Made by a program: the position numbers and the translations under genes | Notes under the pieces: generated by a model | What the model was told of the DNA's origin: nothing | The model's input: only the letters and a program-made list of their open reading frames with translations | Databases searched by the model: none | DNA from: Anaerostipes sp. | GTDB lineage: Bacteria > Bacillota > Clostridia > Lachnospirales > Lachnospiraceae | Direction: 5' to 3' | NCBI GenBank assembly: GCA_028704435.1 | Contig: JAQWFL010000021.1 | Coordinates: forward strand, 1 to 43,818 | DNA length: 43,818 nucleotides | Part shown: piece by piece, positions 1 to 43,818 of the stretch | Layout of the letters: every line of letters starts with the position of its first letter | Numbering within the stretch: the first letter of the stretch is position 1

Positions 1-123
1 AAAGATTAGCCACAGCATGACACAATGCTGTAGAAAGAAGAATGTCGGAAAGCCGTGTGAGGGAAAACCTCATGCACGGTTTGATGAGGGGAAAGAGGGC
101 TTACGCCCTCTGACCTACTCTAC
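1..123 (+). mobile_element. Group II intron, 3' end (domains V and VI)
   Basis: Positions 51-82 fold as domain V. They begin with the catalytic AGC triad; the lower stem AGCCGTG pairs with CACGGTT, there is a TG bulge on the 3' side, and an upper stem TGAGG/CCTCA carries a GAAAA loop. Positions 95-110 form the domain VI hairpin GAGGGC-TTAC-GCCCTC, followed by the TGACCTACTCTAC tail typical of bacterial intron 3' ends. A hairpin at about 11-33 may be the base of domain IV. The exact 3' splice point is uncertain by a few bases (about 121-124). The reverse transcriptase/maturase would lie left of the window and is not seen. Confidence 0.85.
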
Positions 124-167
124 CATTATATAGCTTCTGTTGTGAAAAAAGTATAAACCAAAGGGTA

Positions 168-219
168 TTGACAAAACAGTTTTATAGTATTATATTTATA
201 TATGAGCAGATGTTCATAT
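168..219 (+). promoter_or_regulatory. Promoter and ArsR/SmtB-type operator of the metal ATPase gene
   Basis: TTGACA (168-173) is followed after 17 nt by TATATT (191-196). Immediately downstream, at 200-219, lies the inverted repeat ATATGAGCA-GA-TGTTCATAT, with one mismatch between arms. It matches the ATATGAACA-N2-TGTTCATAT pattern bound by CadC/CzrA/SmtB metal sensors. Its place over the likely transcription start fits repression relieved by Zn, Cd or Pb. No ArsR-family gene is in the window, so the sensor must be encoded elsewhere. Confidence 0.75.
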
Positions 220-244
220 GTTAAAAGAACTAGGAGGAAAAGAT

Positions 245-2788
245 ATGAAGGGACATAATCATAACCATGAACATGATCATCAACATGAACATGTTCATTT
301 AGATATACACCACCATGAACACGGAGAAGCATGTGGATGCGGATGTGACCACGAACACCACCATCATCATAGCGAGACACCATGTTGCGTGGGGTGTGGA
401 AACCACTTAGAAGACTGTATATGTGAGATTCCAGAGAATCAATTAAAAAAAGAAATTTTTATTTTAGAGGATTTGGGATGTGCCAATTGTGCAGCTAAGA
501 TGGAAAGCAAGATTAAAGATTTGCCTGCAATTAAAAGTGCAAGTATTACCTTTGCAACCAAGCAGCTTCGAGTGACTTGTAAGGACCCACAAGCTTTGCT
601 TCCAGTATTTCAAAGAATCTGTGAAGGAATTGAATCAGATGTGAGGGTAGTTCCTAGAACCAAGACGGCGGGAAAGGGAGAAGTTACGAAAGTCTATATT
701 ATGAAGAATGTGGATTGTGCCAATTGCGCAGCCAAGATGGAAACAAAGATTAATGAACTTCCTGAAGTGAGTCATGCAACCATTACCTTTGCAACCAAGC
801 AGCTTCGAGTGACTGGGAAGAATCCAGATGCTTTGATTTCTCAGATGGAAGAATTATGCTATCAAGTGGATGATGGAATTGAAATTATTCCAAGAGAGAC
901 AACAAAAAAAGAAGTTAAAAAAGAGAGTTTCTTTGCAAAGCATAAGGATATGATTCAAATTGTAATTGGAGCAGTTTTATTTGTTGGAGTTGAAGTTTAC
1001 AGCAAGGTAGCGGGACTAGAAGAATTTTCACTTCCCCTCATTGGACTTCTTGTAATTGCATATTTAGTTTTAGGTGGGGAAGTTGTATTTACTGCAATTA
1101 AAAATATAACAAAAGGACAGATATTTGATGAAAATTTCTTGATGTCAGTTGCAACCATTGGAGCATTTTGTATCAAAGAATATCCAGAAGCGGTTGGAGT
1201 TATGCTGTTTTTCAAAATAGGAGAATGGTTTGAACATATTGCAGTGGAGAAGAGTCGAAGCCAGATTATGGATGCGGTGGATTTACGTCCAGAAGTTGTG
1301 AATCTTGTAGACGGAGATGATATTAAAATTATTGATGCCAAAGAAGCAAGTGTAGGGGATATATTATTGGTTCGTCCGGGAGACAGAATTCCATTAGACG
1401 GAACTGTAATTGACGGAGAAAGTCGAATTGATACCTCGGCTGTCACAGGAGAGCCAGTTCCAGTAAAAGTTGAACAAGGAAGTGAAGTGATTTCAGGGTG
1501 TGTTAATACATCGGGATTATTAAAGATAAGAACAGAAAAAATATTAGAAGAATCTATGGTATCTCGTATTCTTGATTCTGTAGAAAACGCAGCGGCAAGT
1601 AAGCCAAAATTAGATGCATTTATTACAAGATTTGCAAGAATCTATACGCCGATTGTGGTTGCAGTAGCATTATTTACTGGGGTTGGAATTCCCCTTGTTA
1701 CAGGACAGGAATTTGGCCCATGGATTTATACTGCACTTACATTCCTAGTTATGTCATGCCCTTGTGCATTGGTTCTCAGTGTTCCACTTGCATTTTTCTG
1801 TGGAATCGGGGCAGGAAGTAAGAGAGGTATTTTGTTTAAGGGCGGAATTGTATTAGAAGCTCTCGCAAATGTAAAAGCTGTTGTTATGGATAAAACAGGT
1901 ACAATCACAGAAGGTAACTTTGTTGTGCAAAATGTGGTGACAAGTGATGGGAAAACAGTGGATGAAATATTAAAATTAGCAGCAAGATGTGAATTGACCT
2001 CAACCCATCCCATTGGAACAAGTATTGTAGAAGCAGCCAGTGAAAAAGGACTTGATATTATTCAGCCAGAAAAAGTGGAGGAGATTTCAGGAAAAGGAAT
2101 CAAAGCTCTAATTGATGGCAAGGAAGTTCTTTGTGGAAATGTTAAGCTTATGAATACTTTTGGAATTGATATTTCTACCTATAAAAATGCAGGGGTAGGG
2201 TCTGAAGTTTTAGTGGCGGTAGATGGAATTTATGAAGGAAATATTGTAATTTCTGATACCATGAAGGAAGAAGCACCATATGCTATTGAAAAGATTTCAA
2301 AGCAGGGAATTGTCACTGCAATGTTAACAGGTGACAGTGATGAAAGCGCCAGAGCTATGGCAAAAAAAGCTGGAGTAGCTGAAGTTCACGCAAAACTAAT
2401 GCCACAAGAAAAATTAAGTGAAGTACAACATATGAGAGATTCTTATGGTCAGGTTATGTTTGTTGGAGATGGAATTAACGATGCACCAGTTCTTGCAGGA
2501 GCCGATGTTGGAGCAGCCATGGGAAGTGGTGCAGATGCAGCTATAGAGGCGGCAGGTGTTGTGTTTATGAATTCAAATATGGATGCCATTCCAGGTGCAT
2601 TAGATATTGCAAAGGCAACAGTAAGAATTGCAAGGCAGAATGTAATCGGAGCGTTGGCAATTAAGATTGCAGTTATGATTCTTGGACTAAGTGGTATTTA
2701 TGCAAATATGTGGCTGGCTGTATTCGCCGATACAGGAGTTGCATTTTTATGTATTCTTAATTCCATTCGAATTTTATATCGTAAATAG
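245..2788 (+). CDS. zntA: Zn2+/Cd2+/Pb2+-translocating P-type ATPase
   Basis: Membrane pump exporting divalent soft metals. The start at 245 is chosen because AGGAGG lies 7 nt upstream; an in-frame ATG at 218 sits inside the operator. The 847-residue protein opens with a metal-binding tail (18 His in residues 1-42, then several Cys), followed by two heavy-metal-associated domains (C79-x2-C82 and C158-x2-C161). The P1B core has the CPC membrane motif (505-507), phosphorylation site DKTGT (D549), HP motif (588-589) and GDGIND hinge (741-746). The last helices carry N-x7-K and DTG, the signature of the Zn/Cd/Pb subgroup rather than Cu. It is monocistronic, ending in a terminator. The symbol follows function; cadA is an equal choice. 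Confidence 0.93.
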   Translation: MKGHNHNHEHDHQHEHVHLDIHHHEHGEACGCGCDHEHHHHHSETPCCVGCGNHLEDCICEIPENQLKKEIFILEDLGCANCAAKMESKIKDLPAIKSASITFATKQLRVTCKDPQALLPVFQRICEGIESDVRVVPRTKTAGKGEVTKVYIMKNVDCANCAAKMETKINELPEVSHATITFATKQLRVTGKNPDALISQMEELCYQVDDGIEIIPRETTKKEVKKESFFAKHKDMIQIVIGAVLFVGVEVYSKVAGLEEFSLPLIGLLVIAYLVLGGEVVFTAIKNITKGQIFDENFLMSVATIGAFCIKEYPEAVGVMLFFKIGEWFEHIAVEKSRSQIMDAVDLRPEVVNLVDGDDIKIIDAKEASVGDILLVRPGDRIPLDGTVIDGESRIDTSAVTGEPVPVKVEQGSEVISGCVNTSGLLKIRTEKILEESMVSRILDSVENAAASKPKLDAFITRFARIYTPIVVAVALFTGVGIPLVTGQEFGPWIYTALTFLVMSCPCALVLSVPLAFFCGIGAGSKRGILFKGGIVLEALANVKAVVMDKTGTITEGNFVVQNVVTSDGKTVDEILKLAARCELTSTHPIGTSIVEAASEKGLDIIQPEKVEEISGKGIKALIDGKEVLCGNVKLMNTFGIDISTYKNAGVGSEVLVAVDGIYEGNIVISDTMKEEAPYAIEKISKQGIVTAMLTGDSDESARAMAKKAGVAEVHAKLMPQEKLSEVQHMRDSYGQVMFVGDGINDAPVLAGADVGAAMGSGADAAIEAAGVVFMNSNMDAIPGALDIAKATVRIARQNVIGALAIKIAVMILGLSGIYANMWLAVFADTGVAFLCILNSIRILYRK
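545..814 (+). repeat. Duplicated heavy-metal-associated domain with an identical 33-bp block
   Basis: The two metal-binding domains of the ATPase share an identical 33-bp stretch at 545-577 and 782-814, 237 bp (79 codons) apart. The segments around their CxxC motifs are also nearly identical. Even synonymous positions match in the block, which points to a recent duplication or to gene conversion between the two domains. Confidence 0.8.
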
Positions 2789-2805
2789 CAATAAAATCAA
2801 TTTCT

Positions 2806-2836
2806 AAAAGAGGCAGTGATTACTGCTTCTTTTTGT
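2806..2836 (+). terminator. Rho-independent terminator after the metal ATPase gene
   Basis: Stem AAGAGGCAGT (2808-2817) pairs with ACTGCTTCTT (2822-2831) across a GATT loop with one G-U pair, followed by a T run. Confidence 0.8.
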
Positions 2837-2881
2837 ATATAAAAAACTTCATTTCACATACTAATCCAAAAGGAGTTTAGT

Positions 2882-3484
2882 ATGCATTCATTATGGCAAG
2901 AAAAAATAAATTTTCCAGAGTATCCCACTTTAAAAAAAGATCAAGAAACAGATATCGTATATATTGGCGCAACATTACAAAATGCAGTGGAGGGTCATTT
3001 TGCAATGGAGCAGGGTCAAAAAGTGATTCTAATTGAGGAAAAATGTATTTCTCAAATGAAGGAGCTTGGAGGTATGGGGATTATAAAAGGGGAGACGAAG
3101 GAGGAAATCAAGGATTTGCATCGATTACAGGACTATATTGCAGGTAGAAATATTTTGTGTGATATGGAAGTGGAATCTGATTGTTGTATTTGGGTGCACC
3201 CAGTAAAGTTGTTCTTATATTTAACAAGAGATATGAAAGTATATGAGCATACAAAGGTTCAAAAAATAAAGAATGGAAAAATTGATGTTGGGAGTGCATA
3301 TATTAAGGCAGAAAAATGGGTAAAGGCAAAAAAGGAAACATCATTTTATATTCATGCATTTCAACGAGATACATTTCCTGAAATTAAGGGAAATTATCAG
3401 GTAATGAGAAGTTATAAAAACTGGTGGCTCATTGGAAATGATGTGGAATACTTGGATGGAGAGGATTATCACTGGAAAGTTTAA
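2882..3484 (+). CDS. Degenerate relative of DAO-type FAD-dependent oxidoreductases
   Basis: This 200-residue protein reads like a shrunken FAD-dependent amine/amino-acid oxidoreductase. The opening SLWQEKINFPEYP, the strand-turn ETDIVYIG near residue 23, the second strand KVILIEE and the later HPVKLFLYL and KVYEHTKV segments line up with the usual SLW...TDVLIIGGG...VLVE...HPLKFL...YEHT pattern of that family. The dinucleotide-binding glycines are gone: the loop reads GATLQNA where GGGxAG is expected. The length is roughly half or less of family members. The frame is open and AGGAG precedes the ATG, so it may be expressed. It probably does not bind FAD normally. It could be a decaying gene or a repurposed small protein. 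Confidence 0.55.
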   Translation: MHSLWQEKINFPEYPTLKKDQETDIVYIGATLQNAVEGHFAMEQGQKVILIEEKCISQMKELGGMGIIKGETKEEIKDLHRLQDYIAGRNILCDMEVESDCCIWVHPVKLFLYLTRDMKVYEHTKVQKIKNGKIDVGSAYIKAEKWVKAKKETSFYIHAFQRDTFPEIKGNYQVMRSYKNWWLIGNDVEYLDGEDYHWKV

Positions 3485-3528
3485 GGTGGCAGTGCTACAA
3501 TAAAGAAAAGAAAACTTAGGAGGATATT

Positions 3529-3978
3529 ATGAGTAAGATTGACGAAATTAGAAAAGAAATGATGCAGGCAATGAAGGCAAAAGATAAAGTGAGAAAAGAA
3601 TCACTTTCTATGGTGTTAAGCGCCCTTAAAAATGCTGCAATTGATAAAAGAGAAGATTTAACAGAAGCGGAAGAGAATGCAATTATTGCAAGAGAAATTA
3701 AGCAGACAAAAGAGACAAAGGATTCTTGTCCAGCAGATCGTACAGATATTATGGAAGAATGTGATGCCAGACTTGCGGTATTAAAGGAATTTGCACCAGA
3801 AGAGATGAGTGAAGAACAAATTAAGGCAGAGATTAAAGCAGTTTTAGAGGAATTAGGAATTGATGCCCCAACCGTGAAGAATAAAGGGCAGGTTATGAAG
3901 AATTTAATGCCTAGGGTCAAAGGAAAATCAGATGGTAAGCTTGTCAATCAATTAGTGTCTCAAGTGTTGGGAAATTAG
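3529..3978 (+). CDS. yqeY: GatB/YqeY domain protein
   Basis: A 149-residue protein of the YqeY family, which resembles the tail domain of the GatB amidotransferase subunit. The start follows an AGGAGG site (3517-3522). Family hallmarks are the N-terminal helix with KxKDKVRKESLSMVLSALK, the LKEFAPEEMSEEQI segment and the C-terminal GQVMKNLMPRVKGKSDGKLVNQLV helix-loop. The length is normal for the family. It is presumed to bind tRNA or tRNA-related partners in the cytoplasm, but the precise role is not known. The next gene follows after 9 nt, suggesting co-transcription. Confidence 0.92.
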   Translation: MSKIDEIRKEMMQAMKAKDKVRKESLSMVLSALKNAAIDKREDLTEAEENAIIAREIKQTKETKDSCPADRTDIMEECDARLAVLKEFAPEEMSEEQIKAEIKAVLEELGIDAPTVKNKGQVMKNLMPRVKGKSDGKLVNQLVSQVLGN

Positions 3979-3987
3979 GAGATTTAT

Positions 3988-4521
3988 ATGAAGAAAATAC
4001 TCGTTGTTGTAGATATGCAAAATGATTTTATAGATGGTACCTTAGGGACAAAAGAAGCACAAAGCATTGTTCCTAATGTATGTGATAGAATTCGTTCATT
4101 TTCAGGCGAGATTTATGGAACTTTAGATACCCATAAGGAAGATTATATGGAAACACAGGAAGGAAAAAATCTTCCTGTTGTTCACTGTATTGCTGGGGAA
4201 GAAGGATGGGCTTTAAACCAAGAGGTAATGGATGCTATTTTTGAAACAAAGGCAGAGGTATATGAATTTTGTCGTAAAGATACATTTGGTTCTAAAGATC
4301 TTGCAAAAATGTTAGAAGAAAAGTACCAAGGACAAGATTTGGAGATTACTTTCATTGGCCTTTGTACGGATATCTGTGTGATTTCCAATGCCATGTGTTT
4401 GAAGGCAGTGCTTCCAGAAGCGAAGCTGATTGTAGATGCAAGTTGTTGTGCAGGAGTAACACCAGAAAGTCATAACAATGCGTTAGAGGCTATGAAGGTG
4501 TGTCAAATTCAAGTAATTTAA
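3988..4521 (+). CDS. Nicotinamidase-like cysteine hydrolase (isochorismatase superfamily)
   Basis: A 177-residue single-domain hydrolase. The catalytic triad of the superfamily is visible as D9 (VVDMQNDF), K97 (CRKDTFG) and C130 (GLCTDICV). It also keeps D47-x-H49 (LDTH) and H66 (VVHC), the metal ligands of true nicotinamidases. This supports conversion of nicotinamide to nicotinate, a step in NAD salvage. A quinolinate synthase gene 1.1 kb downstream adds circumstantial support. Several related amidases share this fold, so the substrate is inferred. The start has a close GGAG site, and the gene lies 9 nt after yqeY. Confidence 0.75.
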   Translation: MKKILVVVDMQNDFIDGTLGTKEAQSIVPNVCDRIRSFSGEIYGTLDTHKEDYMETQEGKNLPVVHCIAGEEGWALNQEVMDAIFETKAEVYEFCRKDTFGSKDLAKMLEEKYQGQDLEITFIGLCTDICVISNAMCLKAVLPEAKLIVDASCCAGVTPESHNNALEAMKVCQIQVI

Positions 4522-4536
4522 AGAAAGATAAAAAGT

Positions 4537-5142
4537 ATGGGAAATAATAATTGTAAAGATGATAGGGCAGCGTTAATTGTCATTGATATGCAAAATGGAT
4601 TTCTAGAAGAGGAATCTTCTCTTTGTATTGCAATGGCAAAGGCTACAGTTCCAGCCTGCAGTCGTGTTATTCGTTTTGCCAGAGAAAAACAGATTCCAGT
4701 GTTTTTTGTAACCCGAATTTACAAAGAGGATGGAAGTGATGTAGAACATACAAGAAAAGAGAATTGGGAGGCTGGAGGAAAGCCGTTGACAAAGAGTAGC
4801 AAGGGACCTTTATCCATAGAGATGCCAGCTGAATTTACTGTCAACTCCAAAGATTTTTTTATTGTGAAACCTCGGTTTTCTGCTTTTTTTGCCACGGAAT
4901 TAGACTTGATACTTCGCAGGCTGGGAGTTCAAAAGATTTATCTTGCCGGAACTACGACGCCAAACTGCATTCGTACTACCTGCTATGATGGTATTTCTTT
5001 AGACTATGGTGTCACTGTAATTGAGGACTGTTGTTCTTCTAATACTCTTGAGATTCAGAGGGCAAATATGCTAGACATGAAAAATATCGGAGCCAAAATT
5101 ATAGATGCAGATAGTTTTTGTGGGGAAAGTGAGGAAGAGTGA
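4537..5142 (+). CDS. Isochorismatase-family cysteine hydrolase
   Basis: A 201-residue member of the same superfamily as the preceding gene but from a different branch. Triad residues are D17 (IVIDMQNGF), K111 (FIVKPRFSAF) and C144 (TTPNCIRTTCYDG). The stretch after C144 matches the NxCVxxTxxDA region of the larger, N-carbamoylsarcosine amidase-like group. It lacks the DxH and HC metal ligands of nicotinamidases, so that activity is unlikely. The substrate is unknown. The ribosome site is weak (AAAG), and the start lies 15 nt after the previous stop, so coupled translation is possible. Confidence 0.8.
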   Translation: MGNNNCKDDRAALIVIDMQNGFLEEESSLCIAMAKATVPACSRVIRFAREKQIPVFFVTRIYKEDGSDVEHTRKENWEAGGKPLTKSSKGPLSIEMPAEFTVNSKDFFIVKPRFSAFFATELDLILRRLGVQKIYLAGTTTPNCIRTTCYDGISLDYGVTVIEDCCSSNTLEIQRANMLDMKNIGAKIIDADSFCGESEEE

Positions 5143-5146
5143 AAAT

Positions 5147-5464
5147 ATGATTATTGAGGGGAATAAAAAAGAACTGGATGCAATGAAAGAATTTCATAAA
5201 GGAAATCGACAAGAAGGGCTGAAACTTCAAGAAGAATTTGCATCTGAATTTAGAGAAGAATATAAAGAAAAAGATCATTGTCCCTGTAAAAAAGCGTGTA
5301 GATATCATGGGAATTGTAAAGAGTGTGTTGCAATCCACCGGGCACATCAAGAACATGTTCCTAATTGTATGAGACCTGTAATTAATAAAAAAATAAAATT
5401 ACTGTCGGAACTTACAGAACATACAATAGCAAAAGAGATAGAGCCGCCAAATGAAATATTATGA
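5147..5464 (+). CDS. Small cysteine-rich protein, possible DUF6485-like metal-binding tail
   Basis: A 105-residue protein with a charged, helical N-terminal half (residues 1-45, rich in E and K) and a cysteine cluster: CPC-x3-C-x5-C-x2-CVAIHR, then PNC near residue 80. The HGNCKECVAIHR signature, repeated in many clostridial short proteins, looks like a zinc or iron-sulfur site. The start at 5147 is chosen over an ATG at 5105 because the latter lies inside the upstream gene; GAGGAAGAG precedes 5147. It overlaps no neighbour and begins 4 nt after the previous stop, so it is likely in the same transcript. Function unknown. Confidence 0.65.
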   Translation: MIIEGNKKELDAMKEFHKGNRQEGLKLQEEFASEFREEYKEKDHCPCKKACRYHGNCKECVAIHRAHQEHVPNCMRPVINKKIKLLSELTEHTIAKEIEPPNEIL

Positions 5465-5548
5465 GAAGAAATATGTGAAATTGGCTATATTCCAGTTAGA
5501 TAAATTTTAGAGACTATGGACTCTGCAATTTTAATATGAAATCCAATC

Positions 5549-5577
5549 TTGAATCCTAGTAAAATAATAGGTATACT
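5549..5577 (+). promoter_or_regulatory. Promoter of nadA
   Basis: TTGAAT (5549-5554) and TATACT (5572-5577) are separated by exactly 17 nt, 40 nt upstream of the nadA start. The rest of the 5465-5600 interval shows no gene or strong hairpin. Confidence 0.6.
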
Positions 5578-5616
5578 ATGGTATAACTGTTAAAATTATT
5601 TTTGGAGGAGTTTGGT

Positions 5617-6528
5617 ATGGAAAATGAATTAGTAAGAGAGATAACTAAGTGGAAAGAAAAAAGGGATGCTGTTATTTTGGCGCATTATTATGTTGATGGT
5701 GCAGTGCAGGAAATTGCGGATTATGTTGGTGATTCTTATTATTTGGCTAAAATTGCTACAGAGCTGAAAGAGCAAGTTATTATATTTTGTGGTGTTTCTT
5801 TTATGGGTGAGAGTGCCAAACTTTTAAACCCTAATAAAACAGTGATTATGGCAGATTCAAGTGCAGATTGTCCAATGGCACATATGATAGATAAAGAACG
5901 GATTCAAGAAGTTCGAAAGGAATATTCTGATGTGGCAGTGGTCTGTTATGTTAATTCCACAGCAGAGATAAAAGCATACTCTGACATATGTGTGACATCA
6001 TCAAATGCAGTCAAAGTAGTAAAGGCTATAGAGCAAAAGAATATATTTTTTATACCAGATAACAATTTGGGGAGATATGTTTCCAAGATGATTCCTGAAA
6101 AGAATTTTATTTTCCATGATGGGTTTTGTCATGTGCATAAAAGTATACATTTAGATAGGGTAATTGAAGCGAAACGAGTGAATCCAGAGGCAAAAGTTCT
6201 GGCACATCCAGAGTGTACAGAGGATGTGCTTAATATTGCAGATTATATAGGAAGTACCTCGGAAATTATAGCGTATGCCACGCAAAGTGAATGTGAGAAG
6301 TTTATCATTTGCACTGAAATGGGAGTTTTCTTTGAATTAATGAGGAAGAATCCAAACAAAAAATTCTATTCCGTTGGTCATCGACAGTTTTGTCCTAATA
6401 TGAAAAAAGTAACATTAGAAAAAGTATTGGGTGCGCTAAAAGAAATGGAACCAGAGGTTCTGGTAGATGAGAGCATTTCAAAAAAAGCAGTAATTCCATT
6501 ACAAAAAATGCTTGAACTTGCAAAGTAG
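5617..6528 (+). CDS. nadA: Quinolinate synthase
   Basis: A 303-residue NadA, which condenses iminoaspartate with dihydroxyacetone phosphate to quinolinate for de novo NAD synthesis. The three [4Fe-4S] ligands are present: C85 (SADCPMAH), C171 (GFCHVH) and C259 (FCPNMKK), at the spacing of the short, three-domain NadA type. The ILAHYY and GDSYYLAK substrate loops and VNSTAEIKA motif are also present. The start at 5617 follows GGAGGAG with 6 nt spacing; a TTG at 5602 is in frame but lies before that site. No nadB or nadC is adjacent, unlike the usual nadABC operon, so iminoaspartate must come from another locus. Confidence 0.95.
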   Translation: MENELVREITKWKEKRDAVILAHYYVDGAVQEIADYVGDSYYLAKIATELKEQVIIFCGVSFMGESAKLLNPNKTVIMADSSADCPMAHMIDKERIQEVRKEYSDVAVVCYVNSTAEIKAYSDICVTSSNAVKVVKAIEQKNIFFIPDNNLGRYVSKMIPEKNFIFHDGFCHVHKSIHLDRVIEAKRVNPEAKVLAHPECTEDVLNIADYIGSTSEIIAYATQSECEKFIICTEMGVFFELMRKNPNKKFYSVGHRQFCPNMKKVTLEKVLGALKEMEPEVLVDESISKKAVIPLQKMLELAK

Positions 6529-6581
6529 AAATTCTATACCTTTATTTGCACCAGTTCTCTTTCTTTTTGTCTTTTATAAAT

Positions 6582-6610
6582 TTGATTTTAAATTTGTAAG
6601 ATGTTATATT
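6582..6610 (+). promoter_or_regulatory. Promoter of the EFR1-type gene
   Basis: TTGATT (6582-6587) and TATATT (6605-6610) with 17 nt spacing, about 30 nt before the chosen start at 6640. This argues against a start at 6601, which falls inside the promoter. Confidence 0.5.
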
Positions 6611-6639
6611 CAATTCAAAGAGCGAAAGGAGAATATAAG

Positions 6640-7404
6640 ATGAGTACATATGAAATTACATTTAGCCCAACTGGTGGAACAAAAAAAGTGACAGAAATTA
6701 TTACTTCACAGTTTGACACGAAGACGGAGGAGATTAGTCTTTTACCCAGAAATACAGACTATAGCAAATATGCGTTTACACAAAATGATGTCTGTGTGAT
6801 TGCAGTACCATCTTTTGGGGGAAGAGTTCCTGAGACTGCAGTTGGACGAATTAAGCTTTTAAACGGAAATGGTGCAAAATCAGTTTTGGTTTGTGTATAT
6901 GGAAATCGTGCATATGAGGATACCTTGATGGAACTTAAGGATGCAGCAAGTGCAGCCGGATTTATCCCTGTGATGGCAGTCGCGGCAGTGGCAGAGCATT
7001 CTATTATGAGACAGTTTGCAGCAGGAAGACCAGATGATAATGACAAAGAAACCTTAGAGTCTTATGGAAAGAAAATCTGGGAGAAGATACAGTCAAAGGA
7101 AGAATTATCGGAAGTACATGTGCCAGGAAATAAGGATTACAGAGAATATGGTGGTGTTCCATTTAAGCCAAGTGCAGATAAAAAATGCAACTCTTGTGGG
7201 GTTTGTGCGAAAGAATGTCCAACGGGTGCAATTCCAATAAAAGAGCCGAAAAAGATAGACAAAGAAAAATGTATCTCCTGTATGCGTTGCATTACAGTCT
7301 GTCCACAAAAAGCAAGAGGATTGAATCAGATTGTTTTAAAAGGTGCGGCAGTGAAAATGGCTAAAGTATTTAAAGAAAGAAAAGAAAATGAATTCTTTGA
7401 ATAA
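6640..7404 (+). CDS. EFR1-family flavodoxin-ferredoxin fusion protein
   Basis: A 254-residue cytoplasmic redox protein. Residues 1-150 form a flavodoxin-like FMN domain; SPTGGTKKV near the N terminus is the phosphate-binding loop, and SFGGRVPETA is the second flavin loop. Residues 180-230 hold two [4Fe-4S] ferredoxin motifs, CNSCGVCAKECP and CISCMRCITVCP. This domain order defines the EFR1-type proteins common in anaerobic clostridia. They are thought to pass electrons between ferredoxin-like donors and unknown acceptors. The AAAGGAG site supports the start at 6640. The downstream EcsC gene starts 21 nt after the stop and is probably co-transcribed. Confidence 0.88.
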   Translation: MSTYEITFSPTGGTKKVTEIITSQFDTKTEEISLLPRNTDYSKYAFTQNDVCVIAVPSFGGRVPETAVGRIKLLNGNGAKSVLVCVYGNRAYEDTLMELKDAASAAGFIPVMAVAAVAEHSIMRQFAAGRPDDNDKETLESYGKKIWEKIQSKEELSEVHVPGNKDYREYGGVPFKPSADKKCNSCGVCAKECPTGAIPIKEPKKIDKEKCISCMRCITVCPQKARGLNQIVLKGAAVKMAKVFKERKENEFFE

Positions 7405-7424
7405 AAGCAGGGGAAGGAAGAACT

Positions 7425-8204
7425 ATGAAGCAGAGAAAATTCCAAGTACAACAAGAATTGAAACGATTAGATAAGCAGGAAAAATCATTTCAAGCCAGAC
7501 GTATGAAGAAAAAAGATTCAAAAATGAATCAATTTTTAGATGACAAAGTGCCAGAAAAATTACAACATACATTAGAAAAAGCTTTTGTGAAAGCATTTCA
7601 GTTGATTTTTCAAAAGGGAACGGGTGTAATCGAAAAGACCTTCAAGCCAGAAGAATTGGAGAAGGAATTTCAAGTGAATTCATATGCACATTCTGTTCAT
7701 CAAAACAAGAAGTCTCTGCGTGTGTTTTCTAAAAAAGCAAAGAGTTCTGGAACATTAAATCTTCTTGTATCAGGAGGTGCCGGTGTGGGGTTAGGCATTC
7801 TGGGAATCGGTATTCCAGATATCGCACTTTTTACCGGCTTAATGTTAAAGTCTATCTATGAAATTGCTTTAAACTATGGATATGATTATAACAAAGAAGA
7901 GGAAAGGAAATTTATCCTTTTATTGATTCGTGGAGCTGTTTCTAGAAAAGAAAAATTCTCTAAAATAGATAATCAAATAAATGAATTGATTGAAAAAGAA
8001 AACGGAGAGAATCTGCCAGATATAAATCAGTTGATTCACGAAGCGGCCAGTGCCCTTTCGGATGAGTTGTTGTATATGAAATTTTTACAGGGAATTCCAC
8101 TGGTAGGTATCGTGGGTGGAGCATATGATGCAGTTTGTATGAAACAAGTAACATCGTATATGGAGTTAAAGTATCGCCGCAGATTTTATGGAAAAATTTT
8201 ATAA
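7425..8204 (+). CDS. EcsC family protein
   Basis: A 259-residue protein with a long, basic, coiled N-terminal part (KQRKFQVQQELKRLDKQEKS) and an EcsC domain from about residue 100. The centre holds a glycine-rich hydrophobic segment (SGGAGVGLGILGIGIPDIALFTGLMLKSIYEIALNYGYDY) that is the recognisable core of the family, and a second hydrophobic patch, GIPLVGIVGGAYDAV. It probably associates with the membrane. The B. subtilis EcsC name comes from an ABC-transporter locus, but no transporter is adjacent here, so no role is assigned. Confidence 0.85.
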   Translation: MKQRKFQVQQELKRLDKQEKSFQARRMKKKDSKMNQFLDDKVPEKLQHTLEKAFVKAFQLIFQKGTGVIEKTFKPEELEKEFQVNSYAHSVHQNKKSLRVFSKKAKSSGTLNLLVSGGAGVGLGILGIGIPDIALFTGLMLKSIYEIALNYGYDYNKEEERKFILLLIRGAVSRKEKFSKIDNQINELIEKENGENLPDINQLIHEAASALSDELLYMKFLQGIPLVGIVGGAYDAVCMKQVTSYMELKYRRRFYGKIL

Positions 8205-8213
8205 ATGTGAAAG

Positions 8214-8250
8214 AAAATCAGAATTTCCATGTGAGGTTCTGATTTTTTTT
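8214..8250 (+). terminator. Rho-independent terminator after the EcsC gene
   Basis: Arms AAAATCAGAA (8214-8223) and TTCTGATTTT (8237-8246) pair perfectly around a 13-nt loop and are followed by further T residues. Confidence 0.85.
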
Positions 8251-8270
8251 ATGCAATAAAGCCAAAAAAG

Positions 8271-8298
8271 TTGGCATACAAATAACATATGATATAAT
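8271..8298 (+). promoter_or_regulatory. Promoter of the helix-hairpin-helix gene
   Basis: TTGGCA (8271-8276), 16 nt spacer, TATAAT (8293-8298), just after the preceding terminator and about 50 nt before the start codon. Confidence 0.65.
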
Positions 8299-8347
8299 AA
8301 AAGAATAAGGGAAGTAAAGCGGCGGAGGTATATATGGGAGGACTTTG

Positions 8348-8599
8348 ATGAGTGAGTTAAGGAAAATACCAAATGTGGGAAAAGAAACGGAAAAGGATCT
8401 CATTGCAATGGGGTATACAACCATAGAATCTTTGCAGGGAATTTCAGGAGAAGAGCTATATCGACAGGAATGCATTCTTAGAAATCAGCAGATAGACCGT
8501 TGCCAGCTATATCTTTATCGGGCAGTGGAATACTGGGTAAACACAGAAAATCCAGATTCAGAGAAGGCAAAATGGTGGCATTGGAAAGATAGGGGATGA
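8348..8599 (+). CDS. Helix-hairpin-helix protein, Cdd1 (pathogenicity locus) family
   Basis: An 83-residue protein. Residues 3-30 (ELRKIPNVGKETEKDLIAMGY) form a helix-hairpin-helix of the DNA-binding type. The middle and C-terminal parts (EELYRQECILRNQQIDRCQLYLYRAVEYW ... WWHWKD) match the small Cdd1 family found in many bacteria. Function is unknown; non-specific DNA binding is likely from the fold. The start at 8348 has GGGAGGA 5 nt upstream. The acetyltransferase gene begins directly after the stop. Confidence 0.8.
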   Translation: MSELRKIPNVGKETEKDLIAMGYTTIESLQGISGEELYRQECILRNQQIDRCQLYLYRAVEYWVNTENPDSEKAKWWHWKDRG

Positions 8600-9187
8600 A
8601 TGAAAATGACTGAAAAACAAAAAATGCAAAAACAGATGCTATATGATGCAAATTATGATAAAACTTTATTGGAAGAACGAGCAAGAGCAAAGGATGTTTG
8701 CTATGATTTTAATCAACTTCGTCCATCTCAGACAGAGGAACAGACAGAGTTATTAAAGGGTCTTCTTGGTAAGACAAAAGGAGAGTTTTGTATTGTGGCA
8801 CCTTTTTGGTGCGATTACGGATACAATATTGAAATTGGAGAAAATTTCTTTGCAAATCACAATACAGTTATTTTAGACGGAGGAAAAGTTCAGTTTGGCG
8901 ATAATGTATTTATTGCACCGGATTGTGGATTTCATACTGCAGGACATCCTATAGATTTTGAGCGAAGGAATAAGGGTCTTGAATATGCATATCCCATTAA
9001 AGTTGGTGACAATGTATGGATTGGTGCAGGAGTTCAAGTTATGCCAGGAGTCACGATTGGAAACAATGTTGTAATTGGCGGAGGGAGTGTTGTATTAAAA
9101 GATATTCCAGATAACTGTGTGGCGGCGGGGAATCCATGTAAAGTAATCCGTCCAATCACAGAGCAAGATAAGGAGAAAATGAAGTGA
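8600..9187 (+). CDS. Sugar O-acetyltransferase (maltose/galactoside acetyltransferase type)
   Basis: A 195-residue left-handed beta-helix acetyltransferase. The N-terminal Mac helix region (MLYDANYDKTLLEERARAKDVCYDFNQLRP) is followed by hexapeptide repeats. The catalytic His lies in HTAGHPIDF, and the coenzyme A binding end reads PIKVGDNVWIGAGVQVMPGVTIGNNVVIGGGSVV. Length and motif order are those of MAT/LacA enzymes, which move acetyl from acetyl-CoA to a sugar hydroxyl; the sugar cannot be told from sequence. The gene starts at the base after the preceding stop, and its own stop overlaps the next start (GTGA). Confidence 0.92.
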   Translation: MKMTEKQKMQKQMLYDANYDKTLLEERARAKDVCYDFNQLRPSQTEEQTELLKGLLGKTKGEFCIVAPFWCDYGYNIEIGENFFANHNTVILDGGKVQFGDNVFIAPDCGFHTAGHPIDFERRNKGLEYAYPIKVGDNVWIGAGVQVMPGVTIGNNVVIGGGSVVLKDIPDNCVAAGNPCKVIRPITEQDKEKMK

Positions 9188-9546
9188 AGTTGAAAAATAT
9201 TTTAATTGTCGTAGATGATATAGAAACTTCTAAGAAATTCTATAAAGATTTATTTGGCCTGGATGTACTTTTAGATAACGATGGAAATGTAATTTTAACA
9301 GAAGGATTAGTGCTTCAAGACCGAAAAATTTGGAAATCTTTCATTGAGAAAGAAATAATAAAAGAAAACAATGCCTGTGAATTATATTTTGAAGAAAAGG
9401 ATATTGATGGATTTGTTGAAAAATTAGAGAATTACCATATGCCAATCAAATATCTTAATAAGTTAATGGAGCATTCCTGGGGACAAAGAGTTGTTCGATT
9501 TTATGATCCAGACGGGAATTTAATTGAAGTTGGAACTCCAATGTAA
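9184..9546 (+). CDS. VOC (glyoxalase/bleomycin resistance-like) family protein
   Basis: A 120-residue protein with two beta-alpha-beta-beta-beta halves of the vicinal oxygen chelate fold: KNILIVVDDIETSKKFYKDLFGL at the N terminus, and HSWGQRVVRFYDPDGNLIEVG at the C terminus. The end motif with a conserved Glu is the usual second metal-ligand strand. The start is a GTG at 9184, overlapping the preceding stop by 4 nt, which implies translational coupling. Such proteins can be lyases, dioxygenases or drug-binding proteins; nothing here points to one. Confidence 0.85.
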   Translation: MKLKNILIVVDDIETSKKFYKDLFGLDVLLDNDGNVILTEGLVLQDRKIWKSFIEKEIIKENNACELYFEEKDIDGFVEKLENYHMPIKYLNKLMEHSWGQRVVRFYDPDGNLIEVGTPM

Positions 9547-9575
9547 GAGTAAAATTTATGAATGGGAATAAAGGT

Positions 9576-9926
9576 ATGAGAATTGTTGAAATCAAAGAGA
9601 AAACACCAATATTAATACAGAAATTATTAAATATATGGGAAGAATCTGTAAAAGCAACACACCTGTTCTTATCAGATTATGAGATAAAAAACATCAAACA
9701 GTATGTTCCACATGCATTAAGTGAAATTTCACATCTGGTAATTGCAGAGGATGAAAATGGATGTCCAGTTGCTTTTATGGGAGCAGAAAATGAAACACTT
9801 GAGATGCTTTTTATTACACCAGAAGAAAGAGGAAAAGGGTTGGGCAAAACTCTGATTTGGTATGGGATTAAGAACTATAATATTAGAAAATTAGTTGCGA
9901 ATAAGAGGAATTTTGTAATAGTTTGA
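9576..9926 (+). pseudogene. Truncated GNAT N-acetyltransferase
   Basis: Residues 1-100 match a YjaB-like GNAT enzyme: IxEKTPxLIQKLLNIWEESVKATHLFL at the N terminus and the acetyl-CoA loop RGKGLGKTLIWYGI. The frame then breaks into NKRNFVIV and stops after 116 residues. Family members go on for about 30 residues with a NxxAxxFYxxxGF strand-helix, which is absent here and not visible in the 27 nt before the next gene. A C-terminal deletion is the simplest reading. The start at 9576 is preferred over 9558 because it aligns with family starts and has a weak AAAGG site. Confidence 0.65.
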
Positions 9927-9953
9927 TTTAGATTAGGGGGGTATTAAGAGGAT

Positions 9954-10361
9954 ATGGCAGTTTCAAGTATAAAGATTATTTTTCAAAGTAATATTAAAAA
10001 AGTATGGGATGTTGTTACAGCGGTGGAAGGATATACGTGGAGAAGTGATTTAGGTAAGACAGAAATTTTAAATGAAAAGCAGTTTGTGGAATATACAAAG
10101 GATGGCTATGGTACCACGTTTACAATTACAAAAATGGTACCATATAAACGCTGGGAATTTGATATGGAAAATGAAAATATAAAAGGACACTGGATTGGTA
10201 TTTTCAAACAAAAAGAGGAAGAAACAGAAGTTGAGTTTACGGAAGATGTAAGTGCAAAAAAATTGATTATGAAACCATTTGTGAAAGCCTATCTAAAAAA
10301 GCAACAGACACAATTTGTTTCGGATTTAGAAAAAGCCTTACAAATTGGAGAAGATTTGTAA
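9954..10361 (+). CDS. SRPBCC (START/Bet v1-like) family protein
   Basis: A 135-residue single-domain protein with the helix-grip fold: the first strand and helix VSSIKIIFQSNIKKVWDVVTAVEGYTWRSDL, then repeated strands (GTTFTITKMVPYKRWEFDM, GHWIGIFKQKEEETEVEFTEDV) and a long C-terminal helix ending in LEKALQIGEDL. The fold makes a hydrophobic ligand-binding cavity. The ligand is unknown. A GAGG site precedes the ATG. The gene follows the truncated acetyltransferase by 27 nt and may share its transcript. Confidence 0.8.
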   Translation: MAVSSIKIIFQSNIKKVWDVVTAVEGYTWRSDLGKTEILNEKQFVEYTKDGYGTTFTITKMVPYKRWEFDMENENIKGHWIGIFKQKEEETEVEFTEDVSAKKLIMKPFVKAYLKKQQTQFVSDLEKALQIGEDL

Positions 10362-10385
10362 GGAGAGTACAAGGAGGTACTGATT

Positions 10386-10769
10386 ATGACTACAATTACT
10401 TATAACAATTATTTGGCAGAGCCAGACCCATTATCCTTTGAAGAAGCTATGGAAATCTATGAGAAAATTCTTCAAAATCTTAAAAATGAAACTGATGTCC
10501 TAAAAGATGCGTGGAAGACTGCCCTAAAAGCCATGACAACATACGCTGATTTGCGAGCAAACTGGCTGCAGCAGACAAAAGAAGAGCATCATGAAGCAGG
10601 TCGAACTGCAAAACATGATGCTGTGATTCATTCTTTAGATTCACTGTGTGAAGCTATGGAAAGTCTCAATATGGACGCTGCATGGAGGAACCAGCTAGGT
10701 ACTGCCAGAAAACGAATTGGTGACTTTGCATGTTATGTTTCTTGTATTTACGGAATCTGTGCACGTTAA
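10386..10769 (+). CDS. Hypothetical helical protein
   Basis: A 127-residue protein I do not recognise. It is predicted almost entirely helical: residues 17-35 and 42-75 are amphipathic, with EEAMEIYEKILQNLKNE and KALKAMTTYADLRANWLQQTKEEHHEAGR. The C terminus carries two Cys in CYVSCIYGICAR (three in all). There is no signal peptide or membrane segment. AAGGAGG precedes the start, which argues that it is translated. It lies 24 nt after the SRPBCC gene on the same strand and faces the minus-strand glutamate synthase-like gene 18 nt away, with no clear terminator between them. Confidence 0.6.
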   Translation: MTTITYNNYLAEPDPLSFEEAMEIYEKILQNLKNETDVLKDAWKTALKAMTTYADLRANWLQQTKEEHHEAGRTAKHDAVIHSLDSLCEAMESLNMDAAWRNQLGTARKRIGDFACYVSCIYGICAR

Positions 10770-10786
10770 ACTAATTTTATTTGAAT

Positions 10787-12187
10787 TTATGCATGAGGAA
10801 TATCAGTATGTTCTGATATTTCTCTGTTTGTTGTACATAGGTCTTTGACACTTAAATCATGAAGATTACTATGACCTGTAATTCGTCCAAACATTTCTAA
10901 TTCTTTCTTACAGACTGTTAAGTAGTTTGCAAGTCGCTTGGCAGCAGCATCCTGCTGTAAATTCTTTCGAAGTTCAGGGTCTTGGGTGGCAACACCCACT
11001 GGACATTTTCCACTTCCACAGATTCGATATTGCTGACATGCTGCAGCAACTAAAGCAGCAGAAGCAATGGCAATGGCATCTGCACCCATAGCGATAGCCT
11101 TTGCAAAATCCCCAGGAAGACGAAGTCCACCAGTAATGACAAGCTCCATATCCAAGTTATGTTCATCCAAATATTTTCTTGCACGGGCAAGGGCATAAAT
11201 GGTAGGAACAGAGGTGTTGTCTTTTAGAGATTCTGGACTTGCACCTGTGGCACCACCACGTCCATCAATGGTAACAAAATCAGCATTTGCATAGGCAATC
11301 CATTCTAAATCCTGTTCAATATGTCCTGCTGCAATTTTAATTCCAATTGGTCTTCCTTGGGAGGCATCTCTAAGCCAGTCAACCATAGTTTTCAAATCTT
11401 CTTTTGAATTAATATTCGGAAACTTAGATGGACTAATAACGTCTTGTCCCAATGGTTTATTTCGAATCTTAGAAATTTCCGGAGTCACTTTATCTCCAGG
11501 AAGGTGTCCACCCATGCCTGGTTTTGTTCCCTGACCGATTTTCACTTCAATGGCATCCGCTTCTCTTAAATTTTCTGGAGTTACGCTATATAAGTTTGGT
11601 ACATACTCGAAAATGTATTTGAAAGCTGCCTGTTTTTCTTCTGGAAGGATTCCACCTTCTCCGCTGCACATAGCGGTTTTGGTCATAGCACTTCCCTTTG
11701 CCAGAGCAATCTTTAATTCTCTTGATAAGGCACCAAAAGACATATGAGATACATAAACTGGATGATATAACTCCATTGGTTTTTTTGCGTTTTTTCCAAT
11801 AATTGTTGTTGTGTCTACAGGCTCACCGGCATTTAAAGGCGCAGGATTTAACTGTGCTCCAAGGATTAAAATATCATCCCAGGACACAATTGGTTTCAAG
11901 GTTCCCATGGCATTTACCACAGATTCCCCTGTTAAAGCCATTTGATGGATTTTGTCTAGCTGAGGAAATTCATCACTCGATGATTTTGCAAATGCCTCTG
12001 GATAAGCTAAAGGATTGGCTGTATTTGCTGGAATTTCGGCAGCTTTTGATTCTTCCTGTTCTAGAAAATGATCCTTTGTTGCTTTACAAATAGGGCAGAC
12101 ATAGTCTCCAGGCAAGTCTGTAAATGTTGTTCCCTCTTTTCCCTCATCATATATGTATCCACATACATTACATTTAAAAATACTCAT
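10787..12187 (-). CDS. Rubredoxin-glutamate synthase (GltB FMN domain) fusion protein
   Basis: A 466-residue cytoplasmic enzyme. Residues 1-40 are a short rubredoxin with iron ligands C6, C9, C31 and C34. Residues 80-440 match the FMN/iron-sulfur synthase domain of glutamate synthase: [40 protein letters not shown] and [19 protein letters not shown]. The [3Fe-4S] ligands are C384, C390 and C395. There is no glutaminase domain, so ammonia must come from elsewhere or the reaction differs. The rubredoxin may feed electrons to the FMN. GGAGG precedes the ATG. It is transcribed alone, opposite to its neighbours; a weak TATAAT is seen on the minus strand at 12233-12228. Confidence 0.9.
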
Positions 12188-12297
12188 AAGAACACCTCCG
12201 CTTTTTCATGGTAATTTAGTTTCTCTTATTATAACATACATAGAAAAAATAATGTTTTCTTTGAAAACACTTCTAAAAAATAATATTAAAAATAGTG

Positions 12298-12356
12298 TTG
12301 ACAAGAAAAGTTGTCATATGTTATATTAGTGACAAGAAAAGTTGTCATAATGACAA
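12298..12356 (+). promoter_or_regulatory. Promoter with two palindromic operators and a half-site
   Basis: TTGACA (12298-12303) and TATATT (12322-12327) form a promoter. The palindrome TGACAA-GAAAAG-TTGTCA occurs twice, identically, at 12299-12316 and 12330-12347, 31 bp apart (about three helical turns), and a half-site TGACAA lies at 12351-12356. The first copy covers the -35 and spacer, and the second lies at the transcription start. This is the layout expected for autorepression by the XRE protein encoded next. Confidence 0.75.
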
Positions 12357-12385
12357 GTATTATTATCAAAGAGAGGAGAAGATGC

Positions 12386-12595
12386 ATGCCGTTACACAAT
12401 CGATTAAAGGAATATAGAGCAAGAATTAATGTGAATCAACAAGAAATGGGAAGAATGGCAGGTGTGTCAAGGCAGACAATTAGTCAGATTGAAAGAGGGG
12501 ATTATTCACCTTCTGTGGCACTGGCATTAAAGATTGCGAAAGTATTTGAAGTTCATGTAGAAGATATTTTTTGGTATGAGGAGGAGATGGAATGA
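12386..12595 (+). CDS. XRE-family transcriptional regulator
   Basis: A 69-residue regulator made of little more than a helix-turn-helix: LKEYRARINVNQQEMGRMAGVSRQTISQIERGDYSPSVALALKIAKVFEVHVEDIF. The recognition helix is SRQTISQIERG. Size and sequence place it with short regulators that sit before DUF3169-type membrane proteins. The start at 12386 follows GAGAGGAG; ATGs further up lie within the operators. The stop overlaps the next start (ATGA), so the two are translated together. Autorepression through the upstream palindromes is inferred. Confidence 0.9.
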   Translation: MPLHNRLKEYRARINVNQQEMGRMAGVSRQTISQIERGDYSPSVALALKIAKVFEVHVEDIFWYEEEME

Positions 12596-13350
12596 ATAAA
12601 AGAGAAGAAATTAAAAAAGAGAATCGAAAGTCACTGGTTGGATTTTTTATTATTTTGATAGTTTCCGCGATTGTAGGTGGAGTGATTGGAGGACTTGGTT
12701 ATAGGTCAACAGGATTTTTCAGTTCCACAGGAAAACAGTTGAAGGATTTTATGACAATGAATTCCTTTTATATTATGCTTCTTGGGGCAGTATTGTTTCA
12801 AGGCTTGATATGGGCTTTTTATCTAAATGCAAAAAAATTATTTGAGGCATGGGATGGAGAGAATGAAGAGACTGCAGATAAAATTGATACTAAGATTGGG
12901 TGTATGATGTGGATACAGAATGTGAATGTAATCTTAGCCTTCTTTTTGTTTGCATTAGGACTTGGATTACAACAAGGAGCTATGAGTGCTGAATTTAGTT
13001 TAAAAAATACGGTAGTTTTTGTGTTGAATATTGGAATTACAATCATAGGACAACAAAAGGCAATTGATTTTACAAAAGAGATGAACCCAGAAAAAAAGGG
13101 TAGTGTCTATGATATTAAGTTTCAGGATAAGTGGATGAAAAGTTGTGATGAAGCTGAGAAATTAAAGACTTACGAGAGTGCCTGGAAGGCTCTTAAAGTA
13201 ATGAATACTACATATGTATTTGCATGGCTTGTCACAACTCTTGTACAAATGATTATGGGCATTGGAATTTTTGCATGTATCATGATATCTGTATTATGGA
13301 TGATACAGACAAGTGTTTACTACTATCATTCAATCTATAAAAATAGATAG
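12592..13350 (+). CDS. DUF3169-like membrane protein
   Basis: A 252-residue integral membrane protein with about six hydrophobic segments: near residues 15-35 (VGFFIILIVSAIVGGVIGGLGY), 55-78, 108-130, 140-155, 205-225 and 228-245. The N terminus is basic (NKREEIKKENRK). The loop around residue 165 carries KAIDFTKEMNPEKKGSVYD. Its pairing with a tiny XRE regulator in overlapping frames is characteristic of the family. No enzymatic motif is seen. A role in sensing or responding to membrane stress is often guessed but not shown. Confidence 0.75.
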   Translation: MNKREEIKKENRKSLVGFFIILIVSAIVGGVIGGLGYRSTGFFSSTGKQLKDFMTMNSFYIMLLGAVLFQGLIWAFYLNAKKLFEAWDGENEETADKIDTKIGCMMWIQNVNVILAFFLFALGLGLQQGAMSAEFSLKNTVVFVLNIGITIIGQQKAIDFTKEMNPEKKGSVYDIKFQDKWMKSCDEAEKLKTYESAWKALKVMNTTYVFAWLVTTLVQMIMGIGIFACIMISVLWMIQTSVYYYHSIYKNR

Positions 13351-13427
13351 AGAAAGAATTTATTTCACATCTCGTCTTGCTTTTTTGATATAATTAGAGG
13401 AATCAAGAACGGAATGGAGAGGTTTAT

Positions 13428-14201
13428 ATGATATTTGAAACACACGCTCATTATGATGATGAGAAGTTCAATGAAGATAGAGAAGAATTACTAGCATCTA
13501 TGAAGGACAATGGAATTGAGACTATTGTGAATGTTGGTGCCAGCATGGAAACAACAAGATGGACAGTGAAAGCCATTGAAAAGTATCCCTTTATGTTTGG
13601 AGCCGTAGGAGTTCATCCAAATGAAACCGGAAATATGACAGACAATGATTTGCAGAAATTGGCGGAGTACAGCTATCTTGAGAAGGTAGTAGCCATTGGT
13701 GAGATTGGACTGGATTACTATTGGGATGAGCCAGAGCGTTCCATTCAAAAAAAATGGTTTGAGGCACAGTTGGAACTTGCAAGAATGGTGGAGCTTCCAG
13801 TTGTGATTCATAGCCGAGATGCAGCCAAAGATACATTAGATGTGATGAAAGCACTTCACAGTGAGGATATAGGCGGGGTAATTCACTGTTTCTCTTATAG
13901 TAAGGAGATAGCCAGAGAGTATTTGAACATGGGATTTTATATTGGTGTTGGAGGAGTTGTTACATTTAAGAATGCCAAGACTTTAAAAGAGGTGGTAGAG
14001 TATACACCGCTTGATCGAATTGTTCTTGAAACAGATTCTCCCTATTTAACTCCAGAGCCTAATAGAGGGAAAAGAAATTCATCTTTGTATCTTTCTTATG
14101 TAGCAGAGGCAATTGCACAAATTAAGCAAGTTTCCAAAGAAGAGATTATTAATATTACAAATAAGAATGCAAGAAATATGTACAAAATGAAAGAGGTATA
14201 G
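13428..14201 (+). CDS. tatD: TatD family metal-dependent DNase
   Basis: A 257-residue TIM-barrel hydrolase. Metal ligands are the N-terminal H-x-H (FETHAHYDD), the Glu of VAIGEIGLDYYWD, His in PVVIHSRDA and GVIHCFS, and Asp in LETDSPYLTP. The C-terminal PEPNRGKRN loop is usual for TatD/YcfH. It is likely a 3'-5' exonuclease acting on DNA or a quality-control hydrolase. GGAGAGG precedes the ATG, and the next gene, ksgA, starts on the base after this stop, an arrangement common in Firmicutes. Confidence 0.93.
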   Translation: MIFETHAHYDDEKFNEDREELLASMKDNGIETIVNVGASMETTRWTVKAIEKYPFMFGAVGVHPNETGNMTDNDLQKLAEYSYLEKVVAIGEIGLDYYWDEPERSIQKKWFEAQLELARMVELPVVIHSRDAAKDTLDVMKALHSEDIGGVIHCFSYSKEIAREYLNMGFYIGVGGVVTFKNAKTLKEVVEYTPLDRIVLETDSPYLTPEPNRGKRNSSLYLSYVAEAIAQIKQVSKEEIINITNKNARNMYKMKEV

Positions 14202-15065
14202 ATGGAGAAGTTAAGTAATCCAAAGAAAACAATTGAGATAATTCAAAAATACGGATTTGATTTTCAAAAAAGGTTTGGACAGAACTTTTTAATTGATAGT
14301 CACGTACTAGAGAAAATTATTGAGGCAGCCAACATTACAAAGGATGATTTTGTATTAGAGATTGGACCTGGAATTGGAACCATGACACAGTATTTAGCGG
14401 AACATGCAAGAGAAGTTATGGCCGTTGAGATTGATGGAAATTTGATTCCCATTTTAGAGGATACCTTAAGTGAATATAGTAATGTCAGTGTCTTAAATCA
14501 AGATATTTTAAAGGTTGATATTGGAGCAATTGCAAAAGAGAAGAATGACGGAAAACCTATTAAGGTTGTGGCCAATCTTCCATATTATATTACGACTCCA
14601 ATTATTATGGGACTGTTTGAAAGTAAAGTTCCAATGGACAGTATTACGGTGATGGTGCAGAAGGAAGTTGCAAGCCGTATGCAGGTAGGACCTGGTACAA
14701 AAGAGTATGGGGCACTTTCTCTGGCAGTTCAATATTATGCTAAACCTTATATCGTTGCAAATGTTCCACCAAATTGTTTTATGCCAAGACCAAAGGTAGG
14801 GTCTGCAGTGATTCGATTGACAAAGTATCAAGAACCACCAGTGACGGTAAAAGATGAAAAGTTATTGTTTCAATTGATTCGAGCATCATTTAACCAAAGA
14901 AGAAAGACGTTACAAAACGGAATTAATAACAGTAATTTAAACTTCTCCAAACAGCAGGTGGTAGACGCATTAGACATAATGGGAATATCACCAACTATTC
15001 GAGGAGAAGCATTAACATTAGAGCAGTTTGCAAAACTTAGCGACTTATTGTGTGAGTCTAAATAG
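14202..15065 (+). CDS. rsmA: 16S rRNA adenine dimethyltransferase
   Basis: A 287-residue KsgA/RsmA enzyme, which dimethylates the two adjacent adenines (A1518 and A1519 in E. coli numbering) in the 3' hairpin of 16S rRNA. SAM-binding motifs are FGQNFLID, LEIGPGIGTMT and VEIDGNL; the catalytic motif is NLPYYITTPI. The C-terminal helical domain (ASFNQRRKTLQN...RGEALTLEQFAKLSDLL) is complete. The gene starts immediately after tatD and overlaps the end of the convergent gene on the other strand by 8 bp. Confidence 0.95.
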   Translation: MEKLSNPKKTIEIIQKYGFDFQKRFGQNFLIDSHVLEKIIEAANITKDDFVLEIGPGIGTMTQYLAEHAREVMAVEIDGNLIPILEDTLSEYSNVSVLNQDILKVDIGAIAKEKNDGKPIKVVANLPYYITTPIIMGLFESKVPMDSITVMVQKEVASRMQVGPGTKEYGALSLAVQYYAKPYIVANVPPNCFMPRPKVGSAVIRLTKYQEPPVTVKDEKLLFQLIRASFNQRRKTLQNGINNSNLNFSKQQVVDALDIMGISPTIRGEALTLEQFAKLSDLLCESK

Positions 15066-16038
15066 GCAGAATCCAATAACCAAAGTTACCTGTTTTTTGA
15101 TTTTTCTCAGGCACAGTGATGAAGCTTTCAAATCCAAAGAATTTGGCAATAAAATTCTTTTCATTATCAAAAGTTCCTGGAACACCCAGGCAGGTATGAC
15201 CTGTCTTTTTGTGAACGCCAAGCATTAAATGCCCATAGTTACCATAATTCAAAAGTAAAAATCCGTTTTTAGGAAGTTTTTCAGGAATGTTTTTTAATTT
15301 TACCAGGTCATCTAAGGTTATTTTGATGCAAGGATCAAAGAAAGAATCAGTGCAAAAGGACAAGGAGGGATACTCCTTCCAGTCAAAGTCCTTAGAGGAA
15401 GATGGCGAGATGCTGTTTTTTGCTTCTTTTTCTAGCTGGAGAGCTTCAATATATTCCACCAGTTTTGATGTGACCGCTGGAGTCTTTTCGTCTACAGGTT
15501 TGCTCTTTTTAGAGTCGTTTTCCAAAGGTTTATTTTCCGTAGGTTTAACCTCTACAGGTGATTCCTCCACAGGTTTAATCTTTACAGGTGGTTCTTCTAT
15601 GGGTTTGTTTTCTACTGGTTGCTTTTCTGGAGTAGTTTTTTGTGTCTCCAAAGGGAGAAAATTACGAATGGTAATGGGTTTATCATTCCATTCAGAACCG
15701 AAAAATAACTGGTTGGAGTGATAAATTAAGAATCCATCTATTTCATTTAAATCCACAATCAGAGGGTAGGTAAGTTTCATTTCTATAACGGAATCACTTT
15801 TTTGAAAGGAGTCTAACAAAATTCCTTCCATAGCTCCTTCGTGAAAATGATAGAAATAGATTTTATAAGGCAGTGCCTGCTCATTTGTTTTGACGTGAAA
15901 GTAGACTTTGATTTGATTTTGCCGTTTTTCAATACGTGCAAAACCTACATTTGCCCCTTTAACACCATGGTTATATTCATAAAGATAGGATACAATTCGT
16001 TGATATTCAGACAATGTTACTCTCTCTTTTTGATTCAT
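15058..16038 (-). CDS. DUF6128-like protein with Pro/Glu/Lys-rich linker
   Basis: A 326-residue protein with three parts. Residues 1-120 are a globular domain (SEYQRIVSYLYEYNHGVKGANVGFARIEKR...), predicted mostly beta. Residues 125-200 are a low-complexity linker with imperfect repeats of the type KPVEEpPVKI. The rest is a C-terminal domain with FLLLNYGNYGHLMLGVH and a final GYWILPI. It resembles DUF6128-type clostridial proteins of unknown role. The start is doubtful: the ATG at 16038 lacks a ribosome site on its strand, and TTG 16017 preceded by AGAGAGAG is an alternative. Its 5' end lies 24 bp from the divergent tadA start; its 3' end overlaps rsmA. Confidence 0.7.
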   Translation of the reverse strand: MNQKERVTLSEYQRIVSYLYEYNHGVKGANVGFARIEKRQNQIKVYFHVKTNEQALPYKIYFYHFHEGAMEGILLDSFQKSDSVIEMKLTYPLIVDLNEIDGFLIYHSNQLFFGSEWNDKPITIRNFLPLETQKTTPEKQPVENKPIEEPPVKIKPVEESPVEVKPTENKPLENDSKKSKPVDEKTPAVTSKLVEYIEALQLEKEAKNSISPSSSKDFDWKEYPSLSFCTDSFFDPCIKITLDDLVKLKNIPEKLPKNGFLLLNYGNYGHLMLGVHKKTGHTCLGVPGTFDNEKNFIAKFFGFESFITVPEKNQKTGNFGYWILPI

Positions 16039-16061
16039 TTTATGAGGAGATATTAAAAAAT

Positions 16062-16550
16062 ATGACACAGGATGAAAAATACATGAAAGAAGCAATGAAG
16101 CAGGCAAGAAAAGCCGCAGATATTGGAGATGTACCAATTGGTGCTGTCATTGTTTATGAAAATAAAATTATTGCGAGAGCTTATAATCAAAGAAATAAAA
16201 AAAAGACAACCCTTGCCCATGCTGAGCTTTTAGCCATTGAAAAAGCAAGCAAAAAGATGGGGGACTGGAGATTGGAAGGCTGCACCATGTATGTGACATT
16301 AGAACCATGTCAAATGTGTGCAGGAGCCATTGTACAGGCAAGAATGGACCGAGTGGTCATTGGTGCTATGAATCCAAAGGCTGGTTGTGGTGGTTCTGTA
16401 CTTAATATATTACAGATGGAGCAATTTAATCACCAGGCAGAGGTAGAAAGAGAAATTTTAGGAGAAGAATGTGGAGAGATGATGTCTCAGTTTTTTCGGA
16501 AATTGCGAAAGAAGAAAAAGATAACAGTTGACGAAACAAAGGAAAATTAG
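16062..16550 (+). CDS. tadA: tRNA-specific adenosine deaminase
   Basis: A 162-residue zinc deaminase that converts A34 to inosine in the tRNA-Arg(ACG) anticodon. Zinc ligands and the catalytic Glu are in HAELLAIE (H and E) and PCQMCAGAI (both Cys). The N-terminal helix MKEAMKQARKAADIGDVPIGAVIV and the MNPKAGCGGSVLNIL loop are typical of TadA. The start at 16062 is preferred because GAGGAG lies about 14 nt upstream and the protein start aligns with the family. The last bases before the stop serve as spacer for the SRP RNA promoter. Confidence 0.93.
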   Translation: MTQDEKYMKEAMKQARKAADIGDVPIGAVIVYENKIIARAYNQRNKKKTTLAHAELLAIEKASKKMGDWRLEGCTMYVTLEPCQMCAGAIVQARMDRVVIGAMNPKAGCGGSVLNILQMEQFNHQAEVEREILGEECGEMMSQFFRKLRKKKKITVDETKEN

Positions 16551-16556
16551 TATAAT
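16528..16556 (+). promoter_or_regulatory. Promoter of the SRP RNA gene
   Basis: TTGACG (16528-16533), 17-nt spacer, consensus TATAAT (16551-16556). The -35 element lies inside the tadA coding region. A small hairpin (about 16564-16580) between the start site and the mature RNA is likely removed by processing. Confidence 0.8.
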
Positions 16557-16601
16557 CAAACATGCGCTGAATTTTTCAGTGCGATTCATATGTCAAAAAG
16601 T

Positions 16602-16867
16602 TTCCGTGCAACCGGGGAGTCAGCGGCACCCTGTATCTGCAATCCGCTATAGCAGAGGTCATGGTTTGTTTCGGGATTTGTCCTGTGAAGCTGCCCTTTA
16701 TAAGTGGCGTTGATGTTTGGGTCTTAAGCAATAGGAATCTGTGAACCGTGTCAGGTCGGGAACGAAGCAGCACTAAGCAGAATCTCCTATGTGCCTTAAG
16801 GGTGCCTGGGCTGAGTTAACTGTAGAGGTAACGTTCGTGGAATATTTCACAACACAAACCGCACGGA
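16602..16867 (+). ncRNA. ffs: Large bacterial signal recognition particle RNA
   Basis: The signature hairpin GTGTCAGGTCGGGAACGAAG lies in the domain that binds Ffh, with a GGAA tetraloop closed by a G-C pair. The 5' part reads CCGTGCAACCGGGGAGTCAG followed by TGTATCTGCAATCCGC, matching the Alu domain of the Bacillus-type (about 270 nt) SRP RNA. GGGTGCCTGGGCTGAG is the matching 3' segment. The ends pair as CCGTGC (16604-16609) with GCACGG (16861-16866). The RNA guides nascent membrane and secreted proteins to the translocon. Confidence 0.95.
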
Positions 16868-16902
16868 TTTTATATATTAATCCATATAGAATTTACAAAA
16901 GA

Positions 16903-16936
16903 TAATTTGTTAGATACTAACAGGTTATTTTTTTTT
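16903..16936 (+). terminator. Terminator of the SRP RNA gene
   Basis: TAATTTGTTAG (16903-16913) pairs with CTAACAGGTTA (16917-16927) with two G-U pairs, followed by nine T residues. Confidence 0.8.
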
Positions 16937-17021
16937 GTGTCATAAAAAATTTCCTTTGTTGTGTATTTTATAAGGAAATAGACTATAATATATGATATAA
17001 ATAGCAGACAGGAGAAACAGA

Positions 17022-17600
17022 ATGAATATATTATTATTAGATGCGTGTATCAGCACCAATCATCCGTCAAGAACAAAGATACTTTGTGAGAATTATATGG
17101 AACAGTATAGGACGACTCAAGATGAAATTGCACATGTTATATTGGAAGATCTAGGGCTAATGCCACTTACAGCACAAATGTTAGAAAAGAGAAACAAACT
17201 GATAAAAGAACAAAAATACGATGACGAAATGTTTGTGCTTGCAAGGCAGTTTCAAAAAGCAGATCGAGTTATACTTGCGGCACCATTTTGGGATATGACA
17301 TTTCCGTCAGTGGTGAAGGTTTATATAGAGCAAATTATGATTGGTGGAATTACGTTTAAATATGAGGATAATTCTTCTGTTGGATTGTGTCAGGCAGACA
17401 AGCTTGTGTATATTATGACGGCTGGAGGTTATGTTGGAGAGCAGAATCTTGGGTATGAATATATAAAAAGTATTGCGGATATGTTAGGAATCCAAGAAAC
17501 GGAACTATATTGTGGAGAGGGACTGGATATCTGGGGTGCAAATGTGGACAAAATTTTAGAAGATATTTGTCAGGAGATGCATGTACCTAATGGAATATAA
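17022..17600 (+). CDS. NAD(P)H-dependent flavodoxin-fold oxidoreductase
   Basis: A 192-residue protein of the NQO1/AzoR-like flavodoxin fold. The N-terminal strand and phosphate loop are MNILLLDACISTNHPSRT; the flavin-binding APFWDMTFPSVVKVYIEQ segment near residue 90 is the standard azoreductase signature. FMN-dependent reduction of quinones or azo compounds by NAD(P)H is likely, though the physiological substrate is not known. AGGAG precedes the start. It is a single gene ending in its own terminator. Confidence 0.87.
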   Translation: MNILLLDACISTNHPSRTKILCENYMEQYRTTQDEIAHVILEDLGLMPLTAQMLEKRNKLIKEQKYDDEMFVLARQFQKADRVILAAPFWDMTFPSVVKVYIEQIMIGGITFKYEDNSSVGLCQADKLVYIMTAGGYVGEQNLGYEYIKSIADMLGIQETELYCGEGLDIWGANVDKILEDICQEMHVPNGI

Positions 17601-17620
17601 AGGGACAGTGGTGCTAAGAC

Positions 17621-17671
17621 AAGGAGGAAGCTATTAGATGGAGTCATTCCATAGGGGCTTTCTCCTTTTTT
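17621..17671 (+). terminator. Terminator after the flavodoxin-fold gene
   Basis: AAGGAGGAAGC (from 17621) pairs with GGCTTTCTCCTT, with an inner ATGGA/TTCCAT extension, followed by a T run ending near 17671. Confidence 0.75.
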
Positions 17672-17734
17672 AATCATAGGAAATCCTGTTGGAGTGGTTA
17701 TTTATTATAATTTTGTGAAGTTATGTTCATAAAA

Positions 17735-17763
17735 TTGAAAATATAGTCTATGAATGTTAAAAT
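17735..17763 (+). promoter_or_regulatory. Promoter of the alarmone synthetase gene
   Basis: TTGAAA (17735-17740), 17 nt, TAAAAT (17758-17763), about 45 nt before the start at 17810. Confidence 0.55.
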
Positions 17764-17809
17764 ATAAGGAGCTATTTGTAGATTAAAAGTAGAATGAAGG
17801 AGTGGTTGT

Positions 17810-18451
17810 ATGGGACAGAAGATAGAATTACCAGATGTATTTGTGGAATATCGAAAGATGCAATTATTATATCAGTCTGCATTGAAAGAAATTGGAACAA
17901 AATTAGAGATTTTGAACGATGAATTTAAGTTTGTACATTGTTATAACCCAATTGAACATATAGAATCTCGATTAAAAAGTGAAGAGAGTATTGTCCGCAA
18001 ATTAATGAACAAAGGAAAAGACGTAACCATAGAGAATATTGAAAAGTATATTGATGACATTGCGGGAATCCGTGTGATTTGTTCTTTTACACCAGATATT
18101 TATCGCATTGTAGATATGCTTTCGGCACAAGATGATATTGAGGTTATCAAGACAAAAGATTATATGAATCATCCAAAACCTAGTGGATATCGAAGTTATC
18201 ATATGATAATAACAGTACCAATTTTCTTGTCAGATCGAAGAATACCAACCCGTGTGGAGATTCAGATTCGAACGGTTGCTATGGATTTTTGGGCATCATT
18301 AGAACACAAAATTTACTACAAGTATGAAGGAAATGCACCAGAGTATATACGCACAGAGTTAAGAGAATGTGCAGAGATGATTAGTTATCTTGACAGTAAG
18401 ATGTTAGCCATTAATGAAGAGATTCGAGGCATGGATGTAAAGGAAGAATAG
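17810..18451 (+). CDS. Small alarmone synthetase (RelQ/SasB-type GTP pyrophosphokinase)
   Basis: A 213-residue single-domain (p)ppGpp synthetase without a hydrolase half or regulatory C terminus. Hallmarks are the helical N terminus (residues 1-60), IESRLKSEESIVRKL, DDIAGIRVICSFTPDIYRIVDML, HPKPSGYRSYHMIITVP (substrate loop), VEIQIRTVAMDFWASLEHKI (catalytic Glu and EIQIRT motif) and a C-terminal helix. It should make pppGpp/ppGpp in the cytoplasm in response to transcriptional or nucleotide signals. The small gene downstream starts 54 nt later and may be co-expressed. Confidence 0.92.
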   Translation: MGQKIELPDVFVEYRKMQLLYQSALKEIGTKLEILNDEFKFVHCYNPIEHIESRLKSEESIVRKLMNKGKDVTIENIEKYIDDIAGIRVICSFTPDIYRIVDMLSAQDDIEVIKTKDYMNHPKPSGYRSYHMIITVPIFLSDRRIPTRVEIQIRTVAMDFWASLEHKIYYKYEGNAPEYIRTELRECAEMISYLDSKMLAINEEIRGMDVKEE

Positions 18452-18505
18452 CACCATTTTTTCATTTGCCCATAGTATGGAGCAAGAGAAGAAAAGGAGT
18501 CATAT

Positions 18506-18910
18506 ATGGGAGCAGAAGGATTGGGTGATTTACCAACATTTGAATCTATGGATTCATTTCCGAAACCAGATGCTATGAAGTTAGTAAAAGATCAGGAGGA
18601 TGAAGAAAAGGATTATCAATATATGACGAAGCTTTATGCAAAAGATGCAAGAGATGCATTGGTGTATATTGGGGAATGTTGTGATCAGATGGAATATGAA
18701 GGAAGTATGATGTTCCATGAATATGTAGACAGAACGCAGATGCTCCATTTAGCGGATCAAGTTTACCAAAAGATGAAAGATAGAGAAAAAGAAGAATGCA
18801 TCAAATGTGAAAGTAATCTATTTCAATTGATTTATGTGTTATTATGTGGTGAGGTGCATCACAGAAGATGCCGTTACCGTAGAAAAAAGTGTTATCTTAA
18901 TTGTAGATAA
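18506..18910 (+). CDS. Unknown protein with a conserved EYEGSMMFHEY core and Arg/Cys-rich tail
   Basis: A 134-residue protein. The N terminus is acidic and proline-poor (TFESMDSFPKPDAMKLVKDQEDEEKD). The centre, CCDQMEYEGSMMFHEYVDRTQML, resembles a short clostridial family in which DxMEYxGSxMxDEYPD is conserved; by recollection it has no assigned function. The C terminus, IYVLLCGEVHHRRCRYRRKK, is strongly basic and could bind nucleic acid or membrane phospholipid. AAAAGGAG precedes the ATG. There is no signal peptide. The adjoining hairpin at 18908-18935 lacks a T run, so read-through into the next gene is likely. Confidence 0.6.
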   Translation: MGAEGLGDLPTFESMDSFPKPDAMKLVKDQEDEEKDYQYMTKLYAKDARDALVYIGECCDQMEYEGSMMFHEYVDRTQMLHLADQVYQKMKDREKEECIKCESNLFQLIYVLLCGEVHHRRCRYRRKKCYLNCR

Positions 18911-18966
18911 CAGTCCATCCCCTGTGGTGGGCTGTAAAGATATAGGACATGCAGAAGGAGAAAAGT

Positions 18967-21456
18967 ATGACGGAGAGTAAAAAACCAAGAATTCTTGTAA
19001 CAGTTCTTGTGTTTCTTGTTGCAATAGTTGTTTGGAACTATGTGCTTGTTGGAAGGAATAATAAAGGAAGCAGTGAGTCTGGACACGCAACACTGCCTTT
19101 ACTAAGTGTGGAGATGGGAAAATCAAGTATTAATCAGCTTCATGGTTATGTAGGAAATGTAGATAAAGCATTACTTCGTGATTCCATTACTCCTCTAGAA
19201 GGCGATTCTCTAACCGTTTCCATGAAATATGGATCCAAATCAATCGAAGCTATGAACTATAAATTATACAAGGAAGATAATCAGAAAGTATTAGAAAAAG
19301 GAGTTGTATCAATTCAAAACAAGAAAGCAAAAGTTCGGATTTCAAAACGCTTGGAGACAGGAAAAACATATTTATTAGCACTTCAAATTGAAAAAGATAA
19401 GCAGAAAATAACTTACTATACAAGAGTGATTTATGGAACAAAGTTTTATTTGAAAGAGTGTCTTGCTTTTGCAAATAAATTTCACAAGGCAACTTTGTCT
19501 GGTTCAGACTCTGACTTTATTAAACGCTATATTGAACCTAAAGAGGGTGAGACAGCAAATGATTTATCAACCATAGATATTAATTCTGATCAAGAGGCTG
19601 TGCAGTATGCAGGGTTGAATCCGGATGAGGAAGAAACTTATACGCCCACAATAAAAGAATTATCACCAGGAATTGCTTCCATCGAGATGAAAACTATGCT
19701 TTCCGCAGAGAATAGTAAAGGGATTAAACAGTATTATATGGTTACAGAATATTATCGAGTGCGGTATAGTGGAGGGAAGAATTACTTGCTCAATTACGAA
19801 AGGAATCAGGAAGCTTACGTTAGGTATGACACAATCAATGCTTCAGCAAATCAATTTGTAATAGGAATTGCAAGTAATAATTTAGATGAGTTAAAAAGCG
19901 TAGATGGAGGTAAAAAAGTTGCATTTGTCCAACAAAATGAATTGTGGGAATATGACTATGATGAGGTTTCTATGACGAGGGTATTTTCGTTTGTAGGAGA
20001 AGATTATCGAGAAGAAAGAAGAAATTATGACCACCATGGAATCCATATTGTAGATACAAAGTCCAACGGAGATATAACCTTTGTTGTATATGGTTATATG
20101 AATGGTGGAAAACATGAAGGAGAAAATGGAATTTCTGTTTATCAGTATAATGCCAAAAAAGGAGAAGTAGAGGAACGTATTTTTATTCCGACGAAATTAC
20201 AATATGATAACCTAGAAACGGAAATGAAAAAAGGGTTGTATTTAAGTCAAGACGACAAGTTATATTTTACATTAGATGCTGCACTTTATGAGGTTGATGT
20301 GGATGGTAAGGATACAAATGTATTAGCTAAAAATATTGAGAATGGATTTGTTGTAGTTTCTAACAGTGGAATGCTTGCTATGGGGAATTCACAGCATACA
20401 GTAACTGTAATGGATTTAGAAAATGACACATCATACTCAATCAAATGCAAGGCGGGGGAAGTGATAAAGCCTATAGGATTTGTGAAAAAAGACCTTGTAT
20501 ATGGAGTTGCTTATGAAGATGATATTTCTACTGATTCAGATGGTACAATGAACCTTCCAATGAAGTTTGTCCATATTATCAATCAAAAGAAGGAAACATT
20601 AAAAACCTATGGGAATGATGGAACTTATATTATAAATGCAAGTGTAGATGGAACTGTTGTTACAGTAACGCCAGCAACAAGAGTTGGAGATGGATTCAAG
20701 AAGAAAAAGACAGAGTATATCAGATACAGAGAAAGTACAAAGGATAAAGCAGTGCTAGAATATAGATATTCTCAAGACTGTTTAAACTTGCTAAGTATCA
20801 CATTTCCAGATAAACTTTATATTCAAAGTCAACCTAAATATGAATCAACAACCATAGATGAGGCAAACAGTAATTATGAGATGAACTTTGAAAAGAATAG
20901 GAAAAGAGGGCAGGAGGCATATGTTTATGCCAGTGGTTCTTTACTTGGAACATATGAAAGTGTGAACCAGGCCATTTCAAAAGCAAAAAAGAGTGCTGGT
21001 GTTGTAGTTAATAGTGACCAGTATTATTTGTGGGAAAAGGGAGTCGCAAAAACATATGGAAAAGCACCCAATGTTGTGATTCTAAAAGCAAAGCAAAAAG
21101 ATGAGTCAGAGATTGCATGTATTCAAATGATGGCAAGAGCTGCAAGTAAAAGCTGTTCTTACGAAAAATTGACGGCAAGCAAATTATCTACCTTTAATTT
21201 GTTGAATCAGGTGTTTGATAATTTAGCATATAACTACTCGGGAGCAAGTTTAGATGATGTTTTGTATTGTGTATATAAAGGACGTCCGATTATGACAAAG
21301 ATGAGCAATAATCATTACGTGTTAATTATGAGTTACAATAGTACAAAGATTCGTTATATTGATCCAATTAGTGGAAAGTCTGTTCAGACAGGGCGAACAG
21401 ACTTTGAAAAAGACATCAAAAAAGCGGGTAATATTTTTTACAGTTATACAGATTAG
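18967..21456 (+). CDS. Large membrane-anchored extracellular protein with a C39-like tail
   Basis: An 829-residue protein. Residues 7-27 form a single signal-anchor helix (RILVTVLVFLVAIVVWNYVLV); the rest should be outside. Residues 40-280 are predicted beta-rich. Residues 300-500 show short repeated strands (VAFVQQNELWEYDYDE, KLYFTLDAALYEVDVDGKDT) like a beta-propeller. The last 100 residues resemble a papain-like C39 peptidase: C in SEIACIQMMARA, H in SNNHYVLIMSYN and D in YIDPISGKS are candidate catalytic residues. The start at 18967 follows AAGGAG. Its position before the YhaO/YhaN and PBP genes suggests a cell-envelope role. Protease activity is inferred, not shown. Confidence 0.65.
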   Translation: MTESKKPRILVTVLVFLVAIVVWNYVLVGRNNKGSSESGHATLPLLSVEMGKSSINQLHGYVGNVDKALLRDSITPLEGDSLTVSMKYGSKSIEAMNYKLYKEDNQKVLEKGVVSIQNKKAKVRISKRLETGKTYLLALQIEKDKQKITYYTRVIYGTKFYLKECLAFANKFHKATLSGSDSDFIKRYIEPKEGETANDLSTIDINSDQEAVQYAGLNPDEEETYTPTIKELSPGIASIEMKTMLSAENSKGIKQYYMVTEYYRVRYSGGKNYLLNYERNQEAYVRYDTINASANQFVIGIASNNLDELKSVDGGKKVAFVQQNELWEYDYDEVSMTRVFSFVGEDYREERRNYDHHGIHIVDTKSNGDITFVVYGYMNGGKHEGENGISVYQYNAKKGEVEERIFIPTKLQYDNLETEMKKGLYLSQDDKLYFTLDAALYEVDVDGKDTNVLAKNIENGFVVVSNSGMLAMGNSQHTVTVMDLENDTSYSIKCKAGEVIKPIGFVKKDLVYGVAYEDDISTDSDGTMNLPMKFVHIINQKKETLKTYGNDGTYIINASVDGTVVTVTPATRVGDGFKKKKTEYIRYRESTKDKAVLEYRYSQDCLNLLSITFPDKLYIQSQPKYESTTIDEANSNYEMNFEKNRKRGQEAYVYASGSLLGTYESVNQAISKAKKSAGVVVNSDQYYLWEKGVAKTYGKAPNVVILKAKQKDESEIACIQMMARAASKSCSYEKLTASKLSTFNLLNQVFDNLAYNYSGASLDDVLYCVYKGRPIMTKMSNNHYVLIMSYNSTKIRYIDPISGKSVQTGRTDFEKDIKKAGNIFYSYTD

Positions 21457-21468
21457 AAAAGGAGACCT

Positions 21469-22497
21469 ATGAAGTTTATACATGTAGGCGATGTACATTT
21501 AAATGGGAATTTTGAAAGCAGCCGTGGATGGAATGAAGAAAGAAAGGAAGATGTATATCTTTCTCTTCAAAGTGTTGTGGCATTAGCAAATAGGGAACAG
21601 GTAGATTATCTATTCTTTACAGGAGATGTTTTTGATGCTCCGCCAACGATGGAACAGCTTAAAAAATTAGACGAAATTCTTATGGGATTAAAGGAAACCT
21701 GGGTGTTTATAATTGCAGGGAATCATGATTATATTACAGAAAATTCTGCATATTTAAATTATGAATTTTTATCAAATGTGTATATGTTCAAGGAAGATAA
21801 GGTGAAGTGTGTCCATTCAAAGAGCACGGACACGTATATTTATGGATATAGTTATCACCAGCCACAAATAACAAAAGGAGTGTTTGATGATATAAAGCCG
21901 TACAAGAAAGGCGGTTGTCATATTTTGCTGGCACATGGAGGAGATGCAACTCATATTCCTATGAATCAGGAAGAATTAAAATGGTCAGGATTTGACTATA
22001 TTGCATTGGGACATATTCATGAACCACGCGTACTTGTAGATGATTTGATGTGTTATGGAGGAAGTCTTGAACCGCTGGATCGTACAGAAACAGGACGTCA
22101 TGGAGTGTTTTTAGGAGAGTTTACAAAAGAACATCATTTTGTAAAGTTTGTGCCAGTGAGTCAGCGAAATTATATCGATATTTATGTAACCTTTGAATTG
22201 GATATGAATCGAATTGCTATGTACCAGCAGATTCATGAAGAAATATTAAATTATGGAATTGATCAGATGTTTACCTTATATTTGCAGGGGACAAAGAAAA
22301 AACTTGAAAAGTTAGATTATGATATACTATATGAGAAATATCACATTGTGAATATTATGGAAGATGTTATCGATGAAGAGTATGAAGCTGTACAAAAGAG
22401 GGAAAATCAGCCTAATATTGTGTCACTGGTAGAGGATAAATTAAAGGATCAACAAGATGCATTAAAATACGCATTAGAAGGGTTGCAGCATGATTAA
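21469..22497 (+). CDS. SbcD/YhaO-like metallophosphoesterase
   Basis: A 342-residue calcineurin-like phosphoesterase. Metal-binding motifs are GDVHLNG (residues 7-13), FTGDVFD, IAGNHDY, HGG (AHGGDAT) and GHIHE. The C-terminal half (about 230-342) is a cap-like domain as in SbcD/Mre11. It should form a two-metal nuclease that works with the ATPase encoded next; the stop codon of this gene overlaps the next start by 8 nt, implying a complex. Likely roles are DNA end processing or, as for B. subtilis YhaO, replication and repair. Confidence 0.88.
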   Translation: MKFIHVGDVHLNGNFESSRGWNEERKEDVYLSLQSVVALANREQVDYLFFTGDVFDAPPTMEQLKKLDEILMGLKETWVFIIAGNHDYITENSAYLNYEFLSNVYMFKEDKVKCVHSKSTDTYIYGYSYHQPQITKGVFDDIKPYKKGGCHILLAHGGDATHIPMNQEELKWSGFDYIALGHIHEPRVLVDDLMCYGGSLEPLDRTETGRHGVFLGEFTKEHHFVKFVPVSQRNYIDIYVTFELDMNRIAMYQQIHEEILNYGIDQMFTLYLQGTKKKLEKLDYDILYEKYHIVNIMEDVIDEEYEAVQKRENQPNIVSLVEDKLKDQQDALKYALEGLQHD

Positions 22498-23815
22498 AAA
22501 ACTTCACATAGATGGGTTTGGTAAATTTGCATACAAAGATGTGCAATTAAGATCTGGAGTTAATGTTATTTACGGACCTAATGAAAGTGGGAAAACTACA
22601 ATAAGAGAGTTTATGTTTCATATGCTGTTTGGTTTAGATAAGGCAAGAGGAATCGCAGCGAGAAGTGATGCATACACAGTATATAGTCCAATATATGGTG
22701 GAAATTATGGTGGAACTATGAGACTTGAAATTGAACAAGAAGAATATGTTCTCCAAAGAAAGTTTAGAGCAGATGAGCGAGAGTGTATTTTCTTTTCGGA
22801 GGGAACTAACGAGACAAAAAGTTTGGAGTCAGTTCTTGGAATTTCAGAGAGTGGATACCAAGATACATTTTCCATTAAGAGTGGAGATATGATTCCGTCA
22901 AAGCAGTTAGCTGTGGATGTAACAAATTATGCGAATAATATATTTGAAAGTGGAACAACCAATATTCAGGTGGATAAGGCAGTTAATTATCTAAAGGACA
23001 AAAGACGGGACAAGAAGAGGGTATTGTCAGAAAAAGAGATTCTTCTTAAGAATCAAAGACAAAGGATGACAGAGCCTCCGAAAGAGGAAGTGAAAACAGT
23101 GGAGTCCTATGAGCGAACCATTATTGGACTTCCATTTTTGATTGGTGGAATGGTATTTTTATATCTTGGAATTTCAGCATCCTATTTGTTATTGATTCCC
23201 GGAGTATTAGGTGCATTGATAGGTTCTATTTTAACACTGCGAAAGAAAAAGGTTGTGACCCAGGTAACCACAACTCATGATATTAAGGAAGAATTAAGAA
23301 AAGAATATCAAAAACAAAAGGAAATAGCGGATCAGTTATCTTATGATATAAGACAGATTAATATTGCGATTGATACAATTTTAGAATCGGCCAATGAAAT
23401 ACGCAACTCCTTTAGTGGACCATTGAATATGAAAGTAAGTGAATTCATTGCTGAAATGACAAATGGAAGGTATCGAGAAATCAAAATTGATGAATCACTA
23501 TCTTTTATGGTAAAATGTAATGACAGATATATTGATATGAAATATTTAAGTACAGGAACAATAGAACAGATTTATTTAGCAATTCGGCTTGCGGCAGGGG
23601 AAATTCTATATCCTAAAGCTGTAGTTCCTATTCTATTTGATGACATTTTTGGTAACTTTGATGAAGAAAGAATGATCTCCACTCTTGAGGCTGTTTCAAA
23701 AGTCACAGGAAAGCAGGTTATTTTATTTACATGCAAGAAAAGCATGCTTCATTCTTTAAATAAATTAAGTCAAACAGTGAATTGGATTTCCATAGAGGAG
23801 TCTAAGAATAAGTGA
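22490..23815 (+). CDS. Short SbcC/YhaN-like AAA ATPase with membrane segment
   Basis: A 441-residue SMC-like ATPase. Walker A is GPNESGKTT (residues 29-37). The ABC signature is LSTGTIEQIYLAIRLA, and Walker B is ILFDDIFG (D384-D385). Between the halves lies a basic segment, then two hydrophobic helices (about 210-254: IIGLPFLIGGMVFLYLGIS, LLLIPGVLGALIGSIL) and a short coiled coil (260-300). B. subtilis YhaN is about twice as long, so the coiled-coil arms are largely missing. The partner metallophosphoesterase overlaps upstream. It is probably a membrane-attached nuclease regulator. Confidence 0.85.
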   Translation: MIKKLHIDGFGKFAYKDVQLRSGVNVIYGPNESGKTTIREFMFHMLFGLDKARGIAARSDAYTVYSPIYGGNYGGTMRLEIEQEEYVLQRKFRADERECIFFSEGTNETKSLESVLGISESGYQDTFSIKSGDMIPSKQLAVDVTNYANNIFESGTTNIQVDKAVNYLKDKRRDKKRVLSEKEILLKNQRQRMTEPPKEEVKTVESYERTIIGLPFLIGGMVFLYLGISASYLLLIPGVLGALIGSILTLRKKKVVTQVTTTHDIKEELRKEYQKQKEIADQLSYDIRQINIAIDTILESANEIRNSFSGPLNMKVSEFIAEMTNGRYREIKIDESLSFMVKCNDRYIDMKYLSTGTIEQIYLAIRLAAGEILYPKAVVPILFDDIFGNFDEERMISTLEAVSKVTGKQVILFTCKKSMLHSLNKLSQTVNWISIEESKNK

Positions 23816-23827
23816 AAGGTGTAGGTT

Positions 23828-26047
23828 ATGGCAGAAGATAGGCGTGATACAACAACAAAGCAAGTAGTATCGAAACGTAGAAAAGTCAAGGCGAAGAAAA
23901 AGCCAAGAAAACTTCTATTGAAGATTTCCATTGCATTTTTATTTTTGATAGGAATTGCATGGCTTTCCATTGGTGTTCAGCTTGTAAAATATCACAAGCA
24001 GGCACAAGAATTAGTGGCAAATGCATCTGAAAAAACTTTTAAAGCATCCCAGACCAGTATTGTATATGATACCAATGGGAAACAGATGTTTAAGTTAAAA
24101 GGCGAGAAGGATGTTTACTATTTAAAATATAGTAAATTACCAGTATATGCAGTTGCGGCAATGATTTCAGTAGAGGATCAAGACTTCTATAAGCACAGTG
24201 GTATTAGTGTTCGAGGAATTGGACGAGCTCTTGTTTCCTACGTTACAAACAAAGGAGAGATTACCCAGGGTGGAAGTACCATTACCCAGCAGTTAGCCAA
24301 AGGTGTGTTTTTGACCAATGAACGGTCATGGAAGCGAAAGGCAAAAGAGATATTTATAGCTCTTGAACTTGAAAAGATATATTCGAAGGATCAGATTATG
24401 GAATTTTATTTGAATAATATCTATTTCGCCAACGGTTATTATGGAATTCAGGCAGCTAGTCAAGGATATTTTGGAAAAGATGCAGAGGATTTATCCCTTG
24501 CTCAGGCAACATTTTTATGTTCTATTCCAAATGCACCGTCTATGTATGAGCCTTATAAGAATAAGGACAATACCGTTGTACGACAAAAGAAAATTCTAAA
24601 AGATATGTTGGAGCAAAAGATGATTACAAAGTCTCAATACAAAGAGGCATTGAATGAAAAAATCAAACTAAAGGCTAAAAAGAAAGATTCAACAGAAAAA
24701 CGAAACTATATAGAGTCTTATGTGATTTACACTGCGACAAGGGCATTGATGAAGAATCAGGGATTTGTATTCAAAGAGAAGTTTAGCAGTGATGAAGCAA
24801 AGAAATCATATCAAGAAGAATATAGTAAGTTGTATGCAAAATGTAAAACCCAGTTGTATAGTTCGGGATACCGTATTTATACATCCATTGATTTAAAGGT
24901 ACAGGAAAAATTGCAGGACAGTATAAATAATGCCATGGACTCCTATGATTCAAAGGATAAGAATGGAATATATAAAGCACAAGCTGCAGGAACCTGTATT
25001 GACAATGAAACAGGAAAAGTAGCGGCAATCGTTGGAGGCCGATACCAGAAGAAGGTAAGCTATTCTTTGAACCGTGCATTCCAAAGTCCAAGACAGCCAG
25101 GTAGTGCGATTAAGCCTTTGCTAGTATTTGGACCAGCTATGGAGCGTGGTTATGGACCAGGGTCCATTGTGAGTGATTCTCCAATGAAATCCAATGATAA
25201 GCATAGAGTCAATAACTCTGGAGGAAGTTATTCTGGAAATATTACCATTCGTAAGGCGTTACAAAAATCTAGTAATGTTGTAACCATGAGGTTATACGAA
25301 GAATTAGGGCCAACGACGGCATTAAGATATTTGGAACGAATGAATTTTAAGAGTTTGACAAGTGTGGACTATAAGTACTATACAACTTGTCTAGGTGGAT
25401 TCACATATGGAACAACAGCAGAAGAGATGGCAGCAGGATATGCTACGTTCCCAAATAACGGAGTTTATCGTGAACCTACATGTATTGATAAGATTGATAA
25501 CTCAGATGGAGACGCTGTAGTTGAGGATTCAGATATTTCATCAGAAAAAACTATTTTCTCAAAAACAACATCAAGTATGATGAGTAGTTGTTTACAAAGC
25601 GTTGTAAAATCGGGTACAGGTGTAGGAGCTAAAGTACCAAATGTAGATACTGCGGGTAAGACAGGAACAACAACAAGCAATAAAGATGGTTGGTTCTGTG
25701 GATACACACCATATTATACAACAGCTATTTGGGTTGGACGAGATGACAATAAGACCATGGCAGCTCTAAGTGGGGCTTCTTATCCAAAGAGTATTTGGAG
25801 CAGCTTCATGAATAAGATACATTCTGAAATATCAGCAGCAGCATCACCAAGCTCTGGATCATCATATTCATATAATGATTATGGTTCAGGAAGTTCAGGT
25901 GGAAGTTCAGGTGGAACATCAAGTGGAAATACATCTGGAACTTCTCAAGCAACGACAGCTCAGGCAACGACATCAGCACCAACAACATCGGCACCAACGA
26001 CATCAGCACCAGCAACATCAGCACCAGCAACAGATGCACAGCAATAA
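23828..26047 (+). CDS. Class A penicillin-binding protein (bifunctional transglycosylase/transpeptidase)
   Basis: A 739-residue peptidoglycan synthase. A basic N terminus precedes the single membrane helix (about residues 32-52). The GT51 glycosyltransferase domain contains EDQDFYKHSG (E116), TQQLAKGVFL and EIFIALELEKIYSKDQIMEFYLN. The transpeptidase domain has the active-site S426-x-x-K429 (PGSAIKP), SSN and KTGTT motifs. The C-terminal 50 residues are a Ser/Gly/Thr/Ala-rich tail, probably unstructured and extracellular. The start at 23828 is preceded by GAAAGG. It is a penicillin target; mrcA/ponA are possible names but the exact orthologue is not assigned. Confidence 0.95.
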   Translation: MAEDRRDTTTKQVVSKRRKVKAKKKPRKLLLKISIAFLFLIGIAWLSIGVQLVKYHKQAQELVANASEKTFKASQTSIVYDTNGKQMFKLKGEKDVYYLKYSKLPVYAVAAMISVEDQDFYKHSGISVRGIGRALVSYVTNKGEITQGGSTITQQLAKGVFLTNERSWKRKAKEIFIALELEKIYSKDQIMEFYLNNIYFANGYYGIQAASQGYFGKDAEDLSLAQATFLCSIPNAPSMYEPYKNKDNTVVRQKKILKDMLEQKMITKSQYKEALNEKIKLKAKKKDSTEKRNYIESYVIYTATRALMKNQGFVFKEKFSSDEAKKSYQEEYSKLYAKCKTQLYSSGYRIYTSIDLKVQEKLQDSINNAMDSYDSKDKNGIYKAQAAGTCIDNETGKVAAIVGGRYQKKVSYSLNRAFQSPRQPGSAIKPLLVFGPAMERGYGPGSIVSDSPMKSNDKHRVNNSGGSYSGNITIRKALQKSSNVVTMRLYEELGPTTALRYLERMNFKSLTSVDYKYYTTCLGGFTYGTTAEEMAAGYATFPNNGVYREPTCIDKIDNSDGDAVVEDSDISSEKTIFSKTTSSMMSSCLQSVVKSGTGVGAKVPNVDTAGKTGTTTSNKDGWFCGYTPYYTTAIWVGRDDNKTMAALSGASYPKSIWSSFMNKIHSEISAAASPSSGSSYSYNDYGSGSSGGSSGGTSSGNTSGTSQATTAQATTSAPTTSAPTTSAPATSAPATDAQQ
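25970..26035 (+). repeat. 15-bp tandem repeats encoding the PBP tail
   Basis: Four to five imperfect copies of a 15-bp unit of the type ACATCAGCACCARCA, encoding TSAP(T/A) repeats at the end of the penicillin-binding protein. The repeats keep frame, so copy-number change would lengthen or shorten the tail without disrupting the enzyme. Confidence 0.75.
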
Positions 26048-26065
26048 AATAATCAAATAATATTT

Positions 26066-26108
26066 AAATACTTTTCTAAGTGAATGACTTAGAAAAGTAT
26101 TTTTTTGT
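26066..26108 (+). terminator. Terminator after the penicillin-binding protein gene
   Basis: AAATACTTTTCTAAGT (26066-26081) and ACTTAGAAAAGTATTT (26087-26102) form a perfect 16-bp stem with a 5-nt loop, followed by T residues. Confidence 0.92.
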
Positions 26109-26127
26109 CTTTTTAGGAAATAAGTAT

Positions 26128-26190
26128 TGTTATTTGAGGCTGTTCTCGGTATAATAAAAAAGTTGCTGTACGGACAGTTGTCCGTTACAG
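26128..26190 (+). promoter_or_regulatory. Promoter and 5' hairpin of the symporter gene
   Basis: TTGTTA (26128-26133), 16 nt, TATAAT (26150-26155). The expected start near 26162 places a hairpin (CTGTACGGAC/GTCCGTTACAG, 26166-26190, one bulged T) at the very 5' end of the mRNA, followed by an A run and the AGGAGG ribosome site. It could stabilise the transcript or modulate its translation. Confidence 0.5.
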
Positions 26191-26213
26191 AAAAAAAAGG
26201 AGGAGAAAAACAA

Positions 26214-27413
26214 ATGAAAACGAAAAAAATTAAAGTAGGACTGCTTTGGAGATTGCTCATTGGAATTGGACTTGGTATGATTATTGGTTCCATTGGAGAG
26301 ATTTTTGGAGTTTCAGATAATATTGTATTTAAAGGAATTATTCGAATCTTTATAACATTTACAACGTTGTTTAGCACATTCCTTTCTTTTATAATTCCAC
26401 TATTGATAGTATCGTTTGTTTCTGTTGGTCTTGCTGACCTTGGAAAGAAAGCTAATCGACTATTTGGAATTACATTATTATTATCATATTTATCCACAAT
26501 TATTGCAGGATTTTTGGCCTTTTTACTTGGAAAGATGTTTCTGCCATCTATGATTCATAAGATTGCAGCAGGTTCTATTCAGGCAAAAGAATTCAAAGAA
26601 ATTTTCACAATTCAAGCGGATCCTGTATTTGGAGTTATGACAGCACTTATTTTGGCATTTCTACTAGGATTAGGATTGGCAAATACAAAGAGTGATAGCT
26701 TGCTCCTTTGTGTTAAGGATTTACAGGAAATTATTACAAAGACATTGAATAAGATTATTATTCCAATGATTCCATTTTATATTGCAGGATTATTTGCAAA
26801 GATTGCGGCGGAAGGAGAACTGCTTCCAACCATTAAGATGTTTGTAAAATTATATATTATGATTTTATTATTCCAGTGGACATATATTTTACTTCAACAT
26901 TTAGTTGCCACACTTTACACCAAGGAAAATAAATTTAAAAACTTAAAGAATCTGGCACCAGCATATTTGACAGCATTGGGGACACAATCTTCAGCAACTA
27001 CGATTCCAGTCAATATGGATAGTGTAAAAACAAGCGGTGTAGCAGATGATATTGCGGATTTTGTAATTCCGCTATGTGCTACGATTCACTTGGCAGGGGA
27101 TACTATTTGTCTTGTAATTGGTTCTATGGGGATTATGTTTGCAAATGGAATTACACCAACGTTTTCTATGTTTGCACCATTTGTTATGATGCTTGGAGTA
27201 ACCATGGTAGCTGCACCAGGTGTTCCAGGTGGTGGAGTTATGGCAGCTCTTGGATTAATTAAGAGTATGCTGGGATTTACAGATCCTATGAGTCAGCTGA
27301 TAATTTCCCTTCACTTCTCACAGGATAGTTTTGGTACTGCTTGTAACATTTCAGGTGACCAGACCATTGCATATGTGATTGATAAAGTGGATCAGAAAAA
27401 TCAAGCAGAATAA
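26214..27413 (+). CDS. Dicarboxylate/amino acid:cation symporter (DAACS family)
   Basis: A 399-residue integral membrane carrier with about eight helices and two re-entrant loops. Signature segments are the first hairpin SSATTIPVN (residues near 260), DTICLVIGSMGIMFANG, the Pro/Gly-rich APGVPGGGVMAAL loop and NISGDQTIAYVID at the end. These belong to sodium- or proton-coupled glutamate, aspartate, dicarboxylate or serine/threonine carriers. The substrate is not clear from sequence. The start at 26214 has AAGGAGG upstream. The MATE gene follows after 9 nt. Confidence 0.9.
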   Translation: MKTKKIKVGLLWRLLIGIGLGMIIGSIGEIFGVSDNIVFKGIIRIFITFTTLFSTFLSFIIPLLIVSFVSVGLADLGKKANRLFGITLLLSYLSTIIAGFLAFLLGKMFLPSMIHKIAAGSIQAKEFKEIFTIQADPVFGVMTALILAFLLGLGLANTKSDSLLLCVKDLQEIITKTLNKIIIPMIPFYIAGLFAKIAAEGELLPTIKMFVKLYIMILLFQWTYILLQHLVATLYTKENKFKNLKNLAPAYLTALGTQSSATTIPVNMDSVKTSGVADDIADFVIPLCATIHLAGDTICLVIGSMGIMFANGITPTFSMFAPFVMMLGVTMVAAPGVPGGGVMAALGLIKSMLGFTDPMSQLIISLHFSQDSFGTACNISGDQTIAYVIDKVDQKNQAE

Positions 27414-27422
27414 GAAGGGTAT

Positions 27423-28745
27423 ATGTTTACAAATAAGGATTTAAGAAAATTAATTATACCATTGATTGTTGAGCAGACCCTTACGGTTACTGTGGGGTTA
27501 GCAGATTCAATTATGATATCAAGTGTTGGAGAGGCCGCAGTTTCTGGGGTCTCTTTAGTTGATTCTGTCATGATATTGTTAATCAATATGTTTGCTGCTC
27601 TTGCAACTGGTGGAGCTGTGGTTGCAGGGCAGTATCTAGGGCAGAAAAAACATGTTATGGCATGTAAAACATCAGATCAGCTTTTACTGTTTGTCGCCGC
27701 ACTTTCTACGGGGATTATGGGACTGATTTATCTTGGCCGAAATTTTATTTTACATGGAGTGTTTGGAGCCATTGCACCAGATGTAATGAGTAGTGCCAGA
27801 ACTTATTTAATGATTGTAACGGCATCCATTCCATTTATCGCAATCTATAATGGATGTGCAGCATTATTTCGAATTATGGGGAATTCCAAGATATCCATGG
27901 AGATGTCACTTCTTATGAATGGAATTAATATCGCAGGAAATGCGGTGATGATTTACGGATGGAAGATGGGTGTTGCAGGTGCTGCAATTCCCACATTAGT
28001 GTCTAGAATTATTGCGGCACTTATTATGTTGGCTCGAATCAAAAATTCAAATCAAATGGTCCATATAAGCCGTAACTTTAAGTTTAAATTTAAGGGGTAT
28101 CTGGTAAAACGGATTTTGTATATTGGCGTTCCCAATGGAATTGAAAATAGTATGTTTCAGTTGGGTAAAATTATGTTGTTAAGTATGATTGCTACCTTTG
28201 GAACAGCAGCAATTACAGCAAACGCAGTGAGCAGTGTCATTGCTATGTTTCAAATTATTCCGGGAATGGCAATTGGACTTGCACTTCTTACCGTTGTTTC
28301 AAGGTGTGTGGGAGCAAATGATTATAAAGCAGTTAGGACCTATACAAGGAAACTGTTAAAGATAGCCTATGTAGGGCTGTTTGCCTTAAATATAATAGTT
28401 GTTCTAGCGCTTCCTTGGATTGTGAAAGCGTATCATCTGTCGCCACAGACAGCGAAATTAACAGAACAGATTTTGATTTATCATACCATCTGTTGCGTTA
28501 CCATATGGCCGGTATCATTTACCATCCCAAATACATTACGTGCATCTAATGATGTGAAGTTTTGCATGATAATCGCGATTATCTCTATGTGGGTATTTCG
28601 GCTAGGCTGCAGTGTTGTCCTTGGAAAATGGATGGGCTGGGGTGTCTTTGGAGTATGGGTTGCAATGACCTTGGACTGGGCTGTCCGAGGGGTATTCTTT
28701 CTTATACGGTACAAAGGAACAAAGTGGATCCACATAAAATCTTAG
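27423..28745 (+). CDS. MATE family multidrug efflux transporter
   Basis: A 440-residue transporter with 12 hydrophobic segments in two similar halves. The N-terminal half has VEQTLTVTVGLADSIMISSVGEAAVSGVSLVDSV, the conserved first-helix and loop motif of the MATE fold. The second half has VPNGIENSMFQLGKIM, the equivalent position. It probably exports cationic compounds using a Na+ or H+ gradient. It is spaced 9 nt from the symporter gene, so the two are likely one transcript. Confidence 0.93.
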   Translation: MFTNKDLRKLIIPLIVEQTLTVTVGLADSIMISSVGEAAVSGVSLVDSVMILLINMFAALATGGAVVAGQYLGQKKHVMACKTSDQLLLFVAALSTGIMGLIYLGRNFILHGVFGAIAPDVMSSARTYLMIVTASIPFIAIYNGCAALFRIMGNSKISMEMSLLMNGINIAGNAVMIYGWKMGVAGAAIPTLVSRIIAALIMLARIKNSNQMVHISRNFKFKFKGYLVKRILYIGVPNGIENSMFQLGKIMLLSMIATFGTAAITANAVSSVIAMFQIIPGMAIGLALLTVVSRCVGANDYKAVRTYTRKLLKIAYVGLFALNIIVVLALPWIVKAYHLSPQTAKLTEQILIYHTICCVTIWPVSFTIPNTLRASNDVKFCMIIAIISMWVFRLGCSVVLGKWMGWGVFGVWVAMTLDWAVRGVFFLIRYKGTKWIHIKS

Positions 28746-28758
28746 AAAAACAAAAAGA

Positions 28759-28796
28759 GAACCAATGCATCAATCTATGAGCATTGGTTCTTTTTT
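28759..28796 (+). terminator. Terminator after the MATE gene
   Basis: GAACCAATGC (28759-28768) pairs perfectly with GCATTGGTTC (28781-28790), followed by six T residues. Confidence 0.92.
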
Positions 28797-28908
28797 CTGA
28801 TTTATTATGCTTTTATATTACCACAAAATTAGCATTTTTTCAAGTCTTGTAACCATTGTGGAATGGGTATAAACTGTCCATAACATAAATGAAATGGGGG
28901 TTAGGTCC

Positions 28909-29364
28909 ATGAAAAAGTTTGATATGAGTCAGCTGATAAATCAGGGAACTACACTGGAAAAGATCGTTGAATGCAATCTATATACGAAAGGATTTGGACT
29001 TGTTTTAAGCAGAGAAGATGCAAAGGTACTTATGATGGATCGAACCAATAGTTTAAGGCAGCAGGGGAGGATTGAGTTTGGAGTAGGAATTCTGCCAAAG
29101 CTTATTTTTACATTTTGTGACTCTGGATATATTTATCAAGATAACTATGTGGACGTTATTGGAAGGCTTCAGGACATCTTTTATTTGTATAAAAATGAAG
29201 CCTTAGATGAATGGACAGACGATGAATTGCTGGAAGTGATGAAAAAGCAATTTGAAGAAGAGGCTAGAGGTGATTTGGATTTTCTTGAAGATACTTGTCT
29301 GGAAGCATATGCAAGAAAAATGAGAGAGTTAGTAGAGATCCCATTAGAAGAAAAGGAGAACTAA
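28909..29364 (+). CDS. DUF6323-like protein
   Basis: A 151-residue protein of unknown role, predicted mixed alpha/beta without membrane segments. Recognisable parts are ECNLYTKGFGLVLSREDAKVLMMDRTNSLRQQGRIEFG and the acidic C-terminal helix DDELLEVMKKQFEEEARGDLDFLEDTCLEAYARKMREL. The start at 28909 is preferred over 28894; a GGGGG/TTAGG run lies just upstream. The next gene begins immediately after the stop with AAGGAG inside this gene's end, and the pair appears conserved together in clostridia from recollection. Confidence 0.65.
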   Translation: MKKFDMSQLINQGTTLEKIVECNLYTKGFGLVLSREDAKVLMMDRTNSLRQQGRIEFGVGILPKLIFTFCDSGYIYQDNYVDVIGRLQDIFYLYKNEALDEWTDDELLEVMKKQFEEEARGDLDFLEDTCLEAYARKMRELVEIPLEEKEN

Positions 29365-29934
29365 ATGAATTATACCATGGAGGAATTACTCCCATTAGTT
29401 CAAATGTTGTCAGAAAAGTACACATCAAAACAGAGTACGTCAATTAGTGAGAATCTTGCAAAACAGCTGATGGGTGCAGTGATTTACTGTATGAATGAAT
29501 GTTGTAGTGATACTAAAGACAGGGAGATTGTAAAAGGAATGTCGGCCAAAGAAGCCTACCATATTGGATATGAAAAAGTCATTCAAAAAACAAAAAAGGC
29601 ATTAAAATTATATGAAAATATTATGGCCGAGTTTAAACATTATGGGAATCGTTGTTACTACGATACAATGGTAAAGGGAATGCCTCAATTTTTTCTTTAC
29701 TATGATGTGAAATTTTATCCACAGAATCAAATATTAACCTTAGACTATCCAACGCCAATACCAATTCATAAATTACAGGGAGTTGACGCCATCTATGAAT
29801 ACTTAAAATATATTTGGAAAGAGCAAAGAATATTAAGTCGTTATTCTGAGGAAGAAGTGCGAGATAAGTTGTTTCACTATTACACAGGATATGAAGATAT
29901 GATAGAAAATATCTATGAAATATTTAAAAGATAA
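29365..29934 (+). CDS. DUF6179-like protein
   Basis: A 189-residue protein. Its first part is helical (MEELLPLVQMLSEKYTSKQSTSISENLAKQLMGAVIYCM), followed by YHIGYEKVIQKTKKALKLYENIM and the conserved-looking YYDTMVKGMPQFFLYYDVKFYPQNQILTLDYP. The C-terminal helix ends in IYEIFKR. It is probably translated with the DUF6323-like gene, as the two abut. No catalytic motif is visible and no function can be given. Confidence 0.65.
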   Translation: MNYTMEELLPLVQMLSEKYTSKQSTSISENLAKQLMGAVIYCMNECCSDTKDREIVKGMSAKEAYHIGYEKVIQKTKKALKLYENIMAEFKHYGNRCYYDTMVKGMPQFFLYYDVKFYPQNQILTLDYPTPIPIHKLQGVDAIYEYLKYIWKEQRILSRYSEEEVRDKLFHYYTGYEDMIENIYEIFKR

Positions 29935-29976
29935 ACACTAACACACTTTAAAGTGAAAAAATATATCGTTAAGTAC

Positions 29977-30005
29977 TTGACAACTATGAGAAGAAGGAGT
30001 ATTCT
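29977..30005 (+). promoter_or_regulatory. Promoter of the aromatic leader-DAHP synthase unit
   Basis: TTGACA (29977-29982), 17 nt, TATTCT (30000-30005). A 12-bp perfect palindrome, CACTTTAAAGTG (29944-29955), lies 21 bp upstream and may be a further control site. Confidence 0.7.
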
Positions 30006-30038
30006 AATTCACATAGATATTTGAAAGGAGAACGTCTT

Positions 30039-30125
30039 ATGTTCGCACAAAAGAATACAACAACATATTCTTTTTATTTCTGGGGTTACTATTTTAATCC
30101 TGGCTATTCGTGCTGCAAAGACTAA
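30039..30125 (+). CDS. Aromatic leader peptide (28 codons)
   Basis: A short ORF with its own ribosome site (GAAAGGAG, 30023-30030) that starts near the expected transcript start. Of 28 residues, 10 are Phe, Tyr or Trp; residues 10-19 read YSFYFWGYYF. It ends 35 nt before a terminator hairpin, ahead of a DAHP synthase gene. Such runs of codons for a pathway's end products are the mark of ribosome-mediated attenuation. Stalling when Phe, Tyr or Trp tRNAs are uncharged would let the synthase be transcribed. The peptide itself is unlikely to have another role. Confidence 0.85.
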   Translation: MFAQKNTTTYSFYFWGYYFNPGYSCCKD

Positions 30126-30127
30126 TC

Positions 30128-30196
30128 CTATGAAGAGATAACAAGAAGTTTGAAGTCATAGACCTGTGTCCTTGTAGTAAGGGGCATAGGTCTTTT
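30128..30196 (+). promoter_or_regulatory. Transcription attenuator (antiterminator/terminator) before DAHP synthase
   Basis: The terminator pairs AGACCTGTGTCC... (from 30160) with GGGGCATAGGTCT (to 30193) and ends in TTTT. CTATGA (30128-30133), just after the leader stop codon, can instead pair with TCATAG (30156-30161), which overlaps the terminator's 5' foot. A ribosome that reaches the leader stop would cover 30128-30138 and allow termination; one stalled on the aromatic codons would leave it free for antitermination. The antiterminator helix is short (6 bp), so this part is inferred. Confidence 0.7.
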
Positions 30197-30226
30197 CAGT
30201 TTATGCAAAGAGAAAGGAAATAACAC

Positions 30227-31234
30227 ATGATTATTATTTTAAAGCAGAACGCAAAGGAAGAACAAGTAAGAGAACTAAAAGAATCTATGAGAAATCAAGG
30301 ATTTGATATTCATGAATCAACCGGAGCCAATACCAATTTATTTGGTTTGATTGGTGATACATCAATTATTGACGAAGACCTTGTTATGGCCAATGATGCT
30401 GTAGAGGCAGTACGCAGAATTCAGGAACCATACAAGAAAGCCAATCGCCAATTTCATCCAACAGATAGTGTTGTAGATGTAAATGGGGTAAAGATTGGTG
30501 GCGGACATTTTCAGGTGATGGCAGGACCTTGTTCCATTGAGACAAAGGAACAGATGACAAGTGTAGCAAACAGTGTCAAAGATGCAGGAGCAGGATTCCT
30601 CCGTGGAGGTGCATTTAAGCCTAGAACATCACCTTACGCATTTCAGGGACTTCATGACGAAGGATTGAAGCTATTATTAGAAGCAAAAAAAGCAACAGGA
30701 CTTCCAGTGGTAACAGAAATTATGGATCCAAGAGATCTGCCATTGTTTGATAATGTTGATTTAATTCAAGTGGGAGCAAGAAATATGCAGAACTTTGAAT
30801 TGTTAAAGGAATTAGGAAAAACCAACAAACCAGTTTTATTAAAAAGAGGGTTGGCTGCGACTATGCAAGAATGGTTAATGAGTGCAGAGTACATTATGGC
30901 AGGTGGAAATGAGGATGTAATTCTTTGCGAACGAGGAATTCGTACATATGAGACAGCTGTTCGTAATACACTAGATTTATCAGCAATTCCAGTGATCAAA
31001 AAGAAGTCTCACCTACCAGTTATTGTAGATCCATCTCATGCAACAGGTGTACGTGATTTAGTTGAACCAATGGCCCTTGCGGCAATTGCAGCAGGTGCAG
31101 ATGGATTAATGGTAGAAGTACATAACAATCCAGCAAAAGCATTATGTGATGGACCACAGTCATTGACACCAGATGCATTTAGTGATTTAATGAAAAAAGT
31201 GAACAAAACCAGAACGTTTTTTGAAACATTATAG
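30227..31234 (+). CDS. aroF: 3-deoxy-7-phosphoheptulonate (DAHP) synthase, type I-beta
   Basis: A 335-residue enzyme that condenses phosphoenolpyruvate and erythrose 4-phosphate, the entry step of the shikimate pathway. Residues 1-70 match the ferredoxin-like regulatory domain of Thermotoga-type enzymes, known for Tyr/Phe feedback. Catalytic-barrel motifs are MAGPCSIET, RGGAFKPRTSPYAFQG, ILCERGIRTYE and VDPSHATG. The AAAGGAA site supports the start at 30227. It stands alone, with no other aromatic-pathway gene nearby, and is controlled by the upstream attenuator. Confidence 0.94.
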   Translation: MIIILKQNAKEEQVRELKESMRNQGFDIHESTGANTNLFGLIGDTSIIDEDLVMANDAVEAVRRIQEPYKKANRQFHPTDSVVDVNGVKIGGGHFQVMAGPCSIETKEQMTSVANSVKDAGAGFLRGGAFKPRTSPYAFQGLHDEGLKLLLEAKKATGLPVVTEIMDPRDLPLFDNVDLIQVGARNMQNFELLKELGKTNKPVLLKRGLAATMQEWLMSAEYIMAGGNEDVILCERGIRTYETAVRNTLDLSAIPVIKKKSHLPVIVDPSHATGVRDLVEPMALAAIAAGADGLMVEVHNNPAKALCDGPQSLTPDAFSDLMKKVNKTRTFFETL

Positions 31235-31246
31235 TAGGAGTTAAGG

Positions 31247-31804
31247 ATGAAAGTGATTGTTGGACTTGGGAATCCAGGAAAGAAGTATGAGAATACAAGA
31301 CATAATATTGGATTTACAGCTTTGGATTATATTGGGGAAAAGTCAGGAATTGATATTAGTACCAAAAAGCATAAAGCACTGATAGGAAGTGGTTATATAG
31401 AGGGGCAGAAGGTTCTTCTTGTAAAGCCGCAGACATTTATGAATCTCAGTGGAGAAAGTTTACGAAGTGTTATGGATTTTTATAAGTTGGAACCAGAAGA
31501 TTTCATTGTGATTTTCGACGATATTTCACTTGATGTTGGAAAGATAAGAATTAGAAGAAAGGGAAGTGCGGGGGGACACAATGGGATTAAGAGTATTATT
31601 TCCCATTTGGGAAGCCAGAATTTTCCTCGTCTAAAGATTGGTGTCGGAGAAAAACCAAAGGGATATGATTTAGCTGATTATGTGCTGGGTCATTTTTCAA
31701 AGGGAGAACATGAGATTTACGATGATTTGTATTCTGATATTTATGACGGAGTAAAGCTCATTGTATTAGATCACATGACAGAAGCAATGAATCAATATAA
31801 CTAA
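31247..31804 (+). CDS. pth: Peptidyl-tRNA hydrolase
   Basis: A 185-residue Pth that recycles peptidyl-tRNA released from ribosomes. Family motifs are VGLGNPGKKYENTRHNIGF (catalytic His in RHN), VKPQTFMNLSGES and GSAGGHNGIKSI. Length is normal. GGAG lies upstream, and the gene is 12 nt after aroF. Mfd follows 15 nt downstream, the usual pth-mfd order of Firmicutes. Confidence 0.96.
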   Translation: MKVIVGLGNPGKKYENTRHNIGFTALDYIGEKSGIDISTKKHKALIGSGYIEGQKVLLVKPQTFMNLSGESLRSVMDFYKLEPEDFIVIFDDISLDVGKIRIRRKGSAGGHNGIKSIISHLGSQNFPRLKIGVGEKPKGYDLADYVLGHFSKGEHEIYDDLYSDIYDGVKLIVLDHMTEAMNQYN

Positions 31805-31819
31805 ATAGAAGGTGTCAAG

Positions 31820-34800
31820 TTGTTAGAACAAATTTTAAAAACCAATGACCAATGGATACAGATAAAAACAGACCTTGAGGCAAATCAAGGTCCTGTTTGC
31901 GTGTCGGGAATAACGGATTCTGCGAAAGCACATATCACGTCAGCCATTGGACAAAAGAAAAGAGGCAATTATAAAATTGTCATAACTTCAGATGAGAACA
32001 AAGCAAAAGAGTGGGTGGATCAATATCGTTTTTTTGGAAATGACTGCATCTATTTTCCGGCAAAGGATCCTTTATTTTATACAGCAGATGTCCATGGAAA
32101 TGCAATTGCCAAGGAAAGAATGAGGGGAATTGAACGAATTATTAAAGGGACTGGCGGCGTTTTTGTATTGACTGTTGATGCTTTAATGGATCGAGTAGTT
32201 CCGCTAAAAGAAATAAAAAAGCAAAAACAAGTATATAAAGTTGGAATGCAAATTGTGGAGAGCGAGATTCCAAGAACGTTAGTATCTATTGGATATGAAA
32301 AAGTTCCATTTGTAGAAGCTCAAGGAGAATTTGCAATTCGAGGAGGTATTATTGATGTTTATCCATTTACGGGAGACTGTCCTTACCGAATGGAATTATG
32401 GGGTGACGACATTGATTCCATCCGAAGTTTTGATGTAGAAAGTCAAAGGTCCATTGAAAATATAGATACACTTTCTATTTATCCTGCAACGGAAGTAGTC
32501 TTAGATGATGAAATTATTGCCCTTGGACTTAGGAATATCACAACAGAATATGAAAAGGTATATTCTCATTTTAAAGAAGGGTTTCAAGGCGAGCAGCAAA
32601 AACGAATTCGAAAAGAGTATGAGAGGGTACAGGAAGAATTAAAGGAACTGCAAATGCTCATTGGAGTAGAAGGTTATCTGCCATTTTTTTATGAGAATAC
32701 CGTTTCTTTTCTTGATTATTTTCCTAAAAATACCATGATTATATGGGATGAACCAAATCACGTAAAAGAGCGAGGAGAAGGATTTTTTCTCGAATTTAAA
32801 GAAAGTATGAAAAGCCGGTTGGAAAGTGGTTATATTCTGCCAAGTCAGATGAATACTGTTGTTTCATTTGATGAAGTCGCGGGGCAGCTTAAAAAGAAAC
32901 AAAATATATTTTTAAGTACATTATCATCTCAGGTTGATTTTATGCCAGTGTGGATGACTCATTATTTTGAGACAAAATCAATTCAGTCATACAACAATAG
33001 CTTTGAACAGCTGGTAAAGGATTTAAGAAGATATCAGAAAAATCAGTATAAAATTGTAGTAGTTTCCCCGTCGGTGACAAGAGCAAAGCGGCTGGCGCAG
33101 GATATGAGGGAACATGAATTAGTTGTCACCTATGAAAAAGATATAAAAGGTGAGGTACAATCTGGTCAGATTATTTTAACTCCAGGTAAATTAAAAAGTG
33201 GAATTGAGTATCCTCAGAATAAATGGGTGTTAATCTCAGAAAGTGATATTTTTAAAGGTAAGAAAAAGGCAAAGAGGAAAAAGCAAGGGGAAAAGTTTCA
33301 GGGAGAAAAGATAAAGAACTTTGCTGATATTTCCATTGGAGACTATGTGGTTCATGAAAAACATGGGGTTGGAATTTATCGTGGAATTGAAAAAATTACG
33401 GTAGACCATGTTGAAAAAGATTATATTAGTATTGAGTATAATGGTGGGGATAAATTATTTATCCTGGCATCTGCCCTGGATCAGATTTCAAAATATGCCA
33501 GTGCAAAAGCAAAAAAACCAAGATTGAATAAGCTTGGGGGAACAGAATGGAAAAAGACTACAAAACGTGTTCAGGGGCAGGTAAAGGAGATTGCAAAGGA
33601 GTTAGTTGAACTATATGCAATCCGCCAATCCAAAGAAGGCTATGTATATGACAAGGACACAGTATGGCAAAAGGAATTTGAAGAATTGTTTCCATATGAT
33701 GAAACCACAGACCAGTTGGCAGCCATTGAAGATACAAAGAGAGATATGGAAAGTACTAAGATTATGGATCGACTTATATGTGGAGATGTTGGATATGGAA
33801 AAACCGAAGTTGCCATTCGAGCAGCATTTAAGACAGTTAGCAACGGAAAACAGGTGGCATATCTGGTTCCTACAACGATTTTAGCCCAGCAGCATTATAA
33901 TACATTTGTAGAACGTTTTAAGAATTATCCAATGACAGTTCGTGTAATGTCCAGGTTCTGCACTGCAAAAGAGCAAAGAGAAACTATTGAAGGGCTAAAA
34001 AAGGGAATGGTGGATGTTGTCATTGGAACACACCGACTGCTTTCCAAAGATATGATGTACAAAGATCTTGGACTTTTGATTATTGATGAAGAACAAAGAT
34101 TTGGAGTGAGTCATAAAGAGAAAATTAAATCTTTGAAAAAGGATATAGATGTACTTTCCTTGTCAGCAACGCCGATACCAAGAACTCTCCATATGAGTTT
34201 GATTGGTATTAGAGATATGAGCTTATTAGAAGAACCGCCTCATGACCGAAGGGCGATTCAAACCTATGTAATGGAATACAACGATGAACTTGTAAAGGAA
34301 GCCATTCATAGAGAAATGACTCGTGGAGGTCAGATTTATTATGTATATAACCGAGTCAATAATATTGCGGAAATTACAAGTAACATTCAAAAGCTAGTGC
34401 CAAATGCAAAAGTGGCGTTTGCACATGGACAGATGAGAGAACATGAACTAGAAAAGATTATGATGGAGTTTATGAATCGAGAGATTGATGTACTAGTTTC
34501 TACTACAATTATTGAGACGGGACTTGATATCCCAAACGTAAATACAATGATTATTCATGACGCCAATCAACTTGGTCTTTCTCAGCTATATCAATTGAGA
34601 GGCCGAGTAGGTCGGTCCAATCGAAATGCGTTTGCATTTTTAATGTACAAGCGAGATACTTTATTAAAGGAAACTGCGGAAAAGAGACTTCAGGCTATTC
34701 GAGAATTTACAGACCTTGGTTCTGGATATAAGATTGCTATGCGAGATCTTGAGATTCGTGGAGCAGGGAATCTTTTAGGCCAAGCACAGTCAGGACACAT

Positions 34801-35341
34801 GGAAGCTGTAGGATATGACATGTATTGTAAAATGTTAAATGATGCAGTGCTTCGTCTTAAAGGGGAAATTCAGGAAGAGGAAGATTATGAGACAACATTG
34901 GATTTAGATGTAGATGCCTTTATTCCAAATACCTATGTAAAAAATGAATATCAAAAACTGGAATTTTACAAGAGGATTTCTTCCATCGAGACAGAGGATG
35001 AGGTGGAGGATATGACAGATGAGATGGTGGACCGATTTGGAGATATTCCAAGAGCGGTTGTAAATCTTCTTCATATTGCATTGCTGAAATCAAAAGCGCA
35101 TAAAGCATATATGACAGACGTAAAGCAAAAAGGTGAGAAAGTTTATTTTGAAATGTATCCAAAAGCAAATGTAGATGTAGATGGGATTGGAGATGTATTG
35201 GCAAAGTTCAAAGGGAAGCTTTTTATACAGCCAGGAGATGTACCAACATTTATTCTTGAACTAAATCAAATACCCAAGAGAAAATGGATTCGCAAAATTG
35301 AAGATTGTGTGAACTCGTTAGATTCGTTGATTATCAGATAG
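31820..35341 (+). CDS. mfd: Transcription-repair coupling factor
   Basis: A 1173-residue Mfd that frees stalled RNA polymerase and recruits the UvrABC repair system. Domain order is a UvrB-like N-terminal part (FYTADVHGNAIAKERMRGI; IRGGIIDVYP), a CarD-like polymerase-interaction domain around 500-570 (IGDYVVHEKHGVGIY), RecG-like motor motifs (GDVGYGKTEVAIRAA near 655, DEEQRFGV, SATPIPRTL, QLRGRVGRS) and the C-terminal TRCF domain. The start is a TTG at 31820, since the family alignment begins LEQIL and a GAAGGTG site precedes it. Confidence 0.97.
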   Translation: MLEQILKTNDQWIQIKTDLEANQGPVCVSGITDSAKAHITSAIGQKKRGNYKIVITSDENKAKEWVDQYRFFGNDCIYFPAKDPLFYTADVHGNAIAKERMRGIERIIKGTGGVFVLTVDALMDRVVPLKEIKKQKQVYKVGMQIVESEIPRTLVSIGYEKVPFVEAQGEFAIRGGIIDVYPFTGDCPYRMELWGDDIDSIRSFDVESQRSIENIDTLSIYPATEVVLDDEIIALGLRNITTEYEKVYSHFKEGFQGEQQKRIRKEYERVQEELKELQMLIGVEGYLPFFYENTVSFLDYFPKNTMIIWDEPNHVKERGEGFFLEFKESMKSRLESGYILPSQMNTVVSFDEVAGQLKKKQNIFLSTLSSQVDFMPVWMTHYFETKSIQSYNNSFEQLVKDLRRYQKNQYKIVVVSPSVTRAKRLAQDMREHELVVTYEKDIKGEVQSGQIILTPGKLKSGIEYPQNKWVLISESDIFKGKKKAKRKKQGEKFQGEKIKNFADISIGDYVVHEKHGVGIYRGIEKITVDHVEKDYISIEYNGGDKLFILASALDQISKYASAKAKKPRLNKLGGTEWKKTTKRVQGQVKEIAKELVELYAIRQSKEGYVYDKDTVWQKEFEELFPYDETTDQLAAIEDTKRDMESTKIMDRLICGDVGYGKTEVAIRAAFKTVSNGKQVAYLVPTTILAQQHYNTFVERFKNYPMTVRVMSRFCTAKEQRETIEGLKKGMVDVVIGTHRLLSKDMMYKDLGLLIIDEEQRFGVSHKEKIKSLKKDIDVLSLSATPIPRTLHMSLIGIRDMSLLEEPPHDRRAIQTYVMEYNDELVKEAIHREMTRGGQIYYVYNRVNNIAEITSNIQKLVPNAKVAFAHGQMREHELEKIMMEFMNREIDVLVSTTIIETGLDIPNVNTMIIHDANQLGLSQLYQLRGRVGRSNRNAFAFLMYKRDTLLKETAEKRLQAIREFTDLGSGYKIAMRDLEIRGAGNLLGQAQSGHMEAVGYDMYCKMLNDAVLRLKGEIQEEEDYETTLDLDVDAFIPNTYVKNEYQKLEFYKRISSIETEDEVEDMTDEMVDRFGDIPRAVVNLLHIALLKSKAHKAYMTDVKQKGEKVYFEMYPKANVDVDGIGDVLAKFKGKLFIQPGDVPTFILELNQIPKRKWIRKIEDCVNSLDSLIIR

Positions 35342-35355
35342 AGATGTAGTATAAT
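35327..35355 (+). promoter_or_regulatory. Promoter of the PpiC-type lipoprotein gene
   Basis: TTGATT (35327-35332), 17 nt, TATAAT (35350-35355), partly inside the mfd end, so the downstream gene has its own promoter. Confidence 0.7.
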
Positions 35356-35389
35356 AGGAAACTAGCAAACAGAATATTGGAGGGAAAAC

Positions 35390-36499
35390 ATGAAACGTAT
35401 AGGTAGAAGATTAGTATCTCTTGCACTAATAGCTGTTATGGGAGCAACATTATTAACAGGATGCAAGAGTCAAGATGAGAAGACATTGTTTTCATTTGCT
35501 GGGAATGATGTAACATATCAAGAAGCACATGTATATGCAAGAATTCAACAGTATAGTGCGGAAGAACAATACGCATCATACTTTGGAGAAAAGACGTGGT
35601 CAACACAAGTTGGAACTGATTCTGACGGAAAGAAGATTACTTTACAAAAGTCAATTAAGACAAGTGTAATTGAACAAATTAAACAAGTAAAAGTTCTTTG
35701 TGCCCATGCAGATGACTACAATGTGAAGCTAACAAAGGCTGAGAAAAAGCAGTTAAACACAAGTATGACTGAATTTGCAAAGAATGATCTTGGTAAGAAG
35801 GTTATGAAGGTAACTGGAGCGGACAAGGCATTTATTAAGAAGATTTATGAGCAGAATATGATTGCATCAAAAGTACAAAGTGCAATTATTAAAAAGGCAA
35901 ATGTTTTAGTTTCTGATGAAGAAGCTACGACAATGAAGGTTTACAAGTTAGTTTTCACAACAAAGAAGACAAACAGCAAGACTGGAAAGTCTACAGACAT
36001 GACAGACAAAGAGAAGAAAGCTCAGCTTGTAAAAGCGGAAAAAGCATTGAAAGAGATTAAATCAGGTACAAATATTAAGACAGTTGCTAAAAAGTATGGT
36101 GTAAACTCTAATAATTCAGAAAGTTATACAGCTGGAAAGGCTGACCAGGGAACAGCATTTGAGACGGCAGTGAAAAAACTTAAGAAGAATGGTGCAAGTG
36201 GAGTGATTGAAACTAACAAAGCTTATGTAATTGTTAAGTTTTTAGGTAAGTCTACAAAGGATTTATCTTCTACAAAGTCTACTTTATTATCTGAAAAGCA
36301 ACAGGCTGCATACAACAAGGTTTATAAGAAGTGGACCAATAAGTATGAGAAGAAGTGGAAAGAAAGTAAAGATGTAGATCAAGATCTTTGGAAGCAGGTT
36401 ACATTCAAGTACAAAGCAACAACAACAGCAACAACAGCATCAACAACTACAACAACAGCAGCGTCATCAGAAGCAACAACAACAGCTGCAAGTAAATAA
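35390..36499 (+). CDS. PpiC/SurA-like peptidyl-prolyl isomerase lipoprotein
   Basis: A 369-residue lipoprotein. The signal peptide ends in the lipobox LLTGC (lipidated Cys near residue 25). A SurA N-terminal-like helical region (40-175) precedes a parvulin-like domain (about 185-285: MKVYKLVFTTKK, KALKEIKSGTNIKTVAKKYGV). The C-terminal tail is Thr/Ala-rich. It is probably attached to the outer face of the membrane, where it folds secreted proteins, like PrsA. The usual parvulin His and Cys are not evident, so a pure chaperone role is possible. Confidence 0.82.
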   Translation: MKRIGRRLVSLALIAVMGATLLTGCKSQDEKTLFSFAGNDVTYQEAHVYARIQQYSAEEQYASYFGEKTWSTQVGTDSDGKKITLQKSIKTSVIEQIKQVKVLCAHADDYNVKLTKAEKKQLNTSMTEFAKNDLGKKVMKVTGADKAFIKKIYEQNMIASKVQSAIIKKANVLVSDEEATTMKVYKLVFTTKKTNSKTGKSTDMTDKEKKAQLVKAEKALKEIKSGTNIKTVAKKYGVNSNNSESYTAGKADQGTAFETAVKKLKKNGASGVIETNKAYVIVKFLGKSTKDLSSTKSTLLSEKQQAAYNKVYKKWTNKYEKKWKESKDVDQDLWKQVTFKYKATTTATTASTTTTTAASSEATTTAASK

Positions 36500-36512
36500 G
36501 ACAAGTAAATAA

Positions 36513-36579
36513 AATCCAAAAGAGATGTAAGAGAACGGCCAGTGGGCTGATGCTGTTGCATCTCTTTTTTTGGATTGGT
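36513..36579 (+). terminator. Terminator after the PpiC-type gene
   Basis: AATCCAAAAGAGATG (36513-36527) pairs with CATCTCTTTTTTTGGATT (from 36559), T-rich on the 3' side, with a further internal stem between. Confidence 0.75.
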
Positions 36580-36707
36580 TTTAAATAAGAAAACTGGCAC
36601 TTTTGACAGTGCCAAAGTAAGGGTATGATAGTTTCAATACAAAAATTCAAGACCCTTCGTGAGATATAATGAGAGACTTGTGGGGGATACATCAGGAGGA
36701 ATAGAAA

Positions 36708-37220
36708 ATGAAATGGAATACGAAAATGTTAACAAAAACAGCAATGATGATGGCTTTGGTTTTTATTTGTACCTATACATTTAAAATACCAGTTTCTTTG
36801 ACAGGGGGCTATACACATCTGGGAGACTGCATGATTTTCTTATCTGTAATCTTACTTGGAAGAAGATATGGAGTTGTCGCTGGGGCAGCAGGAGCAGCTT
36901 TGTCTGATTTTGCTGGTGGGTTCTTAATATGGGTTATCCCAACGCTATTAATTAATGGGATGATGGCATGGGTCATGGGAACGTTTATAGATAGATTTTC
37001 ATTAAAGAAAAAGGGATGGATGATAATTGGAGCAGTTATAGCAGGATTGGTTCAAATCATAGGATATACTTTTGTAAAAATCTTTATCATTGGAACAAAA
37101 GCAGCCCTTTTAACAATCCCTACAATTTCATTTCAAACATGTTTTGGAATCGCAGCAGCATTTATCTTCCTTAAAATCTTTGAGAAAACAAATGCATTAG
37201 AAATGATTCAGAATATATAG
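36708..37220 (+). CDS. ECF transporter S component
   Basis: A 170-residue membrane protein with five or six helices. The N-terminal segment MLTKTAMMMALVFICTYTFKIP carries the Ala-rich first helix that docks the S component on the EcfT subunit, and GGYTHLGDCMIFLSVILLGRRYG is a family motif. The substrate, probably a vitamin, cannot be told. AGGAGG precedes the start. No EcfA or EcfT gene is close, so it would share the energising module with other S components. The amidohydrolase 12 nt downstream may act on the imported compound or its precursor. Confidence 0.85.
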   Translation: MKWNTKMLTKTAMMMALVFICTYTFKIPVSLTGGYTHLGDCMIFLSVILLGRRYGVVAGAAGAALSDFAGGFLIWVIPTLLINGMMAWVMGTFIDRFSLKKKGWMIIGAVIAGLVQIIGYTFVKIFIIGTKAALLTIPTISFQTCFGIAAAFIFLKIFEKTNALEMIQNI

Positions 37221-37232
37221 GAGGCCAGTAAT

Positions 37233-37970
37233 ATGAAAAAAATAGATGCACATGCACATATAGGAGAGTATGGTGGCTGGGCAGGAGTATCTTCCAGCGA
37301 AGAAAGTATTTTAAAGAACATGGATGAATATGAGATTGAAAAGACGATTCTTTGTTCTGCAAACTATGAGAGAAATGAAGATACAAGAGAGATGTTTGAG
37401 AGTCATCCAAAACGCATCATACCCCTTGTTTATGTAAACCCTCTAAAGAGAGAAAAGGCTATAAGTGATATAGAATATTATATTGGAGAAAAAGGATTTC
37501 AAGGAATTAAAATGAATCCACTTCGGGATGCATTTGTTGCCGATGATACATGTTTAGATGTAGTTATGGAAAAAGCACAAGAGTATAAGGTCCCAGTTTT
37601 TATTCACAGTGGACATCCACCTTATTCACTTCCATGGAGCATTGCACTGTTGGCGGAACGATTTCCAAAGGTTAAGGTTGTTATGATTCATATGGGACAT
37701 GGTCATGGTGTTTATATTGATGCAGCATTGAAAATGGCACGAAGATATGAGAATATATATTTAGAGATGTCAGGAATGCCTATGGGATGCAAGATAAAAG
37801 AAGCATATGAAACAGTGGGAACAGACCGAATTATGTTTGGAACAGACAGCCCATTTCATCATCCCAGTGTAGAAATTCAAAAGGTATTAACTTGTGGATT
37901 AGAAGAGGAGAAGTTAGAAGATATCTTTTATTATAATGCTCTAAAATTAATGGATGTAAGGAAGGAATAA
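37233..37970 (+). CDS. Amidohydrolase (metal-dependent TIM-barrel hydrolase)
   Basis: A 245-residue amidohydrolase-2 type enzyme. The metal motif HxH is in IDAHAHIGEYGG, followed by His of PVFIHSGHPP, His of VVMIHMGHGHG and the catalytic Asp in MFGTDSPFHHPS. Length is short but complete. GGAGG lies upstream. Linked to the ECF S component and to the DUF951 gene 2 nt downstream, it is likely in one operon. The substrate is unknown. Confidence 0.85.
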   Translation: MKKIDAHAHIGEYGGWAGVSSSEESILKNMDEYEIEKTILCSANYERNEDTREMFESHPKRIIPLVYVNPLKREKAISDIEYYIGEKGFQGIKMNPLRDAFVADDTCLDVVMEKAQEYKVPVFIHSGHPPYSLPWSIALLAERFPKVKVVMIHMGHGHGVYIDAALKMARRYENIYLEMSGMPMGCKIKEAYETVGTDRIMFGTDSPFHHPSVEIQKVLTCGLEEEKLEDIFYYNALKLMDVRKE

Positions 37971-37972
37971 AA

Positions 37973-38161
37973 ATGGAATTTCATGTTGGGGAAGTAATTA
38001 AGATGAAAAAAGCTCATCCATGTGGATGTAATCAATGGGAAATCCTGCGGGTAGGGATGGATTTTCGGTTAAAATGCAAAGGGTGTGACAGACAGGTAAT
38101 GGTTCCAAGAAAACTAGTTGAAAAAAATTTCAGGGGATTTATAAAAAATCCTTGCGAATAA
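37973..38161 (+). CDS. DUF951 family protein
   Basis: A 62-residue protein beginning MEFHVGEVIKMKKAHPCGC. It carries C-x-C in PCGCNQWEILRVGMDFRLKC and a later CKGC, so a zinc-ribbon-like site is likely. Its location before the rpsF operon is common in Firmicutes. Function is unknown. It starts 2 nt after the amidohydrolase stop. The rpsF promoter overlaps its last codons. Confidence 0.88.
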   Translation: MEFHVGEVIKMKKAHPCGCNQWEILRVGMDFRLKCKGCDRQVMVPRKLVEKNFRGFIKNPCE

Positions 38162-38232
38162 ACTCAATCTATGCTATCATTTTAACTTGTGATATATAAA
38201 TTTATCCTTGCTTTTACCAAGTAAGGTAAGAG
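38152..38232 (+). promoter_or_regulatory. Promoter and leader hairpin of the rpsF-ssb-rpsR operon
   Basis: TTGCGA (38152-38157), 17 nt, TATCAT (38175-38180). The leader contains a hairpin at 38211-38232, arms CTTTTACC and GGTAAGAG. This may be part of the S6:S18 autoregulatory leader, but the CCG bulge expected there is not visible. Confidence 0.55.
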
Positions 38233-38261
38233 CCAATAGACCAGAAGGAGGTGCAAGTAAC

Positions 38262-38549
38262 ATGACAAAGTACGAATTAGCATTAGTAGTTAATGCAAAG
38301 ATTGAAGATGACGCAAGAACAGAAGTAGTAGAAAAAGTAAAAGCTATGATTACTGAAGCGGGAGCTACAATCACTAATGTCGATGAATGGGGAAAGAAGC
38401 GTTTAGCTTATGAGATTCAAAAGATGAACGAAGGCTTCTATTATTTCATTCAATTTGACGCTGAGACAGCTGTTCCAACAGAATTAGAAGCAAAGCTTAG
38501 AATTATGGAACCAGTGTTACGTTTCTTAGTAGTGAAACAAGACGCGTAG
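38262..38549 (+). CDS. rpsF: 30S ribosomal protein S6
   Basis: A 95-residue S6 protein: MTKYELALVVNAKIEDDARTEVVEKV at the start and the conserved GKKRLAYEIQKMNEGFYYFIQFDA core. S6 binds 16S rRNA together with S18. The start at 38262 has the ideal AGAAGGAGGTG site about 11 nt upstream; an earlier ATG at 38208 lies in the leader. Confidence 0.97.
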   Translation: MTKYELALVVNAKIEDDARTEVVEKVKAMITEAGATITNVDEWGKKRLAYEIQKMNEGFYYFIQFDAETAVPTELEAKLRIMEPVLRFLVVKQDA

Positions 38550-38570
38550 TCGCCATATAGGAGGAATCCA

Positions 38571-39014
38571 ATGAATAAAGTAGTTTTGATGGGCCGTTTA
38601 ACCAGAGACCCACATGTGACATACACACAAGGAGACAAACCGTTAGCGGTAGCAAGATATACTTTAGCAGTAAATCGCAGATTCAAAAGAGACGGAGAGC
38701 AAGACGCAGACTTTATCAATTGCGTAGCATTTGGAAGAGCTGGAGAGTTTGCAGAGAAGTATTTCAGACAAGGAATTAAGATTGTCGTTTCTGGACGAAT
38801 TCAAACAGGTAGCTATACCAATAAAGATGGAATTAAGGTTTATACAACAGATGTTGTGATTGAAGAGCAGGATTTTTGTGAGAGCAAAGCTGCATCAGAC
38901 CAATATACTGGTGGAAACGCTATGGGAGCATCAGCTCCACAGCCAAGCGCAGCATCAGGAGATGGTTTTATGAACATTCCAGACGGATTGGAAGAGGAGT
39001 TACCATTTAGTTAA
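38571..39014 (+). CDS. ssb: Single-stranded DNA-binding protein
   Basis: A 147-residue SSB. The OB fold (1-105) begins [19 protein letters not shown] and includes [21 protein letters not shown] flexible Gly/Ala/Ser-rich linker leads to the acidic tip LEEELPFS, which recruits repair and replication partners. GGAGG precedes the start. It lies between rpsF and rpsR, the normal order in Firmicutes. Confidence 0.97.
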
Positions 39015-39030
39015 AATAGGAGGTAATATC

Positions 39031-39291
39031 ATGGCTTATGATAAGAGTAATCGCGATTCTTCAATGAGAAGACGTGGTGGTCGTAGAAGAAGAAAAGTAT
39101 GTACATTCTGTACAGAAGCTGACGCTACAATCGATTATAAAGATGTTGCAACATTAAGAAAGTATGTATCTGAAAGAGGAAAGATCCTTCCAAGACGTAT
39201 TACTGGAACATGTGCAAAACATCAAAGAGCTGTAACAGGTGCTGTTAAGAGAGCAAGACATCTTGCACTTATGCCTTACACTCAAGATTAA
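39031..39291 (+). CDS. rpsR: 30S ribosomal protein S18 (zinc-binding form)
   Basis: An 86-residue S18: [47 protein letters not shown] and the terminal ALMPYT. C24, C27, C61 and H64 form a zinc site, so this is the metal-binding (C+) version. It ends the operon; a strong terminator follows. Confidence 0.97.
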
Positions 39292-39302
39292 TTAGAAAAG
39301 AT

Positions 39303-39338
39303 AAATCGTCATTGCAATTCGGCAATGACGATTTTTTT
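39303..39338 (+). terminator. Terminator of the rpsF-ssb-rpsR operon
   Basis: AAATCGTCATTGC (39303-39315) and GCAATGACGATTT (39322-39334) pair perfectly, and the stem is followed by more T residues. Confidence 0.95.
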
Positions 39339-39382
39339 GTGGACAAAATTGTAAGTGAAGTAGTCCTAGCCTATATTCGATA

Positions 39383-39467
39383 TTGACATATTTTGGAAAA
39401 TGCAATATAATATATCTATCGGATTCAGATTTCTTGAATCTAATTTCAAGCCGTATCGGCATTTTTT
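39383..39467 (+). ncRNA. Possible small RNA or attenuated leader with consensus promoter
   Basis: The interval 39339-39602 has no convincing gene. It holds a perfect promoter, TTGACA (39383-39388), 17 nt, TATAAT (39406-39411). Transcription from about 39418 would soon form a 6-bp hairpin (GATTCA/TGAATC, 39422-39440) and then GCCG-TAT-CGGC (39450-39460) with a six-T run, a short intrinsic terminator. A product of about 50 nt is possible. The second stem is only 4 bp, so it might instead be a leaky leader of the nuclease gene that begins at 39603. Confidence 0.4.
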
Positions 39468-39602
39468 CACTATTATTAAGAAGTTATTTATAAAAAAGAA
39501 GAAGGACTTTGGCATATAATGGAGTAGTATTTTATGTTGGATTTTGATACAATATATGTAAATCAACTTTTTCTTTATCGATGAATAAAAAGGAGAAGTT
39601 GT

Positions 39603-40526
39603 ATGGGAAGAACAGATGTGGTAATTAATTCGTTTTTTGAGGATGAAAAGCGTTTTGCCAATGTAATAAATCAAACAATTTTTCAAGGAAAAGAGATTAT
39701 TGATTATGGGAAATTAGGAAGTATGGAAGGGAAGAGCCATATTTATGGCGAGGAAGATACTTCAAGAGATATTGTTAAGAAACTCTATGACAATAAGACC
39801 ATAATTGCTATCATTGCCCTTGAAAATCAGCAGAATATTCACTATGCCATGCCTCTTCGTGGGATGACTTATGATTCTCAATCCTACGAAGCACAGCGAA
39901 GAGAAATAGCTCGTGGGCATGCCAAACGAAAGGATTTGCATGGTTCAGAATGGATTAGTAAATTTTCTAAAGAGGATAAACTAGCACCTGTGATTACTTT
40001 GATCATCTACTATGGAGTTGAAGAATGGGATGGACCAACCCAGTTACATGATATGCTTGATATATCAAAAGAAATAAAACCGTTTCTTTCTTTGATTGCA
40101 AACTATCATCTAAATCTTTTGGAAGTTACTAAGATTCAAAATCTTGAGAAGTATGATAATGATTTAATGATTGTTTTTGGATTTGTAAAATATCAGAAGG
40201 ATAAGGAAGGATTATTATCATTTGTAGAGAATCACAAGAGGATTTTTGCGTCTGTGTCACGAGAGACTTGTAGAACTGTTCAGGCTGTCGCCAATGTAAA
40301 TGAAATAAACCAATATGTGGAAAAAGAAGAAAGTGAGGTTGTTGATATGTGTCAAGCACTACAAGAATTAATGTCTGACTGTAAAGTCGAAGGACAACTG
40401 GAAGGAGAAACAAGATTTGCAGCATTAGTTAAAGTCTTGCTGCACCATCATAAATATGATTTAATAGAACAAATTACAAATGATACAAAGCTAAGAAACG
40501 ATATGTATCGTAAATATAAAATTTAA
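39603..40526 (+). CDS. Rpn-family (PD-(D/E)XK) nuclease/putative transposase
   Basis: A 307-residue protein of the recombination-promoting nuclease group. The N-terminal nuclease domain includes DVVINSFFEDEKRFANVINQTIF, the core strand IIAIIALENQQNIHYAMPLRGMTYD (with the conserved E-x-Q) and APVITLIIYYGVEEWDG. The C-terminal half (from about 190) is helical, ending in a charged tail. AAAAGGAG precedes the start. Rpn proteins are mobile-element-like or phage-defence-related and often patchy among strains; the AT-rich context fits recent acquisition. Confidence 0.85.
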   Translation: MGRTDVVINSFFEDEKRFANVINQTIFQGKEIIDYGKLGSMEGKSHIYGEEDTSRDIVKKLYDNKTIIAIIALENQQNIHYAMPLRGMTYDSQSYEAQRREIARGHAKRKDLHGSEWISKFSKEDKLAPVITLIIYYGVEEWDGPTQLHDMLDISKEIKPFLSLIANYHLNLLEVTKIQNLEKYDNDLMIVFGFVKYQKDKEGLLSFVENHKRIFASVSRETCRTVQAVANVNEINQYVEKEESEVVDMCQALQELMSDCKVEGQLEGETRFAALVKVLLHHHKYDLIEQITNDTKLRNDMYRKYKI

Positions 40527-40529
40527 TAA

Positions 40530-40567
40530 AATAGGTGATTGAGATAAGTCAATTACCTATTTTTTTC
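40530..40567. terminator. Bidirectional terminator between the Rpn gene and the decayed locus
   Basis: AATAGGTGATTG (40530-40541) pairs with CAATTACCTATT (40550-40561), with T runs on both sides, so it can serve both strands. Confidence 0.8.
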
Positions 40568-40569
40568 TA

Positions 40570-41160
40570 TTAAATTACACCATTATCAGCACAGTGAAAT
40601 TCCATATATGTGCTAAAGTTTTTGCTATAATTATTCCCTACTACAGCTTTTCCTTTTATATTTATCATAGCAGTTCTACTAGAATCTATAAGCGAATATG
40701 TGAATCCTCGATTCTTCCAGCTACCACCATATACTGAAAATGTTGGCTTATTAATCTTTCCAAAATAACATCTCTTCGTTGATTTGTTGTAATAATAAGT
40801 TCCAGTTAATTTACAGGTAATAATAATATTTTCATTTGTTGCCACTTTAATTGTTGTTTTCTTGCTTTTTTTAAAAGAAGATTTTAAAAGAGAACGACTT
40901 AATAAATTACCAGTTGAAACAATATCTGTATAACTTGCATTTTTCATATTTGTCAATGTATTTTTGAAAGTTTTAGGTGCAATATAATCGCTGTCCTTAA
41001 TTTGGTTTTGAGGCAGTAAAGAAATATTTTGAGTTTTGGCGGCAGTTATATTTTTTACAATTTTTTGATATTCTTTGTAATAGGATTTTTTTGGAGATGT
41101 ATTTCCTGATGCATGAACAATGTGGGTGGATATACATAATGTGAGACAAGTGACGATTAT
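40570..41160 (-). pseudogene. 5'-truncated gene for a secreted protein
   Basis: On the minus strand a frame is open from 41160 down to the stop at 40570. Its first codons read IIVTCLTLCISTHIVHASG, the hydrophobic core and cleavage region of a signal peptide, but no start codon precedes it: a stop lies directly upstream and the basic N terminus is missing. The mature part (about 180 residues) is Lys-, Thr- and Ser-rich, with TYYYNKSTKRCYFGKINKP near the middle and YMEFHCADNG at the end. An internal ATG at 40956 could start a 128-residue piece, but without a signal peptide. I do not recognise the family. Confidence 0.6.
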
Positions 41161-41331
41161 TTACTGAAAAAAACTAATTTGGTGCAGAGTATTAGAATGG
41201 CCTTGTGTATATTAGTTTTTGTTGGAGTTGCTTTTTTTGGATATAGAACTTATGTAGTGTATCAGGCCTATTTAGATGCAAAGGATACCATTATAATACA
41301 TGAAGATTCTAAAATTAAGGAGTTGCCATAG
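41161..41331 (+). pseudogene. Fragment of a small membrane protein
   Basis: The + strand is open through a hydrophobic segment (ALCILVFVGVAFFGYRTYVVY) followed by AYLDAKDTIIIHEDSKIKELP and a stop at 41329-41331. There is no ATG with a ribosome site; the first ATG is at 41197. It may be the C-terminal remnant of a lost gene, cut at the same junction as the neighbouring minus-strand remnant, or a 44-residue membrane peptide. Confidence 0.4.
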
Positions 41332-41372
41332 AAGTGAAGGGGAAAGAAAAGCAATAAAATATAAAGGAATCC

Positions 41373-41415
41373 AGAGGGGTATAGTTATCAAAGTAGATAA
41401 TTATGCCTCTTTTTT
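41373..41415 (+). terminator. Terminator downstream of the membrane fragment
   Basis: AGAGG...TATAGTTATC (41373-41389) pairs with GATAATTATG-CCTCT (41396-41410) with a 2-nt bulge, followed by T residues. Confidence 0.75.
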
Positions 41416-41466
41416 GATGTCATTTTCTCAATAAGAGAAGATGATATTTTTTTATTAATAAGGTTA

Positions 41467-41498
41467 TTGACACAAAACACATGTTAGATTAAACTAAC
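41467..41498 (+). promoter_or_regulatory. Promoter and dyad operator of the apbE gene
   Basis: TTGACA (41467-41472), 17 nt, TAAACT (41490-41495). The dyad GTTAG-ATTAAA-CTAAC (41483-41498) overlaps the -10 element. It loosely resembles DtxR/MntR/IdeR-type metal-repressor sites (TTAG...CTAA), which would make the unit iron- or manganese-responsive; this identity is a guess. Confidence 0.5.
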
Positions 41499-41533
41499 TA
41501 GGCGTATCAAAAATGAATGTTGAGAGGAAGCAG

Positions 41534-42586
41534 ATGAAGAATAGATGGAGAAAAATTATAATATTTGGGCTGCTGTGCATGTTAGCAGTCACTGGATGTA
41601 GTAAGACAAAGGCGAAAAATCAGACGAAAGAAAGTGATACAAAGACAGAATCATCAGATGACATTTTTGCAATGGATACCTATATGAGTTTAAAAGCGTA
41701 TGGCAGTCATGGGGAGAAAGCAATCAAAGCTGCAAAAAAAGAGATTCACCGACTGGATGCTCTTTGGTCTGTAGGGGAAAGTCAAAGTGAAATTACGAGA
41801 CTAAATAAAGAAAAGAAATTGAAAGTTTCTAAGGAGACAGTAGAGTTAGTTAAAGATTCAAAGAAGATATGGGAAGAAACCAATGGGGCTTTTGATTTGA
41901 CTGTATATCCATTGATGGAAGCATGGGGATTTACAACTCAGAAATATCGAATACCATCAGAGAAGGAAATTAAGAATTATTTAAAATTGAGTATAGGGAT
42001 GAACCGAGTTCAGGTAGACGAGACATCACAAACCATTACTTTGGATAAAAACGCTAAGATTGACCTTGGGGGAATTGCTAAGGGATATACCTCTTCACAA
42101 GTTGCTCAGATTTTCAAAAAAAATGGGGTGACTTCAGGGATGATGAGTCTTGGGGGCAATGTTCAAGTGATTGGAAAGAAACCAGATGGAAGTAGATGGA
42201 AAGTTGGAATTCAATCACCAAATGATTCCATGGATATGGTAGGAACTTACGAGGCAGAGGATGAAGGAGTCATTACATCAGGGGGGTATGAAAGATATTT
42301 TGAGAAAGACGGAAAAACATATCATCATATCTTAGATCCAGTTACTGGAAAACCTTCGGATTCAAATTTGATTTCTGTCACCATTATTAGCAGTGATGGA
42401 ACCAGTGCTGATATGCTGTCCACCACATTGTTTGTTTTAGGGAAGGATAAAGCAGTTTCATATTGGAAAAAACATCAAGATAAATTTCAGATGATTTTAG
42501 TGGATAAGAACAATAAAATATATGTAACTCAGGGGATAAAAGATAGATTTACATCAGATTATGATGTTGAGATTGTGGAAAGGTAG
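41534..42586 (+). CDS. apbE: FAD:protein FMN transferase lipoprotein
   Basis: A 350-residue ApbE that attaches FMN from FAD to Thr or Ser in target proteins outside the membrane. The signal peptide ends in the lipobox AVTGC (C22). Catalytic-core motifs are DIFAMDTYMSL near the N terminus, LDALWS, the FAD-binding DLGGIAKGYTSSQV, SLGGNVQVIG, HHILDPVTGKP and the metal-binding SSDGTSADMLSTTLFVLG. The start at 41534 follows AGAGGAAG. The gene for its evident substrate starts 13 nt after the stop, so enzyme and target are made together. Confidence 0.95.
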   Translation: MKNRWRKIIIFGLLCMLAVTGCSKTKAKNQTKESDTKTESSDDIFAMDTYMSLKAYGSHGEKAIKAAKKEIHRLDALWSVGESQSEITRLNKEKKLKVSKETVELVKDSKKIWEETNGAFDLTVYPLMEAWGFTTQKYRIPSEKEIKNYLKLSIGMNRVQVDETSQTITLDKNAKIDLGGIAKGYTSSQVAQIFKKNGVTSGMMSLGGNVQVIGKKPDGSRWKVGIQSPNDSMDMVGTYEAEDEGVITSGGYERYFEKDGKTYHHILDPVTGKPSDSNLISVTIISSDGTSADMLSTTLFVLGKDKAVSYWKKHQDKFQMILVDKNNKIYVTQGIKDRFTSDYDVEIVER

Positions 42587-42599
42587 GAAGTTATTTCAT

Positions 42600-43818
42600 A
42601 TGAGAATACTTGAAAAATTGATAAAAGTAAATATAATTCAGTTTGTTCCTGCTGTTTTTATTGCAAGTTTAGTAGTAAATAGTATGATATCCTATACTGC
42701 ACCAAAGACTGAGAAAATGACAGCAACACCTAAAAGTGTGCAGGCTGCAAATAGTACAGAAACAAAGAAAGTTTCCATGGGAAGTTTGGATTTAAGCAAA
42801 ATAAAAGATGGAATTTATGAAGGAGAAGGAAATGGATTTCGAGGGAAAGTAAAAGTTGCTGTCACTGTGAAAGCTCATAAGATGACTGCAATTAAAGTCT
42901 TAAGTACATCGGATGATACAGCTTATTTTAACAGGGCTTCTTCAGGAGTGATAAAGGCACTTTTAGCAAAGCAGACTCTTGCTATTGATGTAGTCAGTGG
43001 AGCAACCTATAGCTCCAAAGGGATTATTGCAGCGGTAAAAAATGCTTTGACTGGAGAGAAAGATACTTCATCTTCTGCAGGAGCAGGCTCTTCCTCAAAC
43101 AGTGCAGGAAAAGTTGGAAGTACAGACGAGTCAGGGAACTACAAAGATGGAACTTATACAGGATCTGCCCAGGGGTATCATGGACTTGTGAGTGTTTCAG
43201 TTACCATTAAGAATAATAAAATCAAAGGTATTAAGATATTAAAAAATTATGATGATGCAGCTTATTTCAATCGTGCCAAGGGAACGTTGATTCCGTTGAT
43301 GTTAAAGAAACAAACTACTAACGTGGATGCAGTTTCAGGAGCAACCTATAGTTCCAATGGAATTATTAAGGCAGTTCGTGCCGCGTTAAAGAAGGCATCA
43401 GTGAAGAAATCAAATAGCAGTAGTGGCTCCAATGATAGTTCAAGTAATAACAGTAAGCCAAACAGCAGTACAAGTTCAAAGCCAGAAGGAGTGGCGGGAA
43501 CTTACAAAGATGGAACTTATGAGGGTTCAGGGACTGGTTTTCGAGGAAATGTAAAGGTAGTAGTAACAATTAAAGGTGGTGTCATTTCTCAGATTAAAGT
43601 AGTAGAAGAAAAGGATGATGCTGCGTATTTTAACAAAGCACGTGGAGTGATTGCCTTTATTTTAAAGAGTCAAAATACAAAAGTAGATGTTGTTTCAGGA
43701 GCAACCTACAGTTCCAATGGGATTATTAAAGCTGTGGAAAATGCGTTGAAGAAAGCTTTAGTTTCTGGGGATACTTCTTCGGGGGACAATACAAATGATG
43801 AGAGTACAGATGATACAA
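42600..43818 (+). CDS. Multidomain FMN-binding surface protein (partial, runs off the window)
   Basis: At least 406 residues, with no stop before the window end. Residues 8-32 form a membrane anchor or signal (VNIIQFVPAVFIASLVV). Three FMN-binding domains follow, each starting K-DG-Y-G and ending in the flavinylation motif SGATYSS. The Thr to be modified are T136, T249 and T369. Each domain has a DD(A/T)AYFN(R/K)A segment. Domains are joined by Ser/Asn-rich linkers, as in exported proteins. It is the probable substrate of the adjacent ApbE, carrying three or more covalent FMN for extracellular or membrane electron transfer. AGGAAG precedes the ATG. Confidence 0.92.
   Translation, partial: MRILEKLIKVNIIQFVPAVFIASLVVNSMISYTAPKTEKMTATPKSVQAANSTETKKVSMGSLDLSKIKDGIYEGEGNGFRGKVKVAVTVKAHKMTAIKVLSTSDDTAYFNRASSGVIKALLAKQTLAIDVVSGATYSSKGIIAAVKNALTGEKDTSSSAGAGSSSNSAGKVGSTDESGNYKDGTYTGSAQGYHGLVSVSVTIKNNKIKGIKILKNYDDAAYFNRAKGTLIPLMLKKQTTNVDAVSGATYSSNGIIKAVRAALKKASVKKSNSSSGSNDSSSNNSKPNSSTSSKPEGVAGTYKDGTYEGSGTGFRGNVKVVVTIKGGVISQIKVVEEKDDAAYFNKARGVIAFILKSQNTKVDVVSGATYSSNGIIKAVENALKKALVSGDTSSGDNTNDESTDDT

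Follow-up and report, generated by a model that had tools for sequence, protein, structure and literature searches.

What controls aroF, the DAHP synthase gene at the entry to aromatic amino acid synthesis, in a member of the genus Anaerostipes? T-boxes are the devices usually named for clostridia. In a 43,818-nucleotide stretch of Anaerostipes sp. DNA (contig JAQWFL010000021.1 of assembly GCA_028704435.1, hereafter the window, from a source genome of 2.88 Mb) this gene is preceded by a short ORF crowded with aromatic codons, and the initial annotation had proposed leader-peptide attenuation. The proposal is supported by a covarying antiterminator and terminator, by a model of ribosome position and by recurrence in relatives. 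From the ORF, its codon run, the terminator, the covarying antiterminator and their recurrence, all of them features of the sequence, we infer that the aroF leader is a ribosome-mediated transcription attenuator which reads the charging of tRNA-Phe and tRNA-Tyr (probability about 0.9). The features of the locus are as follows.

29977-30005, + strand: sigma-70-type promoter TTGACA-N17-TATTCT, 10 of 12 consensus matches
30024-30030, + strand: Shine-Dalgarno sequence AAAGGAG of the leader ORF, read from the sequence
30034-30048, + strand: putative protector segment, pairing in MFE folds with 30110-30122 when the leader is untranslated
30039-30125, + strand: leader peptide ORF of 28 codons, MFAQKNTTTYSFYFWGYYFNPGYSCCKD, with its own Shine-Dalgarno sequence
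30066-30095, + strand: control codons, residues 10-19, the aromatic run YSFYFWGYYF
30080-30103, + strand: hairpin 1 (30080-30086 with 30097-30103) inside the control region, a possible pause hairpin
30111-30122, + strand: antiterminator 5' strand, main part (codons CCKD), from alignment, covariation and folding
30128-30133, + strand: antiterminator 5' strand, loop-proximal part (the stem of the initial annotation), from the covariation test and folding
30156-30161, + strand: antiterminator 3' strand, loop-proximal part, from the covariation test and folding
30160-30196, + strand: intrinsic terminator, hairpin 30160-30193 (14 pairs) with a U run to 30196, from hairpin search, covariation and folding
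30168-30179, + strand: antiterminator 3' strand, main part, equal to the upper 5' arm and loop bases of the terminator, from alignment, covariation and folding
30227-31234, + strand: aroF, DAHP synthase with an N-terminal ferredoxin-like domain (PF00793, PF18152, NF006421, TIGR01361)

On re-reading the sequence, the counts and coordinates of the 28-codon ORF with its own Shine-Dalgarno sequence and 10 aromatic codons (8 of them within residues 10-19) were found to be correct, and the promoter and the terminator hairpin ahead of aroF both lie where they had been placed. A short ORF with its own ribosome site upstream of a biosynthetic gene and an intrinsic terminator between the two are both marks of an attenuator. 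AroF matches PF00793 and the ferredoxin-like domain PF18152 as well as the DAHP synthase models NF006421 and TIGR01361; no match to the leader peptide was found among the NCBIfam models. A TTGACA-N17-TATNNT promoter was observed by eye in the alignment of 8 of the 11 genus members and is not clear in L083, L085 and L086.

Directly after aroF follow pth (31247-31804) and mfd (31820-35341), named from their translations, with 12 nt between aroF and pth. All 11 genus members have pth and the start of mfd behind aroF, an arrangement seen in none of the other loci among the first 110 except L001, which is a copy of L088. Pth frees peptidyl-tRNA, and it is only a thought that stalled leader ribosomes may shed peptidyl-tRNA for Pth and so connect this gene with the leader. 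Upstream lie two adjacent genes, DUF6323 and DUF6179 (28894-29934). Elsewhere, a group II intron match (RF00029, 48-123) was observed at the start of the window and a bacterial large SRP RNA (RF01854) at 16604-16866.

The aromatic run was found to be well above chance. The best ORF with an ATG start and a Shine-Dalgarno sequence in the 330 nt upstream of aroF in the window has 8 aromatic codons in 12, a value reached in 0 of 5000 dinucleotide shuffles of the same 330 nt, where the maximum was 6. Among the first 110 loci, 13 of which were reoriented before this test, 66 have at least 6 aromatic codons in 12, compared with 0.32% of 4400 shuffles and none of the 110 reverse strands. A run of end-product codons that is conserved and exceeds chance, as in an attenuator, was seen for Phe and Tyr, not for Trp (see below).

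The terminator shares bases with a second structure, an antiterminator that begins just past the control codons. The main pairs in the window are 30111-30118 with 30172-30179 and 30120-30122 with 30168-30170, and the whole antiterminator, folded before the 3' arm of the terminator is made, has 17 pairs and -17.9 kcal/mol; the terminator is more stable at -22.7 kcal/mol. The leader RNA as a whole folds better than 200 of 200 shuffles (z -3.47). Our alignment of 11 species of the genus shows 94.1% of antiterminator cells paired and 5 pairs with two-sided changes, and 0 of 500 shuffles were as high. Slid versions of the antiterminator gave 26.8 to 48.5%, a comparison that favours the consensus antiterminator as it was read from the same sequences. 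For the terminator the values are 94.8% of cells, 7 pairs with two-sided changes and 6 of 500 shuffles as high. Hairpin 1 is paired in 11 of 11 species (100% of cells), with one two-sided-change pair that is equalled by 333 of 500 shuffles. The count of further pair types was not above shuffles for any of these three structures or for the stem of the initial annotation. Three of the 14 consensus antiterminator pairs are absent in the window, where the pairing is shifted by one base.

In the genus alignment, substitutions in the leader codons go hand in hand with substitutions in the terminator loop, for example TGCTGCAA with TTGCAGCA, TGTTGCAA with TTGCAACA, GTTGTAA with TTACAAC and CTACAA with TTGTAG, and in some genus peptides these joint changes turn Cys-Cys into Arg-Tyr. 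This joint change despite the altered peptide is, as sequence evidence, the strongest single argument. Within the genus the antiterminator would exclude the terminator on covariation and folding, and outside it the support comes from energy.

The pairing of 30128-30133 with 30156-30161, which the initial annotation had expected to break the terminator, is exact as a pairing. Its overlap with the terminator is 30160-30161 only, and it would therefore not break the terminator alone; the whole-leader MFE fold holds both. Taken as the whole antiterminator this stem was rejected, having that two-base overlap and 60.6% of cells paired compared with 62.1% for its slid version (11 species). By alignment it is the weakly conserved stretch of the antiterminator nearer the loop; 30111-30122 with 30168-30179 makes up the main part. 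What had been expected of relatives, co-varying stems and aromatic runs upstream of aroF, was observed in that the stems covary and Phe/Tyr runs recur.

These elements suggest the following course of events. RNA polymerase would start near 30011, followed by a ribosome that translates the 28-codon ORF. Under a shortage of Phe or Tyr this ribosome would stall at codons 10-19 with its front edge before 30111, so that 30111-30133 could pair with 30156-30179 as the 17-bp antiterminator. This would take the terminator 5' arm and loop before the 3' arm is made and allow read-through into aroF. When Phe and Tyr are plentiful, the ribosome would reach the stop codon and cover the RNA to about 30135; the antiterminator would be blocked, and the terminator hairpin 30160-30193 would stop transcription. 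Termination is also expected when the leader is not translated, because the putative protector upstream would then pair with 30110-30122. The protector pairing appears in MFE folds, and the energy of sequestration in the window is -6.0 kcal/mol untranslated compared with -13.6 kcal/mol stalled.

Our model of the nascent RNA assumes that the ribosome covers 13 nt, counted from the first base of its A-site codon. The modelled antiterminator probability was 0.96 for a ribosome at any of codons 10-20, and it fell to 0.85 at codon 21, 0.48 at codon 22 and 0.00 from codon 23 on; a stall at Tyr23 (30105) would block the antiterminator in this model. The equilibrium fold of the complete window RNA favoured the terminator at every ribosome position (P 0.92-0.99), and therefore the choice would need co-transcriptional folding, as in known attenuators.

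The same behaviour is predicted across relatives. The energy test took in 85 of the 87 loci that pass the leader screen described below (L001 included) and 42 of 47 in a second set. In the 85 loci a ribosome placed at the first aromatic codon gave a median sequestration of the terminator arm of -10.2 kcal/mol, and one at the stop -3.2; the medians were -4.3 for RNA free of ribosomes and -5.3 when the linker was shuffled. The corresponding medians in the 42 loci were -9.3, -2.7, -3.6 and -4.8 kcal/mol. Linker shuffles were beaten at p 0.05 by 51 of 85 loci (34 do not) and by 26 of 42 (16 do not), and at least 3 kcal/mol of sequestration is lost at the stop in 69 of 85 loci (16 lose less) and 32 of 42 (10 lose less). 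Sequestration is weaker without a ribosome, and untranslated leaders are therefore predicted to terminate. In silico, then, a ribosome at the control codons frees the antiterminator and one at the stop blocks it. Two earlier measures were set aside. Arm occupancy, computed for 83 rows, could not tell strong pairing from weak (in the window 0.54 stalled, 0.44 at the stop), and the free-energy measure took its place; that measure also superseded a duplex screen (52 of 85 loci at p 0.05).

How widely does the leader recur? To pass our screen a locus had to show 5 or more aromatic codons within 12, under a start and Shine-Dalgarno rule less strict than in the chance test, together with a hairpin at least as stable as -8 kcal/mol that is followed by a T-rich tail and may lie at any point downstream of the leader start; a few loci, L077, L105, L188 and L218, have this hairpin inside the ORF. 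The first loci comprised the 80 top hits from scanning named genomes and the 30 highest-scoring ones out of 98 related genomes (50 with any AroF match at 1e-30), picked by AroF closeness and not at random. Without L001, the duplicate of L088, an aromatic leader with a terminator was found at 86 of 109 close aroF loci, and 23 fail the screen. As a control, 318 other ORFs with 180 codons or more were taken from the named loci and put through the same screen, and 4 passed.

A class sample drew on 293 genomes (126 with a match at 1e-125) and comprised 25 of 28 newly listed loci together with 40 fetched ones; L132, L133 and L157 were dropped as no start was found, and L166 and L227 are short and were counted as failing. 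Leader and terminator were observed at 47 of these 65 aroF loci, and 18 fail. Five of the passing ORFs look like chance (L139, L155, L158, L165 and L196); without them the count is 42 of 65, spanning 23 families by hand-counted labels. The pairs L134/L017, L140/L022 and L146/L045 look like the same loci, and the class sample is therefore not fully independent of the first. Outside the class but within the phylum, 48 loci were screened; 14 of them pass and 34 fail. The 14 comprise 13 of the 28 loci that score best and a single one of the 20 that are more distant. L216 and L242 among the 14 look like chance ORFs, and L205, which belongs to the same class as the window, was left out. Loci that carry names such as Planctomycetia, Treponema or Coriobacteriales may come from clostridial contigs that were misbinned.

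Searched with R1, an RNA model of the genus leader, each of the 11 genus genomes gave a single strong match, located at aroF, and no second strong copy (next best E 0.011); the strong genus matches arise by construction because R1 was built from 10 of the 11 species. As a family-wide model R1 was too narrow and was rejected, with matches in 7 of 200 genomes, strong only in the window. Further afield, Veillonella parvula SKV38 has a candidate leader KQYFYWFFIQRTGKELF and a terminator before aroF (L060, 2780-2943), for which the antiterminator energy test gives no support. Paired aroF genes were also noticed, side by side and divergent in G376 (C1, 928627-931167) and G309 (C1, 2072676-2075213), and in tandem in G468 (C27, 69622-71640).

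Which amino acids would be sensed? The initial annotation had suggested one device for Phe, Tyr and Trp, and the window does have a Trp codon (TGG, 30081-30083) within the control run. The 12-codon control runs of the 86 leaders hold 322 Tyr, 311 Phe and 19 Trp codons. Of these 86, 82 combine Phe with Tyr and 17 contain all three residues, whereas Trp is present in 18 and missing from 68. At the genus Trp site, Trp was observed in 5 of 11 species and Gln or Arg in 6; this codon sits in the 5' arm of hairpin 1, and trpE of the same genome has its own upstream T-box. Phe and Tyr codons are conserved and Trp is not, so that reading of all three end products is doubtful, and we consider it unlikely for the window leader too. 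The conserved signal, as judged from the codons, is Phe plus Tyr.

The ORF might instead encode a working small protein rich in aromatic residues, or an arrest peptide that senses free amino acid in the ribosome tunnel and does not gauge charged tRNA. Non-aromatic positions do recur, GYYF..G..CC in several Lachnospiraceae and GKAYLG in others, and Cys-Cys after the aromatic run is found upstream of aroF in L002, L003 and L094. The Cys-Cys bases in these three loci pair with CAGCAG-like bases in the terminator loop, and the recurrent Cys-Cys of the genus is part of the antiterminator strand and changes with it at the base level. Furthermore, the length, order and number of aromatic codons differ among loci, and stalling by free amino acid would be expected to switch a biosynthetic gene off and not on. 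A small protein or an arrest peptide is very unlikely to explain the leader.

T-boxes respond to uncharged tRNA by antitermination, each binding one tRNA directly. The source genome has 8 T-box matches (6 above the cut-off), located before leuA, trpE, a TrpX-like transporter gene and pheS (NCBIfam names, the TrpX score being below its cut-off) and before two thrS genes, gatC and ileS (read from translations). At the window leader no Rfam family was found at the gathering threshold, and relaxing the limit to E 10 gave just two matches, each scoring far under its cut-off; the T-box model RF00230 gave no match there, and a T-box was accordingly rejected as a candidate for this leader. The Rfam amino acid leader families, such as the His leader RF00514, matched neither the window leader nor those of 20 relatives. 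In loci failing the leader screen, a T-box was found upstream of aroF in 7 of 47 scanned (2 of 20, 5 of 20 and 0 of 7), namely L103, L107, L222, L225, L233, L237 and L241, all without a leader, and 40 of the 47 have neither device. No T-box was observed at 33 loci passing the screen (20 and 13, the doubtful L139 being among the 13). Some leaderless aroF genes thus have a T-box and the scanned leader loci have none, and so either device can take the place of the other. In two of the relatives without a peptide leader the T-box lies directly upstream of aroF at 2582-2829 (L103) and 1160-1389 (L107); the specifier of the latter looks by eye like Phe TTC, and the former reads TGGAACC, which presumably does not fit Phe or Tyr tRNA. 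With T-boxes present in this genome and at aroF in seven leaderless relatives, control by a T-box or another metabolite- or tRNA-binding RNA, the small ORF being incidental, might be considered; given the lack of Rfam families at the window leader and of T-boxes at the 33 loci, we regard it as highly improbable. A real leader with a constitutive terminator, lowering aroF without sensing, would fit the greater stability of the terminator noted above and has hardly any chance of being right against antiterminator pairs that covary and begin just past the control codons.

The E. coli trp, pheA and his operons are the classical ribosome-mediated attenuators, with ilvGMEDA as a multi-amino-acid case. 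Like trp, pheA and his, the aroF leader combines a short ORF, a run of control codons and mutually exclusive antiterminator and terminator, and like ilvGMEDA it would read several end products with one leader. Unlike the E. coli attenuators, it precedes a DAHP synthase gene of the common pathway in Bacillota and not Proteobacteria, mixes Phe and Tyr codons and matches no Rfam family. T-box leaders (RF00230) share antitermination and the position at aroF in seven relatives, and differ in needing no ORF.

Among the closest published predictions is uORFC-13-1 upstream of aroF in Acholeplasma. The accessible part of PMC8632094 describes a uORF with a U stretch coding for at least one Phe, just before an intrinsic terminator, with attenuation proposed, in 24 examples from Acholeplasma and environmental sequences only. 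The gene is the same as in the clostridial case, and the layout of a uORF ahead of a terminator is similar; no Tyr codons are described in that part. Leader-peptide attenuation has been predicted in Bacillota for His, at hisZ/hisS in bacilli (PMC2965389, in the part available) and at his genes of the B. cereus group, Peptostreptococcaceae and Erysipelotrichales (PMC9413887, likewise); unlike the aroF leader, these have His codons, concern his genes and occur in few small groups. Attenuators of the Merino database before tyrA operons, as cited in the available text of PMC1173090, are mechanical predictions that include operons with a type I-beta DAHP synthase gene; they were selected by tyrA, and in that text the term 'leader peptide' is absent and no Clostridium row was found. 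The portions of PMC4833913 and PMC4448216 that were accessible contain nothing on an aromatic aroF leader, and those of the latter propose other riboswitches for aromatic amino acids. In the accessible open-access literature, supplements aside, an aromatic aroF leader is unreported in Clostridia; a 2010 attenuation study cited in PMC4833913 could hold a related case. The mechanism is thus classical, and the instance appears widespread in the class, well supported by sequence and, as far as searched, seemingly undescribed. The layout looks like a common but little-described switch in clostridia.

It is conceivable, with the odds somewhat against it, that in Bacillota this type of DAHP synthase was ancestrally controlled by a Phe and Tyr leader attenuator, which would extend beyond Clostridia to other classes and perhaps to Acholeplasma. 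T-boxes and leaders would since have replaced each other at aroF, and leaders would persist where one gene sums several end products. A T-box reads one tRNA, and a leader can add several. The presence of T-boxes at trpE and pheS in the same genome suggests single-tRNA sensors for the branches and a multi-codon leader for the shared first step. Aromatic leaders of this kind may be missed in annotation or taken for small proteins. If the proposed attenuation is true, the entry to aromatic synthesis in many clostridia would be set by the translating ribosome and not by T-boxes.
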